From the NCBI RefSeq assembly GCF_013408535.1, contig NZ_JACBZA010000001.1:3680850-3744849 (forward strand): a DNA stretch of 64,000 nucleotides. The letters are read 5' to 3'. The position numbers and the translations under genes were made by a program. The notes under the pieces were generated by a model. That model had not been told where the DNA came from and searched no databases. It saw only the letters and a program-made list of their open reading frames with translations. How positions within the stretch are numbered: the first letter of the stretch is position 1; each line of letters starts with the position of its first letter. This document shows, one piece after another, positions 1 through 64,000 of this stretch. The stretch is from Actinopolymorpha cephalotaxi. Its GTDB lineage: Bacteria; Actinomycetota; Actinomycetes; Propionibacteriales; Actinopolymorphaceae.

Positions 1-1608
1 CGCCGCCTTGGCGGTCGCGTCGTCGGTGGCCCCGGCCGCCTGGTCGAGCAGTCCGGCGACCGTGGGGTCCTTGAACCGGCCGTAGTTCCAGAACGCCGGC
101 TGGCCGAGCTTGGCGACACCACGCTCGTCGAGCACGTCACGGAACCGCTGCCACGGCGTCGCCGCGCTGGTGGAGGCCACACCCCAGCAGGCCAGGTCGA
201 AGTCGCCCGCCTGGACCGAGGTGGTCACGTTGGGCGCCTGCGGGAACTTCGTGGTGATGTCGATGCCGGCCGCCTTGGCGTTTCCGGCCATGATGCGCAG
301 CGCGCTCTGCCAGTCGCTCCAGCCGGTGGGCGTCTGCGCCGTCCACGGGCCGAGCCGGGTGCCGTCGGGCAGGACGTAGATGCCGTCCGACCCCTTCTTG
401 GCCTTGAGTTCGCCCTCGAGAATCTTCTTGGACTGTTCGGGGTCGTACTTCCAGCCGTTGGTCGCCACCGCCTGCTTGTCGAAGTACTTCGACTCACCAC
501 CGGTGGGCAGGATGACACTGGAGCTCGCCGGCTGCGAATACCTCGACATGGCCTTGTCGGCGATGTCCTGGTAGTTGATGGCGAACGCCAGCGCCCGGCG
601 CACCGCGGGATTGTCCAGGCCCTTCTTGGTGGTGTTGATGACAAGCATCGGGATACCACCGGGCACGTGGTAGGGCTCCTTCTTGTACCACGTGGACACC
701 GCGAGTTTCTTGTCCTCCCACATCTTCCAGATCTGCGGGGTGAACTGCTGCATGACGTCGACACCGCCGCGCTGGAAGCGCAGGTCGCCGTCCTGGTTGC
801 CCTTGAAGATGGGGTGCACGATGTACTTCGGCTTCGGCGCGCCGCCGAACGCGGTCTTGCCCCAGTAGCTGTCCTGGCGGGTGAGGCTGATCTGCTGCTG
901 GTTGTAGGAGTCCACCTTGTAGGGCCCGGAGCCGACCGGCTTGGTGTTCTCGAACTGCCCCATCGGCTTGCCCTGCTTCTCCAGGGGCTCCCACACGTGC
1001 TTGGGAAGGATGTACGTCGACGCCAGGCTGTTCTTCACCATCGCGGGGTTGAACGGCTTCTTGCCGACGGTGACCTTGACCGTCTGCGGGTCGCTCGCCT
1101 CGATCTTGTCGACGTAGTCCCAGAACGACGCGTAGGAAAGCTCGCTGTGCCGCTTCGCCAGCTCGAAGGTGAACACCACGTCGTCGGCGGTGAGCGGTTT
1201 CCCGTCCTGCCACTTGGTTCCGTCCTGCAGCGGAACGACGATCGTGGTGTCGTCAGGCGTTTGCAGCTCTTTGCCCAACCCTGGTTCGAGTTTTCCGTTC
1301 AGCAGGTTGAACCGCACCAGCGTCTCGTAGACGAGCTGCATGTTGTTCTGCCCGCACGGCCAACCGGTGTTCTGCCCCAGCGGGTTGAACTGGGTGGGCG
1401 GTCCCCACTGGAAGCCGGCGATGAAAAGCGTCTCGCCCTGCTTTCCGGACCGGCCACCGCCCTTTCCTCCCCCGCCACCGCCGCCGGCGCCGCTTCCGCC
1501 CTGACCACAACCGGCCAACGTGCCGCCGACTCCCACAGCCGCGGCTGCCATCGCGGCGTTGAACAAGAACTGCCGGCGCGACGAGCGCCCGGCACCGAAT
1601 TCAGACAT
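1..1608 (-). CDS. ABC transporter substrate-binding lipoprotein, family 5 (peptide/nickel type), 3' end outside window
   Basis: Binds a solute, usually a peptide, sugar derivative or metal complex, outside the membrane and delivers it to an ABC importer. The frame is open from an ATG at 1608 to the window edge (536 codons, no stop), so the C-terminus is missing. The N-terminus has a twin-arginine motif (SSRRQFLF, residues 9-16), a hydrophobic stretch and a lipobox LAGC with Cys34, so it is probably Tat-exported and lipid-anchored. A Gly-rich linker follows. After it come family features such as DDVVFTFELAK, PYKVDSYN, LRFQRGGVDV and NPAVRRALAFAI. A sigma70-like promoter lies upstream. The permease and ATPase genes would be beyond the left edge. 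The family is clear; the substrate cannot be told. Confidence 0.9.
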   Translation of the reverse strand, partial: MSEFGAGRSSRRQFLFNAAMAAAAVGVGGTLAGCGQGGSGAGGGGGGGKGGGRSGKQGETLFIAGFQWGPPTQFNPLGQNTGWPCGQNNMQLVYETLVRFNLLNGKLEPGLGKELQTPDDTTIVVPLQDGTKWQDGKPLTADDVVFTFELAKRHSELSYASFWDYVDKIEASDPQTVKVTVGKKPFNPAMVKNSLASTYILPKHVWEPLEKQGKPMGQFENTKPVGSGPYKVDSYNQQQISLTRQDSYWGKTAFGGAPKPKYIVHPIFKGNQDGDLRFQRGGVDVMQQFTPQIWKMWEDKKLAVSTWYKKEPYHVPGGIPMLVINTTKKGLDNPAVRRALAFAINYQDIADKAMSRYSQPASSSVILPTGGESKYFDKQAVATNGWKYDPEQSKKILEGELKAKKGSDGIYVLPDGTRLGPWTAQTPTGWSDWQSALRIMAGNAKAAGIDITTKFPQAPNVTTSVQAGDFDLACWGVASTSAATPWQRFRDVLDERGVAKLGQPAFWNYGRFKDPTVAGLLDQAAGATDDATAKAA

Positions 1609-1772
1609 CGCTTGAATCCCTTCCCGCACGGGAAAACCGGGTCCCTCGCGCAGTCAGCGGGTGACGTGTGCCCAGCAGGCTACGGCCAAGCGGGTACCGG
1701 CACCAGATGGAAACGGCAACGAAATGGTTCTGTTGCGTTCGCGGGAAAGACTCAGCAGCGCTGTCTTCGACC

Positions 1773-1801
1773 GGTATCGGATACAAATAGCGACCAGTCA
1801 A
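1773..1801 (-). promoter_or_regulatory. Candidate sigma70-type promoter of the solute-binding lipoprotein gene
   Basis: On the minus strand TTGACT (1801-1796) is followed, after 17 bases, by GATACC (1778-1773). It lies about 165 bases upstream of the ATG at 1608, in a stretch that is A+T-richer than its surroundings. The spacing fits a housekeeping promoter; the -10 is a weak match. A broken dyad GCAAC...GTTGC lies just downstream at about 1714-1734. Confidence 0.4.
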
Positions 1802-1898
1802 TCGCAATTTGTGGACAATGGCCGATGGCGGCCGGGTTTCACTTCGAAAAGTGAACGCAGAAAGCGTTTCGATAAATCGCCACCCGACCGGCCGCCGC

Positions 1899-3287
1899 TC
1901 AGGCGCTGAGCACCTTTCCGGGGTTGAGAATTCCGGCCGGGTCGAAGAGCCGTTTCAGGTCGCGGTGCACGCGCTCCCCGACCGGCCCGAGCTCACGGGC
2001 CAGCCAGTCGCGCTTCAGCACTCCGATGCCGTGCTCGCCGGTCACCGTGCCGCCCATCTCCAGGCCGATCCGCATGATCTCGTCGAACGCCCAGTTGGCG
2101 CGGCGCACCTGGTCGGCGTCGGACTCGTCGAAGATCACGCTGGGGTGCAGGTTGCCGTCACCGGCATGGCCCACGGTGGCGATGGTGAGGTCGGCCTCGG
2201 CGGCCACCTTCTCCACCCGGTGGATGTAGTCGGCCAGCCGGGTCAGCGGAACGCACACGTCGTCGGTCAGCCCGGTGCCCAGCGCCTCCAGGGCGTAGTG
2301 GGAGTTGCGGCGCGCGGCCAGTAGCAGCTCCCCCTCCGCCAGGTCGTCCGCCTCCACCACGTCGAAGCCGCCGGCCTCGGTGAAGATCGCGGAGATGGCG
2401 CCGATGTCGGCCACGGCCCGGTCGGGGTCGGCGTCGGACTGCGCGATCAGCATCGCGGCGGCGTTGTCGGGCATACCCATGTTGAGGTGGTCGTTACAGG
2501 CCCGCAGCGACGTCTGGTCCATGAACTCCAGCAGGCTCGGCACCAGCCCCGCGGCGACCACCCGGGCCACCGCGTCACCGGCCTGCGCGACCGTGGGGAA
2601 CAGGCCCGCCACGGTGCGGGGCTCCCGCCCGGTCGGCCGCAGCGCCAGCGTCACCTCGGTGACGACGCCGAGCGTGCCCTCCGAGCCCACGAACAGCCGG
2701 GTGAGGTCGTAGCCCGCCACGCCCTTGGCGGTCCGGCGTCCGGTGCGCAGCACCTCGCCGTCGGCGAGCACCACCTCCAGGCCGCGGACGAAGTCGGCGG
2801 TGACGCCGTACTTCACACAGCACAGCCCGCCGGCGTTGGTGGCCACGTTGCCGCCGAGGGTGGAGATCTCCCAGCTGGACGGGTCGGGCGGGTAGAACAG
2901 CCCGTGTTCGGCGACCGCCGCCGACAGGGTGGAGTTGAGAACGCCGGGCTCGACCACCGCGATCCGGTTCGGCGCGTCGATCTCGCGGATCGCGGCCATC
3001 TTCTCCAACGACAACACCACGCAGCCGTCGATCGCGTTGGCACCGCCGGACAGCCCGGTGCGCGACCCCTGGGGCACGACCGGGACGCCGAGACGGGACG
3101 CGACCCGCAGGACGTGCTGCACGTGCTCGGTGGACCGTGCGAGCACGACGGCCGCGGGTGTGCCGTACGGGCAGAACGTCGCCATGTCGTGCTGGTAGGA
3201 CGTCAGCCGGTCCGGGTCGGTGACCACCGCCTCGCCGGGAAGCTCGGCCCGCAGGGCGGTGATCAGGTCATCAGAGGTTTCCGCCAT
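1899..3287 (-). CDS. FAD-linked oxidase, GlcD/D-lactate dehydrogenase-like
   Basis: Oxidises a 2-hydroxy acid (glycolate, D-lactate or similar) with FAD. It is 462 aa, the usual size for the GlcD/DLD family. An FAD_binding_4 (PCMH) domain covers roughly residues 40-180, with PQGSRTGLSGGA and STLGGNVATNAGGL lining the FAD pocket; an FAD-oxidase C domain follows, with GHAGDGNLHP and TGEHGIG near the C-terminus. It starts 22 bases after the stop of hppD on the same strand, so the two are probably co-transcribed. That hints at a hydroxyacid linked to aromatic amino-acid breakdown, but the family is too broad to name a substrate. D-2-hydroxyglutarate or 4-hydroxyphenyllactate are alternatives. Confidence 0.88.
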   Translation of the reverse strand: MAETSDDLITALRAELPGEAVVTDPDRLTSYQHDMATFCPYGTPAAVVLARSTEHVQHVLRVASRLGVPVVPQGSRTGLSGGANAIDGCVVLSLEKMAAIREIDAPNRIAVVEPGVLNSTLSAAVAEHGLFYPPDPSSWEISTLGGNVATNAGGLCCVKYGVTADFVRGLEVVLADGEVLRTGRRTAKGVAGYDLTRLFVGSEGTLGVVTEVTLALRPTGREPRTVAGLFPTVAQAGDAVARVVAAGLVPSLLEFMDQTSLRACNDHLNMGMPDNAAAMLIAQSDADPDRAVADIGAISAIFTEAGGFDVVEADDLAEGELLLAARRNSHYALEALGTGLTDDVCVPLTRLADYIHRVEKVAAEADLTIATVGHAGDGNLHPSVIFDESDADQVRRANWAFDEIMRIGLEMGGTVTGEHGIGVLKRDWLARELGPVGERVHRDLKRLFDPAGILNPGKVLSA

Positions 3288-3309
3288 GCCCCTACGGTAG
3301 GCCGAGCGG

Positions 3310-5257
<1,948 letters not shown>

Positions 5258-5281
5258 GTACTCGGCCCGGGCCGGCGGAAC

Positions 5282-7150
5282 TCAGGACCGCTTGACCGCC
5301 CAGTCCCGGACCGTGTCGATGCGGGCCTGGAGCTGTTCGGCGGTGGCCTGCACCGCCAGCGGGCCGCCGCACACCCGGCGCAGCTCGGCGTGCACGGCGC
5401 CGTGCGGCTGGCCGGTCCGGTGGTGCCAGGCGGCGACCAGGCCGTTGAGCTCCCGGCGCAGCACCCCCAGCCGCTGGTACGTCGCACCGTCCGGTGCTCC
5501 GGAGCCGCCCGCGGACTCCTCCGCGACCGGCGGCGGCACCGAACCGACAGCCCCGGACGAGGACGCCGAGGAAGCCGAGCCGGCCCTGGTCGCCGACGTC
5601 GGCGCGTCGGAGTCGTTGCCCGTACGCCGCCGGCGCAGCAGCTCACGCATCTGGTCGGGTTCGAGCAGGCCGGGGATGCCGAGGAACTCCGTCTCGTCCT
5701 CGCCCAGCTCACCGCCGAACTCGTTGCCGTCGTACACCAGCCGGTCGAACGCCGCCTCCGACCCGATCGCCTGGTAGCGCTGGTCCTCGAGCATGTCGGC
5801 GCCGGTCTCGCCGCGGGCCGCCTCGGCCAGCAGGTCCTCCTCCGCGGCGAAGATGTCGTCCTCGTCCTTGACCGCCCGGCCCAGCGCGTGGTCGCGCAGA
5901 ACCTCCATCTCCGCGGCGTACTGCAGCAGGATCGGCACCGTCGGCAGGAACAGCGACGCGGTCTCGCCCCGCCGCCGGGCCCGGACGAAACGTCCCACCG
6001 CCTGGGCGAAGAACAACGGCGTCTGGGTGGCGGTGGCGTACACCCCGACCGCCAGCCGGGGCACGTCGACGCCCTCGCTCACCATCCGGACGGCGACCAT
6101 CCAGCGGCTGTCGTTCTCGGCGAACTGCCCGATCCGCTTGCTCGCCGTGGATTCGTCGGACAGGACGACGGTGGGCTTCTCACCGGAGACCTGGCCGAGG
6201 ATCTTGGCGTACGCGCGGGCGGTCTCCTGGTCGGTGGCGATCACCAGGCCACCGGCGTCGGGTACGTGCCGGCGCACCTCGGTGAGCCGGGTGTCCGCGG
6301 CCCGCAGGACGGTCTGGATCCAGTCGCCGGCCGGGTCCAGCGCGGTCCGCCACGCCTGGGCCGCCAGGTCCTTGGTGAGCGGGGTGCCGAGTCGTACGTG
6401 CATCTCGTCGCCGGCGCTGGTGCGCCAGCGCATGTCACCGGAGTACGCCAGGAACAGCACCGGCCGGACCACGCCGTCGGCCAGGGCGCGGCCGTAGCCG
6501 TAGCCGTAGTCGGCCTCGCTGCGCGGGACGCCCTCGGTGTCCGGTGCGTAGGTGACGAACGGGATGGGGTTGGTGTCGCTGCGAAACGGCGTACCGGTGA
6601 GCGACAGGCGCCGGGTGGCCGGCTCGAACGCCTCGCGGACCGACTCCCCCCAGGTGAGCGCGTCGCCCGCGTGGTGGATCTCGTCCAGGATCACCATCGT
6701 CTTGAACCGCTCGCAGCGCACCCGCAGCGCCTGGGTCGCCGCCGCCACCCCGGCGTAGGTGACCACGACACCGTGGAAGTCCCGGCTGGTGCGCCCGCCG
6801 CGACCGGCGAACGCCGGGTCCAGGGCGATGTCGCCGCGGGCGGCCGCGTCGGCCCACTGGCGCTTGAGGTGGTCGGTCGGGGTGACCACGATGACCTTCT
6901 CCACGACCCGCCGGGCGAGCAGGTCCGCGGCGATCGTGAGGGCGAACGCCGTCTTGCCCGCTCCCGGGGTCGCGACCGCGAGGTAGTCACGCGGATGGCG
7001 GGCGTTGTAGGCGTCGAACGCCTCCTGCTGCCAGGCGCGCAGCCGGCCCCAGGGTCCGACGGTGCTGGCGGCTCCGGCGCCGGCCACTCCGGGGTTTCCG
7101 GTGCCGGGGGCTACGTGACGGGTGTCGGTCGTCGAGGCGGGCGTGCTCAC
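5282..7150 (-). CDS. Superfamily 2 DEAD/DEAH-box helicase (SSL2/COG1061-like)
   Basis: ATP-driven nucleic-acid helicase or translocase. From the GTG at 7150 (GGAAGGGAAG just upstream) it is 622 aa. Motif I ATPGAGKT is at residues 60-67, motif II DEIH at 156-159, motif III LTGTPFR at 184-190, motif V SEGVDVPR at 358-365 and motif VI QAVGRFVR at 383-390, so both RecA-like lobes are complete. Residues after about 410 form an acidic then Ser/Gly/Ala-rich tail with no recognised domain, ending in a short helical region. Similar proteins are widespread single genes in actinomycetes, with no assigned cellular role that I know of. No nuclease or methylase neighbour suggests a restriction system. It is convergent with the Lrp/AsnC gene. 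Confidence 0.88.
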   Translation of the reverse strand: MSTPASTTDTRHVAPGTGNPGVAGAGAASTVGPWGRLRAWQQEAFDAYNARHPRDYLAVATPGAGKTAFALTIAADLLARRVVEKVIVVTPTDHLKRQWADAAARGDIALDPAFAGRGGRTSRDFHGVVVTYAGVAAATQALRVRCERFKTMVILDEIHHAGDALTWGESVREAFEPATRRLSLTGTPFRSDTNPIPFVTYAPDTEGVPRSEADYGYGYGRALADGVVRPVLFLAYSGDMRWRTSAGDEMHVRLGTPLTKDLAAQAWRTALDPAGDWIQTVLRAADTRLTEVRRHVPDAGGLVIATDQETARAYAKILGQVSGEKPTVVLSDESTASKRIGQFAENDSRWMVAVRMVSEGVDVPRLAVGVYATATQTPLFFAQAVGRFVRARRRGETASLFLPTVPILLQYAAEMEVLRDHALGRAVKDEDDIFAAEEDLLAEAARGETGADMLEDQRYQAIGSEAAFDRLVYDGNEFGGELGEDETEFLGIPGLLEPDQMRELLRRRRTGNDSDAPTSATRAGSASSASSSGAVGSVPPPVAEESAGGSGAPDGATYQRLGVLRRELNGLVAAWHHRTGQPHGAVHAELRRVCGGPLAVQATAEQLQARIDTVRDWAVKRS

Positions 7151-7504
7151 ATCTTCCCTTCCGCATGGACGAACTCCGACCCGCGACATTAGCTTGATCG
7201 CCGGTCGTTTCGGGTCAGGCCCACACGCATCGGGACAACGGCCCAGGTGATAGGACGAACGGCGTGTCGCGACAGCCCGATCGTCCCGGTTTCGACGGGT
7301 AGGGCGGCCTTCTCCCGTTATCGAACGGTCACCGAACCGTGAGCGTGTCTCCCACCCAGGCTTGACCAATCCGTAACCATCGGCAAACTCCAAGTGGGGA
7401 ATATCGACCGCAGCGCCAGGTGCCGGTACGCCTCGTCATCGGGGCGCGCGCCGGCACCGTCGGCAGGGTCGGACAGGGTCGAACGGGGTCGAAGAGGAGC
7501 AGCG
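7151..7504. other. Divergent intergenic region between helicase and small-protein genes
   Basis: About 354 bases without a credible gene; it must hold the promoters of the helicase (minus) and of the small protein at 7505 (plus). TTGACC at about 7362 could be a -35 for the plus strand, but no convincing -10 follows. Open frames here have no family features. Confidence 0.5.
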
Positions 7505-7828
7505 ATGGTCGATGGCGGCGGGTCCACTCCGGACGGTCGGCAGGTTCCGATTCCCCAGCGAGGCCTGGTGGAAACCGCCCGCAGGTTCGTCGGCCAGGTG
7601 GCCTCCCGGGTGCCCGGCCTGGACGCCGACCTCGGGCAGCGCAACGCCTGGGAGGCGGTGTGCGCAGATCTCCAGCGCCGCCAGCAGTGGAACGACGTCG
7701 TCGAACTCGCCGTGAACGCCGGTCGGGCGAGGCGCCGGCACACGCCGCCCCCGCAACGCTCGGCTCCCCAGTCGGCCGGCACGCCGTCCTCCGCCCGGGC
7801 AGCCACCCGCGCGCCCGACCAGCCGTAG
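7505..7828 (+). CDS. Small hypothetical protein with RNAWEAVCAD motif (paralog A)
   Basis: Function unknown. 107 aa from the ATG at 7505, supported by GAGGAG 5 bases upstream (7494-7499); the longer frame back to 7394 has no ribosome site. Residues about 16-65 look like a short helical domain (ETARRFVGQVASR ... LGQRNAWEAVCADLQRRQQW); the Arg/Pro/Ala-rich tail is probably disordered. The core RNAWEAVCAD..RR.QW recurs in the separate small protein at 8030-8230, so the two are probably tandem paralogs. No membrane segment, signal peptide or metal site is visible. Short DNA- or protein-binding role is possible but not shown. Confidence 0.65.
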   Translation: MVDGGGSTPDGRQVPIPQRGLVETARRFVGQVASRVPGLDADLGQRNAWEAVCADLQRRQQWNDVVELAVNAGRARRRHTPPPQRSAPQSAGTPSSARAATRAPDQP

Positions 7829-7865
7829 CGACGGAGCGTCCGTCGTAGCGACGGAGCGTCGTAGC
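7824..7865. repeat. 20-base-period direct repeat at the 3' end of paralog A
   Basis: The 17-mer CGTAGCGACGGAGCGTC occurs at 7824-7840 and 7844-7860, with a third partial copy (CGTAGCG) from 7859. It starts at the stop codon of the upstream gene. Within it GACGG...CCGTC can pair, so a role in transcript ending is possible. Confidence 0.6.
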
Positions 7866-8029
7866 GCCGGGAGGCGGGCGCACCGGTCATCCGGTGAAGC
7901 CCGACAACCGTCGACCGGCATTGACCTGCCGGCAACCAGCACGCAACACGGCCCGCGCATCCTCATGGGGAGAACACCCCGGATCCGCGTCCGGCGGCCG
8001 CCCGCCGGCCGGAGCAGCGAGGAGCCAGC

Positions 8030-8230
8030 ATGAGCAGCCGGGCACCGTCCCCCGATTCGGTCGCGGCGTACGCGCAGCCCGGTCCGCCTCCCCTGGTGCG
8101 GGGAGCACGGTCGGTGGTGGTCCGGCTCGCCGCACTGCTCGCGGCCGACGCCGGCATCGCCAGACGGAACGCCTGGGAGGCGGTCTGCGCCGACCGGGAA
8201 CGCCGTCGCCAGTGGTCCGAAGCCAGCTGA
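8030..8230 (+). CDS. Small hypothetical protein with RNAWEAVCAD motif (paralog B)
   Basis: Function unknown. 66 aa from the ATG at 8030 with GAGGAG/GGAG just upstream. A Pro/Ser-rich N-terminus is followed by one amphipathic helix (VVVRLAALLAADAGI) and the core RRNAWEAVCADRERRRQW, which ends only four residues before the stop. The same core occurs in the 107-aa protein at 7505-7828, on the same strand 201 bases upstream. Shared words at similar depth and good ribosome sites in both argue that they are real genes. It converges on the DUF3039 gene. Confidence 0.62.
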   Translation: MSSRAPSPDSVAAYAQPGPPPLVRGARSVVVRLAALLAADAGIARRNAWEAVCADRERRRQWSEAS

Positions 8231-8277
8231 GAACAGCAGGCGTAGACCACCCAGCCGGTCGCGGACGGGTCAGCGGA

Positions 8278-8550
8278 TCAGTCGTTGCCCTCGCCGTCAC
8301 CGCCGCCGGGCGGGAGACCTTCCCAGATCTCCTTGCACTCCGGGCAGACGGGGAACCTCTCCGGGTCGCGGCTGGGCACCCAGACCTTGCCGCACAGCGC
8401 GATCACGGCCGTGCCCGTGACCATGGCCTCGACAAGCTTCTCCTTGGGGACGTAATGGGAGAACCGCTCGTGATCGCCGTCGTCGCCGTGGGAGGGCACC
8501 GTGCGGGTGTCCTCGACGGTCTGCGCACCGGGGCTGAGTTGCGTACTCAC
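8278..8550 (-). CDS. DUF3039 domain protein
   Basis: Conserved actinobacterial protein of unknown function, 90 aa. The family core is plain: ERFSHYVPKEKLVEAMVTG, then ALCGKVWVPSRDPERFPVCPECKEIWEGL. The cysteine in LCGK with the CPEC pair looks like a small zinc-binding ribbon. The acidic Gly-rich tail is variable. It lies 51 bases downstream of the YqgE gene on the same strand and could be the last gene of that transcript. No enzyme activity can be inferred. Confidence 0.9.
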   Translation of the reverse strand: MSTQLSPGAQTVEDTRTVPSHGDDGDHERFSHYVPKEKLVEAMVTGTAVIALCGKVWVPSRDPERFPVCPECKEIWEGLPPGGGDGEGND

Positions 8551-8601
8551 TCGGCGAAGTCTAGACGTTCACCCACCCCGGGCACACGGCCCGGCGGCCG
8601 G

Positions 8602-9165
8602 TCAGTTCAGGGACGGGTCCTCGGGGAACGTCGCCACCAGGGCGAGCTCGTCCGGTTGCCGGCGCAGCACCCGCCGCCACAGCCCTTCGGGGTCGGTGGT
8701 GAACGCATCGCCCGGCTCGGCGTCCACGACGTACCACCCGCCCTCCTTGACCTCGGTCTCCAGCTGACCGGGTGACCATCCCGCGTACCCGGCGAACATC
8801 CGCATGCTGCGAACCCCGCCGGCCAGCAGCTCCGGAGGGGTGTCCAGGTCGACCAGGCCGAGGTGCCCGTGCAGCCGCCGCCACCCGAGGGGCTCGGCCT
8901 CGCCGTCGGCGGGCACCTCCGCCAGCGCCAGCGCGGAGTCGGTGGCCACCGGACCGCCGTGGAAGAGCACGTCCGGCGGGCAGACCAGGTCGTTCCATTG
9001 GGCGAGTACGGAGGTGACGGGCAGCTCGCTGGGCCGGTTGACCAGCACCCCGAGCGCGCCGTCGTGGTCGTGGTCGAGGACCAGGACGACACCACGGGCA
9101 AAGTTGGAGTCGGTCAGCGCGGGCGTCGCGACCAGCAACTGCCCGGTGTAGTAGTCCCCGCTCAT
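8602..9165 (-). CDS. YqgE/AlgH family protein (UPF0301)
   Basis: 187 aa, full length for the family. Diagnostic features are GQLLVATPALTDSNFARGVVLVLDHD at the N-terminus, the GALGVLVNRPS loop, HGGPV and the RMFAGYAGWSPGQLE segment. The family is structurally known but has no firm biochemical role; the AlgH name comes from alginate regulation in Pseudomonas and should not be carried over. The start at 9165 lies 4 bases after the VanZ stop, so it is probably translationally coupled and part of the malic enzyme-vanZ-yqgE transcript. Confidence 0.92.
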   Translation of the reverse strand: MSGDYYTGQLLVATPALTDSNFARGVVLVLDHDHDGALGVLVNRPSELPVTSVLAQWNDLVCPPDVLFHGGPVATDSALALAEVPADGEAEPLGWRRLHGHLGLVDLDTPPELLAGGVRSMRMFAGYAGWSPGQLETEVKEGGWYVVDAEPGDAFTTDPEGLWRRVLRRQPDELALVATFPEDPSLN

Positions 9166-9169
9166 GTCC

Positions 9170-9609
9170 TCATGATCCCGCGTCCGGTGCCGTCGTACGA
9201 GCGTCTCCGCCGTCCCGGGCCGACAGATCCTCCCCGGCAGCCCGATCCTTCCTGACTGCGAAGTGGCGGCCGGCGGCGGCGAGGGCCAGGCCGGCCGTGA
9301 CCCCGGCCAGATCGGCGAGTACGTCGAACGGGTCGCCCTCCCGGTGAGCCATCAGGGTGCCCTGGACGATCTCGCTGCTAACCGCGTGCAGGGCGAGGAT
9401 CCCGGCCAGCCAGCGCACCGGAACGCCCACCATGGCGCCGGTGAACGCCACCGAGGCAAAGGTCGCGAAATGCGCCACCTTGTCGGCATAGGCGAACGTC
9501 AGGTCCGGGCCGGGCTCGCTGGGTGCGTACAGCCCGTACAGGTTGAGCACACACGCCAGCGCGAACGCCACCCACCACGCCGCGCCGGCCACCCCCGTGA
9601 GCCGGCGCA

Positions 9610-9610
<1 letters not shown>
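9170..9610 (-). CDS. VanZ-like membrane protein
   Basis: 146 aa with about four membrane segments: TGVAGAAWWVAFALACVLNL, a segment around HFATFASVAFTGAMVG, VRWLAGILALHAVSSEIVQ, and DLAGVTAGLALAAAG. The pattern YADKVAHFATFASVAF and SSEIVQGTLMAHREGDPFDVLADLAG is the VanZ/phosphotransbutyrylase-like signature. VanZ of enterococci gives low teicoplanin resistance; most homologues, including this one, have no proven role. Its ATG (9610) shares one base with the TGA of the malic enzyme gene (TGATG), so it is translated by coupling. An Asp/Arg-rich cytoplasmic tail follows the last segment. Confidence 0.85.
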
Positions 9611-11004
<1,394 letters not shown>

Positions 11005-11128
11005 GTCCGCTCCTCATGATCACGAAATGCCATCCGGACGTCACTGTCCAGATATGGCCGATCGTCTTACCTTAGGCCCGGATGGCGGCCGGGCACACGG
11101 CGAGGGCGGTTCGGTTCCAGGGCAGAAC

Positions 11129-11917
11129 CTAGGCGTCGCGTTTGTGGAACAGCGCCGTCGCCGCGCCGAGTACGAGAGCGACCCAGGCGGTGAACGTGAG
11201 GCTGCTGACCAGGCGGGTCGGCAGGTCGGAGTTCCGCGGCCTGTCGGCGCCGAGGTCGCTCACGGTCTGGGACATGGCGTTCCCGGCCGTGAACGGCAGA
11301 TAGTGCACGTACTCCCGGACGGACTCCAGCGCGGGGATCATGGTGAGCGCGGTGAGCAGCGGCTCCACCACCAGCGGGACGACGAAGATCAGCACCATCG
11401 CCGCCGGCAGGCTGCGCAGCAGGCCGCCCAGGCCGAGGCCGAGCAGCCCCCACAGCACGACGAAGCCGAGGTAGCCGCCCAGTGCCGGGCCGACCGGCGC
11501 GTCGAACAGCGGCAGCGACTGGCCCGACAGCACCCGGGCCACTCCCCAGTTCAGGCCCACGCTGACCACGGCCACCACCAGCGACCAGCCGATCAGCACC
11601 GCGGCCTTGGCCAGGACCAGCGAACCACGCCGGGGCACCGCGGTGAGCGTGGGCAGGATCGTCCCGTGGCGGTACTCGTGACCGAACGCGAAGACCCCGA
11701 TGATCCCCATGAAGACCGCCGTGAAGGGCAGCGGGCTGAACGCCGACCCGCCGGTGAGGATCACTCCGGCCATCTGGTCGCTGATCGGGTTCTCCCGTGA
11801 GAAGTACCCGATCAGGCCGGCGACGGCGGCGCTCAGCACCAGGGCGAGCGCGGTGAGCCAGTAGGTGGAGCGGATGGTGCGGATCCGGATCCACTCGAAC
11901 CGCAGGGCGTCGATCAT
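11129..11917 (-). CDS. ABC-2 type transporter permease
   Basis: 262 aa with six predicted membrane segments, beginning LTALALVLSAAVAGLIGYF after a short cytoplasmic helix (MIDALRFEWIRIRTIRSTYW). FGHEYRHGTILPTLTAVPRRG is the typical ABC-2 loop after segment 2. It is the membrane partner of the ATPase encoded just upstream: its ATG (11917) overlaps the ATPase stop by four bases (ATGA). Together they make a two-gene exporter of the kind used for antibiotics, lipids or peptides. The cargo is not indicated by neighbours. Confidence 0.9.
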   Translation of the reverse strand: MIDALRFEWIRIRTIRSTYWLTALALVLSAAVAGLIGYFSRENPISDQMAGVILTGGSAFSPLPFTAVFMGIIGVFAFGHEYRHGTILPTLTAVPRRGSLVLAKAAVLIGWSLVVAVVSVGLNWGVARVLSGQSLPLFDAPVGPALGGYLGFVVLWGLLGLGLGGLLRSLPAAMVLIFVVPLVVEPLLTALTMIPALESVREYVHYLPFTAGNAMSQTVSDLGADRPRNSDLPTRLVSSLTFTAWVALVLGAATALFHKRDA

Positions 11918-12918
11918 CGAGACTCTCCCGAGGACGAGGTGACGGACGAGGGAGCGGAGGCGGCGGGCTGCCCGCGGCGGGCGGCGGCCACGTCCTCGGC
12001 GGTCGCCTGGCCGAGTTGGGCGACGTACTCCTCCGAACCGCCGGTCGCCTCCAGGAAGGCCTCCTCCAGCGTGGCGGTCCGGGTGGTGAGCTCGTGCAGG
12101 ACCACGCCGGCGGAGAACGCGAGCTCGCCCACCTTGGCCTGGTCCAGGCCGTTGACCACCAGGCTGCCGTCGCCCTGGGGCTCGGCCCACACCTGTTGCG
12201 CGCGCAGCGCCTCGGTCAGCCGGTCGGCCTGCGGCGTGCGGACGAGCACGGCGGTGTGGGAGGCCTTGCGTACGAAGTCCTGGACCTCGCCGGAGGCGAT
12301 CAGCCGGCCGCGGCCGATCACCACCAGCCGGTCGGCCATCAGCCCCATCTCGGCCAGCAGGTGGCTGGAGACGAACACCGTGCGCCCGGTGGAGGCGAAG
12401 GACTTCAGGAAGTTGCGCAGCCAGGTGATGCCCTGCGGGTCCAGGCCGTTGGCCGGCTCGTCCAGGATCAGCGTGTGCGGGTCGCCGAGCAGCGCGCTGG
12501 CCAGGCCGAGGCGCTGCCCCATCCCGAGGGAGAACGTCTTCGGCCTGTGGCCCGCGACGTCGGTCAGCCCGACGTGGTCGAGGACGACGTCGACCCGCTG
12601 CCGGGGAATGCCGTTGGCGGCCGCCAGCATCGTCAGGTGGTTGCGGGCGGTCCGGGTCGGGTGGAACGCCTTCGCCTCCAGCACCGCGCCGACGTGCCGC
12701 ATCGGGTGGGTGATCCGGGAGTACGGCTGCCCGTCGAAGCGCGTCTGCCCGCCGCCGTGGTCCAGGCCGAGCATCAGCCGCATGGTGGTGGACTTACCCG
12801 CTCCGTTGGGGCCGAGGAAGCCGGTCACCACGCCGGGCTCGACGCTGAACGACAGGTCGTCCACCGCGCGTTTGCCGCCGTAGATCTTGGTGAGGTTCCT
12901 CGCCTCGATCCGTCCCAC
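11914..12918 (-). CDS. ABC transporter ATP-binding protein (exporter type)
   Basis: 334 aa from the GTG at 12918, which has GGGAGG 6 bases upstream; the frame is open further but without similarity. Walker A GPNGAGKST at 36-44, signature-like SLGMGQ at 130-135 and Walker B LILDEP around 150-155, followed by a His-switch in SSHLL. After about residue 220 comes a non-catalytic domain and a Ser/Ala-rich tail. The divergent signature (no LSGGQ) is common in this DrrA/BcrA-like group. It pairs with the permease at 11129-11917 through an ATGA overlap. Drug or lipid export is the family role; the substrate is unknown. Confidence 0.92.
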   Translation of the reverse strand: MGRIEARNLTKIYGGKRAVDDLSFSVEPGVVTGFLGPNGAGKSTTMRLMLGLDHGGGQTRFDGQPYSRITHPMRHVGAVLEAKAFHPTRTARNHLTMLAAANGIPRQRVDVVLDHVGLTDVAGHRPKTFSLGMGQRLGLASALLGDPHTLILDEPANGLDPQGITWLRNFLKSFASTGRTVFVSSHLLAEMGLMADRLVVIGRGRLIASGEVQDFVRKASHTAVLVRTPQADRLTEALRAQQVWAEPQGDGSLVVNGLDQAKVGELAFSAGVVLHELTTRTATLEEAFLEATGGSEEYVAQLGQATAEDVAAARRGQPAASAPSSVTSSSGESR

Positions 12919-13346
12919 GGATGCCTCCCGACACCTTGGTTGCCAATCCTGGCCTGCTGGCCGTCCCCCACCGTAGGCGGTGGCCAACCCGGCGACGTGG
13001 CCCGGCGGGTGGAGTTTGCCCGGCCCGGTGTCCGACCTGAGGATGAGGCGGCCTCCTCAGGTTCGGCCCAAGGGGATGGCGGTGGGTGGCGCCCGGCGCG
13101 TACGGTTGCCGGCATGGGCGTACCCGGGCGGCGATTTCGCCGCCCCGGCCGGCACCGCGGTGCCGTCGGGGTGGAGTGCCGGGTATGCCCGGGTGCCGCG
13201 TTCTGATCATCTGAGGACCTGAACGCGAACCACCTGGGCGCCGTCGGCGGCGTTCTCCTCGGTGGATCCGCAGCGAGCCGGTCGGGGTGTGCGAGTCCCT
13301 TCACCCCGTCCCACCCATCGCGCACGATCCTTCGAGGAGTACTCCG
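12919..13346. other. Divergent intergenic region with an inverted repeat
   Basis: About 428 bases between the ABC ATPase (minus) and the PheS-like gene (plus). No credible gene. It must hold both promoters; the one clear structure is the inverted repeat at 13032-13066. Confidence 0.5.
13032..13066. promoter_or_regulatory. Inverted repeat (candidate operator) upstream of the ABC exporter
   Basis: ACCTGAGGA (13035-13043) and TCCTCAGGT (13054-13062) are perfect 9-base arms around a 10-base spacer; with one bulged T the pairing extends to CCG/CGG on the outside. It is about 115 bases upstream of the ABC ATPase start and 280 from the PheS-like start. It could be a repressor site or a hairpin in a leader. 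Confidence 0.45.
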
Positions 13347-14507
13347 ATGTCTTCGATGTCTGCTGTCCTCACGCCCGCGCAGCTGCGGGCCTGTCTCTCG
13401 ATCCGCGACCTGTCCGACCCGGCCCAGGGCCCGCACGCCCTGCAGCTCGTGGTCGGCGACCTGGCCGCCGCCCTGGGTTCGGCCTGGGACGCCGAGGTCC
13501 GCGTCGTCCGGTCCTCTCCCGTCGTCTCCCTCGCCGACAACTACGACCACCTGGGGTACGCCGCCGACGCCGTGACGCGCGAGGCGCACTACACCCGCTA
13601 CGTCGACGCCGAGCACGTGCTGCGCAGCCACAGCAGCGCGTCGATCCCCGGAGCGCTGCGCCGGCTCGCCGCCGGGGTCACTGCCGAGGCCGGGACCTCA
13701 CCCACCGACGTGCTGCTGGTCTGCCCCGGCATGTGTTACCGGCGGGACAGCATCGACTGGCAGCACACGGGTACGCCGCACCAGCTCGACCTGTGGCGGG
13801 TACGCCGGCACCGGCCCTGCACCGAGGAGGACCTCACCGAGCAGATCGGGCTGGTGGTGGAGACGGCGCTGCCGGGCAGCCGCTGGCGTACCGAACCGAA
13901 GGTGCACCCCTACACCGAGCACGGCCGCCAGATCGACGTGTGGTGGCAGGGCCGCTGGGTGGAGATCGGCGAGTGCGGCCTGGCCGCGCCCGGAGTGCTG
14001 GCCGGCGCCGGGTTGCCCGTACCCACCTGGACCGGCCTGGCGATGGGGCTCGGCCTGGACCGGCTGCTGATGCTCGGCAAGGGCATCCCCGACATCCGGC
14101 TGCTGCGCTCGGCCGATCCCCGGGTGGCCGCGCAGATGCTGGATCGTACGGAGTACCGGCCGGTCTCCCACCAGCCTCCGGTACGCCGCGACCTGTCCGT
14201 CGTGGTGGACGCCGGCGTGGACACCTCGGCCGAACTGCTCGGCGACCGGGTGCGCGCGGCTCTGGGAACAGACGCCGACGTCGTGGAGACCGTCGAGGTG
14301 CTGTCGGAGACGTCGTACGACGACCTGCCCGCGGCAGCGCGGACCCGGCTGGGGATCGCCCCGGGCCAGCGGAACGTGCTGGTCCGGCTGGTGGTGCGGG
14401 CACTGGACTGCACGCTCACCGACGCCGACGCCAACCGGCTGCGGGACCAGGTCTACGCCGAACTGCACCAGGGCGCCGTCTCCCAGTGGGCGGAGGCAGG
14501 GCGGTAA
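13347..14507 (+). CDS. Stand-alone PheS-like ligase with C-terminal FDX-ACB domain
   Basis: 386 aa from the ATG at 13347 (GAGGAG upstream). Residues about 30-265 are a class II aminoacyl-tRNA synthetase core of the PheRS alpha type: motif 1 region with YVDAEHVLRSHSS, motif 2 region MCYRRDSIDWQH..TPHQLDLW (130-150), the Gly-rich EIGECGLAAPGVL, and motif 3 GLAMGLGLDRLLML (230-243) leading to GIPDIRL. Residues about 275-386 resemble the ferredoxin-fold anticodon-binding (FDX-ACB) domain normally found at the end of PheT. The layout is that of monomeric mitochondrial PheRS. Bacteria normally use PheS2PheT2, so this is probably a second, specialised ligase; it recalls the group curated as 'PheS-related mystery ligase' (from memory). 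Substrate unknown. Confidence 0.8.
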   Translation: MSSMSAVLTPAQLRACLSIRDLSDPAQGPHALQLVVGDLAAALGSAWDAEVRVVRSSPVVSLADNYDHLGYAADAVTREAHYTRYVDAEHVLRSHSSASIPGALRRLAAGVTAEAGTSPTDVLLVCPGMCYRRDSIDWQHTGTPHQLDLWRVRRHRPCTEEDLTEQIGLVVETALPGSRWRTEPKVHPYTEHGRQIDVWWQGRWVEIGECGLAAPGVLAGAGLPVPTWTGLAMGLGLDRLLMLGKGIPDIRLLRSADPRVAAQMLDRTEYRPVSHQPPVRRDLSVVVDAGVDTSAELLGDRVRAALGTDADVVETVEVLSETSYDDLPAAARTRLGIAPGQRNVLVRLVVRALDCTLTDADANRLRDQVYAELHQGAVSQWAEAGR

Positions 14508-14549
14508 CGAGCGGGGCGTCTGTCAGTCGCCGTCTGTCAGCCGTCGATG

Positions 14550-15842
14550 TCAGCCGTCGATGTTGGCCGGGCCGTGGGCGCGGGCGGCGGTTTCGCCGCC
14601 GGTCCGCGTCCCGGCCCGCTCACCGCCCTGCTTGCCGTCCTCCTCGCCGTCGGACTTGCCACCGGCGGCGCCGCGCAGCAGCCCGGCGGCGACGAAGATG
14701 AGCGCCACGAAGGCGAGCGGGATGACCAGCGCCCACTCCAGCCCGACCCGGTGGGCGACGGCGCCGATCGCGACCGGGCCGAGCACCGCGCCCAGGTAGC
14801 CCGCCGACACCACCGGGCCGAGGACCGACACGCGGTTCTTCGTTCCCGTGTTGCCGGCGGCACTGAACACCACCGGCACCGCCGGCCCGATCCCGAACCC
14901 GGCGACGGCGAAGCCCACCAGCGCCACCGCCGGCCCGGGCGCGAGCAGGAAGATGACGTACCCCAGCGCACCCAGCGCGGCGCCGGCGCGCGCCACCACC
15001 ACCGGGCCGTACTTCGCGCCCACCCGGTCCGCGATCAGCCGGGACGCCGTCATCGCACCGGAGAACACCGACAGCCCGAGCGCCGCGAGCCCGACGGAGG
15101 CACCGAGGCTCTCGTTCAGGTAGACCGCGCTCCAGTCGGCGATCGCCCCCTCGCCGAGGAACGACCCGAACCCCATCGCCGCCATCATCACCACCACGAC
15201 GACGCGGACCGGGGGCCGCCGCCCGCCGGGCACCTCCACGTGGTGGCCGGTGACCGCCGCCTCCTGTTCGGGGCGCAGCAGACGGGCGAGGAACGGCGCG
15301 CTGGCCACCGCGCACACCACCCCGGCCACGATGAAGTGCACCCGGACGTCCACGCCCTCCCGCGCCACCAGCGCGGCGATCGCCGAACCCGCCATCGAGC
15401 CGAGACTCCACAGGCCGTGGAAGCCGGACATGATCGGCCGGCCGTACAACCGCTCGACCGCCACGGCGTGCGCGTTCATCGCGACGTCCAGCATCCCGCC
15501 GATCAGGCCCAGCACGGCCAGCGCGGCGGTCAGCGTCACCAGGTCGGTGGCGAACGCGGGGCCGACCAGCGCGACGGCCTGCACCGGCACGAGGATGCGC
15601 ATCGCCAGGCCGGTGCGGCCCGCCCGCTCCATCCGGCCGGTCAGTCTCGTGCCCACCAGCAGGCCGACCGCGAGGCCGCCGAGGGCGATGCCGAGGGCGC
15701 CGTTGTCGAGGTGGAGAGCCTGCTTGATGGACGGGATCCGGGGGGCCCAGGTGGCGAAGACGGCCGCGTGGACGAGGAACGTCACGGCCACCGCGAGGCG
15801 GGCCCGGCGTACCTCCGGCGGCGGTGCGGGTGCGCGCATCAC
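14550..15842 (-). CDS. MFS transporter
   Basis: 430 aa, about twelve membrane segments in two halves separated by a loop near residue 200 (LLRPEQEAAVTGHH). The N-terminal half has the MFS-type GTRLTGRMERAGRTG loop between segments 2 and 3. It resembles the YbjJ/fucose-permease-like branch (WAPRIPSIKQALHLDNGALGIAL; GFHGLWSLGSMAG), whose substrates are mostly undefined. The Glu/Lys/Gly-rich tail is cytoplasmic. GTG at 15842 and ATG at 15839 are both possible starts. Its stop lies 42 bases from the stop of the convergent PheS-like gene, in a short spacer with two copies of TGTCAGCCGTCGA. Confidence 0.88.
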   Translation of the reverse strand: MMRAPAPPPEVRRARLAVAVTFLVHAAVFATWAPRIPSIKQALHLDNGALGIALGGLAVGLLVGTRLTGRMERAGRTGLAMRILVPVQAVALVGPAFATDLVTLTAALAVLGLIGGMLDVAMNAHAVAVERLYGRPIMSGFHGLWSLGSMAGSAIAALVAREGVDVRVHFIVAGVVCAVASAPFLARLLRPEQEAAVTGHHVEVPGGRRPPVRVVVVVMMAAMGFGSFLGEGAIADWSAVYLNESLGASVGLAALGLSVFSGAMTASRLIADRVGAKYGPVVVARAGAALGALGYVIFLLAPGPAVALVGFAVAGFGIGPAVPVVFSAAGNTGTKNRVSVLGPVVSAGYLGAVLGPVAIGAVAHRVGLEWALVIPLAFVALIFVAAGLLRGAAGGKSDGEEDGKQGGERAGTRTGGETAARAHGPANIDG

Positions 15843-15933
15843 CCGTCGACCCTACGGGGTGGGTCCCCCTCTCCCACCCAGGCCGTACGGATTGCAGGCC
15901 GTACGGACGTGAGCCCTTCGTGCGCTGCTCGAG

Positions 15934-16629
15934 CTACTTGAGCAGGCGAATCGACCAGGGGTAGCGCCAGCGGTTGCCGCACAGCGCCGACATCCCCGCG
16001 ATGCCCGACAGCAGGAGCCAGGCCAGGACCAGCGGGGCGAGGGCTATGGCGGCGAGCCCGAAGGTGATGCTGCTCAGGATCCCGAGCGCGATGCACGCGC
16101 CGAGGAAGCTGAGCTGGAAGTTGGTCGCCTCGATGGCCTGTTCGCGCACGAACGCCGAGCGCTGGCCCGCGGTCGCGGTGATGACGAGGGGTACGACGAA
16201 CAGCGTGGGTACGCCCGCCCAGTGGGCGAGCAGCGCCATTGAGCGGTCCGACCCGCTCGGCGCCGCACCCGGGCGCCCGGTCGGCGCGTGCGGTGCCCGC
16301 GGCGCGCTCGGTGTGCTCGACGGGCTCGAGGCCGGCAGCGGAAGCCCGCGCAGTGCGTGGGCGAGTTCGGCGCGGTCCACGGCAGCCAGCGCGCCGCCCA
16401 CCCGCAGGTCGAGTTCGGAGTGGTCGATCCGGCCCTCGGCGTAGGCCGCCTGCAGCATCTCCACGGCCCGGTCGCGTTCGGCGTCGCCGATCCGCAGCGA
16501 TCCCGTCGGCGACGTGTGCGGCGGAGAGCCGTACTGCGAAGAGCCGTACTGCGGTGAGCCCTGCGGCGAGGAGAGGCCTGTTCCAGCGTTCATGGGGTCG
16601 ATGATTGCCCTGCGCGGGGCATCGCCCAT
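15934..16629 (-). CDS. DUF1707 and DUF4870 domain membrane protein
   Basis: 231 aa. A Ser/Pro/Gly/Tyr-rich start is followed by a DUF1707 domain (LRIGDAERDRAVEMLQAAYAEGRID ... ELAHALRGLP, residues about 45-97), a Pro/Ala-rich linker and a DUF4870 (Tic20-like) region of three to four membrane segments from about 128 (MALLAHWAGVPTLFVVPLV; EQAIEATNFQLSF). DUF1707 occurs at the N-termini of many actinobacterial membrane proteins and may mediate contacts. No catalytic role is known. ATGs at 16629 and 16593 are both possible starts; neither has a strong ribosome site. Confidence 0.82.
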   Translation of the reverse strand: MGDAPRRAIIDPMNAGTGLSSPQGSPQYGSSQYGSPPHTSPTGSLRIGDAERDRAVEMLQAAYAEGRIDHSELDLRVGGALAAVDRAELAHALRGLPLPASSPSSTPSAPRAPHAPTGRPGAAPSGSDRSMALLAHWAGVPTLFVVPLVITATAGQRSAFVREQAIEATNFQLSFLGACIALGILSSITFGLAAIALAPLVLAWLLLSGIAGMSALCGNRWRYPWSIRLLK

Positions 16630-16668
16630 CGGGGTAAGTCCCTGACCGCTCCCCCAACCGACCCTGGG

Positions 16669-17748
16669 CTACTCGGGTGGACGCGAGTGTGGTCCCGGTG
16701 TGACCGCACCGTCGCGGCCAAGCGCGATCCGCACCAGGTTGCGCAGGGACTCGGTGCCGGGCATGAGGTAGCCGCCGTGGCCGCGGGCGCCGGTGGTGGC
16801 GAAGACCTTGGCGCCGAACGCCGGGCTCACCGGGCTCGGGCCGTGGCCGTAGTCGCCGACGCGTACGAACGGGACGTACCGGATCGGGTCGCCGGCGGCG
16901 AGTCCGGCCCAGACCCGGGCGGTGTGCGACAGGCCGGACGCGGTGCGGTGGCGCACCCCCGGGCTGCCGAACACCGCGATGTCGTCCACCTGACGGGGCA
17001 GGTCGCTGAGGCCGCAGACCACGGAGCCGTAGCTGTGGCAGAAGAGCCCGACCGGGGCTGAGGTGTACGCCGACAGGCCGGCAAGGAACCGCTGCAGCCG
17101 GGCCGCGCCGACGCGGGCCAGGCTGCCCTGCATCGCGGCCGCGCCGGCGTCGACCGGGGTGGCGTATCCGGCCCACGCGATCACCGCCAACCGGGTGCCG
17201 GGTTCCTGGCGTTCGGCCTCCGCACGCATCGCGCGGGCGCCGGCGGCGATTCCGCCCGGCTCGTCCAGGTGGTACAGGTCCGCACCCGCACCGGGCACCA
17301 GCACGGCCACCCGGTCCGCGGTCGCGAGGTCACCGAACACCTCGACGGCGAGGCCGCGTTCGCGGGGGTCGAGCGCGAGGATCTGCCGGTCGCGCAGGTC
17401 CAGCACGCCCCGCCAGACACCGGACCTGGCGACCTCGTGCCGGTTCGCGGCGTACCGCAGGGCAGGTGGTGCGCCGTCCATGTTGCCGACCACCGCGGGA
17501 TAACGCGTGGCCAGTCCCTTCCGCTCGGCGGTGGGGAGCCCGGCGAAGTACGCGGCGACCGAGGCCGGCGACGTGCCGGTGAGACTGGGCAGTGGTCGTC
17601 CGCCGAAGGAGGCCTGCTGCCAGGCCGCCGTGCCCGGAAGATCGGGTCGGGTGTTGGTCGCGCCGGCCGGGGTGATGGCGGGTCCGGCGCCGGTCAGCGC
17701 CGTCAGCGCGGCCAGGGTTGCGAGCACGATCCGCCGGGATCGAACCAT
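16669..17748 (-). CDS. Secreted alpha/beta hydrolase (DUF1023 type)
   Basis: 359 aa with a Sec signal peptide (VRSRRIVLATLAALTALTG ... TPAGA, about 30 residues). The PF06259-type fold is shown by VAVLVPGAGADLYHLD, LAVIAWAGYATP and the nucleophile elbow CHSYGS (Ser within GxSxG-like context), followed by VVCGLSDLP and DDIAVFGSPGVR. The late GHGGYLMPGTESL holds the probable catalytic His. Such proteins are abundant in actinomycetes; substrates (esters or lipids) are mostly unknown. The start at 17748 has GGAAGGAA upstream. Confidence 0.85.
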   Translation of the reverse strand: MVRSRRIVLATLAALTALTGAGPAITPAGATNTRPDLPGTAAWQQASFGGRPLPSLTGTSPASVAAYFAGLPTAERKGLATRYPAVVGNMDGAPPALRYAANRHEVARSGVWRGVLDLRDRQILALDPRERGLAVEVFGDLATADRVAVLVPGAGADLYHLDEPGGIAAGARAMRAEAERQEPGTRLAVIAWAGYATPVDAGAAAMQGSLARVGAARLQRFLAGLSAYTSAPVGLFCHSYGSVVCGLSDLPRQVDDIAVFGSPGVRHRTASGLSHTARVWAGLAAGDPIRYVPFVRVGDYGHGPSPVSPAFGAKVFATTGARGHGGYLMPGTESLRNLVRIALGRDGAVTPGPHSRPPE

Positions 17749-18322
17749 CCGCTGGTCGTTCCTTCCATTCCGACGTCACCGACGTGCCAGCCGCCGAGTG
17801 GGACCGCACAGTTGCGGAACGGAGCGAACGGTGGCATACCTCGCCCCCGTCGCCGCGCCAGCCGCGACGCCTCCCCAGAGTAGGCGAGCCGGCTGGGAAG
17901 ACTTTCCAGGGTCCTGCGGCGCGTCCCTTACCGGACGACTCATGCCCGCCGAAGCCGCACGTCATCCCGGATGTTCCTACTGTCCGTGCTGTCCGGACCT
18001 GGCCCGCCGCAGGTTTACCGGTGGTCCCGGTCCGCACCGACCGTGATCAGGCCGCTCTCGTACGCGAAGATGACCGCCTGCGCCCGGTCGCGCAGGTCGA
18101 GCTTGGGGCGCGGAGCTGGGACCGGCCGAGCCGGTCCACTCCGGAACGAACGACCCGATGGTCTTCACCACCCCGGCTCGCTCCGCTACACAGGTGGCGG
18201 AATCGGCCGCCACCCCCGGTCGCGCCGGCCCCGCGGAACCGCGATGATGCGGGGGACGCCGGCTCGAGGCGTCGGGCTCCGGGACTCCTGGCCTCCGGGG
18301 CTCCGACTACGGGGAGGTCCGC
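17749..18322. other. Intergenic region with gene debris between two divergent genes
   Basis: About 574 bases between the secreted hydrolase (minus) and the SDR (plus). Apart from the promoters it must hold, the only recognisable content is the tail of a lost LuxR-type regulator (18015-18107). The rest shows no gene with a ribosome site or family match. Confidence 0.6.
18015..18107 (-). pseudogene. Remnant: C-terminal end of a NarL/LuxR-type response regulator
   Basis: Read on the minus strand the stretch encodes PKLDLRDRAQAVIFAYESG followed by LITVGADRDHR and a TAA at 18015. This matches, nearly residue for residue, the end of NarL/LuxR-type response regulators, including the intact one in this window at 33625-34302 (TKLDLRSRAQLVIFAYETG, then LVTAG). 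Upstream of 18107 the similarity stops abruptly: there is no recognition helix and no receiver domain in any frame nearby. It is therefore a gene relic, not a gene. Confidence 0.8.
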
Positions 18323-19138
18323 ATGCGGGTACTCGTCATCGGCGGTTCCGGTCTGGTGGGCGGGCTGGTCCTGCCCCGGCTCGCCGAGCGGCACGACCTG
18401 CGCGTGTTCGACCTGAAGCCGCCGCGCAGCGACGTCGACGTCGAGTACGTCGCGGGCGACCTGCGGGACGTGACGGCGGTGACCCGCGCCGTCGAGGGTG
18501 TCGACGCGGTGATGTTCATGGCGATGGGGCCGATGGCCGGGTGGGGCAGCATCGACAACGCCCGCATGCACCTGGAGGTCGCGGTGCCCGGCCTGCACGT
18601 CGCGTTGCGGGCCGCCCACGAGGCCGGTGTCACGCACGCGGTCTACACCAGCAGCATGTCGGTGTACGCCGAGCCGGCCGTGGACGACCCGAGCGCACAA
18701 GACGGACCGGAAGGCGGACCGGAGAACGACACCTCGATCAGCCCGGGCGTGCCCGGGCGCGAGCGCTACCCCGACGAGTCCACCCCGCCGGACGGGACCG
18801 ACTTCTACGGCCTGGCCAAGCGGCTGGGCGAGGAGGTCTGCCGGAACGCGGTCGAGGTGTACGGCATGAGCGTGGTGGCGCTGCGGCTGTGCCATCCGGT
18901 CGCCGACGCCGACTTCCCGCGTACGGACCATCCACGCGCCCGGCTGATCTGCACCTCCGCCCGGGACGTCGCCCGCGCCCTGCTGGCGGCACTGGACCGG
19001 CGCGGCCACGGGTTCGAGCCGTTCGCGATCAGCGGCGACGGCGCGGAGCGGCTGGTCCCGATGGCCCGGGCGCGGGAGGTGCTGGGCTGGACGCCGCTGG
19101 ACAGCACCGACCAGCCCGACCAGCCCGGCTCGCGGTAG
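18323..19138 (+). CDS. NAD(P)-dependent epimerase/dehydratase (extended SDR)
   Basis: 271 aa with a strong ribosome site (GGGGAGG). The Rossmann motif GGSGLVGG is at residues 7-14, an acidic Asp30 ends strand 2 (VFDLK, suggesting NAD), VAGDLRD at 43-49 is the usual adenine-contact strand, the Ser region is YTSSMSVY, and the catalytic pair is Tyr162/Lys166 (YGLAK). This is a complete extended SDR of the NAD-dependent epimerase family, acting on a nucleotide sugar or another hydroxy compound. No sugar-biosynthesis neighbours specify a substrate. A broken oxidoreductase gene lies just downstream on the other strand. Confidence 0.88.
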   Translation: MRVLVIGGSGLVGGLVLPRLAERHDLRVFDLKPPRSDVDVEYVAGDLRDVTAVTRAVEGVDAVMFMAMGPMAGWGSIDNARMHLEVAVPGLHVALRAAHEAGVTHAVYTSSMSVYAEPAVDDPSAQDGPEGGPENDTSISPGVPGRERYPDESTPPDGTDFYGLAKRLGEEVCRNAVEVYGMSVVALRLCHPVADADFPRTDHPRARLICTSARDVARALLAALDRRGHGFEPFAISGDGAERLVPMARAREVLGWTPLDSTDQPDQPGSR

Positions 19139-19149
19139 TCCGGGGCGGC

Positions 19150-19541
19150 TCACAGCTCCCGAAGGATGATCTCGATCGCCTCGGTGAGCATCTCGTGGCG
19201 TACGTCGACCGGCGGCCAGCCACCGCCCACGACGTGCTCGTTGAGGTTCTCCCCCGCGCCGAGGCCGAGGGTGAACCGCCCCTCGCAGAGCAGCGCGACT
19301 GTGGCGGCCTTCTGCACGACGCCCGCGCCGGGTGGTAATGCCGGATCGGGCAGGTGACGTACGTCATCAGCGGGATCCGCGAGGTGGCCTGGGCGACCGC
19401 GCCCAGCACCGACCACGCGTACGCGGAGTGACCCTGCGCGTCCAGCCAGGGGAAGTAGTGGTCGCTCATCACCGCGAAGTCGAAGCCGGCCTCCTCGGCC
19501 AGGCACGCGTCGCGGACGAGCTGGGTCGGGCCGGGCGTCAC
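19150..19541 (-). pseudogene. Broken LLM-class (F420-dependent) oxidoreductase gene
   Basis: Two frames carry one protein. In the first, from 19541, comes TQLVRDACLAEEAGFDFAVM, SDHYFPWLDAQGHSAYAWS and LMTYVTCPIRHYHPA. In the second, after a frame change near 19330, comes VVQKAATVALLCEGRFTLGL, GAGENLNEHVVGG and WPPVDVRHEMLTEAIEIILREL, then TGA at 19150. Both parts match luciferase-like/F420 oxidoreductases in the right order. The first barrel strand and about two thirds of the C-terminus are missing. With a frameshift and truncation at both ends, it cannot make a working enzyme. In intact relatives F420 carries hydride to or from an alcohol or aldehyde. Confidence 0.85.
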
Positions 19542-20145
19542 CGGGTCGTCGCGTCTGTGGGACCTGACCTTCCCGGGACGCGCCGCCCAACACGTGCCGG
19601 ACAGTGACGCCGGGCATCGTCACCGCGCACGTTCGGGCCGAACCGTCACCGCGCCCCTGCGAACGGCCGCGAGCCCTGATAGGAAGGGCGGCGATGAAGG
19701 TGATACCGGTAAGACCAGATCCGCCACCAGCGCGTGGCTCGCAACCGAGCCGTGCAGGCCGGCCGCACCCGGAGGTAGGTGCGCGCCGATACCTGTGGGC
19801 CGACGGTGGGACCTCCCACGCCTACGGCTAGCCGACCCGACGAGAACGAACCACTTGCCCGGCGCCCTCACGGCGCCCTCTCTCCGCGGCGAGTACCGCG
19901 GCAGACCTCCACGACCCGACGCCTGAGCGGCAGGCGGAGGCACCACGCTGTGTCTCCGGCCGGGACCGCCGAGCCGCCGTCGGGTCCCTGACCGGTCGCC
20001 TCGACAGCGCGCCCGTCGACCCACATCGACCGCGGCGCCCGACGGCCACACCGGCACACGGCCACACCGGCACGATCACCGCGGGGGGCGGTGCTCGAGC
20101 TCCGGCGGCGCTGCCGCCTGCTCTCTACAGCTAGGAAACGCCTGC
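19542..20145. other. Intergenic region without a supported gene
   Basis: About 604 bases between the broken LLM gene and the glycosyltransferase. A possible 45-aa frame (ATG 19694 to 19831, AAGGGCGG upstream) uses rare codons such as ATA and AGA and matches nothing recognised. A tandem 16-base duplication is at 20042-20073. Otherwise nothing is seen; it may be further decayed coding DNA. Confidence 0.5.
20042..20073. repeat. Perfect tandem duplication of 16 bases
   Basis: ACGGCCACACCGGCAC is present twice head to tail (20042-20057 and 20058-20073), about 70 bases upstream of the glycosyltransferase start. It looks like a recent slippage duplication. Confidence 0.8.
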
Positions 20146-21531
20146 ATGCCTGTAGTTCGCACCACCGTACGTCGCATGACCGTCACCGCTTTGCTGATCT
20201 TCTGCGCCGCCGCTGCGTTGACCATGTCCCGCTGGCTGCACCACGGTCTGGCGAGCGTGTACGGCTTCGCCGTCTTCAGCATCCTCGGTACCAAACTGCT
20301 GCTGTCCCTGCTGCCGGCGAGGCGGTGGCCGAATCCGAACCCGCGCCGCCGGATCGGCGCGATCGTCACGATCTACAACGAGGACCCGGACCTGCTCCGC
20401 TCGTGCCTGGACTCGCTGCTGTCCCAGACGTACCCCCTGCGCCGCATCGTGGTCGTCGACGATGCCTCCCAGGACCCGGCCGCGTTCGAGGTGGCCAGAG
20501 GGTACGCCGCGGTCCACGACCGGATCAGCGTGTTCCGCCAGCCGGAGAACCTCGGCAAGCGGCACGGGCTCGCCGTCGGCTTCCGGGCGATGGCCGGGGA
20601 AGTGGACATCTTCGTGTGCGTCGACTCCGACTCGGTGCTGGAACCCACCGCGGTGCACGAGGGCCTGCGGCCGTTCGGGCTGCGGCGGGTCACCGCCACC
20701 ACCGGGCTGGTCCTCCCCCTCAACCACGACCACAACGTGCTGACCCGGATGCAGGACGTGAGGTACGCGAACGCCTTCCTCGGTGAGCGGGCCGCGTACT
20801 CGCGGTTCGGGTCGGTGCTGTGCGTGTGCGGGATCCTCGCGTTCTACCGGGCGGACGTCGTACTCCGGCATCTCGACGACTTCCTCACCCAGGAGTTCCT
20901 GGGCAAGCCCGCGATCACCGGCGACGACCGGAGGATGACGAACTACTGCCTGAGCGAGGGCCGGGTGGTGTTCGTGGAGTCGGCGATCGCGCACACCGCC
21001 GTACCCGAGCGTTTCAACCACTTCGTCCGCCAGCAGGCCCGGTGGGGCAGGTCGTTCTTCCGCGAGTCGCTGTGGGTGCTCGGCAACCTGTCCCCCACCA
21101 GGCCGGCGTGGTGGCTCACCCTGCTCGAGCTCGCGCAGTGGGCGGTCTTCTCCTCGATCCTGCTGTACGTGCTGGTGCTGCACACGGTGCTGACCGGCGA
21201 GGTCCTCGTCCTGCACTACCTGTGGTTCGTGGGGCTGATGTCGCTGGCGCGGTCGGTGCGCTACTTCGACGTACGGCGTGCGGACCAGAGCGTCTGGTCG
21301 CGGTTCCTGACGTTCGCGACGTCGCCGTTGTACGGCTACGTCAACCTGCTGGTGATGCTGCCGCTGCGGTTCTGGTCCCTGATCACTCTGCGCTCCACCG
21401 GCTGGGGCACCCGGTCGCGGGTCGAGGTGGCCCTGCGCCGGAAGCCGGAGCCGGAGCTGCCGGGGCAGTCGCGGCCGGAGAGGGAGGCGCTGGTGCCGGA
21501 ACGGGAACGCGAGTACGTCGACGCCGCCTGA
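20146..21531 (+). CDS. Membrane glycosyltransferase family 2, hyaluronan-synthase-like
   Basis: 461 aa. Two N-terminal membrane segments (about 12-28 and 37-57), a cytoplasmic GT-A domain, then three to four C-terminal segments (about 325-415) and an Arg/Glu-rich tail. Processive GT2 motifs are all present: VVVDDAS at 102-108, the DxD in VCVDSDS (157-163), the acceptor region CGILAFYR (228-235), the catalytic GDDRRMTNY (259-267) and QQARWGRSFFRESL (296-309). The last block is very close to the QQxRWxKSFFRES of class I hyaluronan synthases, closer than to chitin synthase or cellulose synthase. It would polymerise a UDP-sugar and extrude the chain. A sulfatase follows 74 bases downstream. Hyaluronan itself is inference; no UDP-glucose dehydrogenase gene is in the window. 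Confidence 0.85.
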   Translation: MPVVRTTVRRMTVTALLIFCAAAALTMSRWLHHGLASVYGFAVFSILGTKLLLSLLPARRWPNPNPRRRIGAIVTIYNEDPDLLRSCLDSLLSQTYPLRRIVVVDDASQDPAAFEVARGYAAVHDRISVFRQPENLGKRHGLAVGFRAMAGEVDIFVCVDSDSVLEPTAVHEGLRPFGLRRVTATTGLVLPLNHDHNVLTRMQDVRYANAFLGERAAYSRFGSVLCVCGILAFYRADVVLRHLDDFLTQEFLGKPAITGDDRRMTNYCLSEGRVVFVESAIAHTAVPERFNHFVRQQARWGRSFFRESLWVLGNLSPTRPAWWLTLLELAQWAVFSSILLYVLVLHTVLTGEVLVLHYLWFVGLMSLARSVRYFDVRRADQSVWSRFLTFATSPLYGYVNLLVMLPLRFWSLITLRSTGWGTRSRVEVALRRKPEPELPGQSRPEREALVPEREREYVDAA

Positions 21532-21605
21532 CCCTTCCGCCCGTCGAGAGTGCCGGGTCCGGCCGCGGCGGGCGTGTTGTCCGTGCCGGCTGGTAGGAAG
21601 GTCCG

Positions 21606-23378
21606 GTGAAGGCGATCCTGGTGCTCTTCGACACGCTCAACCGGCGCTTCCTGCCGCCCTACGGCAACGACTGGGTGCACGCGCCCAACTTCGCCCGGCT
21701 GGCGGACCGGTCCGCGACGTTCGACCGGTGCTACGGCGGGAGCATGCCGTGCATACCGGCCCGCCGCGAGCTGCACACCGGGCGCTACAACTTCCTGCAC
21801 CGCGACTGGGGTCCGCTGGAGCCCTTCGACGACTCGATGCCGCAACTGCTGAGCGAGCACGGCGTCTACACCCATCTGACCAGCGACCACCAGCACTACT
21901 GGGAGGACGGCGGGGCGACCTACCACGGCCGCTACGACTCCTGGGAGTTCTTCCGCGGCCAGGAGGGCGACGCGTGGAAGGGGCAGGTCGCCGACCCGCA
22001 CGTCCCCGACAGCCCCAAGATCGGCCGCGGCCCGACGTGGCGGCAGGACTGGATCAACCGCGAGCACCTGCGCCAGGAGGAGGACCACCCGCAGAGCCGC
22101 ACCTTCGACGCGGGGATCGAGTTCCTCGACACCAACCACGCGCAGGACAACTGGTTCCTGCACCTGGAGACGTTCGACCCGCACGAGCCGTTCTTCACGT
22201 ACAAGCAGTACAAGGATCTCTACCCGCACGCCTACGCCGGGCCGCACCACGACTGGCCCGACTACAAGCGGGTGACCGAACGGCCCGAGGTGGTCGAGCA
22301 CGTGCGGTTCGAGTACGCCTCGCTGCTCAGCATGTGCGACCACTCGCTGGGCCGGGTGCTGGACGCGATGGACGCCCACGACCTGTGGTCGGACACGATG
22401 CTGATCGTGGCCACCGACCACGGCTTCCTGCTCGGCGAGCACGGCTGGTGGGGCAAGAACGCCCAGCCGTGGTACGACGAGAACATCCACAACCCCTTGT
22501 TCGTATGGGATCCGCGCGCACCGCACGCGGCCGGGCAGCGCCGGTCGAGCCTGGTGCAGACGATCGACATCGCGCCCACTCTGCTGGACCACTTCGGGGT
22601 GGAGCGCCCGCCGGACATGCACGGTGTGCCGCTGCGGGCGACCGTCGCCGACGACACACCGGTGCGGGAGGCAGGACTGTTCGGCACCTTCGGCGGCCAC
22701 GTCAACCTCACCGACGGGCGTCACGTCTACATGCGGGCGTGTGCCGATCCGGCCAACGGCCCGTTGTACGCCTACACCCTGATGCCCACGCACATGCGCG
22801 AGCGCTTCGGCGTCGACGAGCTGCGCGACGCGGAGCTCGGCCCGCCGTTCGGGTTCACCAAGGGCTGCCCGGTGCTCCGTGTGCCCGGCCAGCCGCTGGC
22901 CAACACCCACCTGCACGGCTCGATGCTGTTCGACCTCGACAACGACCCGCACCAGGACGACCCGCTGGTCGACGACGAGGTGGAGACCCGGCTGGCCGGG
23001 CTGATGGTGGAGCTGATGCGGGCGGAGGAGGCGCCGCCGGAACAGTTCACCCGACTGGGCCTGCCGCTCACCGGCGACGTCGGGCCGGAGCACCTGCTGC
23101 TGCGCCGCCAGCGTGAGCAGGTGCGGAGGGCGACGACGCCGCTGCCGGACCCGGAGGAGTTCCCCGCGGGGCAGCACACGCTCACCACCCCGGTGGCCGA
23201 GCTGCTGGCCGACCCGGACACGGTGGCCTCGATGGAGTCGGCCGTGCCGGGTCTGCTGGACAACCCGAGGGTCGCCACCCTCGGACACCTCTCGCTGCGC
23301 GAGCTCGCCGCGGTGGCTCCCGGCGTACTCGACAGCGAACGCCTGCGGCGGCTGGCGCACGCGCTGGCGGCGAGCTGA
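21606..23378 (+). CDS. Formylglycine-dependent sulfatase
   Basis: 590 aa from the GTG at 21606 (GGAAGG upstream). The alkaline-phosphatase-fold sulfatase family is shown by MKAILVLFDTLNRRFLPPYG at the start, the catalytic motif C-I-P-A-R (Cys49, Pro51, Arg53), HLETFDPHEPF and the metal-binding DHGFLLGEHG around residue 280. Cys49 would need conversion to formylglycine by an FGE enzyme, not seen here. There is no signal peptide, so it is probably cytoplasmic. The last 120 residues are a helical extension unlike classical arylsulfatases. The substrate could be a sulfated sugar; some relatives are phosphonate monoester hydrolases. It follows the glycosyltransferase in the same direction. Confidence 0.88.
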   Translation: MKAILVLFDTLNRRFLPPYGNDWVHAPNFARLADRSATFDRCYGGSMPCIPARRELHTGRYNFLHRDWGPLEPFDDSMPQLLSEHGVYTHLTSDHQHYWEDGGATYHGRYDSWEFFRGQEGDAWKGQVADPHVPDSPKIGRGPTWRQDWINREHLRQEEDHPQSRTFDAGIEFLDTNHAQDNWFLHLETFDPHEPFFTYKQYKDLYPHAYAGPHHDWPDYKRVTERPEVVEHVRFEYASLLSMCDHSLGRVLDAMDAHDLWSDTMLIVATDHGFLLGEHGWWGKNAQPWYDENIHNPLFVWDPRAPHAAGQRRSSLVQTIDIAPTLLDHFGVERPPDMHGVPLRATVADDTPVREAGLFGTFGGHVNLTDGRHVYMRACADPANGPLYAYTLMPTHMRERFGVDELRDAELGPPFGFTKGCPVLRVPGQPLANTHLHGSMLFDLDNDPHQDDPLVDDEVETRLAGLMVELMRAEEAPPEQFTRLGLPLTGDVGPEHLLLRRQREQVRRATTPLPDPEEFPAGQHTLTTPVAELLADPDTVASMESAVPGLLDNPRVATLGHLSLRELAAVAPGVLDSERLRRLAHALAAS

Positions 23379-23406
23379 CCGCCCGCGGTCGGCGGTCCCG
23401 CGGTCA
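23376..23406. terminator. Candidate bidirectional terminator hairpin between convergent genes
   Basis: TGACCGC (23376-23382) pairs with GCGGTCA (23400-23406), and the arms include the stop codons of the two convergent genes. The loop region is G+C-rich and can pair further. There is no U-tract, as is usual in high-G+C actinomycetes. Confidence 0.45.
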
Positions 23407-24621
23407 GCGCACGGCGAGCGCGACCACCTGGGTCACCTGGCTGGGGTTGTAGTTGTCGTCGGACACGAACACCAGCGTGCGTTCCCCACTGGGCAGTCGT
23501 GGCCCCCAGGCCATGCCCTCCAGGTTGTCCACGTGCGGGAGGCCGGCGTCGGCGAAGTCCGCGAAGTCGGCCACCAGGCGCTTGCGCACCGGCCGGTAAC
23601 CGCCGTCGGCGAGGCTCTTCCGCCGTAGCACGTTCGACGCGCCACGGTCGTCGATCTCGTACAGCCGGATGCTGTTGCCCACGCCGGAGGCGTAGGAGCG
23701 TTCCAGGACGAGGTAGTGGTGCCGGTCGACCGCCAGCAGTTCGCTGACGCCGTTGTCGGCCGACGCGGTGGGCGGGTTCGGCGCCACCGGGATCGGGTCG
23801 AGGGGGTACGCCAGCTGGCGGAACGGCCGGCCGGTCCGCTTGTCGTACCACGTCAGCCGGGTGAGGGCGCCGTGGTCGACGGTCGGTAGCGGGCCGTCCT
23901 GGTAGAGCGGACCCTCCATCGACGTCACCAGCCGGCGGCCGTCGGTGGTGAGGGTCATTCCCTCGAACGTCGCGTTCGCCCGTGGCCCGACCTCGTCGGC
24001 GTGCATCGCGAGATCGGCCGGCCCGGCGAACTGGCGTACGAACTCACCGGCCGGCCTCGCCTGCCGGATCCACGGGTCGATCAGCGCGGGCGCGGACCCG
24101 TCGGTGGGCACCACCCGTTTGCCCTCGCTGGTCCAGTACAGGCTGTGGTCGCGGGGGTCGACGCGGATCGACTCCGGGTCGGCCACCTCGGGGTCGGGGG
24201 TGGCGAACGGCGGGAAGGTCGAGCCGTCGGTGCGTTCCAGCGCGGTGGCGCCGGTGAACCGGATCTCCCCCACTCCGGCGCCGGACACCTCGAACCTGGC
24301 GGTGAACCAGCGCGCCGGGCCTTCCTCGGAGTCGTCGGACAGGAGGTACCACTCACCGGTACGCGGGTCGCGGTCGATGCCGGAGAGCTCGCCGACGGAC
24401 AGGCCGCCGACGACCAGCCCCTTCGGCACGGTCCGCACCCCGAGCAGGCGTGGCGTACCGACTGCCGGGTCGTGGCGGCCGGCAGCCGTGGGACGCGGTG
24501 CGGCGTTCGGCGCGGAGTTCGGTGCGGCGGCGGCGGAGCCGGTGGTGAGCGCGGCACCGAGCATCGGCGCGACCAACGCGGCGGACAGGACGAGTGCGGT
24601 GGACCTACCCATGCGCCCCAT
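23404..24621 (-). CDS. Secreted phytase-like esterase domain protein
   Basis: 405 aa with a Sec signal peptide (MGRMGRSTALVLSAALVAPML ... SAAAA, cleaved near residue 33). The remainder matches the 'esterase-like activity of phytase' beta-propeller family (PF13449): VGGLSVGELSGIDRDPRTGEWYLLSDD, PDPEVADPESIRVDPRD, ANATFEGMTLTTDGRRLVTSMEGPL, and the closing HVDNLEGMAWGPRLPSGERTLVFVSDDN. These proteins are exported and probably bind calcium; some have phosphatase or esterase activity, but no phytase activity should be assumed. It is convergent with the sulfatase and divergent from an HdeD-like gene. Confidence 0.85.
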   Translation of the reverse strand: MGRMGRSTALVLSAALVAPMLGAALTTGSAAAAPNSAPNAAPRPTAAGRHDPAVGTPRLLGVRTVPKGLVVGGLSVGELSGIDRDPRTGEWYLLSDDSEEGPARWFTARFEVSGAGVGEIRFTGATALERTDGSTFPPFATPDPEVADPESIRVDPRDHSLYWTSEGKRVVPTDGSAPALIDPWIRQARPAGEFVRQFAGPADLAMHADEVGPRANATFEGMTLTTDGRRLVTSMEGPLYQDGPLPTVDHGALTRLTWYDKRTGRPFRQLAYPLDPIPVAPNPPTASADNGVSELLAVDRHHYLVLERSYASGVGNSIRLYEIDDRGASNVLRRKSLADGGYRPVRKRLVADFADFADAGLPHVDNLEGMAWGPRLPSGERTLVFVSDDNYNPSQVTQVVALAVR

Positions 24622-24855
24622 CCAACTCGATCGGTCCCGCTCCGACCATTCGCGACACAGGCGGACGGCGGAAGTTGGCCAGGAGTTCGCCCGGGGTACG
24701 CGCCGGCACCACGCGAGCCGTGAGCTTCACCCGATCAGGATGAGCCGCGGACAGATCGTGGGAGACATCGTTCACCTGTACGCCGGACCGGCGTGCGAAG
24801 CGGAAGGCCGTCCAGGTGTGCCACGGCACAGCCGGACCCGAACCAAGGGGTGGAG

Positions 24856-25611
24856 ATGTCAGGCGAATCCCCAGAGACGCCCCAGCGCCCCCAGCGCGGG
24901 GCTCCCACGGCACAGGGCGCGCAGATTCCCGAACAGACACCGCAAGGAACCCGAGCTGAGGACATGGGCACCCGGGAGGCCCGGGAGGCCCGGATGGGCG
25001 AGGCGCCGGCGATGGAAGTGGCGGAGTCGGTCAGCAGGCTGTGGTGGCTCTACCTCGCCGTCGGCGTGCTGTGGACGTTGTACGGCATGTTCGTGCTCAG
25101 CCTGCGCCCGGCGGCGATCGCGACGCTGGCCATCCTCGTCGGCATCGCGTTCATCCTCGGCGGGATCTCGCAGTTCATGCACGCCTCACGCGCGGACAAC
25201 TGGCGCTGGCTGTGGATCGTGGGCGGCGTCCTCGGCATCGCGGCCGGGGTGGCGACCTTCGTGTGGCCGGGAAAGACGCTGTTCGTCCTCTCGGTGTTCG
25301 TGGCGTGGTACCTCGTGCTGAGCGGGATCTTCACCCTCGTCGCCAGCCTGGCCTCGGTCGGGCGGCGCATGTGGTGGGCGGGGCTCATCCTCGGCGCTCT
25401 GGAGATCGTGCTGGGCATGTGGGCGATCAGCTCGCCCGGTCGCGAGGTGCTGCTCCTGGTCAACCTGGTCGGGATCGGCATGATCCTGTACGGCGTGACG
25501 GAGATCTTCGCGGCGTTCAGCGTCCGCAAGCTCCCCGAACTCGTCGGCGAGGCCCAGGCCGCCCGTGGCCGGGGCCGCATTCCCGGGCAGGGCAGGTCGG
25601 CGCCCGCCTGA
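24856..25611 (+). CDS. HdeD/DUF308-family membrane protein
   Basis: 251 aa from the ATG at 24856 (AGGGGTGGAG just upstream). A polar Gln/Pro/Thr-rich N-terminus of about 58 residues precedes six membrane segments arranged as three DUF308 hairpins (LYLAVGVLWTLYGMFVL; AAIATLAILVGIAFILGGI; WLWIVGGVLGIAAGVATF and so on). HdeD of enteric bacteria helps acid resistance at high cell density; most actinobacterial members are uncharacterised. A perfect terminator hairpin follows. A second DUF308-type protein is at 26141-27061 on the other strand. Confidence 0.85.
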   Translation: MSGESPETPQRPQRGAPTAQGAQIPEQTPQGTRAEDMGTREAREARMGEAPAMEVAESVSRLWWLYLAVGVLWTLYGMFVLSLRPAAIATLAILVGIAFILGGISQFMHASRADNWRWLWIVGGVLGIAAGVATFVWPGKTLFVLSVFVAWYLVLSGIFTLVASLASVGRRMWWAGLILGALEIVLGMWAISSPGREVLLLVNLVGIGMILYGVTEIFAAFSVRKLPELVGEAQAARGRGRIPGQGRSAPA

Positions 25612-25637
25612 GCCCGAGCCTGCCGACCCGCGCCGCG

Positions 25638-25678
25638 GAGCCTGGTCCTGCACTGGACGTCAGTGCAGGACCAGGCTC
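25638..25678. terminator. Strong bidirectional terminator
   Basis: GAGCCTGGTCCTGCACTG (25638-25655) and CAGTGCAGGACCAGGCTC (25661-25678) are perfect 18-base arms with a 5-base loop. It lies between two convergent genes and covers the stop codon of the minus-strand gene. Symmetry and position fit termination from both sides. Confidence 0.88.
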
Positions 25679-26163
25679 TTCACGCCGACGATGGCCAGCC
25701 CCAGCACGAGGTTGACGAACGCCGACAACACGATCACCGAGCGGCCCGCGCCGGCCCGGACGGTGGCGACCACCGCCCAGAGCACCCCGCCGGCGACCGC
25801 GACCGCGAGCGCCAGCCAGCTGGTCAGGTTCGCCGGCCAGCCCAGCAGGGCGCCCGCGAAGGCCGGCACCGACGGCGGGAACGCCGCCTGCACGATCGGC
25901 CACTCGTGCCTGGCGACCGCCCGGACGCGTGCCATCGGCAGGTCGGGCTGGTCGGTGCTGCCCATGAGGCGCGCGTAGACGTGCGCCAGCCAGAACACCA
26001 CCCCGGTGGCGAGGACGGCGATGCCGAGGTCCAGCGGGGCCACCGGGTGGTCGCCTGCCCCGGCGCCGGCCACGACCGAGCCGGCGAGCAGGGAGCCGTA
26101 CACCGCGCCGGTGTAGTCGGCACGCGGCGTACGAGCCGGTTCAGCCTCCTGCCGCGGCGCCAC
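25660..26163 (-). CDS. Hypothetical four-TM membrane protein
   Basis: 167 aa from a GTG at 26163. Four membrane segments are predicted: AVYGSLLAGSVVAGAGAG, LGIAVLATGVVFWLAHVYARL, then WLALAVAVAGGVLWAVVATV and IVLSAFVNLVLGLAIVGVKSLV. No family is recognised with confidence. The start overlaps the end of the upstream DUF308-like gene by 23 bases, so the two are probably one transcript and translationally linked. The end runs into the perfect terminator hairpin. Confidence 0.7.
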   Translation of the reverse strand: MAPRQEAEPARTPRADYTGAVYGSLLAGSVVAGAGAGDHPVAPLDLGIAVLATGVVFWLAHVYARLMGSTDQPDLPMARVRAVARHEWPIVQAAFPPSVPAFAGALLGWPANLTSWLALAVAVAGGVLWAVVATVRAGAGRSVIVLSAFVNLVLGLAIVGVKSLVLH

Positions 26164-27061
26164 GGCCGGCCCGGCCCCGGTCCCGGCCGGCGGGCCGGTC
26201 GGTCGCCGTCTGCCGTACCTGGAACGCCTGCACGATGGTCAGCGCGCCGAGGACGACCGCGTAGCCGCCGAGGACGGTCGCGGCCACCGTGAGGGACGCC
26301 TCGGGGTACGACAGGACCGCGATGCTCGCCCCGATCCCCAGCAGGCCGCCCAGCATGGCCGGGCCGCGCCCGGGCCGGGCCCGGCCGACGAACTCCGACA
26401 GGGCCGCGATCACCCCCGCCACCAGCCAGAACAACCCGGCCATCAGACCGAGCATGGCCACGGTGCCGCGGACGCCACCGACGCCTCGGACCAGCAGGAC
26501 CCCCACGACCAGGGCCTCGATGCCGAGCAGCGCCACCAGGACCCGGCGGCCGCCGTCCACGTCGGGCGCCGCCATCGCCCGCAGCAGGTGGCACAGGCCG
26601 TACAGCAGGATCTGGGCGCCGAGCAGGACGCCGATCATCCTCGTGGTGGGGCTCGGCCAGGCGTCCGGACTCACGTGCGGCCAGGCGACCACCGCGGCGC
26701 CGAGCAGGACACTCGTACAGCCGAGGAAGAGGACGGCGCCCCAGCTGTCCCCCAGGGCGACCAGGACGGTGGCCACGCCGCGACTCGTCCCGCGACCGGT
26801 TCTGGGACTGGGTCCGCGACTGGTTCGACTGTGCCGCGGACCGGATCGCCCGCCCTCGCCCGGCCGGGGCGATCGAGCCTCCGGCGCCGGGGCGGTCACC
26901 TCCGGCGGCTCCAGGGCCTGCGGGGGTTCCAGAGTCTGCGGCGGTTCCGGGGGCGGCAGCGGTTCCCCCGTCGGCAGGGCTTCCTGCGTCGGCAGGGCTT
27001 CCGGAGCCGGTGGCGAGCCGTTGGGGGCGGAGCCGGCGGCGCTCGGGTCGGACGGCATCAC
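26141..27061 (-). CDS. DUF308-like membrane protein with long Pro-rich N-terminus
   Basis: 306 aa. The first 95 residues are a low-complexity Pro/Glu/Ala stretch with repeated PPE, QTLEPPQALEPPE and QEALPTGE-like units, then Arg/Ser-rich sequence. After it come six membrane segments (SWGAVLFLGCTSVLLGAAVV; MIGVLLGAQILLYGLCHLL; VLVALLGIEALVVGVLLV; GTVAMLGLMAGLFWLVAGVI; AMLGGLLGIGASIAVLS; LGGYAVVLGALTIVQAF) matching the DUF308/HdeD layout. No enzyme motif is seen. It overlaps the next minus-strand membrane gene. The tandem PPE words come from short DNA repeats and are probably variable between strains. Confidence 0.75.
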   Translation of the reverse strand: MMPSDPSAAGSAPNGSPPAPEALPTQEALPTGEPLPPPEPPQTLEPPQALEPPEVTAPAPEARSPRPGEGGRSGPRHSRTSRGPSPRTGRGTSRGVATVLVALGDSWGAVLFLGCTSVLLGAAVVAWPHVSPDAWPSPTTRMIGVLLGAQILLYGLCHLLRAMAAPDVDGGRRVLVALLGIEALVVGVLLVRGVGGVRGTVAMLGLMAGLFWLVAGVIAALSEFVGRARPGRGPAMLGGLLGIGASIAVLSYPEASLTVAATVLGGYAVVLGALTIVQAFQVRQTATDRPAGRDRGRAGRGAAAGG

Positions 27062-27304
27062 TGCGCTCCCCTCGGCCGGGCCGTGCCGGACTGGTCACTG
27101 GTCCCGCATCAGCAGGCTGACCAGTGCGGTCCGCTCCGACACCACCCGCCGGGGATGAACCCGCCCCGTCCGGGTCGTGCCCTGGCGGGCCGCCGACGGG
27201 ACCTCCGCCCCTGTCCCGGTCGTACGGGCGCGGGATCCCATGGTCGAAGGCGCCGAGGTACGAGGGTGTGCCGGGCGCCGCGTGAGTGACCTGCGGGGAG
27301 GTGC

Positions 27305-27865
27305 ATGGTGACGACGCGCGTGCTCGTGGCGTACGCGACAAGGAACCGCGCGACCGCCGGCATCGCCGAGCGGATCGGCGCGGACCTGATCTCGGCCGGG
27401 CTGGACGTGCAGGTCGCCCCGGCGAAGGCGGTGCACACCGTCAGGGGGTACGACGCCTGCGTGCTCGGCAGCGCGATCTACGCCGGGCGCTGGGAACACG
27501 ACGCCCGCGAGTTCGCCGACCGGTTCGGGGACGACCTGGCCGGCCATCCGGTGTGGGTGTTCAGCAGCGGCCCACTGGACCGGTCGGCGGAGGAACGCGA
27601 CATCCCGCCGGTGGACACGGCCCGGGCCGCGGCGGAGAAGGTGCACGCCCGCGGCCACCGGACGTTCGGCGGCCGGCTGCGCGAGGACGCGCGCGGGTTC
27701 TTCGGCCTGGCCCGGCGGATGGGGCGCCGCGGGGCCGCCGACTACCGGGACGAGCAGGCGATCGACTCGTGGGCACACGAGCTCGCCCGCGAACTCGGCG
27801 CGGACGGGTCGCCGACCGACGGGTCACCGACCGGACGGCCGCCGTCCGGCGAGCCTTCCTCCTGA
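27305..27865 (+). CDS. Flavodoxin-domain protein (HemG-like), copy 1
   Basis: 186 aa with a strong ribosome site (GGGGAGG, 27296-27302 region). The flavodoxin fold is shown by VLVAYATRNRATAGIAERIGADL (phosphate loop of FMN site), YDACVLGSAIYAGRWEHDAREF and PVWVFSSGPL. The layout is that of the menaquinone-dependent protoporphyrinogen oxidase/HemG-like flavodoxins; whether it oxidises protoporphyrinogen is unknown. The last 25 residues are a Ser/Pro/Gly/Asp-rich tail with a repeated DGSPT. A paralog starts 27 bases downstream on the same strand, so they are surely co-transcribed. Confidence 0.85.
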   Translation: MVTTRVLVAYATRNRATAGIAERIGADLISAGLDVQVAPAKAVHTVRGYDACVLGSAIYAGRWEHDAREFADRFGDDLAGHPVWVFSSGPLDRSAEERDIPPVDTARAAAEKVHARGHRTFGGRLREDARGFFGLARRMGRRGAADYRDEQAIDSWAHELARELGADGSPTDGSPTGRPPSGEPSS

Positions 27866-27892
27866 CCGGCTCGGCGACAGGGGATTCGCACC

Positions 27893-28414
27893 ATGGCTGT
27901 GGTCCTGATGGCGTACGCGAGCAGAAACGGCTCGACCCGCGGCATCGCCGAGCGCATCGCGGCAAGTCTGGACGAGTACGGCAACCAGGTCGAGGTGCAC
28001 CAGGTGGGCCGGGCGCCCGATGCCGACGGATACGACGCGGCGGTGCTCGGGTGCGGGTTGTACGGCGGCGCCTGGCCGACCGAGGCCCAGGCGTACGTAC
28101 GACGTAACACGGCTGCGCTCGTCCGGCGGCCGGTGTGGTTGTTCAGCGTGGGTCTCGGCCCGGCCGCGGCGGAGCAGGGCTTCCGGTTCGCCGGCATGCT
28201 CGCGGGCGAGGCACCCAAGGTGGTCGGGCAGTTCAGGGACACGATCGGTCCGCGTGACCACCACGTCTTCGCCGGCGCGATCGAGCCGGGGCATCTGTCG
28301 CGGGCCGGCCGGGTGCTCTACCGGGGCATCCGCGGGAAGTACGGCGACTTCCGCGACTGGAAGGACGTCGACGCCTGGTCGGACACCATCGCCCGGCAGC
28401 TCGCCGACGACTAG
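27893..28414 (+). CDS. Flavodoxin-domain protein (HemG-like), copy 2
   Basis: 173 aa. VVLMAYASRNGSTRGIAERIAASL is the FMN phosphate loop; YDAAVLGCGLYGGAW and PVWLFSVGLG match the second and third FMN-contact loops. It is clearly paralogous to the preceding 186-aa flavodoxin but diverged. A helical C-terminal part ends DAWSDTIARQLADD. Having two different flavodoxin-like proteins side by side suggests a redox pair or successive substrates; nothing nearby names the partner. A DHFR-like reductase gene follows after 214 bases. Confidence 0.84.
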   Translation: MAVVLMAYASRNGSTRGIAERIAASLDEYGNQVEVHQVGRAPDADGYDAAVLGCGLYGGAWPTEAQAYVRRNTAALVRRPVWLFSVGLGPAAAEQGFRFAGMLAGEAPKVVGQFRDTIGPRDHHVFAGAIEPGHLSRAGRVLYRGIRGKYGDFRDWKDVDAWSDTIARQLADD

Positions 28415-28628
28415 CCCGGCAACCGGCTCACGACCGGCCGAGCCGCCGGCGCCGCGTGCACCGCGCGCCCCGGCGCCCTTCCTGAAACTCCCCGACCCGG
28501 GTGGCGAGCCGTCCCGAGCCTGTCCGATCGGCGACGCATGAGGAGCGCACCGATGAGTTACGGTCGCGAGCGCAGTCGTCCAGGCAGCAGGTCCATGCCG
28601 AAGGTCCACGCCAATCCGAGGAGTTGAA

Positions 28629-29165
28629 GTGCGCAAGGTCGTCGTGTACGAACTGTTGTCCCTCGACGGAGTCGCGGAGAGTCCCGACGACTTCATCACC
28701 ACCTGGGACGACGAGATGGACGCCAACCTCGCCGCGGTGATCAAGGGGCAGGACTCGGTCGTTCTCGGCCGGCGCAGCTACGAGGTGTGGGCCGGGTTCT
28801 GGCCGGACAGCGACATCGAGCCGTTCGCGACGTTCATCAACGGAGTCGAGAAGTACGTCGCCACCTCCACCCCGCTCGATCGGGACTGGGCCAACTCGAA
28901 CGTGATCGACGGCGACCTGGTCGAGTTCGTACGGAAGCTGAAGAACCAGCCCGGTGCCGAGATCGGCGTACACGCGAGCATCTCGGTCGCCCGGGCACTG
29001 CTGGCCTCGGGCGTCGTCGACGAGCTCAGGCTGGTGATCGCACCGGCGATCGCGGGCAGCGGGCAGCGGCTTCTCGAAGGCCTGCCGGCGATTCGGCTCG
29101 AGTCGATCGAGAGCACGACCTCACCGAGCGGAAGTCTGCTCGTCCGCTACCAGGTCATCGGGTAG
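28629..29165 (+). CDS. Dihydrofolate reductase family (RibD C-terminal-like) protein
   Basis: 178 aa from a GTG at 28629 with GAGGAG upstream. The RibD_C/DHFR-like fold is shown by KVVVYELLSLDGVAESPDDF, VVLGRRSYEVWAGFWP, the central GAEIGVHASISVARALLASG and VDELRLVIAPAIAGSGQRLLE. These stand-alone proteins (YwjB/YyaP type) bind NADPH but their substrates are mostly unknown; they are not true folate reductases. The gene is probably separate from the flavodoxins, having its own 214-base leader. Confidence 0.86.
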   Translation: MRKVVVYELLSLDGVAESPDDFITTWDDEMDANLAAVIKGQDSVVLGRRSYEVWAGFWPDSDIEPFATFINGVEKYVATSTPLDRDWANSNVIDGDLVEFVRKLKNQPGAEIGVHASISVARALLASGVVDELRLVIAPAIAGSGQRLLEGLPAIRLESIESTTSPSGSLLVRYQVIG

Positions 29166-29222
29166 GCGAGCAGCCCGTCGCCGAACGCACCGCCCGGAGC
29201 CGCGCGGAGCCGCCCAGAGCCG

Positions 29223-29807
29223 TCAGGCACCAGGGCGCGCCTGACCGGTCAACGGCCGGCTTCGCGCGGTGCGTTCGGCGAGGTGGGCGAGGTTGAGCAG
29301 TTCGGCCCGCATCATCACCAGGTCGCCCCAACCCAGCAGGGACTGGCGTAGCCGTGCGGCGGGGTGTCGTGCGGGTGGCAGGACGAGCTTTGCCACCAGC
29401 CGGGTCTTGTCCTGCCCCGGCGACGCGTGCGGGTCCGGTCTCACCGTGTACGTGATCGCCAGCTCGCCGAACGCGCGGCGTCCTGCCCGGTCGGTCAGCA
29501 GCAGCGTGAGGTGCTGGTCGTAGGTGAACTCGGCCAGGGTGAAGATCCGCACGAATCGCTGGCCGACCTCGAGGTGTTCGGCCCCGGGCGTGAGCTGACG
29601 TGGGCTCCGCCGGCCGCGGTTGTCCACCAGGTCGTAGCTGTAGGGCGCAACCTTCAGTTGACACAGCCAGCGAAAGACCGTGGGTACGTCGGCGCGTGCC
29701 GTCACAGCCCGGAAATACGCAGTCGTAGGACCGTCGAAGTACTCGTCGCATGGGTACTCCGCGACCATCTCCTCCGGCCGGGCACCCCACACCTGCGGCA
29801 ACCTCAT
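29223..29807 (-). CDS. Hypothetical SRPBCC-like protein
   Basis: 194 aa from the ATG at 29807 with a strong GGAGGAG site. The order MVAEYPCDEYFDGPTTAYFRAV (residues about 14-35), VFRWLCQLKVAPYSYDLVDN, FVRIFTLAEFTYDQHLTLLL, AITYTVRP and a final long helix (LGWGDLVMMRAELLNLAHL) resembles SRPBCC/START-like lipid- or ligand-binding domains. No catalytic residues can be assigned. Two tandem palindromes just upstream suggest tight repression by an unidentified regulator. The Arg-rich tail is probably disordered. Confidence 0.68.
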   Translation of the reverse strand: MRLPQVWGARPEEMVAEYPCDEYFDGPTTAYFRAVTARADVPTVFRWLCQLKVAPYSYDLVDNRGRRSPRQLTPGAEHLEVGQRFVRIFTLAEFTYDQHLTLLLTDRAGRRAFGELAITYTVRPDPHASPGQDKTRLVAKLVLPPARHPAARLRQSLLGWGDLVMMRAELLNLAHLAERTARSRPLTGQARPGA

Positions 29808-29832
29808 GTCGTCTCCTCCAACATTCGGAACC

Positions 29833-29856
29833 GTTTTGGAGAGCGTACTCCAAAAC
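29833..29856. promoter_or_regulatory. Palindromic operator 1 (GTTTTGGAG-N6-CTCCAAAAC)
   Basis: Perfect 9-base arms, GTTTTGGAG at 29833-29841 and CTCCAAAAC at 29848-29856, separated by 6 bases. It lies 26 bases upstream of the SRPBCC-like start codon, in the region where its promoter must be. A second copy is 31 bases away. The form is that of a dimeric helix-turn-helix repressor site (TetR, MarR or PadR type). Confidence 0.75.
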
Positions 29857-29865
29857 AGATGTCAC

Positions 29866-29885
29866 TTTGGAGGGATGTCTCCAAA
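29866..29885. promoter_or_regulatory. Palindromic operator 2 (TTTGGAG-N6-CTCCAAA)
   Basis: Same half-sites and same 6-base spacer as the neighbouring site: TTTGGAG at 29866-29872 and CTCCAAA at 29879-29885. The centres of the two sites are 31 bases apart, close to three helical turns, so two dimers could bind on one face of the DNA. Confidence 0.72.
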
Positions 29886-29908
29886 ACACTCGCCGACCGG
29901 GACTGATC

Positions 29909-32050
<2,142 letters not shown>

Positions 32051-32256
32051 GTGTTCGAGTTTACCGGGCAAGATCGGCTCAGGCGTGCGGGAAACCCCTT
32101 ACCCACAAGACGAATCAAGGTAGATCTCAAGCTACGCGCACGGCCGACCCAAGCGGTCGTTCGTACAACCAAAGTCTTCCCGTCGTCGGCTTGCCCAGAA
32201 ATCGGTGTCCTCACCGTCCCGCGTCACCAGACGGCCGCCGCTCCTACACTCACCCC

Positions 32257-32844
32257 ATGGGAAGACCACCACGGCACGACGTCGACGGGTTGCTGGACGC
32301 CGCGGCCACCCTGGTCGCCGACGCGGGCCCGCGCGCGGTCACGGTGGCGGCGGTCGCCCGCGCGGCCGGAGCGCCCAGCGGCTCGGTCTACCACCGCTTC
32401 CCGGGCCGTCCGGCGCTGCTCGCGGCGCTGTGGTTGCGTTCCCTGGAAAGGTTCCAGGCGGGTTTCCTGGTCGCGGTCGAGCAGGACACCCCACTCACTG
32501 CCGCGCGGTCCGCCGCTCGCCACATCGTCGCCTGGAGCCGGGCGAATCCCGCCGATGCGACGATCCTGCTGTACGCCGCCGACGACTTCGACGCGCCGGA
32601 GTGGCCCGAGGAGGACCGCGAGCGGCACCGCCGCGGCAACCGCCGGGTGGCCCGCGCCGTCGGTGAGATCGGCCGTGGACTCGGCCGGACCTCCGACCGC
32701 GACAAGGAGTTGCTACGGATGGCGATCGTGGATCTGCCGTACTCCGTCGTACGCCGGTACTACCGCTCCGGGCAGCGAATCCCCCGCCACGCCGAGGATC
32801 TCGCCGCCGAGTGCGCCGCCACCCTGCTGCAGGCCTCGTCCTGA
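32257..32844 (+). CDS. TetR/AcrR-family transcriptional regulator
   Basis: 195 aa from the ATG at 32257. The N-terminal helix-turn-helix is GLLDAAATLVADAGPRAVTVAAVARAAGAPSGSVYHRFPGRPALLAAL, typical of TetR. The ligand domain has no recognised subgroup. No Shine-Dalgarno is present; TACACT about 8 bases upstream of the ATG could be the -10 of a leaderless transcript, common in actinomycetes. The DUF2306 membrane gene converges on it with 31 bases between stops, so the target is more likely elsewhere or itself. Confidence 0.88.
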   Translation: MGRPPRHDVDGLLDAAATLVADAGPRAVTVAAVARAAGAPSGSVYHRFPGRPALLAALWLRSLERFQAGFLVAVEQDTPLTAARSAARHIVAWSRANPADATILLYAADDFDAPEWPEEDRERHRRGNRRVARAVGEIGRGLGRTSDRDKELLRMAIVDLPYSVVRRYYRSGQRIPRHAEDLAAECAATLLQASS

Positions 32845-32848
32845 CGCC

Positions 32849-32863
32849 GCCCGAATATCGGGC
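32849..32863. terminator. Short hairpin between convergent tetR and DUF2306 genes
   Basis: GCCCGA (32849-32854) and TCGGGC (32858-32863) with a 3-base loop fill the 31-base space between the two stop codons. The stem is short, so this is a tentative terminator. Confidence 0.4.
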
Positions 32864-32875
32864 CGGAATCCGCCG

Positions 32876-33571
32876 TCAATCGGCCACTCCCGGCGTGCGG
32901 ACCAGCGTGTCCGGCCGGGGCATGCCCGCGCCCGATCGGCGCCGTCTGATGAGGACTTCCACCACGAGGAGATTGACGATCCAGCCGAGAGCCTGGCCGA
33001 CAGGGATGGTGCCCGAGGCCTTGTCCGCGATGGAGCCCGCGCCGGTGCTGAAGGGGATCTGGGCAATGAGCAGCAGCGGGACGAGGACGCGTGAGGTGAC
33101 GGCGAGGAACGTGAGGGCGTAGTTGCGCATCATCCAGTTCCGATGGCCGCGGTAGTCGCCGTGGCGAACCGCACGGTAGGCGAGCGCGCCGGTGACGAGC
33201 CAGAGGACGGCGGGGACGGTCAGGCCGATCTGGGTGACGATGCGACCGGACAGCAGGGCCACGGGTACGGCGGCGAGCGCCGAGGGAAGAACTCCGGCGA
33301 GCAGGTAGCCGCGGCCGATCGTGCGATGGACCCGTCTGCGTGCCCGGATGGCGGGCACGAACTGGAGCGGGCCCAGGACGAGGGCGACGAGCGCGGTGAA
33401 GATGTGCGCGACAAGGAGGGCGTAGTGGCCCTCGCCGTAGACGTCCAGGCGGCTGTTGTCGATGTCCAGGAGCAGGTAGGGGCTGACGAGCACCGCGCCG
33501 AAGACGACGGCGACGACGAACGTCAACCACGCCTTGCGGGCCTTTCCCGGCCTGGCCGGCTCACCGGTCAT
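32876..33571 (-). CDS. DUF2306 membrane protein
   Basis: 231 aa with AAGGGGAA upstream of the ATG at 33571. Six to seven membrane segments; the family words are GHYALLVAHIFTALVALVLGPLQFVPAIRARRRVHRTIGRGYLLAG and AVRHGDYRGHRNWMMRNYALTFLAVTSRV, with conserved His residues on membrane faces that could bind haem or a metal. Function is unknown for the family. It sits between a convergent TetR and a downstream two-component system encoded on the same strand further right; the 53-base gap to the regulator stop allows read-through from that operon. Confidence 0.85.
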   Translation of the reverse strand: MTGEPARPGKARKAWLTFVVAVVFGAVLVSPYLLLDIDNSRLDVYGEGHYALLVAHIFTALVALVLGPLQFVPAIRARRRVHRTIGRGYLLAGVLPSALAAVPVALLSGRIVTQIGLTVPAVLWLVTGALAYRAVRHGDYRGHRNWMMRNYALTFLAVTSRVLVPLLLIAQIPFSTGAGSIADKASGTIPVGQALGWIVNLLVVEVLIRRRRSGAGMPRPDTLVRTPGVAD

Positions 33572-33624
33572 GTGTTCCCCTTGGTCAGCGAAGACTTGGC
33601 CCGTTGGGGCGTCGTACGGCGGTG

Positions 33625-34302
33625 TCAGTTGTCGTGGTTCCAGCCCGCTGTGACCAGTCCGGTCTCGTACGCGAAGATCACCAGCTGCGCCCGGCTGCGC
33701 AGGTCCAGCTTGGTCATGGCGCGGCTGACATGGCTGCGCACCGTGGCTTCGCTCAGGAACAGGTGACCCGCGATCGCTTCGTTGTCCATACCGCGGGCGA
33801 CCAGGATCGCCACCTCACGCTCCCGGTCGGTGAGCTCGTCACCGCGGTAGCCATGGTCGGGACGGGGTGGCCTGGACCGTCGGGCGTACTCCGCGATGAG
33901 CCGGCGGGTCACACTGGGAGACAGGATCGAGTCGCCGGCGGCCGCGACGCGCACAGCATCGACCAGGTCCTGCGGTCTGCTGTGCTTGAGCAGGAAGCCG
34001 CACGCCCCGGACCTCAGCGCCTCGAAGACGTACTCGTCCAGCTCGAACGTGGTGAGGATGATGATCCTCACGTGGGCCGTGGCCGGGTCCGCGGTGAGCG
34101 CCCTGGTGGCCTCGAGGCCGTCGAGCCCGGGCATCCGGATGTCCATCAGGACGACGTCCGGGTCGGTGGCGCGGACCTGCTCGAGCGCCTCCGTTCCGTC
34201 GCCGGCCTCGCCGACGATCGCGATGTCGCCCTCCCCGTCGAGGATGGCGGCGAACCCGCCCCGTACGAGTGGCTGGTCGTCGACCAACAGGACACGGGTC
34301 AC
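33625..34302 (-). CDS. LuxR/NarL-family response regulator
   Basis: 225 aa from a GTG at 34302. The receiver domain has the acidic pair and phosphorylation site in VLLVDDQPLVRGGF and VVLMDIRMPGLDGLEA (Asp about residue 54), then LTTFELDEYVFEAL and K in GFLLKHS. The C-terminal LuxR helix-turn-helix is LTDREREVAILVARGMDNEAIAGHLFLSEATVRSHVSRAMTKLDLRSR. Its start codon overlaps the stop of the histidine kinase gene by four bases (GTGA), so the pair is co-translated. The same C-terminal sequence survives as a relic at 18015-18107. Confidence 0.95.
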   Translation of the reverse strand: MTRVLLVDDQPLVRGGFAAILDGEGDIAIVGEAGDGTEALEQVRATDPDVVLMDIRMPGLDGLEATRALTADPATAHVRIIILTTFELDEYVFEALRSGACGFLLKHSRPQDLVDAVRVAAAGDSILSPSVTRRLIAEYARRSRPPRPDHGYRGDELTDREREVAILVARGMDNEAIAGHLFLSEATVRSHVSRAMTKLDLRSRAQLVIFAYETGLVTAGWNHDN

Positions 34303-35525
34303 GAGCGCTCCATCCTCAGCGGGAGTTCGGCGAGCACCGACCAGGCGAACCCGTCGGCAGGGCCTGCTTTCAGCGTGCCCGCAAGGGTTTCGAGACGGGC
34401 CCGCATGCCTGCGATCCCGTGGCCGCCTCGCGGCAGGCGCGCGGACGGGGGAAGCTGTGGGCCGGCATTGTCGACCCGTACGGTGAGCAGATCCGTGCCG
34501 TAGTCGATCCGAACCCAGGTCGGGACCGGGCCGGCGTGCTTGAGGACGTTCGTCAGGGCCTCCAGCACCACCCGGCTGGCAGCCAGATCGTGCGGGGCGG
34601 GAGCTCTCCGTGGGGTGCCCGTCACCTCGACCCGTACGTCGAGGCCCCCTGCGCGCGCGGCGGAAACCAGGCTCTCGGGCTCGCCGAGTGAGGGCGCAGG
34701 GGCGTGGGTGAGGCGCTCGTCCGGGTCATGCAGGCTGTCGAGGAACGCCTGTACGTCCTCCAGAGCCTGGCGACTCGCCTGCTGCACGGTCCGCAGCGCG
34801 TCGGCGACTCCGTCGCGCTGCGTCGCGTGGAGATGCAGGCCGGCGTTGGACTGGATGTTGATCAACGACAGCTGGTGGCCAAGGACGTCGTGAACTTCCC
34901 CGGCCAGCCGCAGCCGCTGCTCGACGGCTTCGCGGCGAGCCTGGTCCGCCTGCGCCGCGATCGTCATCAGCAGGCGCTGGTGCCGGGCCCGGGCGAGTTC
35001 CTGGCGGTGCCGGAGCAACTCGCCGACCGCAAGCAGGAAGGCCAGCCAGGCCGCCAGTCCGGTGGTGGAAACCAGGGACGAGGAGGCGGCGCCGGACAGC
35101 ACGACGACGCCCAGTCGGGTGAGCAGAGTGCCCACCACGACGGCGTACGCCGCGAGCCTGGCGCCGTTGATCGTGGCGCTGATCACCGCCACGATCAACG
35201 GCCCGTAGACCGGCCCGTCGGGGAATCCGCCGAGCAGGTAGGCCCAGGTAACGGCCACGCATCCCGCGAGCACGAGCGTCGGTTGTCGCCGTCGCCACCA
35301 CAGCAGGGCAGGGCCGGCGAGCAGAAGCAGGGTCCCGGGTCCGCCGAGCACTCCCGAGGTGCCGTTGTGGGCTGCCACCGCGAGCACGCCGCCGACGTTC
35401 GTCACCAGCGGGCCCAGAACGAGGAGAGCGTCAAGGCCGCGTTGCGCCGCTGTGTCGTCGCGGTCGTCGCGGTCGTCGCGGTCGTCGTGGGTGGAGACCG
35501 AAGCCTCCGCGCGCACTGGTGCCAT
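34299..35525 (-). CDS. Sensor histidine kinase (NarL-type, HisKA_3)
   Basis: 408 aa from the ATG at 35525, chosen for its GGAGGAGG site. The start has a variable DDRDDRDDRDD tract from a 9-base DNA repeat, then about five to six membrane segments (LLVLGPLVTNVGGVLAVA ... AAWLAFLLAVGELLRHR). The dimerisation/phosphoacceptor region is RLRLAGEVHDVLGHQLSLINIQSN with the catalytic His in EVHD; the ATPase domain is seen in VVLEALTNVLKHAG and GHGIAGMRARLETLAG. It phosphorylates the LuxR regulator encoded by the overlapping next gene. The signal is unknown; no sensor domain outside the membrane is evident. Confidence 0.93.
   Translation of the reverse strand: MAPVRAEASVSTHDDRDDRDDRDDTAAQRGLDALLVLGPLVTNVGGVLAVAAHNGTSGVLGGPGTLLLLAGPALLWWRRRQPTLVLAGCVAVTWAYLLGGFPDGPVYGPLIVAVISATINGARLAAYAVVVGTLLTRLGVVVLSGAASSSLVSTTGLAAWLAFLLAVGELLRHRQELARARHQRLLMTIAAQADQARREAVEQRLRLAGEVHDVLGHQLSLINIQSNAGLHLHATQRDGVADALRTVQQASRQALEDVQAFLDSLHDPDERLTHAPAPSLGEPESLVSAARAGGLDVRVEVTGTPRRAPAPHDLAASRVVLEALTNVLKHAGPVPTWVRIDYGTDLLTVRVDNAGPQLPPSARLPRGGHGIAGMRARLETLAGTLKAGPADGFAWSVLAELPLRMERS
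35453..35490. repeat. 9-base tandem repeat in the histidine kinase N-terminus
   Basis: GGTCGTCGC is repeated about four times near 35455-35488 and encodes DDR units. It is likely to vary in copy number in frame. Confidence 0.75.
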
Positions 35526-35839
35526 CGTCGCCTCCTCCGGATCGGTACCCATGCTCACCCGAATCGGCCCCGTGCGCGTCATCCCTGAGCTGAACCGGTC
35601 CTACATCAGCGGGATGAGGGACAGGCGTACGGACGCAACGCTCGCGCGCCGCCGACGTCCACCACTGCCCCGCCGAGCGCGGCCGGGTGGGGCCGGGCCT
35701 GGGCCACGAGGTGCGCGGTTGTGGAGAGGACGTCGCAACTTCGAACCGATGAGCGGCCACGAACCCGCCAGGCACGCTGGAGCGGCGGTTCGATCCCGTC
35801 CGCAGCCACTTCCTCGCCACCGCAGAAGGAGGCTGTGAC
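35526..35839. other. Divergent intergenic region upstream of the histidine kinase
   Basis: About 314 bases. It holds the promoter of the two-component operon (minus) and of the frameshifted membrane gene (plus, AAGGAGG at about 35825-35832). A segment near 35780-35800 resembles a tRNA T-arm but the rest of a tRNA is absent. No gene is supported. Confidence 0.5.
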
Positions 35840-36366
35840 GTGACAGTCCAGACACCGCGCGACGATCACCGACCGTTGGATTCGGCGCAGTCATCCCCAC
35901 GCACCTGGGCAACCTGGACCGCGATCGGCCGTACCCACGGCCGGCACCAGCTGCTCCTGATCGCCACCTGCGCAGCCCTGGTCCTGGCCGCCATCGGTGA
36001 CGAAGCTCCCGGCTATGACGGGCCCGGCCCGTTCATCGACCTCGCGCTCGCCGTGATGGTGGCGCTGGTCTGGTGGCGGTTCGTCCCGCTGGTCGTCGTC
36101 GCGGCGAGCGCGTTCTTCCTTGTCGGAGGACTCGCCTCCCCCGGATTCGTGTCCCGGCTGATCCAGCCGGACCGCGCCCTCGACTTCGCCGCCGGCTGGC
36201 TACAGATGCTCAGCTTCGCCGCCGCCGCCGGCTGCGCCGCGGCCTCGGTCATGTACGCCCGTCGCACACCTCCGCCGCGCAGCTGGCGATGCTGCTGTCG
36301 CCGGCCGTACGCCGGCACCTGGCGCGTCCGCAGGTGCAGGCACCACCCGCTCCCGACACGGTGTGA
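35840..36366 (+). pseudogene. Membrane protein gene with a frameshift
   Basis: A GTG at 35840 with a strong AAGGAGG site opens a frame coding TVQTPRDDHRPLDSAQS, then three membrane segments (QLLLIATCAALVLAAIG; IDLALAVMVALVWWRFVPLVVVA; MLSFAAAAGCAAASVMYARR). Near 36267 the sensible reading changes frame to HTSAAQLAMLLSPAVRRHLARPQ and a stop at 36366; staying in the first frame gives Cys/Arg-rich nonsense that runs into the next gene. One base is gained or lost. It could be a recent mutation or a sequencing error. The family is not recognised; it is divergent from the two-component system and might be its target. Confidence 0.65.
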
Positions 36367-36412
36367 TCAACCGCTGCGTGATCAGCCGCGGCGTGGCCAC
36401 ACCGAGCAGCGC

Positions 36413-36742
36413 TCAGCGGTTGTCGCCACTACCACCCAGGACGCCGCGGTCCTGGCGGCTGGCCAGCTTGGCGAGGTTGCCCGTCGCGATGTCGTCGAGC
36501 GACAGGTCGAGGTAGTCGGCGAGCACCGCGACGTACCACAGCACGTCGCCGAGTTCCTTGGCGATGTGGTCACGGTCGATCCGCGACTCGTCGCTGTCGA
36601 GGTCGCGTACCCACTTCTTGAACTTCTCGGCGATCTCGCCCGACTCACCGACCAGTCCGAGCACCAGGTGGAGAAGCTCGTTCTTCTTGTCCCGCGGCGC
36701 GGCGGTACGCAGAGCGCCGCGCTGGTACTCGTCCAGATCCAT
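36413..36742 (-). CDS. MazG-like nucleotide pyrophosphohydrolase
   Basis: 109 aa, the size of single-domain MazG-like proteins. The all-alpha NTP-PPase motif is clear: LVLGLVGESGEIAEKFKKW (ExxE part) then HIAKELGDVLWYVAVLADYL (ExxD part), which bind the magnesium ions. Such enzymes hydrolyse (d)NTPs, often damaged or alarmone-related, to the monophosphate and pyrophosphate. No toxin or phage neighbour is present, so housekeeping sanitation is the simplest reading. Confidence 0.88.
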   Translation of the reverse strand: MDLDEYQRGALRTAAPRDKKNELLHLVLGLVGESGEIAEKFKKWVRDLDSDESRIDRDHIAKELGDVLWYVAVLADYLDLSLDDIATGNLAKLASRQDRGVLGGSGDNR

Positions 36743-36878
36743 GGCGGACCAGTATGGACCGGAACTCCCGTACGGGCATGCGAACTGCTTTGCACTCTGG
36801 GTGCTCGTCGAGCAGGTGCTCGTCGTCGCCCGGCGTGGCAGGTTGTTGGGGTCGCGCCGGGGTCAGACTGAACGTCCA

Positions 36879-37337
36879 TCAAGGGCGCTTTCTCGGCGGC
36901 TGGGGGATTATGGCGTTGGGGTCGGCGCCGAGGGTGAGGAGCCGCTCACGGAGTTCGCTGTGTTCCCTCGGTGTCAGCGCCATCCACAGGCCAGTTCCTG
37001 TGTCGCTCGCGCTGTAGATCTGCTTGCCGGACTCAGCCCAGCCCTCCGCATTGATTGTGAACGGTGACAGGGCCACCACCAGGTCGAACTGGTCGTCATC
37101 GCCGACATTGACCTCGATGCCTGTGTCACTGGTGTGATGAAGTTCGGCAAGGTCGAGCAGGGCGCGGAGGGCGTCTTGCGCCTGCTGAGGCCACGGACTG
37201 TCGGAGATGGCGTCTATCCAGACGCGCCGAAGCCCTCCGCGCACGACGCGCAGGCCTTCCTGGTGAGCGGCGATCGCGGTGGCCTCATCGGCGTCGTCGT
37301 CAAGAGCGAACGCGGACCGATCGGCCGACATTGCCAC
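36879..37337 (-). CDS. Hypothetical protein
   Basis: 152 aa from a GTG at 37337 with GGGAGG 4 bases upstream; an ATG at 37331 with 10-base spacing is as likely. No family recognised. It begins with an acidic stretch (FALDDDADEATA), followed by a helical part (PWPQQAQDALRALLDLAEL) and a beta-rich part (GIEVNVGDDDQFDLVVALSPFTI; YSASDTGTGLWMALTPREHSELRERL). There is no membrane segment or signal. The DNA is visibly less G+C-rich than its neighbours, which may mean recent acquisition. Its soluble, acidic, two-layer look recalls small immunity or SMI1-like proteins, but that is only an impression. Confidence 0.6.
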   Translation of the reverse strand: MAMSADRSAFALDDDADEATAIAAHQEGLRVVRGGLRRVWIDAISDSPWPQQAQDALRALLDLAELHHTSDTGIEVNVGDDDQFDLVVALSPFTINAEGWAESGKQIYSASDTGTGLWMALTPREHSELRERLLTLGADPNAIIPQPPRKRP

Positions 37338-37443
37338 GGCGCCTCCCTGAGCAGGGTCCTTGACTCGATTCTGGCGGATGAACGTATGGGCGTCGCTGAA
37401 GCGGCAAGGCCGCTCTCGCGATGCCGCGCCCGGATTGCCGGCC

Positions 37444-37839
37444 TCAGGCGCCGTACTCCTCGTCCGTGACGTGCTCCAGCCAGGTCACGACCTGTCCGTT
37501 CTCGTCGGCCTCCTGCATGGCGATGTGTGCCATGTACCGATCGGGGGTCGCACCGTGCCAGTGTTCCTCGCCCGGCTCGATGTAGACGACATCGCCGGGT
37601 CGGATCTCCTGCACGCCGCCTTCGCGGGTGGCGACCAGGCCGATTCCGTCGGTGACGTAGAGGGTCTGGCCCTTGGGGTGGTGGTGCCACGCGGTGCGCG
37701 CGCCCGGGGAGAACCGCACGTGCGCGCAGCCGATCGCCGTCTGCTGATCGGGGGTTCGGACGCTATCGACCTGGACGGTGCCGGTGAACTGCGCCTGCGG
37801 TCCGGCTGCCGTCTTACCGCCGCTTCGGGTGTACTTCAC
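37444..37839 (-). CDS. Cupin-domain protein
   Basis: 131 aa from a GTG at 37839 with AAAGGAGA upstream. The small cupin barrel has its metal site in TAWHHHPKGQTLYVTDG and PGDVVYIEPGEEHWHGA. It resembles YhhW-like or carboxymuconolactone-associated quercetinase/cupin proteins that protect against or process reactive carbonyl compounds; the reaction is not known. Its start overlaps the stop of the MFS exporter gene by four bases (GTGA), so the two are made together, under the TetR operator further right. Confidence 0.88.
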   Translation of the reverse strand: MKYTRSGGKTAAGPQAQFTGTVQVDSVRTPDQQTAIGCAHVRFSPGARTAWHHHPKGQTLYVTDGIGLVATREGGVQEIRPGDVVYIEPGEEHWHGATPDRYMAHIAMQEADENGQVVTWLEHVTDEEYGA

Positions 37840-39248
37840 AGGGAATCTCCTTTGGTTGTTGACCTTCGTGACGTCTGGTGCCGCGGCAGCCGGCTGCCGG
37901 CGATCGCGGTGACCAGCAGCACTGCCGCGGCGAGCAGCAGGCTGTCGCGCAGGCCGTTCATGAAGGACGCGCTGTTCGCGAGCAGTGCGCCGAACACCGC
38001 CACCGCCATGGCTCCGCCGAGCTGGCGACTGGTGTTGAAGACACCGCTGGCCACACCGGTCGTTCGTGGTGGCACGTGATTGAGCAGGACCGCCGTCATC
38101 GGCGGCATGGTGAGCGGCCCGCCCATTCCGACCAGCACCATCACGAGCGACAGCACTGCGAGGGGCGTCGAGGCAGGCAGCAAGGCGAAGACGCCGAGGC
38201 CGACGGTCATGGCCAGCAACCCGAGGCAGACCGGCAGACGAGCGCCGAAGCGTTCCACGATCCGAGCCGAGAACGGTGTCAGTATCAGACCGATCACCAT
38301 CATCGGCGCGAAGACGAGACCGGTCCCCAAGGACGTCAGTCCGCGGGGGCCCTGCAGGTAGAGGCTGACCATGAACGGCAGACCGTAGTAGCCGACCATG
38401 AACGCGAATCCGGTGCCGAGTGCGATGCGGAAGGTCCGTGAGCCGAACAGGGTGAGCGGGACCATGGGGTGCTTCACCCGGGACTGCGACACCACGAACG
38501 AGGCAACGCCGAGGACCGCGACGGCGAACGCGGCCAGGACCAAGGGGTCGGTCAGCCCCGCCGCACCCGCTTCGATGGCCCCGAACGTCAAAGCCGCCAT
38601 CGCCACGACAGCGGCGCCCTGGCCGATCCAGTCGAACGGCACAGCGTGTCGTCTGGAGTGCTCCGTGCGGCGCAACAGCCAGAGGGCCAGTACGCCCGCA
38701 GGAACGTTGATGTAGAAGATCAGCCGCCAGTCGACCAGCGTCAGGATTCCGCCGAGCAGCGGGCCCGAGCTCGACGCGACGGCTCCACCCAGCGCCCAGA
38801 TGCCGACGGCGCGCCCGCGGCGCAGCTTGTCGTCGTACGCCTGACTGATCAGCGTCAGAGACGCCGGCATGAGAATGGCCGCGGCCGTCCCCTGCACGAA
38901 CCGCGCCACGATCAGCAGGCCAAGGGTGGGCGCCGCTCCGCAAGCGACCGACGCGAGGACGAAGAGGCCGATCCCCAGCCCGAAGGACCGGCGTGCGCCG
39001 ATGCGATCCGCCAAGGACCCGGAGGACAGCAGCAGAGTGGCGAACATCAGGGTGTAGCCGTCCACCACCCACTGCAGACCCGAGATGCCGCCACCCAGAC
39101 CCGTGCGAATCGAGGGAAGCGCGACATTGACCACCACCGCGTCGAGGGTGACGACGAAGAAACCGAGCACGGCTGCCGCCAAGGCAAAACCGGAGTTGCG
39201 CTGACGGGTCCGAGCCGCGGTGTCGTCGATGGTCGCTGTCACCTCCAT
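37836..39248 (-). CDS. DHA2-family MFS drug exporter
   Basis: 470 aa, fourteen membrane segments, from the ATG at 39248 with AGGAG upstream. The EmrB/QacA signature is clear: FFVVTLDAVVVNVALPSI (segment 1, motif D1), WVVDGYTLMFATLLLSSGSLADRIGARRSF (motif A) and VQGTAAAILMPASLTLI (motif C region ALGGAVASSSGPLLGG). It should export a toxic compound by proton antiport. A TetR gene is divergent, with a palindrome over the promoter, so it is a classical inducible efflux unit with the cupin protein as an accessory. Confidence 0.92.
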   Translation of the reverse strand: MEVTATIDDTAARTRQRNSGFALAAAVLGFFVVTLDAVVVNVALPSIRTGLGGGISGLQWVVDGYTLMFATLLLSSGSLADRIGARRSFGLGIGLFVLASVACGAAPTLGLLIVARFVQGTAAAILMPASLTLISQAYDDKLRRGRAVGIWALGGAVASSSGPLLGGILTLVDWRLIFYINVPAGVLALWLLRRTEHSRRHAVPFDWIGQGAAVVAMAALTFGAIEAGAAGLTDPLVLAAFAVAVLGVASFVVSQSRVKHPMVPLTLFGSRTFRIALGTGFAFMVGYYGLPFMVSLYLQGPRGLTSLGTGLVFAPMMVIGLILTPFSARIVERFGARLPVCLGLLAMTVGLGVFALLPASTPLAVLSLVMVLVGMGGPLTMPPMTAVLLNHVPPRTTGVASGVFNTSRQLGGAMAVAVFGALLANSASFMNGLRDSLLLAAAVLLVTAIAGSRLPRHQTSRRSTTKGDSL

Positions 39249-39325
39249 CGTGCTGCTCCTTCTGTCGCGCGACGCTGCCCTGGGGCCCGGAACCACATCC
39301 GGATATGACCTATCCACTTGTGCTC

Positions 39326-39355
39326 ACGATAGCCAGCTAAGCGGATATCGTCAAT
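39326..39355 (-). promoter_or_regulatory. Promoter of the MFS-cupin operon
   Basis: On the minus strand TTGACG (39355-39350) and TATCGT (39331-39326) are 18 bases apart. The -35 lies inside the TetR-type palindrome, so repressor binding would block RNA polymerase. Confidence 0.5.
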
Positions 39356-39367
39356 CCGTTTAGCTGG
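39333..39367. promoter_or_regulatory. TetR-type operator between the MFS gene and its divergent regulator
   Basis: CCAGCTAAGCGGAT (39333-39346) and ATCCGTTTAGCTGG (39354-39367) pair with a single mismatch around a 7-base centre. The site sits between the divergent MFS and tetR start codons and overlaps both promoters, as expected for a self-regulating TetR repressor. Confidence 0.85.
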
Positions 39368-39379
39368 TACGCTGACCGC

Positions 39380-40039
39380 GTGACCGAGGCCAAGGAACGC
39401 CCGCTGCGCAGGGACGCCGCGCTCAACCGTGAGCGACTCCTTGCCGCCGCCCGGGAACTCTTCGCCTCGCGGGGACTCGACGTCACCCTCAACGACATCG
39501 CTCACCACGCCGGCGTCGGCGTCGGAACCGCCTACCGCCGCTTCGCGAACAAGGAAGAGATCATCGACGCCCTCTTCGAGGACGGGCTGCGCGACATCGC
39601 GGAGGCGGCCAACGAGGCACTGGAGAACCCGGACGCCTGGGCCGGCCTGGTCACGTTCCTGGAGCGCTCGCTGCACATGCAGTTCGGCGACCGCGGGCTC
39701 AACCAGATCATGAACGACGCCGCCCTTGGTCTTGACCGCGTCAGCGACGCCCGCGACCGCATCGCCCCACTGATTCACCAATTGGTCGAGCGCGCGAAGG
39801 GCCAAGGTGTGGTACGTCCCGATCTCGACCAGTCGGACCTGATCTTCGTCCAGCTCGGGCTGTCCGCGATCATGGAGAGCAGCCGAGGGATCGAGCCTGA
39901 GCTCTACACCCGCTATCTCGCCCTGTTCCTGGACGGCATCCGGACCGACCGTTCGTCGTTCCTGCCGCTACCGACCCGCGCGCCCACAGCCGACGAGACG
40001 CACATGGCAATGACCCGGAAGCGACGTCCGGGCCAGTAG
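39380..40039 (+). CDS. TetR-family repressor of the MFS-cupin operon
   Basis: 219 aa from a GTG at 39380. The helix-turn-helix is RERLLAAARELFASRGLDVTLNDIAHHAGVGVGTAYRRFANKEEII; a ligand domain of the TetR C-terminal type follows (WAGLVTFLERSLHMQFGDRG; LIFVQLGLSAIMESSRGI). No Shine-Dalgarno exists: TACGCT at 39368-39373 lies 6 bases before the GTG, so the transcript is probably leaderless. It is divergent from the drug exporter across a fine palindrome and very likely represses both. A strong terminator follows, shared with tmRNA. Confidence 0.92.
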   Translation: MTEAKERPLRRDAALNRERLLAAARELFASRGLDVTLNDIAHHAGVGVGTAYRRFANKEEIIDALFEDGLRDIAEAANEALENPDAWAGLVTFLERSLHMQFGDRGLNQIMNDAALGLDRVSDARDRIAPLIHQLVERAKGQGVVRPDLDQSDLIFVQLGLSAIMESSRGIEPELYTRYLALFLDGIRTDRSSFLPLPTRAPTADETHMAMTRKRRPGQ

Positions 40040-40075
40040 CCGAGCCTCGGCTCGCCATTCACTCGCGGGCATGCG

Positions 40076-40111
40076 AAAGCCCCTGGCCAGAGGGCTCTGG
40101 CCAGGGGCTTT
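40076..40111. terminator. Bidirectional terminator between tetR and ssrA
   Basis: AAAGCCCCTGGCCAGAG (40076-40092) and CTCTGGCCAGGGGCTTT (40095-40111) are perfect 17-base arms. It follows the tetR stop and the 3' end of tmRNA; in both directions the stem ends in a run of three T. Confidence 0.9.
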
Positions 40112-40116
40112 GCTGT

Positions 40117-40487
40117 TGGTGGAGGTGGCGGGAATCGAACCCGCGTCCTTCGTCGATGTTTCAGGGCTTCTCCGGGCGCATCCTGTTAGACGTTCTACTC
40201 GGCCCCGGCGCTCTCACAGGCAAGTCGCCGACGGGCCCAGCCACCGTTCATTTTCCCGTACGGCCCAGTGGCCGGTCCGTACAGGTGAGCCCTCTTGATG
40301 AGATCAGATCCCGGGCCGAAGGCACTCCCGGGTTGACCCTTCGTCAGCTCGCCTCAGGCGGCGAGAGCGAAGTTAGTGCGCTTGGAATCGGCACTTATTG
40401 GTTTCCAGGGATCGTTAACGAGACAACCCTGGGTCCTCGGCCCGCTTCCCCTGAAGCGATCGCACGAAGTCGAAACCGTTCACCCCC
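40117..40487 (-). ncRNA. ssrA: Transfer-messenger RNA (tmRNA)
   Basis: 371 bases, minus strand. The 5' end GGGGGUG and the 3' end ...CACCUCC-ACCA (40117-40119 = CCA) form the tRNA-like acceptor stem, and GGUUCGAUUCCC is the T-arm. The start GGGGGUGAACGGUUUCGAC is typical. The tag frame runs from GCC at 40392 to TGA at 40354 and encodes ADSKRTNFALAA, with the ALAA degradation signal. It rescues stalled ribosomes with SmpB, which is encoded at 54704-55186 in this same window. Confidence 0.97.
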
Positions 40488-40721
40488 ATGTTGAGTTGTC
40501 AAGGTTGTACCGCTGCGCCGGATCGGGCGTACCCGACCGACCCGCACCACTGTACTGCCCAACGCCCGCGTAGGTCATCCGCATTCCACAGGGAGCGCCG
40601 GCCGCCCGTTATGTGAGACATGCCCGGGTCGACGCGGCGTTGAACGAGCGCCGTCCGCCCGTCGGGGATGAGGCCACCGGGAAGCGACCGGGCACCCAGG
40701 GTGAGCGGTTACCGTGATCGC

Positions 40722-41657
40722 ATGCCGAGCCGCTCCCGTGGAGTCACCGCGTCCTGGCTGTTCTCCCTGACCGTCGCGTTCGTCGTCGCCCTGGCGGCCG
40801 TGTGGTGGATCTTCGTCCGCACCCACCACGGCCAGTTGCTGGACTCGGTGGCGCTCGCGGGCAACGTCGTCGGCCAGACCCACGTGCACACGCTGGTAAC
40901 CCGCGTGCTGGACGTGGTCTCGGTGGCGTCCCTCGCGGCCGCGACCCTGCTGATCGGGTTCATCGCGCTGGCCAGACGCCGGGTACTGCTCGCGCTGGTG
41001 GCCACCCTCGTGGTCGCCGGCGCCAACCTCACCACCCAGGTGCTCAAGCACGTGGTGATCCATCGCCCCGACCTCGGCGTCAAGGGCGAGACGGCGGCCG
41101 GGCTGAACAGCCTGCCGAGCGGGCACACCACGGTCGCCGCGTCGGTGGCTGTCGCGTTCGTCCTGGTGCTGCCGCCCGCCCTGCGCGGCACGGCCGCCGT
41201 GCTCGGCGCCGGCTACTCCGCGCTGACGGCGGTGGCCACGCTGTCCGCCGGGTGGCACCGGCCCAGCGACGCCGTGGCGGCCCTGTTGATCGTCGGCGGC
41301 TGGGCGGCAGGTGGCGGGTTCTGCCTGGTACTCGCCCAGTCCAGGTTCGCCCGGGCCACCACCCGTGAGGCGCATCCGTACGCCGTCTCCCTGCTCGCGG
41401 TGGCCGGCGTGGCCCTGGTGGCCGGCGGCATCTTCGCCGTGGCAGTCGCCGACCCCGGGCTGCACGCGAACATCGACGGGCTGACCCGGCGGCGGCTTTT
41501 CGTGGCGTACGCCGGAAGTGCGGCCGCCATCAGCGGCACCGCCTGCCTGGTGATGGCGCTGACCCTGGCGACCGTGCACCGCGTCGTGCCCCGGATGGAC
41601 CGGCGTCCCCTACCGCCCCGGCCACCGAGCCGGGAGTGGACGTCAACCGGCGCCTGA
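40722..41657 (+). CDS. PAP2-family membrane phosphatase
   Basis: 311 aa with about six to eight membrane segments, from the ATG at 40722 (a GTG at 40701 is possible). PAP2 motifs: Lys109 to Arg115-Pro116 (KHVVIHRP), PSGH at 132-135, and His179/Asp183 in SAGWHRPSD. The arginine that normally stands six residues before the motif-3 His is absent (Thr173), a variation I believe is usual in this actinobacterial branch. It would dephosphorylate a lipid phosphate such as undecaprenyl pyrophosphate or phosphatidic acid at the outer face. The last 100 residues add a membrane hairpin and an Arg/Pro tail. Confidence 0.84.
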   Translation: MPSRSRGVTASWLFSLTVAFVVALAAVWWIFVRTHHGQLLDSVALAGNVVGQTHVHTLVTRVLDVVSVASLAAATLLIGFIALARRRVLLALVATLVVAGANLTTQVLKHVVIHRPDLGVKGETAAGLNSLPSGHTTVAASVAVAFVLVLPPALRGTAAVLGAGYSALTAVATLSAGWHRPSDAVAALLIVGGWAAGGGFCLVLAQSRFARATTREAHPYAVSLLAVAGVALVAGGIFAVAVADPGLHANIDGLTRRRLFVAYAGSAAAISGTACLVMALTLATVHRVVPRMDRRPLPPRPPSREWTSTGA

Positions 41658-41713
41658 CAGCCGGCCGGCGGCTCCGCACCGCACTCGCCGCTCGGTCACT
41701 TCGGGTGGTTTTC

Positions 41714-41727
41714 CCTGTGTACACAGG
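41714..41727. promoter_or_regulatory. Perfect palindrome CCTGTGTACACAGG
   Basis: A 14-base perfect palindrome in the 219-base spacer between the PAP2 phosphatase and the acyl-CoA dehydrogenase, 150 bases upstream of the latter. It could be an operator; no regulator is known for it here. Confidence 0.5.
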
Positions 41728-41829
41728 CTTTGTGGACCGTACGCGACCGGGGCCAACCGCTGTCAACGTCACCTTTCGGACCACTCACCCAAGCTGTCGG
41801 TCCCTTTTCCGGTTCCCCTGGCACGCCTC

Positions 41830-41843
41830 TTACTGGCGAGTAA
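41830..41843. promoter_or_regulatory. Palindrome TTACTGGCGAGTAA upstream of the acyl-CoA dehydrogenase
   Basis: TTACT and AGTAA around GGCG, 34 bases before the acyl-CoA dehydrogenase ATG. TTACT-N4-AGTAA-like sites are what TetR-family fatty-acid repressors use in actinobacteria (from general knowledge; the exact regulator is not identified here). It is well placed to block this promoter. Confidence 0.6.
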
Positions 41844-41848
41844 CACTG

Positions 41849-41863
41849 GCCGGTAGTACCGGC
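41849..41863. promoter_or_regulatory. Perfect dyad GCCGGTA-G-TACCGGC in the acyl-CoA dehydrogenase leader
   Basis: A 15-base perfect inverted repeat only 5 bases after the TTACT palindrome and directly before the ribosome site (GAAAGGG). It could be a second operator or a leader hairpin masking translation. Confidence 0.45.
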
Positions 41864-41876
41864 GAAAGGGTGAGCC

Positions 41877-43796
41877 ATGAGCCAGACCGGCCGCGTCACC
41901 GAAGTGGAAGCTCGCGCTGTCGCCGAGGCGGCCCGCGAGGCTTCCTGGGTCAAGCCGAGCTTCGCCAAGGACCTCTACCTCGGGCAGCTCCGCCTCGACC
42001 TGATCCATCCCGCCCCACGTCCTCCCGCCGACAAGATCCTCCGCGGCCGGGAGTTCCTGGCCCGCCTGCGTGCCTACTGCGAGACGCTGGACGGCCAGGT
42101 CATCGAACGCGAGTCCCGCATCCCCGACGAGTACGCCAAGGGCTTCGCCGCCCTGGGCGCGTTCGGGATGAAGATCCCGCAGGAGTACGGCGGCCTCGGC
42201 CTGTCGATGGCCGACTACGGCGCCGGCCTGATGCTGGCCAGCTCGGTCCACCCGAGCATCGGCGCGCTGCTGTCGGCGCACCAGTCGATCGGCGTGCCCG
42301 AACCGGTGAAGATGTTCGGCACCGAGGAGCAGAAGCGGGAGTACCTCCCCCGCTGTGCCCGCGGTGCGATCAGCGCGTTCCTGCTCACCGAACCCGACGT
42401 CGGCTCCGACCCGGCCCGGCTGGCGATGGCGGCCGTGCCGAGCGCGGACGGCTCGGAGTACGTCCTGGACGGCGTGAAGCTGTGGACGACGAACGGTGTC
42501 GTCGCCGAACTCGTGGTGGTGATGGCGCGGGTGCCGCGCTCGGAAGGCCACCGCGGCGGCATCACCGCGTTCGTGGTCGAGGCGAACAGCCCCGGCATCA
42601 CGGTCGAGAACCGCAACGCCTTCATGGGCCTGCGGGGCATCGAGAACGGCGTCACCCGCTTCCACCAGGTCCGGGTCCCGGCGGCCAACCGGCTCGCCGA
42701 GGAGGGCATGGGCCTGAAGATCGCGCTGACGACGCTGAACGCCGGCCGGCTGTCGATCCCCGCTATGTGCGCGGGCGCGGGCAAGTGGGCGCTGAAGATC
42801 GCCCGCGAGTGGTCCGCCGAACGCGAACAGTGGGGTCGCCCGATCGGCCGGCACGCGGCCATCGCGCACAAGATCTCCTTCATCGCGGCCACGTCGTTCG
42901 CGCTGGAGAGCATCCTCGAACTGTCCGCCGGCATGGCCGACGAGGGGACGCTCGACATCCGGCTGGAGGCGGCGCTGGCCAAGCTGTACGCCAGCGAGAA
43001 GTCCTGGCAGATGATCGACGAGCTCGTCCAGATCCGGGGCGGCCGCGGCTACGAGAGCGCGGAGTCACTCGCAGCGCGCGGTGAGCGGGCCGCGCCGGTG
43101 GAGCAGATGATGCGGGACATGCGGATCAACCGCATCTTCGAGGGCTCGACCGAGATCATGCACCTGATGATCGCCCGCGAGGCGGTCGACACCCACCTGC
43201 AGGCCGCCGGTGCGCTGGCCGACGTGCAGGCCGACACCGGCGCGAAGGCGCGGGCAGCGGCCAGGGCGAGCGGCTTCTACGGCCGCTGGCTGCCGCGGCT
43301 GGTCACCGGCAAGGGACACCGGCCGTCGTCGTACGCGGAGTTCGGCGACCTGGCGCCACACCTGCGGTTCGTGGAGCGTGCCTCGCGCAAGCTGGCCCGC
43401 AACACCTTCTACGGCATGGCGCGCTGGCAGGCCAAACTCGAACAGCGGCAGGGATTCCTCGCCCGGGTGGTCGACATCGGTGCGGAGCTGTTCGCCATGA
43501 CCGCGGCCTGCGTACGCGCGGAGCGGCTGCGGCAGGAGGACCCCGAGCGGGGCGAGGCGGCCTACGAACTGGCAGAGGCGTTCTGCGTCCAGGCGCGGAC
43601 GCGGATCCGGGAGCTGTTCCGCCGGCTGTGGATCAACTCCGACGACAGCGACGACGCCCTGGCCAGGCAGATCCTGGCCGGCCGCTACACCTGGGTGGAG
43701 GACGGCGTACTCCACCTCTACCCCGACGGCCCGTGGATCGCCGGCTCCGCCGACGGCCCCTCGCAGAAGGAGAACCTCGCCCGCCGGATGATCTGA
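41877..43796 (+). CDS. Long acyl-CoA dehydrogenase (VLCAD/ACAD9-like)
   Basis: 639 aa. An N-terminal helical domain, the flavin beta-domain with AFLLTEPDVGSDPARL and WTTNGVVAELVVVMARV, and the helical C-domain containing QWGRPIGRHAAIAHKIS, QIRGGRGYESAESL and RINRIFEGSTEIMHLMIAREAVD are all present; a further C-terminal region of about 190 residues gives it the length of very-long-chain acyl-CoA dehydrogenases. It carries out the first beta-oxidation step with FAD. Chain length is not certain. Three palindromes upstream suggest control by a fatty-acid-responsive repressor. It is followed by a LacI gene after 85 bases. Confidence 0.92.
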   Translation: MSQTGRVTEVEARAVAEAAREASWVKPSFAKDLYLGQLRLDLIHPAPRPPADKILRGREFLARLRAYCETLDGQVIERESRIPDEYAKGFAALGAFGMKIPQEYGGLGLSMADYGAGLMLASSVHPSIGALLSAHQSIGVPEPVKMFGTEEQKREYLPRCARGAISAFLLTEPDVGSDPARLAMAAVPSADGSEYVLDGVKLWTTNGVVAELVVVMARVPRSEGHRGGITAFVVEANSPGITVENRNAFMGLRGIENGVTRFHQVRVPAANRLAEEGMGLKIALTTLNAGRLSIPAMCAGAGKWALKIAREWSAEREQWGRPIGRHAAIAHKISFIAATSFALESILELSAGMADEGTLDIRLEAALAKLYASEKSWQMIDELVQIRGGRGYESAESLAARGERAAPVEQMMRDMRINRIFEGSTEIMHLMIAREAVDTHLQAAGALADVQADTGAKARAAARASGFYGRWLPRLVTGKGHRPSSYAEFGDLAPHLRFVERASRKLARNTFYGMARWQAKLEQRQGFLARVVDIGAELFAMTAACVRAERLRQEDPERGEAAYELAEAFCVQARTRIRELFRRLWINSDDSDDALARQILAGRYTWVEDGVLHLYPDGPWIAGSADGPSQKENLARRMI

Positions 43797-43844
43797 CGCG
43801 GGCGGGCACGCAGACGCGGGGCGCTCTCTCCGACCGGGACGGAC

Positions 43845-43856
43845 GGGAGCGCTCTG
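43845..43856. promoter_or_regulatory. LacI-type operator upstream of the LacI gene
   Basis: GGGAGCGCTCTG has the perfect GAGCGCTC core of actinobacterial LacI sites (CebR-type consensus TGGGAGCGCTCCCA) and lies 26 bases before the LacI start. A poorer copy (CGGGGCGCTCTC) is at about 43817-43828. Autoregulation is likely. Confidence 0.65.
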
Positions 43857-43881
43857 CTGTGTCCTACGCTGAACCACCACC

Positions 43882-44898
43882 ATGGCCACGATCTACGACG
43901 TCGCTCGCCACGCGGGCGTCTCCGCGTCCACCGTCTCCCGGGTGCTCAACGGCAAGCAGACCGTCGACGCACAACTGGCCGACCGGGTGCGTTCCGCCGC
44001 GACCGAGCTCGACTACCGGCCCAACGCGCTCGCCCGCAGCCTGCGCCGCAGCCAGACCCACCTGTGGGCGGTGCTCGTCTCCGACATCAACAACCCGTTC
44101 TTCACCGCGCTGGTACGCGGGGTCGAGGACGTCGCCCAGCAGGCGAGGTACTCCGTGGTGCTCTGCAACAGCGACGAGAGCCCGGCCAAGGAGGCCGACT
44201 ACATCGCCGCGATCCTGGCCGAGCAGATGGCCGGAGTGATTGTCTCGCCGACCAACCAGCCCGGTCACCTGACCCGGCTGGTGTCGGCCGGTGTCCCGAT
44301 CGTGGCGATCGACCGGCGGGCGGAGGAGGTCGAGGTGGACACGGTGACGGTGGACAACACCAGCGCCGCCGAACTCGCCACCGCCCACCTGCTCGAGGAG
44401 GGCTTCACCCGGGTGGCCTGCATCACCGGACCACGTGGCGTCAGCACCGCCGAGGAACGCCTGGCGGGTTACCGCCGCGCGCTGCGGGCGGCCGGCCGGA
44501 AGCCGGATCCACGGCTGGTACGCCACACCGACTTCCGCGAGCAGGGCGGGTACGCCGCCATGGGCGAGCTCCTCGACCACACGCCGCGCCCGGACGCGGT
44601 GTTCGCCACCAACAACCTGCTCACCGTCGGGGCGCTGGCGTGCCTGGTGGACCGTGGCCTGCGGGTGCCCGCCGACGTGGGAATCTTCGGGTTCGACGAC
44701 GTGCCGTGCGCGACGCTGATCCGGCCGCCGCTGTCCACGATCACCCAGCCCACGTACGAGATCGGGCGCACCGCCGCCGACCTGTTGCTCCGCCGGGTGG
44801 AGGATCCGTCCCGGCCGCCGTCGGTGACCGTGCTGCCCACCGAGCTGCACGTACGGGCGAGTTCGCTGCGGTCGCGTACGGTGACAAGCGCCGGTTGA
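43882..44898 (+). CDS. LacI-family transcriptional regulator
   Basis: 338 aa. The N-terminal helix-turn-helix is TIYDVARHAGVSASTVSRVLNGK, with the hinge helix ELDYRPNALARSLR; the rest is a periplasmic-binding-like sugar domain (AVLVSDINNPFFTALVRGVEDVA; VPIVAIDRRAE; FGFDDVPCATLIRPPLSTITQP). Such proteins repress sugar-use genes until a sugar binds. No sugar operon is adjacent; the nearest candidate is the GH31 glucosidase 4 kb away, where I see no matching operator. A LacI-type palindrome precedes its own start. Confidence 0.93.
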   Translation: MATIYDVARHAGVSASTVSRVLNGKQTVDAQLADRVRSAATELDYRPNALARSLRRSQTHLWAVLVSDINNPFFTALVRGVEDVAQQARYSVVLCNSDESPAKEADYIAAILAEQMAGVIVSPTNQPGHLTRLVSAGVPIVAIDRRAEEVEVDTVTVDNTSAAELATAHLLEEGFTRVACITGPRGVSTAEERLAGYRRALRAAGRKPDPRLVRHTDFREQGGYAAMGELLDHTPRPDAVFATNNLLTVGALACLVDRGLRVPADVGIFGFDDVPCATLIRPPLSTITQPTYEIGRTAADLLLRRVEDPSRPPSVTVLPTELHVRASSLRSRTVTSAG

Positions 44899-44955
44899 CA
44901 GCGGCCCGCGCTCGGTGCGGGGCGTGGGATGCGGCGAGGGCGAAGGCTCGGTGGC

Positions 44956-45948
44956 TCAGTGCTCGGACGCGCCGCGGAACGTCCGCCGGTACGCCAGCGG
45001 CGAGACGCCGACGACCGCGTGCAGGTGCTGGCGCAGCGACGCGGTGGTCGCGAACCCCGCGGCCCGGGCCACCCCGTCGACCGGCAGATCGGTGGACTCC
45101 AGCAGGTGCCGGGCGTGCTCGATGCGCTGCCGGCCCAGCCAGGTGCCCGGGCTCAGGCCCGTCTCCTCCCGGAACCGACGGGTGAACGTCCGTACGCTCA
45201 TCCGCCCGTGCCCGGCCAGCGCCCGCAGGTCGAGCGGGTCGGCCAGGTGGTCCAGCATCCACCGGCGGGTGGGTTCGGTGGTGGTGCCGGCCGGTGAGGG
45301 AACCGGGCGTTCGATGTACTGCGACTGGCCGCCGTCGCGCCAGGGCGGCACCACACAGCGGCGGGCCGTGCTGTTGGCCACCTCGGCGCCATGGTCGCGG
45401 CGGATGATGTGCAGGCACAGATCGAGACCGGCACCCACCCCGGCCGAGGTGAGCACCTGGCCGTCGTCGACGAACAGCACGTCCGGGTCGAGCCGGACCT
45501 TGGGGTACAGCTGCCGGAACCGCTCGGCGTGCGCCCAGTGGGTCGTCGCGGGGCGGCCGTCCAGGACGCCGGCCGCGGCCAGGACGAACGCACCGGTGCA
45601 GATCGACACCAGCCGCCGCCCGGTCGCCACCACGTCCCGCAGCGCCTCGGCGACCAGCGGGTCCAGCGTGCCGCCGGTCGTCGCCGGCCCGCCGTGCACG
45701 CCGGGCACCACCACGGTGTCCGCCTCGGCCAGCAGCTCCGGGCCGTGATCGGGTGCCACGTCGAAGCCGGCGGCCGTCCGGACCGCCGCGCCGTCGGGCG
45801 TACCGACCCGGACGACGTAGTGCCGCCGGTTGTCGCCGTCGCGGGCGGAACGGAAGACCTCGGTCGCCGTGCCCAGGTCGAACGGCACGATGGCGGGCAG
45901 GGCCAGCACCGCGAGCCGGTGCCGCGGATCATCGGCGGGAAACGGCAT
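44956..45948 (-). CDS. GlxA-family regulator (DJ-1/PfpI domain plus AraC helix-turn-helix)
   Basis: 330 aa from the ATG at 45948, preceded by AAGGAT; an ATG at 45966 is also possible. Residues about 10-185 form a DJ-1/PfpI-like domain (VVPGVHGGPATTGG; the nucleophile-elbow SICTGAFVLAAAGVLDG), residues about 220-325 an AraC-type double helix-turn-helix (MSVRTFTRRFREETGLSPGTW; PVDGVARAAGFATTASLRQHL). It is usually an activator sensing a small nitrogen compound. It is divergent from an MFS gene across about 71 bases and probably controls it. Confidence 0.92.
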   Translation of the reverse strand: MPFPADDPRHRLAVLALPAIVPFDLGTATEVFRSARDGDNRRHYVVRVGTPDGAAVRTAAGFDVAPDHGPELLAEADTVVVPGVHGGPATTGGTLDPLVAEALRDVVATGRRLVSICTGAFVLAAAGVLDGRPATTHWAHAERFRQLYPKVRLDPDVLFVDDGQVLTSAGVGAGLDLCLHIIRRDHGAEVANSTARRCVVPPWRDGGQSQYIERPVPSPAGTTTEPTRRWMLDHLADPLDLRALAGHGRMSVRTFTRRFREETGLSPGTWLGRQRIEHARHLLESTDLPVDGVARAAGFATTASLRQHLHAVVGVSPLAYRRTFRGASEH

Positions 45949-46019
45949 GGCCCGATCCTTGCACATGTTGGCCTCCAGGCCACTCGTTCTGGCCCGCTGG
46001 GATCCGAAGACTGGTCCCC

Positions 46020-47417
46020 GTGCACACGTCCACCGCGCCGATGTCCACCCGGCCGCCCCGCCTCCACCGTGCCTGGCTCGTCGCCGGCGTCTCGCTGCTC
46101 ACCCTGGTCGCCGCCGCCGGATTCGGTGCCACCCCGGGCGTCCTGGTCACTCCCCTGCAGGAGGAGTTCGGCTGGTCGCGCAGCACGATCTCGCTCGCGA
46201 TCTCGGTCAACCTCCTCCTCTACGGCCTGACCGCGCCGTTCGCTGCGGCGCTGATGGAGCGGTTCGGGATCCGCCGCGTCCTGGTCGGCGCGCTCACGCT
46301 GATCGTGGTGGGCAGCGGCCTGACGACCGTCATGACCGCCAGCTGGCAGCTGGTCCTGCTGTGGGGCGTACTCGTCGGCCTGGGCACCGGCGCGATGGCG
46401 CTTGGCTTCGTGGCCACGATCACCGGGCGGTGGTTCGTACGGCACCGAGGCCTGGTGACCGGCGTACTCACCTCCGGTGGCGCGACCGGCCGGCTGGTGT
46501 TCCTGCCCGTACTCGCCACTCTCGCCGTCGGCTCCGGCTGGCGCAGCGCGTCCTGGACGGTGACGATCGCCGCCCTGGCGGTCGTCCCGCTGGTCGTGGT
46601 GTTCCTGCGGGACCGGCCGAGCGACGTCGGCCTCGCACCGTACGGCGCGACCGGTGAGGACCCCTCCGCCCCTTCTGCTGCCTCCGAACCCACCGCGCAC
46701 CCCGCTGCCGGCCGCGCCCCGGCCACGCTGTCCGCCGCCGCCCGCACCCGGGTGTTCTGGCTGCTCGCGGTGGGCTTCGCGATCTGCGGCATGTCGACCA
46801 ACGGGCTGATCCAGATCCACCTGATCCCGGCCGCCCACGACCACGGCATGTCCGAGCCGGTGGCCGCCTCGTTGCTGGCCCTGGTGGGAGTGCTGGACGT
46901 GATCGGGACGGTCGCCTCCGGCTGGCTCACCGACCGGGTTCCGGCGGCGCTGCTGCTCGGGTTGTACTACGCGCTGCGCGGCGGCTCCCTGCTGCTGCTC
47001 CCGTCGCTGCTCGCCGCCGAGCCGCACCCGAGCCTGCTGATCTTCATCGTGTTCTACGGGCTGGACTGGGTGGCGACGGTGCCGCCGACGATCGCCCTGT
47101 GCCGTACGCACTTCGGCACCGCCGGGCCGATCGTGTTCGGCTGGGTCTTCGCCTGCCACCAGATCGGCGCGGCGATCGCCGCGACCGCCGCGGGCGTGAT
47201 CCGCGACGACCTGGGCAGCTACACCGTCGCGTTCACCGGCGCCGGCCTGCTGTGCTTCCTGGCGGCGGCCGCGTCCATCCGGATTCCGAACCGGCCGGCC
47301 GGCGACCAGACCAGGGAGCAGGTCACCGACCGGGCCAGGGAGCAGGACGAGGCCTCCGACCGGGGCCAGGACCGGGACCAGGACCGGGGGGAGCGATCGC
47401 CGGTCACGAGCCGCTAG
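46020..47417 (+). CDS. MFS transporter (monocarboxylate/OFA-like)
   Basis: 465 aa from a GTG at 46020 (an ATG at 46041 is an alternative; neither has a clear ribosome site). Twelve membrane segments; the start GATPGVLVTPLQEEFGWSRSTISLAISVNLLLYGLTAPFAAALMERFG is typical of the MCT/OFA branch that carries small carboxylic acids. A central hydrophilic loop (residues about 205-245) and an Asp/Arg/Gln-rich tail with repeated DRxQD words are cytoplasmic. The divergent GlxA-type regulator is likely to switch it on. Oxalate/formate or another acid is a family possibility only. Confidence 0.88.
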   Translation: MHTSTAPMSTRPPRLHRAWLVAGVSLLTLVAAAGFGATPGVLVTPLQEEFGWSRSTISLAISVNLLLYGLTAPFAAALMERFGIRRVLVGALTLIVVGSGLTTVMTASWQLVLLWGVLVGLGTGAMALGFVATITGRWFVRHRGLVTGVLTSGGATGRLVFLPVLATLAVGSGWRSASWTVTIAALAVVPLVVVFLRDRPSDVGLAPYGATGEDPSAPSAASEPTAHPAAGRAPATLSAAARTRVFWLLAVGFAICGMSTNGLIQIHLIPAAHDHGMSEPVAASLLALVGVLDVIGTVASGWLTDRVPAALLLGLYYALRGGSLLLLPSLLAAEPHPSLLIFIVFYGLDWVATVPPTIALCRTHFGTAGPIVFGWVFACHQIGAAIAATAAGVIRDDLGSYTVAFTGAGLLCFLAAAASIRIPNRPAGDQTREQVTDRAREQDEASDRGQDRDQDRGERSPVTSR

Positions 47418-47553
47418 GACCAGTCAGGAGCGCCCGGGGCCACCACCCGATATGAGGGCCTTGGTCCCGGATCCGTACCAGCACCGCCCCCGGGCATACC
47501 GCACCCTGGACCCGGGTGTGCCCGCTCGAGGCGAAGGGGGCACCATCTTTGCC

Positions 47554-48774
47554 ATGGCCCCGACCGGAGACGACAAGATCAACGTCCTGCTGCTGGAGAA
47601 CATCCACCCCGATGCCACCGAGCTGCTCTCCTCGGCCGGCTTCCACGTGGAGACCCACGACGGCGCACTCGGCGAGGACGAGCTGGCCGCACGTGTCGGT
47701 GACGTACACCTGCTCGGCATCCGATCGACCACCCAGCTCACCGACAAGGTGCTCGACCACGCCGGCAACCTCCTCGCGGTGGGCGCGTTCTGCATCGGAA
47801 CCAACCAGATCGACCTCCCGGCGGCGACCCGGCGCGGGGTGGCGGTGTTCAACGCGCCGTTCTCCAACACCCGCAGCGTCGTCGAGCTCGCCATCGCCGA
47901 GATCATCGCGCTCACCCGGCGGCTCACCGACAAGAGCCGGGACATGCACGCGGGGATCTGGGACAAGTCGGCCGCCGGCAGCCACGAGGTGCGCGGCCGC
48001 CGGCTCGGCATCGTGGGGTACGGCAACATCGGCAGCCAGCTGTCGGTGCTGGCCGAGACACTCGGCATGTCGGTGTACTTCTACGACATCAACGACAAGC
48101 TGGCCCTCGGCAACGCGGTCCGCTGCTCCTCGATCGAGGAGCTACTGGAGTCGGTCGACATCGTGACGCTGCACGTCGACGGGCGGCCCGGCAACAGCGG
48201 GATGTTCGGCGAGGCGGAGTTCGCCCGGATGCGTCCCGGCGCGATCTTCCTCAACCTCTCCCGCGGCTTCCTCGTCGACCACGGCGCGCTGCGCCGGCAC
48301 ATCGAGTCCGGCCATCTCGCCGGCGCGGCCGTGGACGTGTTCCCGCGTGAGCCGAAGCGCCGCGGTGAGGCGTTCGAGTCGGAGCTGCGCGGACTGTCCA
48401 ACGTCATCCTCACCCCCCACGTCGGCGGGTCCACCGAGGAGGCGCAGCAGGACATCGGCCGATTCGTGGCGTCCAAGCTGCGCCACTACGCCGACGACGG
48501 CAACACGTCCCTGAGCGTGAACCTCCCGGAGCTCGCCCTGCCCGAGCGAGTCGGCGCCCACCGGCTCGCGCACGTCCACGTGAACACGCCGGGCGTTCTC
48601 GCCACCATCAACGGCGTCCTCGCCGAGCACGGTGTGAACATCGAGGGACAGTTCCTCGGCACCCGCGGCGAGGTCGGCTACGTCATCACCGACATCGGCG
48701 CGCCGGCCGCGGACAAGGTGGCTCAGGTGCTGCGGGAGATGCCGGAGACCATCCGCCTCCGCCAGCTCTCCTAA
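47554..48774 (+). CDS. serA: D-3-phosphoglycerate dehydrogenase-type 2-hydroxyacid dehydrogenase with ACT domain
   Basis: 406 aa, close to the 410 aa of E. coli SerA. The substrate domain has IRSTTQLTDKVLDHAGNLLAVGAFCIGTNQIDL; the Rossmann motif is GIVGYGNIGSQ; catalytic residues are in VTLHVDGR (Arg), the Glu in PREP and His in LTPHVGGST. The C-terminal ACT domain (VHVNTPGVLATINGVLAEHGVNIEGQ) would bind serine for feedback inhibition. It makes 3-phosphohydroxypyruvate for serine synthesis. Actinobacteria usually have a longer SerA (about 530 aa) as the main enzyme, so this short type could be a second copy. Confidence 0.85.
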   Translation: MAPTGDDKINVLLLENIHPDATELLSSAGFHVETHDGALGEDELAARVGDVHLLGIRSTTQLTDKVLDHAGNLLAVGAFCIGTNQIDLPAATRRGVAVFNAPFSNTRSVVELAIAEIIALTRRLTDKSRDMHAGIWDKSAAGSHEVRGRRLGIVGYGNIGSQLSVLAETLGMSVYFYDINDKLALGNAVRCSSIEELLESVDIVTLHVDGRPGNSGMFGEAEFARMRPGAIFLNLSRGFLVDHGALRRHIESGHLAGAAVDVFPREPKRRGEAFESELRGLSNVILTPHVGGSTEEAQQDIGRFVASKLRHYADDGNTSLSVNLPELALPERVGAHRLAHVHVNTPGVLATINGVLAEHGVNIEGQFLGTRGEVGYVITDIGAPAADKVAQVLREMPETIRLRQLS

Positions 48775-48776
48775 GG

Positions 48777-51260
48777 TCACGGCCGGCCGGGGGCCACCCG
48801 CCAGTCCACGTCGTACGGCAGGGAGCCGGCCGGTCCGGAGTAGCGCACCTCGAGCCGGCCGTCGTCGTCGCGGCCGAGGGTGAAGCGTTCCTCCACCGGC
48901 TCGGCGAACCCGTCACCGGCATCGGTGACCAGCATCCCGCCCGGGGCTAGGTCGTCATCGGCGCCGGCCGCGCCGTCGTCGTCCTGGCCTGCTTCGTCGT
49001 CGGGGCCGGGCGGGTAGACCTCCAGCACGATCGAACCCGCGCGCTCCACCGGAAGCACCGCGCCCGCCCGGACGAGCACCGGCGTGGAGTCCAGCGGCGC
49101 CGGCACGGTCACGTGCCCGGGTCCGTCGTGGGCGATCCCGGTGCGCCGGTCGTACCACCGCCCGGCGGGCAGGCGTACGGTCCGCTCGCGGACGCCCTCG
49201 GCCAGCACCGGCGCCACCAGCAGCGCGTCACCCAGCAGGAACTGGTCGTCCTCCCAGCGCAGCGCGGCGTCGGCCGGGTCGGCCCAGAACATCGGCCGGG
49301 CATAGGGCGTGCCGGTGCGGTGCGCGACGAACGCGAGGGTGTACCAGTACGGCAGCAGGGCGTATCGCTCGGTCAGCGCGGGCCGCACCTGCCCGAGCAC
49401 CTCCGGCCCGAACGCCCACGGCTCCCGGTGCGGCAGCGACGCGGCGCAGTGCACCCGGAAGAACGGGAGATACGAGGCGAGCTGGAACCAGCGGACGTAC
49501 AGCTCCGCCGACGGGTGCGCGTCGAAGCCGCCGATGTCGGGACCGGAGTACGGCATCCCCGAACAGCCCAGCCCGAGAGTGAAGCTGAGACTGATCCGCA
49601 GGCCCTCCCAGGCCGTGCCGATGTCGCCGGACCAGGTGCCGGCGTAGCGCTGCAGGCCCGCGAAACCCGACCGCGACAGGAGGTAGGGCCGCCGGTCCGG
49701 CCGCAGCCGCCGCACGCCGTCGAACCCCGCGTGGTTGAGCAGCAGGGCGTAGACGTTGTGCGCCTCGCGGTGGTCGCCGCCACGCCCGTCGAGGTCGTGC
49801 CGGGTGGACAGCGGAAGCGTCCCGTCGCCCCACGCCGCGAACGACGACGGCTCGTTCATGTCGTGCCAGAAACCGGCGACGCCGGCGCTGACGTAGGTCT
49901 GGTAGAGCCGGCTCCACCACTCGCGGGTCCGGGAGGCGGTGAAGTCGGGAAAGACCGTGGTGCCCGGCCACACCACTCCGGTCGCGAGCCCGCCGCGCTC
50001 GTCCCGGCAGAACACGTCGGCCGCGAGACCGCCGGCGAACACGGGGTCGCGCCGGTCCGTGGCGACACCGGGATCGGCGATGGCCACCAAGTGGATGCCG
50101 CGCTCGGCCAGGTCCGCGGTGAGGGTGCTGAGGTCGGGATAACGCTGCGGGTCGACGTTGAACGGCCGGTTGTCGACGAGGTGGTCGATGTCCAGCCAGA
50201 TCACCGACAGCGGCAGGTCGCGTTCGGCGAACTGCCCGACGATCCGGCGTACCGCGGACTCGCTGCCGTACCCCCAGCGGCTCTGGTGGTAACCCAGTGC
50301 CCAGCGCGGCGGCAACGCCGGCCGCCCGGTGAGCGCGGTGTAGGCGTCCAGCGCCCGCGCCGGCGGACCCGGGAAGACGTAGTAGCGCAGCGGGCCGTCG
50401 GACAGGCGGGTGACGACCTGCTCGCCCACCTCGACGGTGCCGTCGAAGCTGGTGTCGTGGAACGCGAGGTGCGTGCCCGCGTCGGCGACGACGAGGTGGA
50501 CCGGGATCGACAGGGACAGCGGATCGTCGCCCAGGGTGTAGGTGCCGCCGGGGTCGGAGTTCCACAGCCGGTAGGTGCCGCCACGCCGGTCGAGTGGCGC
50601 GCTGCGGCCGCCGAGCCCGAGCACCGCGGCGTCGCTGTCCAGCGTGCTGCGGTGGGTCCAGGCGGAACCGTCCCAGCGGGGTGGCAGATCCTGGCGCAGC
50701 GGTGGGGCGTGCCCGTCGCCGCCGGACCGGAACGTGAGCCCGCCCGCGGGATGGACGGTGACGCTCAGCTCGCCGGTGCCGACCTTCCAGTCGTCACCCT
50801 CGCGGGCGAGCGTGGTGTCCTGCGAAGCCGCGGGCGCCTGCCCGGACCCGAAGTCGGCCAGGGCGTAGGACGGCGTGGGCCGGGCGCCGTCCCAGCCGAC
50901 GAAGACGCCGCCGGCGGCGAGGAACCGCACCTCCAGGGTGAGGTCGTCATCCATGCCCTGCGTCGGCGCGAACGTGAACCGCGCTCCCCCGGCCACCGGC
51001 TCCGCACCGGTCAGCCGCCCCGGCACGCGCGGCGGAGTGCGCGACGGCTGCTCCAGCTGCCGGTCGAGCCAGGTGCGCCGGACGGCGTAGCGAACCGCCC
51101 GCAGGCTGTTCTGCCAGCCGATCAACTGGAACGCGCCCGCGAGGGCCTTCGTGCGGTCGAGGACGTTCTCGCGGGAACGCGGGCGCAGGTGCCGCAACCA
51201 GCCGCCGAACATCGGCGGGGTGACCGGGTCGTTCCCGGGCAGGGACCTGGGGAGCCGCAT
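48777..51260 (-). CDS. Glycoside hydrolase family 31 (alpha-glucosidase type)
   Basis: 827 aa. N-terminal beta-sandwich (residues about 60-260), the (beta/alpha)8 catalytic barrel and C-terminal beta domains are in the usual order. Nucleophile Asp467 is in FWHDMNEPSSF, acid/base Asp546 in WSGDIGTAW; the substrate loop shows WLDIDHLVDNRPFNVDPQRYP and the aromatic HCAASLPHREPW. It hydrolyses alpha-glucosides (or alpha-xylosides). No signal peptide, so it is cytoplasmic. An insert of Asp/Glu/Gly residues near 755-775 (DDEAGQDDDGAAGADDD) is odd. It lies 32 bases downstream of the acyl-CoA dehydrogenase-like gene and may share its transcript. Confidence 0.92.
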   Translation of the reverse strand: MRLPRSLPGNDPVTPPMFGGWLRHLRPRSRENVLDRTKALAGAFQLIGWQNSLRAVRYAVRRTWLDRQLEQPSRTPPRVPGRLTGAEPVAGGARFTFAPTQGMDDDLTLEVRFLAAGGVFVGWDGARPTPSYALADFGSGQAPAASQDTTLAREGDDWKVGTGELSVTVHPAGGLTFRSGGDGHAPPLRQDLPPRWDGSAWTHRSTLDSDAAVLGLGGRSAPLDRRGGTYRLWNSDPGGTYTLGDDPLSLSIPVHLVVADAGTHLAFHDTSFDGTVEVGEQVVTRLSDGPLRYYVFPGPPARALDAYTALTGRPALPPRWALGYHQSRWGYGSESAVRRIVGQFAERDLPLSVIWLDIDHLVDNRPFNVDPQRYPDLSTLTADLAERGIHLVAIADPGVATDRRDPVFAGGLAADVFCRDERGGLATGVVWPGTTVFPDFTASRTREWWSRLYQTYVSAGVAGFWHDMNEPSSFAAWGDGTLPLSTRHDLDGRGGDHREAHNVYALLLNHAGFDGVRRLRPDRRPYLLSRSGFAGLQRYAGTWSGDIGTAWEGLRISLSFTLGLGCSGMPYSGPDIGGFDAHPSAELYVRWFQLASYLPFFRVHCAASLPHREPWAFGPEVLGQVRPALTERYALLPYWYTLAFVAHRTGTPYARPMFWADPADAALRWEDDQFLLGDALLVAPVLAEGVRERTVRLPAGRWYDRRTGIAHDGPGHVTVPAPLDSTPVLVRAGAVLPVERAGSIVLEVYPPGPDDEAGQDDDGAAGADDDLAPGGMLVTDAGDGFAEPVEERFTLGRDDDGRLEVRYSGPAGSLPYDVDWRVAPGRP

Positions 51261-51292
51261 GTCCTCTCCGTTCTCGCGAGTGGACCGTCAGC

Positions 51293-52438
51293 TTAGGTTG
51301 ATCCACCGACATCGCCGGCGCCAGTCGGTGCCGCGTGCAGTTCACCGGCCGGACCGTCGGCCCAGTGCCGCAGCTGCTCCTCGCGCGCGGGCCGGGTCTG
51401 CGCCTGCACCAGCAGGAACGCCGCCTCCCGGGCCAGCCGCTGGGCCGGGTCGGTCAGCGTCATCGACCTGCCGCCGCCGGCGACGACCAGCGCCGTGGTC
51501 GCGTCCACCAGCAACGTGCCGACCTCCGCCCTGGTGGCCAGCCGGACGTCGTGTTGGTCGTCGGGGGGTACGTCGTCGAAGAGCCGGTCGGTGCGCTCCC
51601 GCAGCCGTTCCAGTCGTTCGGCGAACCGGTCGGCGGCCCGGCCGGCCGGGGTCAGCCCGGTCTGCTCGGCGACCTCGCGAAGCCGTCGGACGGCGGTCGT
51701 GACCAGGCCGAACGCGGCCGGGTTGGGCATCACGGTGTTGCGCCGGTCGGTGTGCAGCCAGCGGTCGACCGGTTGCCGCGCCACCACATGGGAGTCGGGT
51801 ACGAACAGCCCGTCGAACCGCAGCCGGACCGTACGCGTCGCGGTCATCGCCGCCAGCCGCAACGGCTCGGAGGCGGTCAGCTCGTCCCCCGGCCGTGCGG
51901 GCACGATGCCGAACACCACCTCCCCGTCCGCGGTCGCGCCGCCGAGGGAGAAGACGTCGTTGAGGTCCCAGCCGGTGTACCACGGCGCGACACCGTGGAA
52001 CCGCCAGCCGCCGGCGACGCGTTCGGCCTCCACCGGGCGGTCCGGCCAGCGGCGCAGGTGCGCGAACGCCGTACCCGCCACGAGTTCGCCCCGGGCCAGC
52101 CGGGGCAGCAGGTCGGCCCGGGCCGGAGCGTCGCTGTCGGCGAGCAGCCGGACCGGACCGTGGTGCTGGGCGCCGACGAACCAGGTCGCCGCGTCCGCAC
52201 CGGCCAGCACCTCCTGGATCCGGCGCTGCAACCGGGGCGGGGCAGCACTTCCGCCGTCGGCGACCGGAGCGGCCAGGCCGAGCAGGCCCGCCCGGCCGAG
52301 CGCGTCCAGGTGCGAGCGCGGCACCGTGGTGGTGTCCACGTCGGCGGCGTTCGGGGCGAGCAGGTCGGCGGCGAGTCCGTGCGCGGCTCGCAGCAGCGGC
52401 GAGCCCGTCGCGGAGCCTGTCGTGGCGTCGGCGGTCAC
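51293..52438 (-). CDS. Acyl-CoA dehydrogenase-like flavoprotein
   Basis: 381 aa. The acyl-CoA dehydrogenase fold is shown by a helical N-terminal part (RSHLDALGRAGLLGLAAPVADGG), a central beta-domain (GTAFAHLRRWPDRPVEAERVAGGWRFHGVAPWYTGWDL) and a helical C-terminal part (NPAAFGLVTTAVRRLREVAEQTGL). The usual catalytic Glu and RGGxG motif are not recognisable, so it may be one of the members that use flavin for monooxygenation or act without classical dehydrogenation. The GH31 gene follows after 32 bases; a functional link is not obvious. Confidence 0.78.
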   Translation of the reverse strand: MTADATTGSATGSPLLRAAHGLAADLLAPNAADVDTTTVPRSHLDALGRAGLLGLAAPVADGGSAAPPRLQRRIQEVLAGADAATWFVGAQHHGPVRLLADSDAPARADLLPRLARGELVAGTAFAHLRRWPDRPVEAERVAGGWRFHGVAPWYTGWDLNDVFSLGGATADGEVVFGIVPARPGDELTASEPLRLAAMTATRTVRLRFDGLFVPDSHVVARQPVDRWLHTDRRNTVMPNPAAFGLVTTAVRRLREVAEQTGLTPAGRAADRFAERLERLRERTDRLFDDVPPDDQHDVRLATRAEVGTLLVDATTALVVAGGGRSMTLTDPAQRLAREAAFLLVQAQTRPAREEQLRHWADGPAGELHAAPTGAGDVGGST

Positions 52439-52469
52439 GCCGCGATCCTGCCATCAACCGCCGATCCGT

Positions 52470-53450
52470 TCAGCCGACGACCCGGCCCCGTCGCCGAAGT
52501 CCGGGAAACCACCGGCCGGCGGACTCGCCGTCGCCGGCCGCGGCGCGGGCGGCCCGCCACCAGGTCGCCGCACCGGCGTCCCGGTCGGCGAGCTCGCCGG
52601 GGTCGACGGCCCGCATCCCGGCCACCAGGCGCGCCGCCTCCGCCGCACCGACCTCGCCGTGGTCGAACTCCAGGCGTACCCACTGGCTGCCCACCCGGGT
52701 GAGGTAGCGCGGCGAGGAGACCCCGCCGAGCCGCCGCAGCGCGGGCCGGACCGCTCCGGCCGGGACGAGTTCCCGCTCCGACTGGGCGGGTACGAGATCG
52801 CGCACGGGGGCGTGGTCCAGCGGCGTCAGCTCGACCGAGAGGGAGTTGTCGGCGGCCGCGTTGTCGTACCCCACGCTGATCGAACGCCCGTCGGGCGCCA
52901 CGTAGACGTAGTCCAGGCGCCAGGCCGGGTCGTCGATCAGCAGCGGGCGCAGCCCGGTGGCGCGGATCTCCTGCCGCTTCACCGCCACGTCCAGTCGGTC
53001 GGCGAACACGTGCTCGACCACCGCCACCACACCCAGCCCGGCCAGCACCATCAGACCGGCGACGCGGGGCGGCCACGGGCGGCCCGAGGCACCCGCCCAG
53101 CCGGCCCAGCCGCCGACGAGGGCGGCGAAGGTGGCCAGCGCGCAGCCCGGCGTCAGGCCGAGCGCGCCGGCGAGGAGGAAGAGCGTGCGTGCCAGGGCGA
53201 CGTGCACGACCAGCACGGCAGTGCCGGCCACGAGCGGGGCGAGCACCGGGCGGTCCGTCCGCATCGCCCACAGCACGAGAGCGGCGGCGGTGCCACAGGA
53301 GACCGGCACCACGACGGCCAGCAGCCACTCCTGGTCGATTCCGGGCGACCACCGGCCGGTGTGGACGGCCTCCGCCAGCACCGTCCGGAGGTACGGCACG
53401 CAGAGGACCGCGCCGCCGCACACCACCGCCGTCAGCACCACATCCCGCAT
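52470..53450 (-). CDS. Hypothetical membrane-anchored protein
   Basis: 326 aa from the ATG at 53450, supported by GGAGGA. Five membrane segments occupy residues 1-150 (VVLTAVVCGGAVLCVPYL; WLLAVVVPVSCGTAAALVL; PVLAPLVAGTAVLVVHVAL; ATFAALVGGWAGWAGA; VAGLMVLAGLGVVAVVEHVF), followed by a soluble domain (RLDYVYVAPDGRSISVGYDNAAADNSLSVELTP; YLTRVGSQWVRLEFDHGEVGAAEAARLVAGM). No family is recognised. It lies 31 bases upstream of the flavoprotein gene on the same strand. Confidence 0.65.
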   Translation of the reverse strand: MRDVVLTAVVCGGAVLCVPYLRTVLAEAVHTGRWSPGIDQEWLLAVVVPVSCGTAAALVLWAMRTDRPVLAPLVAGTAVLVVHVALARTLFLLAGALGLTPGCALATFAALVGGWAGWAGASGRPWPPRVAGLMVLAGLGVVAVVEHVFADRLDVAVKRQEIRATGLRPLLIDDPAWRLDYVYVAPDGRSISVGYDNAAADNSLSVELTPLDHAPVRDLVPAQSERELVPAGAVRPALRRLGGVSSPRYLTRVGSQWVRLEFDHGEVGAAEAARLVAGMRAVDPGELADRDAGAATWWRAARAAAGDGESAGRWFPGLRRRGRVVG

Positions 53451-53697
53451 CGGCGTCCTCCGTCTTCGTCGGAAGCCCTTTTCGTCGGAAGCCTCGTGGA
53501 ACCACCCTGCACCCGGGCCACGGAAGGCCGCGTGAGTACGTGGGCCCAAACCGGCCGCGTCGGCGTACTCATCACGTCTGTGGTTTGCGGAATCCCGAGG
53601 TGCCCATAGGTTGGAAGTCGGGCCTGAACGGCCGGGGGACGAGCTCACGCGACGACCAGAAGACGACCCAGAAGACGACCAGGAAGAGGTGTCCCGG

Positions 53698-54663
53698 GTG
53701 CGAGCAGTGCAGGTGACCCGAACCGGCGGACCGGACGTTCTCGAGGTTGCGGACCTACCGACCCCCGAGCCCGGGCCGGGTGAGGTGCTGGTCGACGTGG
53801 CCGCGGCCGGCGTCAACTTCATCGACACCTACCGACGCTCCGGCGCGTACCCGATGTCCACTCCGTTCGTCGCCGGCAGCGAGGGCGCCGGAACGATCGC
53901 CCGGCTCGGTCCCGACGTGAGCGAGCTCGCGGTGGGCGACCGGGTGGCCTGGAAGGAGGCGCCCGGCTCCTACGCCGAGCAGGTGTGCGTCCCGGTGGCC
54001 GAGGTCGTCCCGGTCCCGGACTCCGTCTCCGACGAGGTGGCCGCGGCGACGATGCTGCAGGGGATGACGGCGCACTACCTCGCCACCTCGACCTACCCGG
54101 TCGGCAAGGGCGACTGGGCGCTCGTGCACGCCGCCGCGGGCGGGGTCGGGCTGCTGCTCACCCAGATCGTCAAGTTGCGGGGCGGACGCGTCCTCGCCAC
54201 CACCTCCACGGCGGACAAGGCCGAACTCGCCCGCGGCGCCGGCGCGGACGAGGTCACGTCCTACGACGACTTCGCCGACCGGGCCCGGGAGCTGACCGAC
54301 GGCGAGGGCTTCCCCGTGGTGTACGACGGGGTGGGCAGGGCGACGTTCGAACGCGGCCTGGACGCGCTGCGGGTGCGCGGGCTGATGGTGCTGTACGGCG
54401 CGGCCAGCGGGCCGGTGCCGGCGTTCGACCCGCAGACGCTGAACTCCAAGGGCGGGTTGTTCCTGACCAGGCCGAGCCTGGCGTACTACACCCGGGACCG
54501 CGCCGAGCTCGCCGACCGGGCCGGGGAGCTGTTCGGCTGGATCGGCGCGGGGCAGTTGGACGTACGGATCGGCGGACGCTACTCGCTGGCGGACGCCGCG
54601 CAGGCGCACGAGGACCTGGAGGGGCGCCGGACCACCGGGAAGCTGCTGATCCTCACCAGCTGA
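53698..54663 (+). CDS. Zinc-free quinone oxidoreductase (MDR family)
   Basis: 321 aa from a GTG at 53698 with AAGAGG upstream; a GTG at 53689 is possible. The Qor signature is clear: VNFIDTYRRSGAYPM, SEGAGTIARLGPDV, the NADP-binding VHAAAGGVGLLLTQIVKLRGG with the Ser/Thr/Lys of NADPH preference, and FLTRPSLAYYTRDRAEL near the end. It reduces quinones or enones by one or two electrons with NADPH. No zinc-binding cysteines are present. It runs towards smpB with 40 bases between stops. Three copies of AGAAGACGACC-like sequence precede the start. Confidence 0.92.
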   Translation: MRAVQVTRTGGPDVLEVADLPTPEPGPGEVLVDVAAAGVNFIDTYRRSGAYPMSTPFVAGSEGAGTIARLGPDVSELAVGDRVAWKEAPGSYAEQVCVPVAEVVPVPDSVSDEVAAATMLQGMTAHYLATSTYPVGKGDWALVHAAAGGVGLLLTQIVKLRGGRVLATTSTADKAELARGAGADEVTSYDDFADRARELTDGEGFPVVYDGVGRATFERGLDALRVRGLMVLYGAASGPVPAFDPQTLNSKGGLFLTRPSLAYYTRDRAELADRAGELFGWIGAGQLDVRIGGRYSLADAAQAHEDLEGRRTTGKLLILTS

Positions 54664-54703
54664 CAGCGGACCGGCCCCCGGCCGGCCGGCCGCCGGGGCC
54701 GCG

Positions 54704-55186
54704 TCAGACGCTGCCGTGGCTGCGGTTGTGCTCGGCCATTTGCCGGGCGGCGTCGCGGTCGGCCTCCCGCTTGGCGAGCGTCTGCCGTTTGTCGTACTCC
54801 CGCTTGCCCCGGGCCAGGCCGATCTCGATCTTCGCCTTGCCGTCCTTGAAGTACAGGGCCAACGGGACGATCGTGATGCCGCTCTCCCGGGTGGCCGCGC
54901 CGATCTCGGCGATCTCCTTGCGGTGCAGGAGCAGCTTGCGGGTGCGCCGGGGGGCGTGGTTGGTCCAGGTGCCCTGGGAGTACTCCGGGATGTGCACCCC
55001 CTGCAGCCACACCTCGTCGTTCATCACGACGGCGTACCCGTCCACCAGCGAAGCGCGGCCGGCGCGGAGGGCCTTCACCTCCGTGCCGGTGAGGACGAGA
55101 CCCGCCTCGAACGTGTCGTCGATGTGGTAGTCGTGCCGGGCCTTGCGATTCTGCGCGATCACCCGGCGCCCGCGCTCCTTTGCCAT
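54704..55186 (-). CDS. smpB: SsrA-binding protein
   Basis: 160 aa. Binds the tRNA-like part of tmRNA and brings it to stalled ribosomes. The family core is plain: [43 protein letters not shown], the tmRNA-contact [16 protein letters not shown] and the Arg/Lys-rich tail ([18 protein letters not shown]) that reads the empty A-site. It is the last gene of the prfB-ftsE-ftsX-M23-smpB row, as in many actinobacteria; its RNA partner is encoded at 40117-40487. Confidence 0.97.
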
Positions 55187-55256
55187 CCCTCTATCTTCCC
55201 GGACCGGCGCAACCGCGTTTCCGCTGGGGACCCGCCGGGCGCGGAGCGGGGTCCGG

Positions 55257-56705
55257 TTACAGCCAGTTCATGGGATTCGTCGTGGATCCGTTCCGATAGA
55301 CCATGAAGTGCAGGTGGCAGCCGGTGGAGTAGCCCGTGGTGCCGACGTAGCCGACGACCTCGCCGCGGCTGACCCGCTCACCGTTGCTCACGGCGTACCG
55401 CGACATGTGGTTGTACGCGGTGACGATGGACGCTCCCCGCATCCGCCCGTGCGAGACCAGCACGCGGTTGCCGTAGGCGCCGTTGTAGTAGCGGGCGATC
55501 ACCCGGCCGCTCGCCGCCGCGTGGATCGGGGTCCCGCACGCCGCGCCGAAGTCGGTGCCGTCGTGCAGCTTCCACCGGTGCAGGATCGGGTGGAACCGCA
55601 TGCCGTACGGCGAGGTGATCGAGGCCTGCACCGGCCGGGACAGCGTGCTGCTGCCGCCGCCGCCGGACCCCTCGCCGGACCCGCCACCGCTGTTGCCGCC
55701 ACCGCTGTTGCCGCCACCGCTGTTGCCGCCACCGCCGTTGCCGCCACCGCCGCCACTGTTGCCCCCGCCGGACCCGCCGCCGTCGTGACGCTTGCGCTGA
55801 CGTTCCTGGCGCTGGCGTTCCTGACGCTGACGCTCCTGGCGCTGGCGTTCCTGCCTGGCCTCCTGGCGGGCCAGCTCCTCCAGCATCGCCTGGATGCGGC
55901 TTCGCTCGGCGACCAGCTGCTGGTAGCGCCGCAGGTCGTCGGATTTGGCGCGCTCGGCCGCGGTCTGGGCGGACCTGCGCTCGGCGACCAGGCTCCCGAT
56001 CGACGCGGCCGTCGAGGCGGCCTGCTGCTCCAGCTCACGTACACGCGCGAGGTTGGCCGCGGCCGAGTCCCGTTTCCGGGCGACCACGCGCTCGGCGGCG
56101 GCCAGCACGTTGCGCTTGCCGGCCAGCTGTGCCCGGGCGGCGTTCAGCCGGTTCAGGGCGCCCTGCTGGGAGTCGGCCACGCTGCTGACCAGCTGCGCCC
56201 GGTCGAGCAGCTCGCCGGTGGTCTCACTGGTGAGCACCGCGGTGAGCTCGCTCACGCCGGGTTGTTGGTACGCCGCGGCCGCGAACGACCCGATCTCGTC
56301 CCGCTGGGCGCGCACGCCGTCCTCGGTCCGGGCCAGCTCCGACCGGCTGCGGGCGACCGCCGCACGCGCCCGGCCCAGGTCGGCGGCCAGTGCGGCGTCC
56401 TTCGCCTGGGCGGCGGCGAGCTGCCCCCGGACGGTGGCCAGCCGGGTCTGCGCCGTCCGCAACCGGGCCTGCGCCTGCGCCAGGGCGAGCGTCGCCGAGC
56501 GCAACCCGGCCGAGGACTCGTCCAGGTCGCCCTTGGCGTCCTCCAGCTGGCGGTCGACCCGGCGTCTGTCGTCGTCGGGGCCGGCCTGCGCCCGCTGCAG
56601 GCCGGGACTCAGGGTCGCGGAGGACGCGAGGAGCGCCGCCAGGCACGCCACCGCAAACGCGACGAATGCCGCGCGCAGGCGCACCGAAGGGGTCGGACGG
56701 GACAC
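55257..56705 (-). CDS. Secreted M23 peptidase with coiled coil (FtsEX-activated hydrolase)
   Basis: 482 aa. An N-terminal signal ([19 protein letters not shown]) exports it. Residues about 45-290 are long coiled coils ([37 protein letters not shown]), as in EnvC/RipC. A repetitive linker holds RQERQ units and Gly/Asn/Ser repeats. The LytM/M23 domain binds zinc through His381 and Asp385 (HDGTDFG) and His466 (HLHF), so it looks active. It cleaves peptidoglycan peptides. It lies 49 bases downstream of ftsX; FtsEX is known to drive such coiled-coil hydrolases at division. Confidence 0.92.
55681..55740. repeat. 15-base tandem repeat in the M23 gene (Gly/Asn/Ser linker)
   Basis: Four adjacent units of CCGCCACCGCTGTTG (the last with one change) encode GGGNS-like residues on the minus strand, followed by degraded units. 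Confidence 0.88.
55795..55854. repeat. 15-base tandem repeat in the M23 gene (RQERQ units)
   Basis: Four 15-base units close to CGCTGACGTTCCTGG encode RQERQ x4, a highly charged helical or flexible spacer between the coiled coil and the Gly-rich linker. Confidence 0.88.
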
Positions 56706-56754
56706 GGAGGGTCCCCTCTCTCTCGGAGGTTCTACCGAGAGTAGGAGATACCCA

Positions 56755-57654
56755 TCACACCGTGAGGTATTTCCGCAGTGTCACGAACGAGGCGACGATG
56801 GCCAAAAGTGCACCCAGCACCACCAACACCGGCATCGTGGCAAGAGTCTCCTCCCACCCGATCCAGGGAATTGCACGGATGTCGGTACGTAACCGGGCAG
56901 TGAGCATGGGCGTCAGCGCGAGCGTTCCGCAGGCCAGCGCGGCGCCCACCAGCGCCGCGACGACGCTCTCCACGATGAACGGCAACTGGATGTAGAGGTT
57001 CGACGCGCCGACGAGGCGCATGATGCCTATCTCACGTCGTCGGCTGAAGACCGTGAGCCGGATGGTGTTGCCGATCTGCAGGACCGCGGCCACCAGCAAC
57101 CCGCCGGCGAGGCCGATCGAGATCCACTGCAGGCCGTTCAGCCCCTTGAACAGGGGTTCGAGCAGCTTGCGGGAGTCCTGGACGCTGAAAACCCCGGGCA
57201 GGCCCTGCACGGACGAGACCACGCCCTGGTACTCCTGGGGGTTCTTCAGGCTCACCCGGAACGACTCCGGCAGGTCCTTCACCTGCACCACCTTGGAGGT
57301 GGCGGAGTCCTTGTAGATCTCCTGGTAGCGCTTGAAGGCCTGCTGCTGGGACTCGTGGTAGACCCTGCGGACCTCGGGGCTGGAGCTGAGCGCCTTGTTG
57401 ATCTCCGACCGCTGGCCGGCGCTGACCGCGCCGTCGGCACACTGCGGCGAGGACGACACGCCGTTGCAGAGGAAGACCGCGATCTCCACCTTGTCGTACC
57501 AGAAGCCCTTGACCATGCCGACCTCGGACCGGATGAGCATCCCCATCCCGAAGAGGACGAGCGAGATCCAGACGGTGACGACGACGGCCACGGTCATGGT
57601 GACGTTGCGGCGAAGGCCCGTGCCGAGTTCGGAGAAGGCGTACCTGATCTGCAT
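56755..57654 (-). CDS. ftsX: Cell division protein FtsX
   Basis: 299 aa, four membrane segments: TMTVAVVVTVWISLVLFGMG near the start, then three at about 185-290 (LNGLQWISIGLAGGLLVAAVLQ; IVESVVAALVGAALACGTLAL; MPVLVVLGALLAIVASFV). The large external loop between segments 1 and 2, with a Cys pair (VAVFLCNG ... SSPQCADGAV), is the part that contacts the extracellular hydrolase. FtsX has no transport role; with FtsE it converts ATP hydrolysis into activation of peptidoglycan cleavage. Its neighbours ftsE (44 bases before) and the M23 gene (49 after) fit this. Confidence 0.95.
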   Translation of the reverse strand: MQIRYAFSELGTGLRRNVTMTVAVVVTVWISLVLFGMGMLIRSEVGMVKGFWYDKVEIAVFLCNGVSSSPQCADGAVSAGQRSEINKALSSSPEVRRVYHESQQQAFKRYQEIYKDSATSKVVQVKDLPESFRVSLKNPQEYQGVVSSVQGLPGVFSVQDSRKLLEPLFKGLNGLQWISIGLAGGLLVAAVLQIGNTIRLTVFSRRREIGIMRLVGASNLYIQLPFIVESVVAALVGAALACGTLALTPMLTARLRTDIRAIPWIGWEETLATMPVLVVLGALLAIVASFVTLRKYLTV

Positions 57655-57698
57655 GGTGTCCTAGCGTGTCGGGGTCATGACGTCGGGGCGGGCGGAGG

Positions 57699-58388
57699 CT
57701 AGGTCTGGTAGCCGTAGACGCCGCGGGTCTGGTCGCGGACCAGCTTGCCGCCGTCGAGTTCGATGACGCGCTTGCGCATCTGGTCCACGATCGACGCGTC
57801 GTGGGTGGCCATGAGGACCGTGGTGCCGGTGCGGTTGATCCGGTCCAGCAGCTTCATGATGCCGACCGACGTCGAGGGGTCGAGGTTTCCGGTCGGCTCG
57901 TCGGCGATCAGGATCTTCGGCCGGTTGACGAACGCCCGGGCGATCGCGACCCGCTGCTGCTCACCGCCGGACAGCTCGTCCGGCATGCGGTTCTCCTTGC
58001 CGTCCAGCCCGACCAGCTCCAGGACGACCGGGACCTCCTTGACGATCTGGGAGCGCGAGCCGCCGATGACCTGCAGCGCGAACGCGACGTTGTCGAAGAT
58101 CGTCTTGTTGGGCAGCAGCCGGAAGTCCTGGAAGACCGTGCCGATCTGGCGGCGTAGCCGCGGGACCTTCCACGACGACAGCCGGTTGAGCTCCTTGCCG
58201 GCCACGAACACCCGGCCGCGGGAGGGCCGCAGCTCGCGCAGGGCGAGCCGGAGGAACGTCGACTTGCCCGAGCCCGACTGTCCCACCAGGAACACGAACT
58301 CGCCCTTGTCGACCTCCAGGGACAGGTCGGCGAGCGCGGGCCGGGTCTGTCCGTCGTAGACCTTGCTGACGTTCTCGAAGCGGATCAC
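57699..58388 (-). CDS. ftsE: Cell division ATP-binding protein FtsE
   Basis: 229 aa from a GTG at 58388 (AGGAAG upstream), the canonical FtsE length. [43 protein letters not shown] contains Walker A; Q-loop [13 protein letters not shown], signature [15 protein letters not shown], Walker [14 protein letters not shown] and the His switch ATHDASIVD are intact. It powers FtsX. It lies downstream of prfB with a 219-base gap in which an internal promoter is possible. Confidence 0.97.
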
Positions 58389-58607
58389 GGCATGCTTCCT
58401 GACCTGGGTCGGGTTTCGTCGGGCTTTCGGACTGGCGTCGGTCGGGTCCTGGTCGGGCGGCCGACCTGGGTCGACCAGTCGTCGAGTGTACGACCCGAAT
58501 CCTGCCCAATCGCCAGACTCCCCAGCAAGCCGCAAATGTCACCCTCCGCGCCCATTCGGGGACGGTGACTCCCGGGGTCTCCCGGGGGTCTCGCGGAACG
58601 GCCCGGG

Positions 58608-59729
58608 TCAGGCGGTGGCGGCGGCCGCGCCGCTGGTGCGGCGCCAGCGGATGCCGGCCTCGATGAAGTCGTCGAGCTCGCCGTCGAAGACCGCCTGCGG
58701 GTTACCGGTCTCCTGCTCGGTGCGCAGGTCCTTCACCATTTGGTACGGATGCAGGACGTAGTTGCGCATCTGGTCGCCCCAGGAGCTGGTGACGTTGCCC
58801 CGCATCTCGTCGATCTTGGCCCGCTCCTCCGCCTTGCGCAGGGCGAGCAGCTTCGCCTTGAGGATCGTCATCGCGGTGGCGCGGTTCTGGATCTGGCTCT
58901 TCTCGTTCTGGCAGGAGACGACGAGCCCGGTCGGGAGGTGGGTGATGCGGACCGCGGAGTCGGTGGTGTTGACGCTCTGGCCGCCCGGACCCGACGAGCG
59001 GTAGACGTCGATCCGGATCTCCTCCTCGGGGATGTCCACCTCGTCGGTCTGCTCGAGGACCGGCACGACCTCGACGCCGGCGAACGAGGTCTGCCTGCGG
59101 CCCTGGTTGTCGAACGGCGAGATCCGGACCAGCCGGTGGGTGCCCTGCTCGACCGAGAGCGTGCCGTAGGCGTAGGGAGCCTTCACCGCGAAGGTGGCCG
59201 ACTTGATGCCGGCCTCCTCGGCGTAGGACGTGTCGTAGACCTCGCTGGGGTACTTGTGCCGCTCGGCCCAGCGGATGTACATCCGCATCAGCATCTCGGC
59301 GAAGTCGGCGGCGTCCACCCCGCCCGCGCCGGACCGGATGGTCACCAGCGCCTCACGGGAGTCGTACTCGCCGGACAGGAGGGTGCGGACCTCCAGCGCG
59401 TCGATGGCCCGGCGAAGGTCGGTGAGCTCCTTGTCGGCCTCGGCGCGGGTGGCCGAGTCGTCCTCGGCGTCGGCCAGCTCGACCAGCACGGCCAAGTCGT
59501 CCAGCCGCTGCCGCTGGCTGGTCACCCGGTCCAGGTCTGCCTGGCGGGCCGCGAGCCGGGTGGTCACCCGCTGCGCGTTGGCCTGGTCGTCCCACAGGTT
59601 GGGCGCGGACGCCTGCTCGCTCAGCTCGGCGATCTCCCGGCGCAGCTGGTCGAGGTCGAGCACAGACTCGATGCTGCGCAGCGTCGAGTCGAGTGCCTTG
59701 ATGTCTGCTTCGAAGTCGGGTCCGGCCAC
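58608..59729 (-). CDS. prfB: Peptide chain release factor 2
   Basis: 373 aa from a GTG at 59729. Recognises UGA and UAA and triggers peptide release. The tripeptide SPF is in [15 protein letters not shown] and GGQ is at residues 249-251 ([17 protein letters not shown]), matching the position in E. coli RF2, which supports this start over an ATG at 59774. No programmed frameshift site is present, as expected in actinobacteria. It heads the prfB-ftsE-ftsX-M23-smpB row. Confidence 0.96.
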
Positions 59730-59850
59730 GGTCCCCAAGCGTACGCGCCCGGCGGTGACGCCGGATTCGGGCATGGATTACCCGATCCGACCGCCGGGAT
59801 CGGCCGAAGGGAGGACGCGCGGACAGCCGAACCGCCCTGGTTTTCGTGAT

Positions 59851-60200
59851 GTGTCTGCCCTGTCCAGGATCAGGTCGAAGCCCGTGGCCGTTCCGGTGCT
59901 GTGCGTGCTGGTCGTGCTGACCTTCCTCGCCGCGCGACCGCCGGCCCCGCTGCCCGCCGGCGCACCTGCCGGGGAGTTCGGCGCCGGGCGGGCTCACGCG
60001 TACGTGCGCACCCTGGCTCGCGAGCCTCATGCCACCGGGACCGCCGCGAACCGGCGGCGGGTGGGCGACCGGGACGTCCGCTGAACCGGCCCGCCGACCT
60101 GTCCTACGACCTGCGGGAGGTGCCGGGATACCGCGGCCCGCCGCCGGGGACGGTGAACCGCTATGCCGAGCTGGCCCTCTTCCGGAGCTTCATCATCTGA
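59851..60200 (+). pseudogene. Truncated M28-peptidase-like gene
   Basis: From a GTG at 59851 the frame reads SALSRIRSKPVAVPVLCVLV, LTFLAARPPAPLPAG and FGAGRAHAYVRTLAREPHATG-TAANRRR, a membrane anchor followed by the typical entry into the zinc peptidase domain of membrane M28 aminopeptidases (AxxPHxTGTxAN). At 60084 it stops, and no catalytic region follows. Another frame continues to 60200 with PADLSYDLREVPGYRG and PPPGTVNRYAELALFRSFII, possibly a fusion to a later part of the same or another gene. With only about 75 of some 700 residues left it is not functional. Confidence 0.7.
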
Positions 60201-60250
60201 CCGCGGCACCTGACCGCACGGCCGCACGGCGTGGCGCGGTGCCGGGTCCG

Positions 60251-60763
60251 CTACGGCGTGGCGAAGGTCTCGGCGTTGGCGCGTACGGTGATGTCGATCC
60301 GGCCCTGCCCGCTGGACACGGAGTTGGTGATCGGCAGGACCACGGTGCCGCCACAGGTGACGGTGACCTCGGCGGCGGTCATCGCGGTCACGCCGCAGTC
60401 GACGGTGCGGTATCCGCCCTCCGCGACGTACCTGTCGACCTCCTCCTGGGCCAGCTGGCGGCTGAGCACCACGCGGTCACCCACCCCACCGCGGTAGATG
60501 GCCGCCTTGTCGACACCGTTGGTCGCGGCCAGCGCGGCACCGTCGGCGATACCACTGAGCGCCCGGCGGTAGACGAAGGCCTGGGCGGCGTCGAACACGA
60601 CCGCGCACAGCAACATGATGATGATCCCGAACCCGATGATCAACGGGAGCAGCGAGCCGCGCTCGTCCGGTCGGGTGCGAGCCGGACGAGCCGGACGAGC
60701 CGGACCCGCGGGCGATCGACGACGGGGACGGAACAGCCACGCCGGTCGGGCCATCCGGGTCAC
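60251..60763 (-). CDS. TadG-like pilus-assembly protein
   Basis: 170 aa from a GTG at 60763 that overlaps the stop of the preceding tadE-like gene by four bases. An Arg/Pro-rich start is followed by DERGSLLPLIIGFGIIIMLLCAVVFDAAQAFVYRRALSGIADGAALAA, the TadE/G prepilin-like segment with a G-S/L border and Glu88-like acidic residue, and then a mostly beta extracellular part with a Cys pair (TVDCGVTAMTAAEVTVTCGG). It is the last gene of the tad operon and forms part of the Flp-pilus base or a minor pilin. Confidence 0.85.
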   Translation of the reverse strand: MTRMARPAWLFRPRRRSPAGPARPARPARTRPDERGSLLPLIIGFGIIIMLLCAVVFDAAQAFVYRRALSGIADGAALAATNGVDKAAIYRGGVGDRVVLSRQLAQEEVDRYVAEGGYRTVDCGVTAMTAAEVTVTCGGTVVLPITNSVSSGQGRIDITVRANAETFATP

Positions 60764-61251
60764 CCCTTCGACTCTCGGTAGTCGCCGTACGGCGTGCGGT
60801 GCGTGCTGCTGACGGGGATGGACGCGAGCGGGCCGCCGATCACGTCCGGGATGAACGGCAGCGGAACGGTGTAGCTGACCCGGACGGTCACCGCGGAGCC
60901 GGCCGTCAGGCAGCCGCCGTCGCACTGGTAGGAGAAGCCGGAACCGAGTTCGAGTCCCTGGTCGGACATGGCGAACTGCGCGGCCTGCCGTGCCCTGGAC
61001 TGCGCGGAGCCGACGTCGGGCGCCAGCACGAACGCGCGACCGGCGTCGCGGGCCGCGGCCGACGCGCCGTACATCGCCCGCTGCAGGTCGAACACCGCGA
61101 GCAGGACGTAGACCAGCGGGATCAGGAACAGGATTCCCATCAGGCAGAACTCCACGATGGCGTTCCCGCCCTCGCCGTACGCCCGTCGCCGGGCGAGGGC
61201 AGCGGGGGCGGAGGCGACGGCGCGGATGGTACGGAGGAGTCGCCAGGTCAT
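60760..61251 (-). CDS. TadE-family pseudopilin, copy 2
   Basis: 163 aa from the ATG at 61251, overlapping the previous stop by four bases (ATGA). EGGNAIVEFCLMGILFLIPLVYVLLAVFDLQRAMYGASAAARDAGRAF is a TadE segment with the conserved Glu in IVEF. The external part contains a Cys pair (YQCDGGCL). TadE proteins are processed by a prepilin peptidase and are needed for pilus assembly. It differs clearly from the neighbouring TadE copy. Confidence 0.86.
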   Translation of the reverse strand: MTWRLLRTIRAVASAPAALARRRAYGEGGNAIVEFCLMGILFLIPLVYVLLAVFDLQRAMYGASAAARDAGRAFVLAPDVGSAQSRARQAAQFAMSDQGLELGSGFSYQCDGGCLTAGSAVTVRVSYTVPLPFIPDVIGGPLASIPVSSTHRTPYGDYRESKG

Positions 61252-61673
61252 GGCGTCGGCTCCTTCACCGCGTGCCCGGCCACCGTGAAGCCGAACGTCG
61301 GGCCCCACAGACCCATCGCGGGCATCCGGGCCCGCACCCGCATCTGCACCACCTCCTGGCCGCCCGCACTGGCCGTGCCCGGCGTCACCGCGCCCGCCAT
61401 CCCGGCCGACAGCGCACCGGAGATGCAGTCGCGGGTCACCGCCACACCCTCCGCCGGCGTCCCGTCGTAGTTGGCGGCCTCGCGGGCACCGTCGTGCGCG
61501 CAGGCGGTGAGGGTGTTACGGACGTGCAGGAACAGACCGAGCTGGAGCACGCCGAGGAACAGCGGCAACAACACGATCATCACCAGCACGAACTCCACCG
61601 GTGCGGCTCCGCGTTCGGAGCAGAGGGCCGGCCGAAGGACGAGGCCACGTCGGCGGCCCCCGTGGGTACTCAT
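61248..61673 (-). CDS. TadE-family pseudopilin, copy 1
   Basis: 141 aa; its ATG (61673) overlaps the upstream stop by four bases. CSERGAAPVEFVLVMIVLLPLFLGVLQLGLFLHVRNTLTACAHDGAREAA is the TadE prepilin-like segment with the conserved Glu in PVEF. The rest is a small extracellular domain. Two TadE genes in a row are common in actinobacterial tad loci and may form a heteromer. Confidence 0.87.
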   Translation of the reverse strand: MSTHGGRRRGLVLRPALCSERGAAPVEFVLVMIVLLPLFLGVLQLGLFLHVRNTLTACAHDGAREAANYDGTPAEGVAVTRDCISGALSAGMAGAVTPGTASAGGQEVVQMRVRARMPAMGLWGPTFGFTVAGHAVKEPTP

Positions 61674-61885
61674 CCGGGGATGGAACCCCGCGCCTTGTTG
61701 ATGGCGTCCTGCAGCATCGACTGCAGCTGCGGGCCGAGGAAGGCCCAGAGCACGGCGACCAGAGCGGCGGTCATGACGGTGATGAGAGCAAAGCCCACCA
61801 AGTCCCCGCGCTCACGTCCCCCGGTCAGCAGTCGGGCGTGCAGGCGCACGAGCACCACTGCGAGCTGTTCCTTGACGGTGATCAT
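61670..61885 (-). CDS. Small tad-locus membrane protein (Flp-pilin-like position)
   Basis: 71 aa with one membrane segment (GFALITVMTAALVAVLWAFLG) preceded by a basic, amphipathic stretch with RERGDLVG, which resembles a prepilin cleavage region (G before hydrophobic residues). It sits where Flp pilin-type genes lie, between tadC and tadE. It may be the major pilin subunit, but its N-terminal part (38 residues) is long for Flp. Confidence 0.7.
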   Translation of the reverse strand: MITVKEQLAVVLVRLHARLLTGGRERGDLVGFALITVMTAALVAVLWAFLGPQLQSMLQDAINKARGSIPG

Positions 61886-61898
61886 TACTGATCCTCTC

Positions 61899-62837
61899 TC
61901 ATGGGGACACCATCTGAAGACTGATGGCGCCCGGAAAAAATGCGAACAGCACGGTCACGGGCAGCACGAGGAACACGATCGGCACCATCATGCCGATCTC
62001 CTTGCGCCCGCCCGACTCGATCAGCTCCCGCTTGCCGGCTTCGCGGACATCGGCCGCCTGCGCGCGCAGCACGTCGGCCAGCGGGGTGCCGCGTTCGACG
62101 GCGATGGCGATGCCGTCGACGAACCTCGCCAGGATGGAGACGTTGGTACGGTCGCCCACCGACTCCAGCGCCTGCACCAGCGTGGCGCCCGTGCGCGCCT
62201 CGGACAGCGCGAACCGGAACTCCCTGGCCAGCTCCCCCTTGCTGACGTTCGCCACGCGTTCGAGCGCGGCCACCGGACCCTCCCCCGCCGTCACCGACAG
62301 CGCGAGCATGTCGGCAACGGTCGGGAACTCCGCCATCATCCGGACCTCGCGCTTCTTCACCTGCTCCACCAGGCGCCGGTCGCGCAACAGGATGCCGATG
62401 ACGAACGCGGCGAAGCACAGGATCAGCAGCGGGATCGGGTTGGTCCCCCGGCTCACCAGGAGCAGCAGCGACATCGCCAGGGCGGCGGCGAACCCGGCCG
62501 CTCCCCAGATCAGCTGCTCCACCCGGAAGTCCTCCACCCGCATGTCCAGCCCGGCCTGCTGGAGCCGGCGGCGGATCACCGCACCGCCGCCGAGTACGCG
62601 TTCGAGCAGGCCGGCACCTCTGCGGAAGTAGGGCCGCAGGATGCGTTCCAGGGTGGGGAACGGAGTGAACACCCGGTCGGACAGGTCGTAGGCCGCGGGT
62701 CCGGCCGCGTCGCGGATGTAGGGCGCCAGCCGGTCGTCGAGCTTCGGCCGGCGGAGCACCGGCAGCCGGACGATCGCCAGCACCAGGCCGAAGCCGGTGA
62801 GCAGACCGAGCAGTGCGCCGTACCAGCTGATCGTCAT
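61899..62837 (-). CDS. tadC: TadC-like type II secretion F-domain protein
   Basis: 312 aa from the ATG at 62837, overlapping the tadB stop by four bases. The GspF/T2SSF domain is in MMAEFPTVADMLALSVTAGEGPVAALERVA and VERGTPLADVLRAQAADVREAGKRELIESGGRKEIGMMVPIVFLVLP; about three to four membrane segments surround it. It forms, with TadB, the inner-membrane platform on which the TadA ATPase drives pilus assembly. Confidence 0.9.
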   Translation of the reverse strand: MTISWYGALLGLLTGFGLVLAIVRLPVLRRPKLDDRLAPYIRDAAGPAAYDLSDRVFTPFPTLERILRPYFRRGAGLLERVLGGGAVIRRRLQQAGLDMRVEDFRVEQLIWGAAGFAAALAMSLLLLVSRGTNPIPLLILCFAAFVIGILLRDRRLVEQVKKREVRMMAEFPTVADMLALSVTAGEGPVAALERVANVSKGELAREFRFALSEARTGATLVQALESVGDRTNVSILARFVDGIAIAVERGTPLADVLRAQAADVREAGKRELIESGGRKEIGMMVPIVFLVLPVTVLFAFFPGAISLQMVSP

Positions 62838-63697
62838 CGCAGCACCCGCTGTTCTTCGGGCAGCCGGCCGATCCGCAGCATGAGCCGGTAGGCGACCGCG
62901 CACAACGCGGCGCCCACGACCAGGATGAAGAAGCCGAGCGGGGAGTTGTAGCGGGCGATGACGTCCCGCTGGAACGACATGAAGCCCAGCACCAGCCACG
63001 GTGCGGCGACCGCGAGCCGGGCGCTGTTGACGGTCATGGACTGGCGTGACTCCAGCTCACCCCGGGTGCGGACGTCCTCGCGCAGGAACGAGGAGAGCGT
63101 GCGCAGCAGCCGGCCCAGGTCACTGCCGCCGACCTCGCGGGCGATCCGGAGCGACTCCACGATGCGGTCACCCACCGGGTCGGCGAGGTTGCGCTTGAGC
63201 TGGTCGAGGCATTCGTTGAAGCGGCCGGTGGCGCGGTAGTCCTCTGCGAACCGCTGGAACGGCCGGCGCAGCGCCTCCGGCCCGCGGACCCCGATCTGGG
63301 TGAGTGCCTCCGCCAGGGAGAGCCCGGCCCGGACGCTGGAGGCGAGGTTGTCCACGACGTCGGGCCACAGCTCGCGCAGCTCCTGCCGACGTGACCGGGC
63401 CCGGTATCGCACCAGCGCCAGCGGGCCGTAGCCGGCGAACGAGGCGAACGCGAGCGCCACCGGGAACGCGCCGGAGATGACGAACATGACCAGGAAGACG
63501 AAGATCCCCACCCCGAGACAGGCGCCGAGCAGCTGCCCCGGACTGACCGCCTCGATCCCGGCCTGGGCGAGCAGGTCCTCCAGGCGCTCGCGGAGCGAGG
63601 GTCCGGACTTGGCGGCGGCCTTGGGTGTCGGCTTGAGGAACGACCTGATGATCAGCACCAGGCCGAGCCCCAGCATCAGGCCGAGGAGGATTCCCAT
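62834..63697 (-). CDS. tadB: TadB-like type II secretion F-domain protein
   Basis: 287 aa from the ATG at 63697 (GAGGGAG upstream), sharing one base with the tadA stop. Membrane segments near the start (LLGLMLGLGLVLIIRSF; LLGACLGVGIFVFLVMFVISG) precede the F-domain: RQELRELWPDVVDNLASSVRAGLSLAEALTQIG and IAREVGGSDLGRLLRTLSSFLREDVRTRGELE. Two more segments end the protein. It pairs with TadC. Confidence 0.9.
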   Translation of the reverse strand: MGILLGLMLGLGLVLIIRSFLKPTPKAAAKSGPSLRERLEDLLAQAGIEAVSPGQLLGACLGVGIFVFLVMFVISGAFPVALAFASFAGYGPLALVRYRARSRRQELRELWPDVVDNLASSVRAGLSLAEALTQIGVRGPEALRRPFQRFAEDYRATGRFNECLDQLKRNLADPVGDRIVESLRIAREVGGSDLGRLLRTLSSFLREDVRTRGELESRQSMTVNSARLAVAAPWLVLGFMSFQRDVIARYNSPLGFFILVVGAALCAVAYRLMLRIGRLPEEQRVLR

Positions 63698-64000
63698 CAG
63701 GCGACTCCCTCGAAGCGGGGCGCCAGCAGGCGGGACAGGTCGTAACCGATGCGCTCGAAGCGGTCCGGGTGCGGTGGGTAGCCGTCGGCGCGGACCAGCC
63801 GGTCGCCGCGCAGGACGAAGATCGGCTCCAGCTCCACCACGTCGCCCTCGACCCGGCCCGGCACCGCGCAGATCTCGCGTACGCGCCGCCGGCCGCTCTC
63901 GATCAGCTGGGTGTGCACCACGATGTCGACCGCGCCGGCCACGGTCGGAACGACGAACCGCGAGCCGATGTTCTCCCCCGCAAGCAGCGGAAGCGTGCAC
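63697..64000 (-). CDS. tadA: TadA/CpaF-like ATPase, C-terminal part (5' end outside window)
   Basis: 101 codons in frame to the window edge, ending at 63697. The sequence GAVDIVVHTQLIESGRRRVREICAVPGRVEGDVVELEPIF is the C-terminal end of CpaF/TadA secretion ATPases, after the Walker motifs, which are outside the window. A terminal stretch RADGYPPHPDRFERIGYDLSRLL follows. The remainder of the tad operon follows downstream with overlapping starts. Confidence 0.85.
   Translation of the reverse strand, partial: CTLPLLAGENIGSRFVVPTVAGAVDIVVHTQLIESGRRRVREICAVPGRVEGDVVELEPIFVLRGDRLVRADGYPPHPDRFERIGYDLSRLLAPRFEGVA

Follow-up and report, generated by a model that had tools for sequence, protein, structure and literature searches.

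Mitochondrial PheRS (FARS2) works without a beta subunit, and archaeal and cytosolic PheRS carry NPY at the position of the FPF motif. The indolmycin-resistant TrpRS1 of Streptomyces stands behind an attenuator-type leader with its own codons. No function is given by the name of the NCBIfam family NF051887, "PheS-related mystery ligase SrmL". According to the available excerpt of PMC1262725, the trpS and leuS genes of Streptomyces are attenuator-controlled, and phenylalanine operons of Actinobacteria were studied with no conserved upstream RNA structure reported. Attenuation by upstream open reading frames (uORFs) has been described in mycobacteria (PMC13236596, in excerpt). Among the matches listed in our literature searches, no paper dealt with SrmL or with a Phe leader upstream of a gene of this kind, and none described the srmL leader, its plasmid and phage members or a link to Phe.

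Here we describe an srmL gene in a 64,000-nucleotide stretch of Actinopolymorpha cephalotaxi DNA, hereafter the window. We propose, with a probability of about 0.72, that SrmL is an auxiliary stand-alone, single-chain PheRS under Phe-tRNA-sensing attenuation.

The window gene and its protein

The srmL reading frame is open from a GTG at 13287, and the ATG at 13347 is preceded by GAGGAG. The gene and its parts are as follows.

13347..14507, + strand: srmL, encoding a single-chain PheRS-like protein of 386 aa
13506..14135, + strand: class II aminoacyl-tRNA synthetase core (PF01409), from the Pfam match and motif residues
14166..14471, + strand: FDX-ACB (anticodon-binding-like) domain, from PF03147 at 27.4 bits (below cut-off) and the full-chain structural match
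13334..13339, + strand: GAGGAG, a Shine-Dalgarno-like site of srmL, read from the sequence

The window protein matches the whole NF051887 model (514.3 bits against a cut-off of 300, positions 1-349 of 349). It scores 102.7 bits with PF01409, and 27.4 bits with PF03147, which is below the curated 31.1. The pheS family model (84.5 bits) stays under its cut-off as well, and so does TIGR00469 (pheS_mito; 125.2 bits against 258.35), for which reason the protein was not filed under TIGR00469 despite the same architecture.

We obtained an AlphaFold model with a mean pLDDT of 92.0 and a pTM of 0.88, using alignment A3 (48 rows picked from the available loci; L121 was omitted, and most other omissions were near relatives of kept rows). 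The best structural match (Foldseek, VIA-align) is human mitochondrial PheRS (5mgv), with Z 36.1 and rmsd 2.3 over 343 of 386 residues at 25% identity, and the alignment spans model residues 3-379, that is, the whole chain. Core-only PheRS chains come next in the ranking with Z about 27, followed by SepRS and PylRS with Z about 20. The original prediction, a PheS core and an FDX-ACB tail in one chain as in mitochondrial PheRS, is thus borne out by the domain matches and by the whole-chain Z of 36.

It had also noted that no PheT is nearby and had supposed a second enzyme besides the normal pheS-pheT pair, and both points hold. A full-score pheS at C1:2271432 adjoins the one pheT match of the genome at C1:2272217, about 1.4 Mb from the window srmL; SrmL is stand-alone and is a second enzyme in a genome with a normal pheST. 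All six genus genomes searched contain an srmL homologue (identity 71-100%) together with a second, weaker PheS-like match. Given the reading frame, the domains, the separate pheST and the presence in 6/6 genus genomes, srmL is a conserved gene and no chance ORF. A tmRNA gene lies elsewhere in the window (40117-40487, - strand; tag ADSKRTNFALAA).

In the 48 rows of A3, the class II motif 2 and 3 residues R132, R133, D134, H140 and R239 are invariant and Q146 nearly so. The sequence HSSASI had been taken as a hint of a changed substrate. The motif is present, as LRSHSSASI in the window protein versus LRAHTSAHQ at the equivalent place in human mitochondrial PheRS, but the argument is weak because a true PheRS itself reads HTSAHQ there. 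The SrmL family consensus is HTSA, with A98 invariant in A3 and the H replaced by Q in L071, L098 and L182. The predicted fold is that of mitochondrial PheRS, with pocket residues that are not identical. The FPF of mitochondrial PheRS, which lines the Phe side-chain pocket, aligns with H187-P188-Y189 of SrmL, in which H187 and Y189 are invariant (A3); further differences from PheRS are P144 for the motif 2 Phe and D148 for Glu.

The invariant H187 and Y189 in place of the aromatic pair of FPF, together with P144 and D148, would suit an enzyme that activates another amino acid (e.g. Tyr, or Phe with a hydroxyl group or another modification) or charges a target other than tRNA-Phe, with the leader coupling it to aromatic supply. 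A changed substrate is therefore compatible with the sequence, but we consider it unlikely. The FDX-ACB tail and the full mitochondrial PheRS fold speak against it, and Phe with tRNA-Phe is favoured by evidence given below: the Phe-codon leader, the differently designed, Phe-rich leaders of two AT-rich relatives, and the tRNA-Phe genes near srmL on two phage contigs.

Distribution in bacteria, plasmids and phages

At E 1e-60 and with its own genome counted, srmL is patchy both in the order (49/196 genomes) and in the class (26/394 genomes). Within the phylum, two of 396 genomes have a match above the curated cut-off, and in one more copy a frame break interrupts the gene. The matches of 380/396 phylum genomes at E 0.001 are read as cross-matches to ordinary PheS, since 14/14 control genomes also respond below the cut-off. 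Scanning 84,980 species yielded 206 confirmed srmL stretches, 80 of which were kept, Myxococcota among them. We also found srmL in three plasmid records (Azotobacter, Glutamicibacter and, with a partial copy, Corynebacterium diphtheriae), in an uncultured phage record of 635 kb and in five IMG/VR contigs (181-578 kb). The SrmL cut-off was passed by all five proteins tested (L071, L098, L182, L183 and L185).

In a tree rooted with a PheS outgroup on a very long branch, five phage proteins and contig L198 form one group (100/99), which is joined by the Azotobacter plasmid copy (96/86). This larger group stands beside Myxococcota and L071 with weaker support (93/82). The grouping points to movement of srmL between phyla. 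Streptomyces sp. SID13031 has two srmL copies (L062 and L067), both grouping with Kribbella, and the label of this genome may be wrong.

In each of the six viral records, no PheRS-core match other than SrmL is strong; two others score 18-21 bits. A pheT match over the cut-off was found in none of these six records, which are possibly fragments, and three weak matches are the tail of SrmL itself. Huge phages have been reported with up to 15 tRNA synthetases (PMC7162821, in excerpt). In contig L191, srmL (3001-4065) lies between two tRNA-Phe genes (2714-2788 and 4240-4314), and in L193 a tRNA-Phe is followed by a tRNA-Val and then srmL (3001-4065); the stretches around srmL in L185 and L192 contain no tRNA. 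As phage tRNA arrays are dense, a single tRNA-Phe neighbour means little, and the two nearest-neighbour tRNA-Phe genes of L191 mean more. In A. cephalotaxi itself, a tRNA-Phe pattern with three mismatches allowed hit four places, one of them a tRNA-Phe, with no second copy seen at a search depth that a divergent copy would escape.

Two contigs had further features. In L197, a 508-kb phage contig, a gene end at about 4600-5000 looks histidyl-tRNA synthetase-like by eye and srmL follows directly. L198, a 181-kb IMG/VR contig, has a tmRNA call at 853-1228 that was asterisked by ARAGORN, and may be bacterial rather than viral.

On the Glutamicibacter plasmid, srmL is full-length and a Cmx efflux gene precedes it by about 0.5 kb. 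Two Corynebacterium resistance plasmids, from C. diphtheriae (FRC0402_p2; L184, 6001-6654) and from Corynebacterium sp. 22KM0430 (L190, 6506-6931), carry only a C-terminal remnant of the gene, flanked by erm(X) and tet(65). No drug-resistance gene is annotated within the 17 kb shown around the Azotobacter plasmid copy. These plasmid neighbours fit, but do not prove, a resistance role for srmL.

Clustering of the flanking genes of 80 loci by blastp revealed no widely common neighbour among the 25 largest clusters, with a gene caller that found srmL itself in 72/80 loci. The largest clusters 3' of srmL cover 18 loci, mainly Kribbella, and smaller ones mix genera at varied positions. When 60 of the 80 loci were scanned for tRNA genes near chromosomal srmL, Kribbella and similar genomes showed a tRNA-Trp 5' of the gene at a distance of about 4-5 kb, which we read as genus synteny, and otherwise there were single cases.

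The leader upstream of srmL

Upstream of srmL, the window contains the following leader features.

13101..13106, + strand: TACGGT, a box resembling a -10 element, 7 nt away from the start codon of the uORF, which suggests a leaderless transcript
13114..13206, + strand: upstream ORF (leader peptide) MGVPGRRFRRPGRHRGAVGVECRVCPGAAF, then stop; corresponding leaders are present in 79/80 named loci
13132..13137, + strand: codon pair CGA-TTT (Arg-Phe), with TTT at 13135-13137 as the proposed sensor codon
13141..13153, + strand: arm A, CGCCCCGGCCGGC, with a C-run beginning 5 nt downstream of the Phe codon; covaries with arm C
13167..13171, + strand: arm B, CGGGG, a local alternative partner of arm A within the uORF, from folding
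13277..13289, + strand: arm C, GCCGGTCGGGGTG, the distal partner of arm A, from covariation
13302..13308, + strand: arm D, CACCCCG, which can pair instead with the 3' half of arm C, from folding only (pCD 0.72 for the window leader)

The uORF was first spotted by reading the DNA 5' of about 30 srmL loci. It is a conserved short frame, in most cases 20-33 codons long, whose single Phe codon falls at codon 4-13 (most often 7, 8 or 10). Over the 80 named loci, six of which had their leaders placed by eye (L071, L083, L088, L096, L098 and L121), this codon is TTT in 78 and TTC in one (L121), and one locus, the second copy in its genome (L067), has no leader. With the window counted (79 named loci plus the window), TTT occurs in 79/80 leaders and TTC in 1/80. 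In L096 the TTT-bearing frame has no stop before srmL. The leader of L017 has TTC, and those of the plasmid copies L182 and L183 have TTT. A further 49 loci from whole genomes, many from the same or near species, gave 48 TTT and one TTC (L175, with a low profile score). TTC is the norm in the predicted flanking genes and srmL, where 219 of 6261 Phe codons (3.5%) are TTT. The leaders with the synonymous TTC speak for selection on the Phe codon, and not on the DNA letters alone. CGA, which accounts for 7.3% of Arg codons, immediately precedes the Phe codon in 60/80 leaders, and this slow codon may strengthen the pause.

A TANNNT box was detected 6-9 nt (mostly 6-7 nt) before the uORF start in 72/82 leaders, a count biased by the finder itself, which rewarded such a box. 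With the box so close to its start, the uORF is probably leaderless. Since the first finder also required TTT, we ran a peptide-profile search with a blank Phe column. This profile, trained on those same srmL loci, reached at least 12 bits in 73/80 srmL upstreams (blank column TTT in 72, TGC in one), compared with 13/505 other gene upstreams and 5/54 strands of 27 PheS-like loci. The same profile found no such leader at the pheS of A. cephalotaxi (best score -3.1). The uORF is conserved together with its Phe codon and is presumably translated.

A partly conserved R-F-x-x-P in the leaders, the two Corynebacterium plasmid remnants next to erm(X) and tet(65), and the full-length srmL after Cmx in Glutamicibacter might also indicate a leader that senses an antibiotic-stalled ribosome, or acts as an arrest peptide, instead of sensing Phe-tRNA-Phe, with SrmL as a drug-response gene. 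The rare synonymous TTT, kept in 79/80 leaders where TTC is the norm, would be needless for an arrest peptide, and the residue before the leader Phe varies (R, W, L, S or T), which makes this reading very unlikely.

Arms A and C covary. When each of 32 genus labels is represented by a single locus, 95.5% of cells over nine A:C pairs are paired, compared with a mean of 82.5% and a maximum of 88.2% in 2000 permutations, which leave relatedness among genera in place (L082, L112, L089 and L075 were dropped because their helix register was unsure). Examples are CCUCCCGG:CCGGGAGG, CCCCUUGA:UCAAGGGG and CCCCCUGACCC:GGGUCAGGGGG. The first C-run begins 5 nt after the Phe codon in 72/80 leaders and 0 nt after it in 8/80, and arm C lies 33-57 nt before srmL in nearly all of the arm pairs listed (exceptions: L071, 63; L106, 119; L110, 124; L112, 6). 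A:C, identified by covariation, and A:B and C:D, identified by folding only, are mutually exclusive pairings. Intrinsic terminators were detected by scan in L182, L185 and L198, and by reading in L071, where an alternative partner of arm C is followed by six T. The Azotobacter plasmid leader has a strong hairpin followed by ATTTTCTTTT ahead of srmL. No intrinsic terminator was seen on reading the window and the GC-rich leaders examined by eye, and Rfam gave one match in window positions 12000-15500 (E 0.45, far below the gathering score).

Equilibrium folding gave an A:C probability of 0.00 for the window leader alone and a mean of 0.24 for 79 free leaders (L096 omitted). When a ribosome was masked to +13 from TTT, the means over 79 leaders changed from 0.50 to 0.64 for C:D and from 0.24 to 0.07 for A:C; with A:C falling and C:D rising, this is the wrong direction for a stall that switches srmL on. 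For Azotobacter, the terminator probability with the stall mask is 0.00 at +8, 0.01 at +10 and 0.97 at +13, with 0.97-0.98 for a ribosome on arm A and 0.01 for one at the stop codon. The corresponding values for L071 are 0.00, 0.19 and 0.54, then 0.56-0.59 on arm A and 0.00 at the stop. Because the outcome flips with the assumed footprint, folding does not fix the direction of the switch in the GC-rich, Azotobacter and L071 leaders.

The leaders of two AT-rich relatives look classical, with FNFFF or FSFFMFDFF and an intrinsic terminator. The phage leader of L185, MNTNTTFNFFFSHKMV followed by a stop, has four Phe codons and then an 11-pair terminator. Before its last arm is made, the antiterminator has a probability of 0.97-0.98 with a ribosome at each Phe codon, 0.00 at the stop and 0.01 without ribosome. 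The leader of L198, MNMLNKNNFSFFMFDFFGTQARGAILLKE followed by a stop, has six Phe codons plus a terminator, and its antiterminator reaches 0.78-0.83 with the ribosome at any of these six, against 0.59 at the stop, 0.25 when no ribosome is present and 0.00 at codon 24. The full-length L185 and L198 leaders always form the terminator in equilibrium folding, so this switch, seen only with truncated leaders, is a co-transcriptional prediction. Their Phe density was matched by 3 and 4 of 1000 shuffles, with window sizes set after the leaders had been seen. No Phe-run leader was seen in the 420 nt 5' of srmL in L191, L192, L193 and L197. In these folding models, the direction in which a stall yields the antiterminator is clearer in the AT-rich relatives than in the GC-rich hosts.

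In a further alternative, SrmL would consume Phe or Phe-tRNA for another purpose and be turned off at Phe-tRNA shortage. This agrees with the footprint to +13, under which a ribosome stalled at TTT covers arm A and promotes C:D or the terminator, but it is very unlikely beside the classical geometry of L185, in which a stall gives the antiterminator and a ribosome at the stop gives none.

Proposed function and relation to known systems

As the auxiliary PheRS that we propose, SrmL would activate Phe (or a very close analogue) with ATP and load tRNA-Phe; both the enzymatic activity and Phe as substrate are what we infer from the fold, the leaders and the tRNA-Phe neighbours. With no beta subunit, it would also lack the PheT editing domain. 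In GC-rich hosts, the leaderless uORF would offer the slow CGA-TTT pair to the ribosome. A ribosome awaiting Phe-tRNA-Phe would sit just 5' of arm A and leave A to pair with C, in competition with C:D or a terminator hairpin, and a ribosome reading through would disrupt arm A and keep expression low. The two AT-rich relatives would use classical Phe-run leaders and intrinsic terminators. In bacteria, plasmids and giant phages, srmL would be switched on when the normal PheST undersupplies Phe-tRNA-Phe. The need for such a spare enzyme is presumed here, as is the direction of the switch in GC-rich hosts.

It is possible, though tentative, that SrmL is an inhibitor-tolerant PheRS comparable to the indolmycin-resistant TrpRS. 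Poisoning of PheST, by a natural analogue of Phe or by a compound that targets PheRS, would then be what induces it, and it would spread on resistance plasmids and in huge phages with their own tRNA-Phe. If this is true, the spread of SrmL predicts natural PheRS inhibitors. A link to the puromycin synthetase Pur6 was considered and dropped, Pur6 being described without a known conserved domain in the available excerpt of PMC11641026.

The auxiliary PheRS reading proposes a testable function for a family that NCBI labels a mystery ligase, and bacteria, plasmids and huge phages gain a candidate PheRS made of one chain. It would also place a phenylalanine attenuator in Actinobacteria, where the comparative survey in PMC1262725, as excerpted, reported none, and the CGA-TTT pair would be an unusually economical sensor.

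By family, the window protein is a whole-length SrmL (NF051887). With mitochondrial PheRS (FARS2; TIGR00469) it has in common the whole-chain fold, the core plus FDX-ACB and, by the family consensus, HTSA; unlike FARS2, it has HPY instead of FPF and sits in a genome with normal pheST. Like trpS and leuS of Streptomyces as described in the excerpt of PMC1262725, srmL is a synthetase gene behind a leader peptide with codons for what would be its own amino acid, but the srmL leader differs in using Phe, a single slow codon instead of a run, and a leaderless uORF. The mycobacterial polycysteine leaderless attenuators, cited in the available part of PMC13236596, are likewise leaderless uORFs in Actinobacteria that act as amino acid sensors; they use Cys runs ahead of cys operons, whereas srmL would use a single Phe codon ahead of a synthetase gene.
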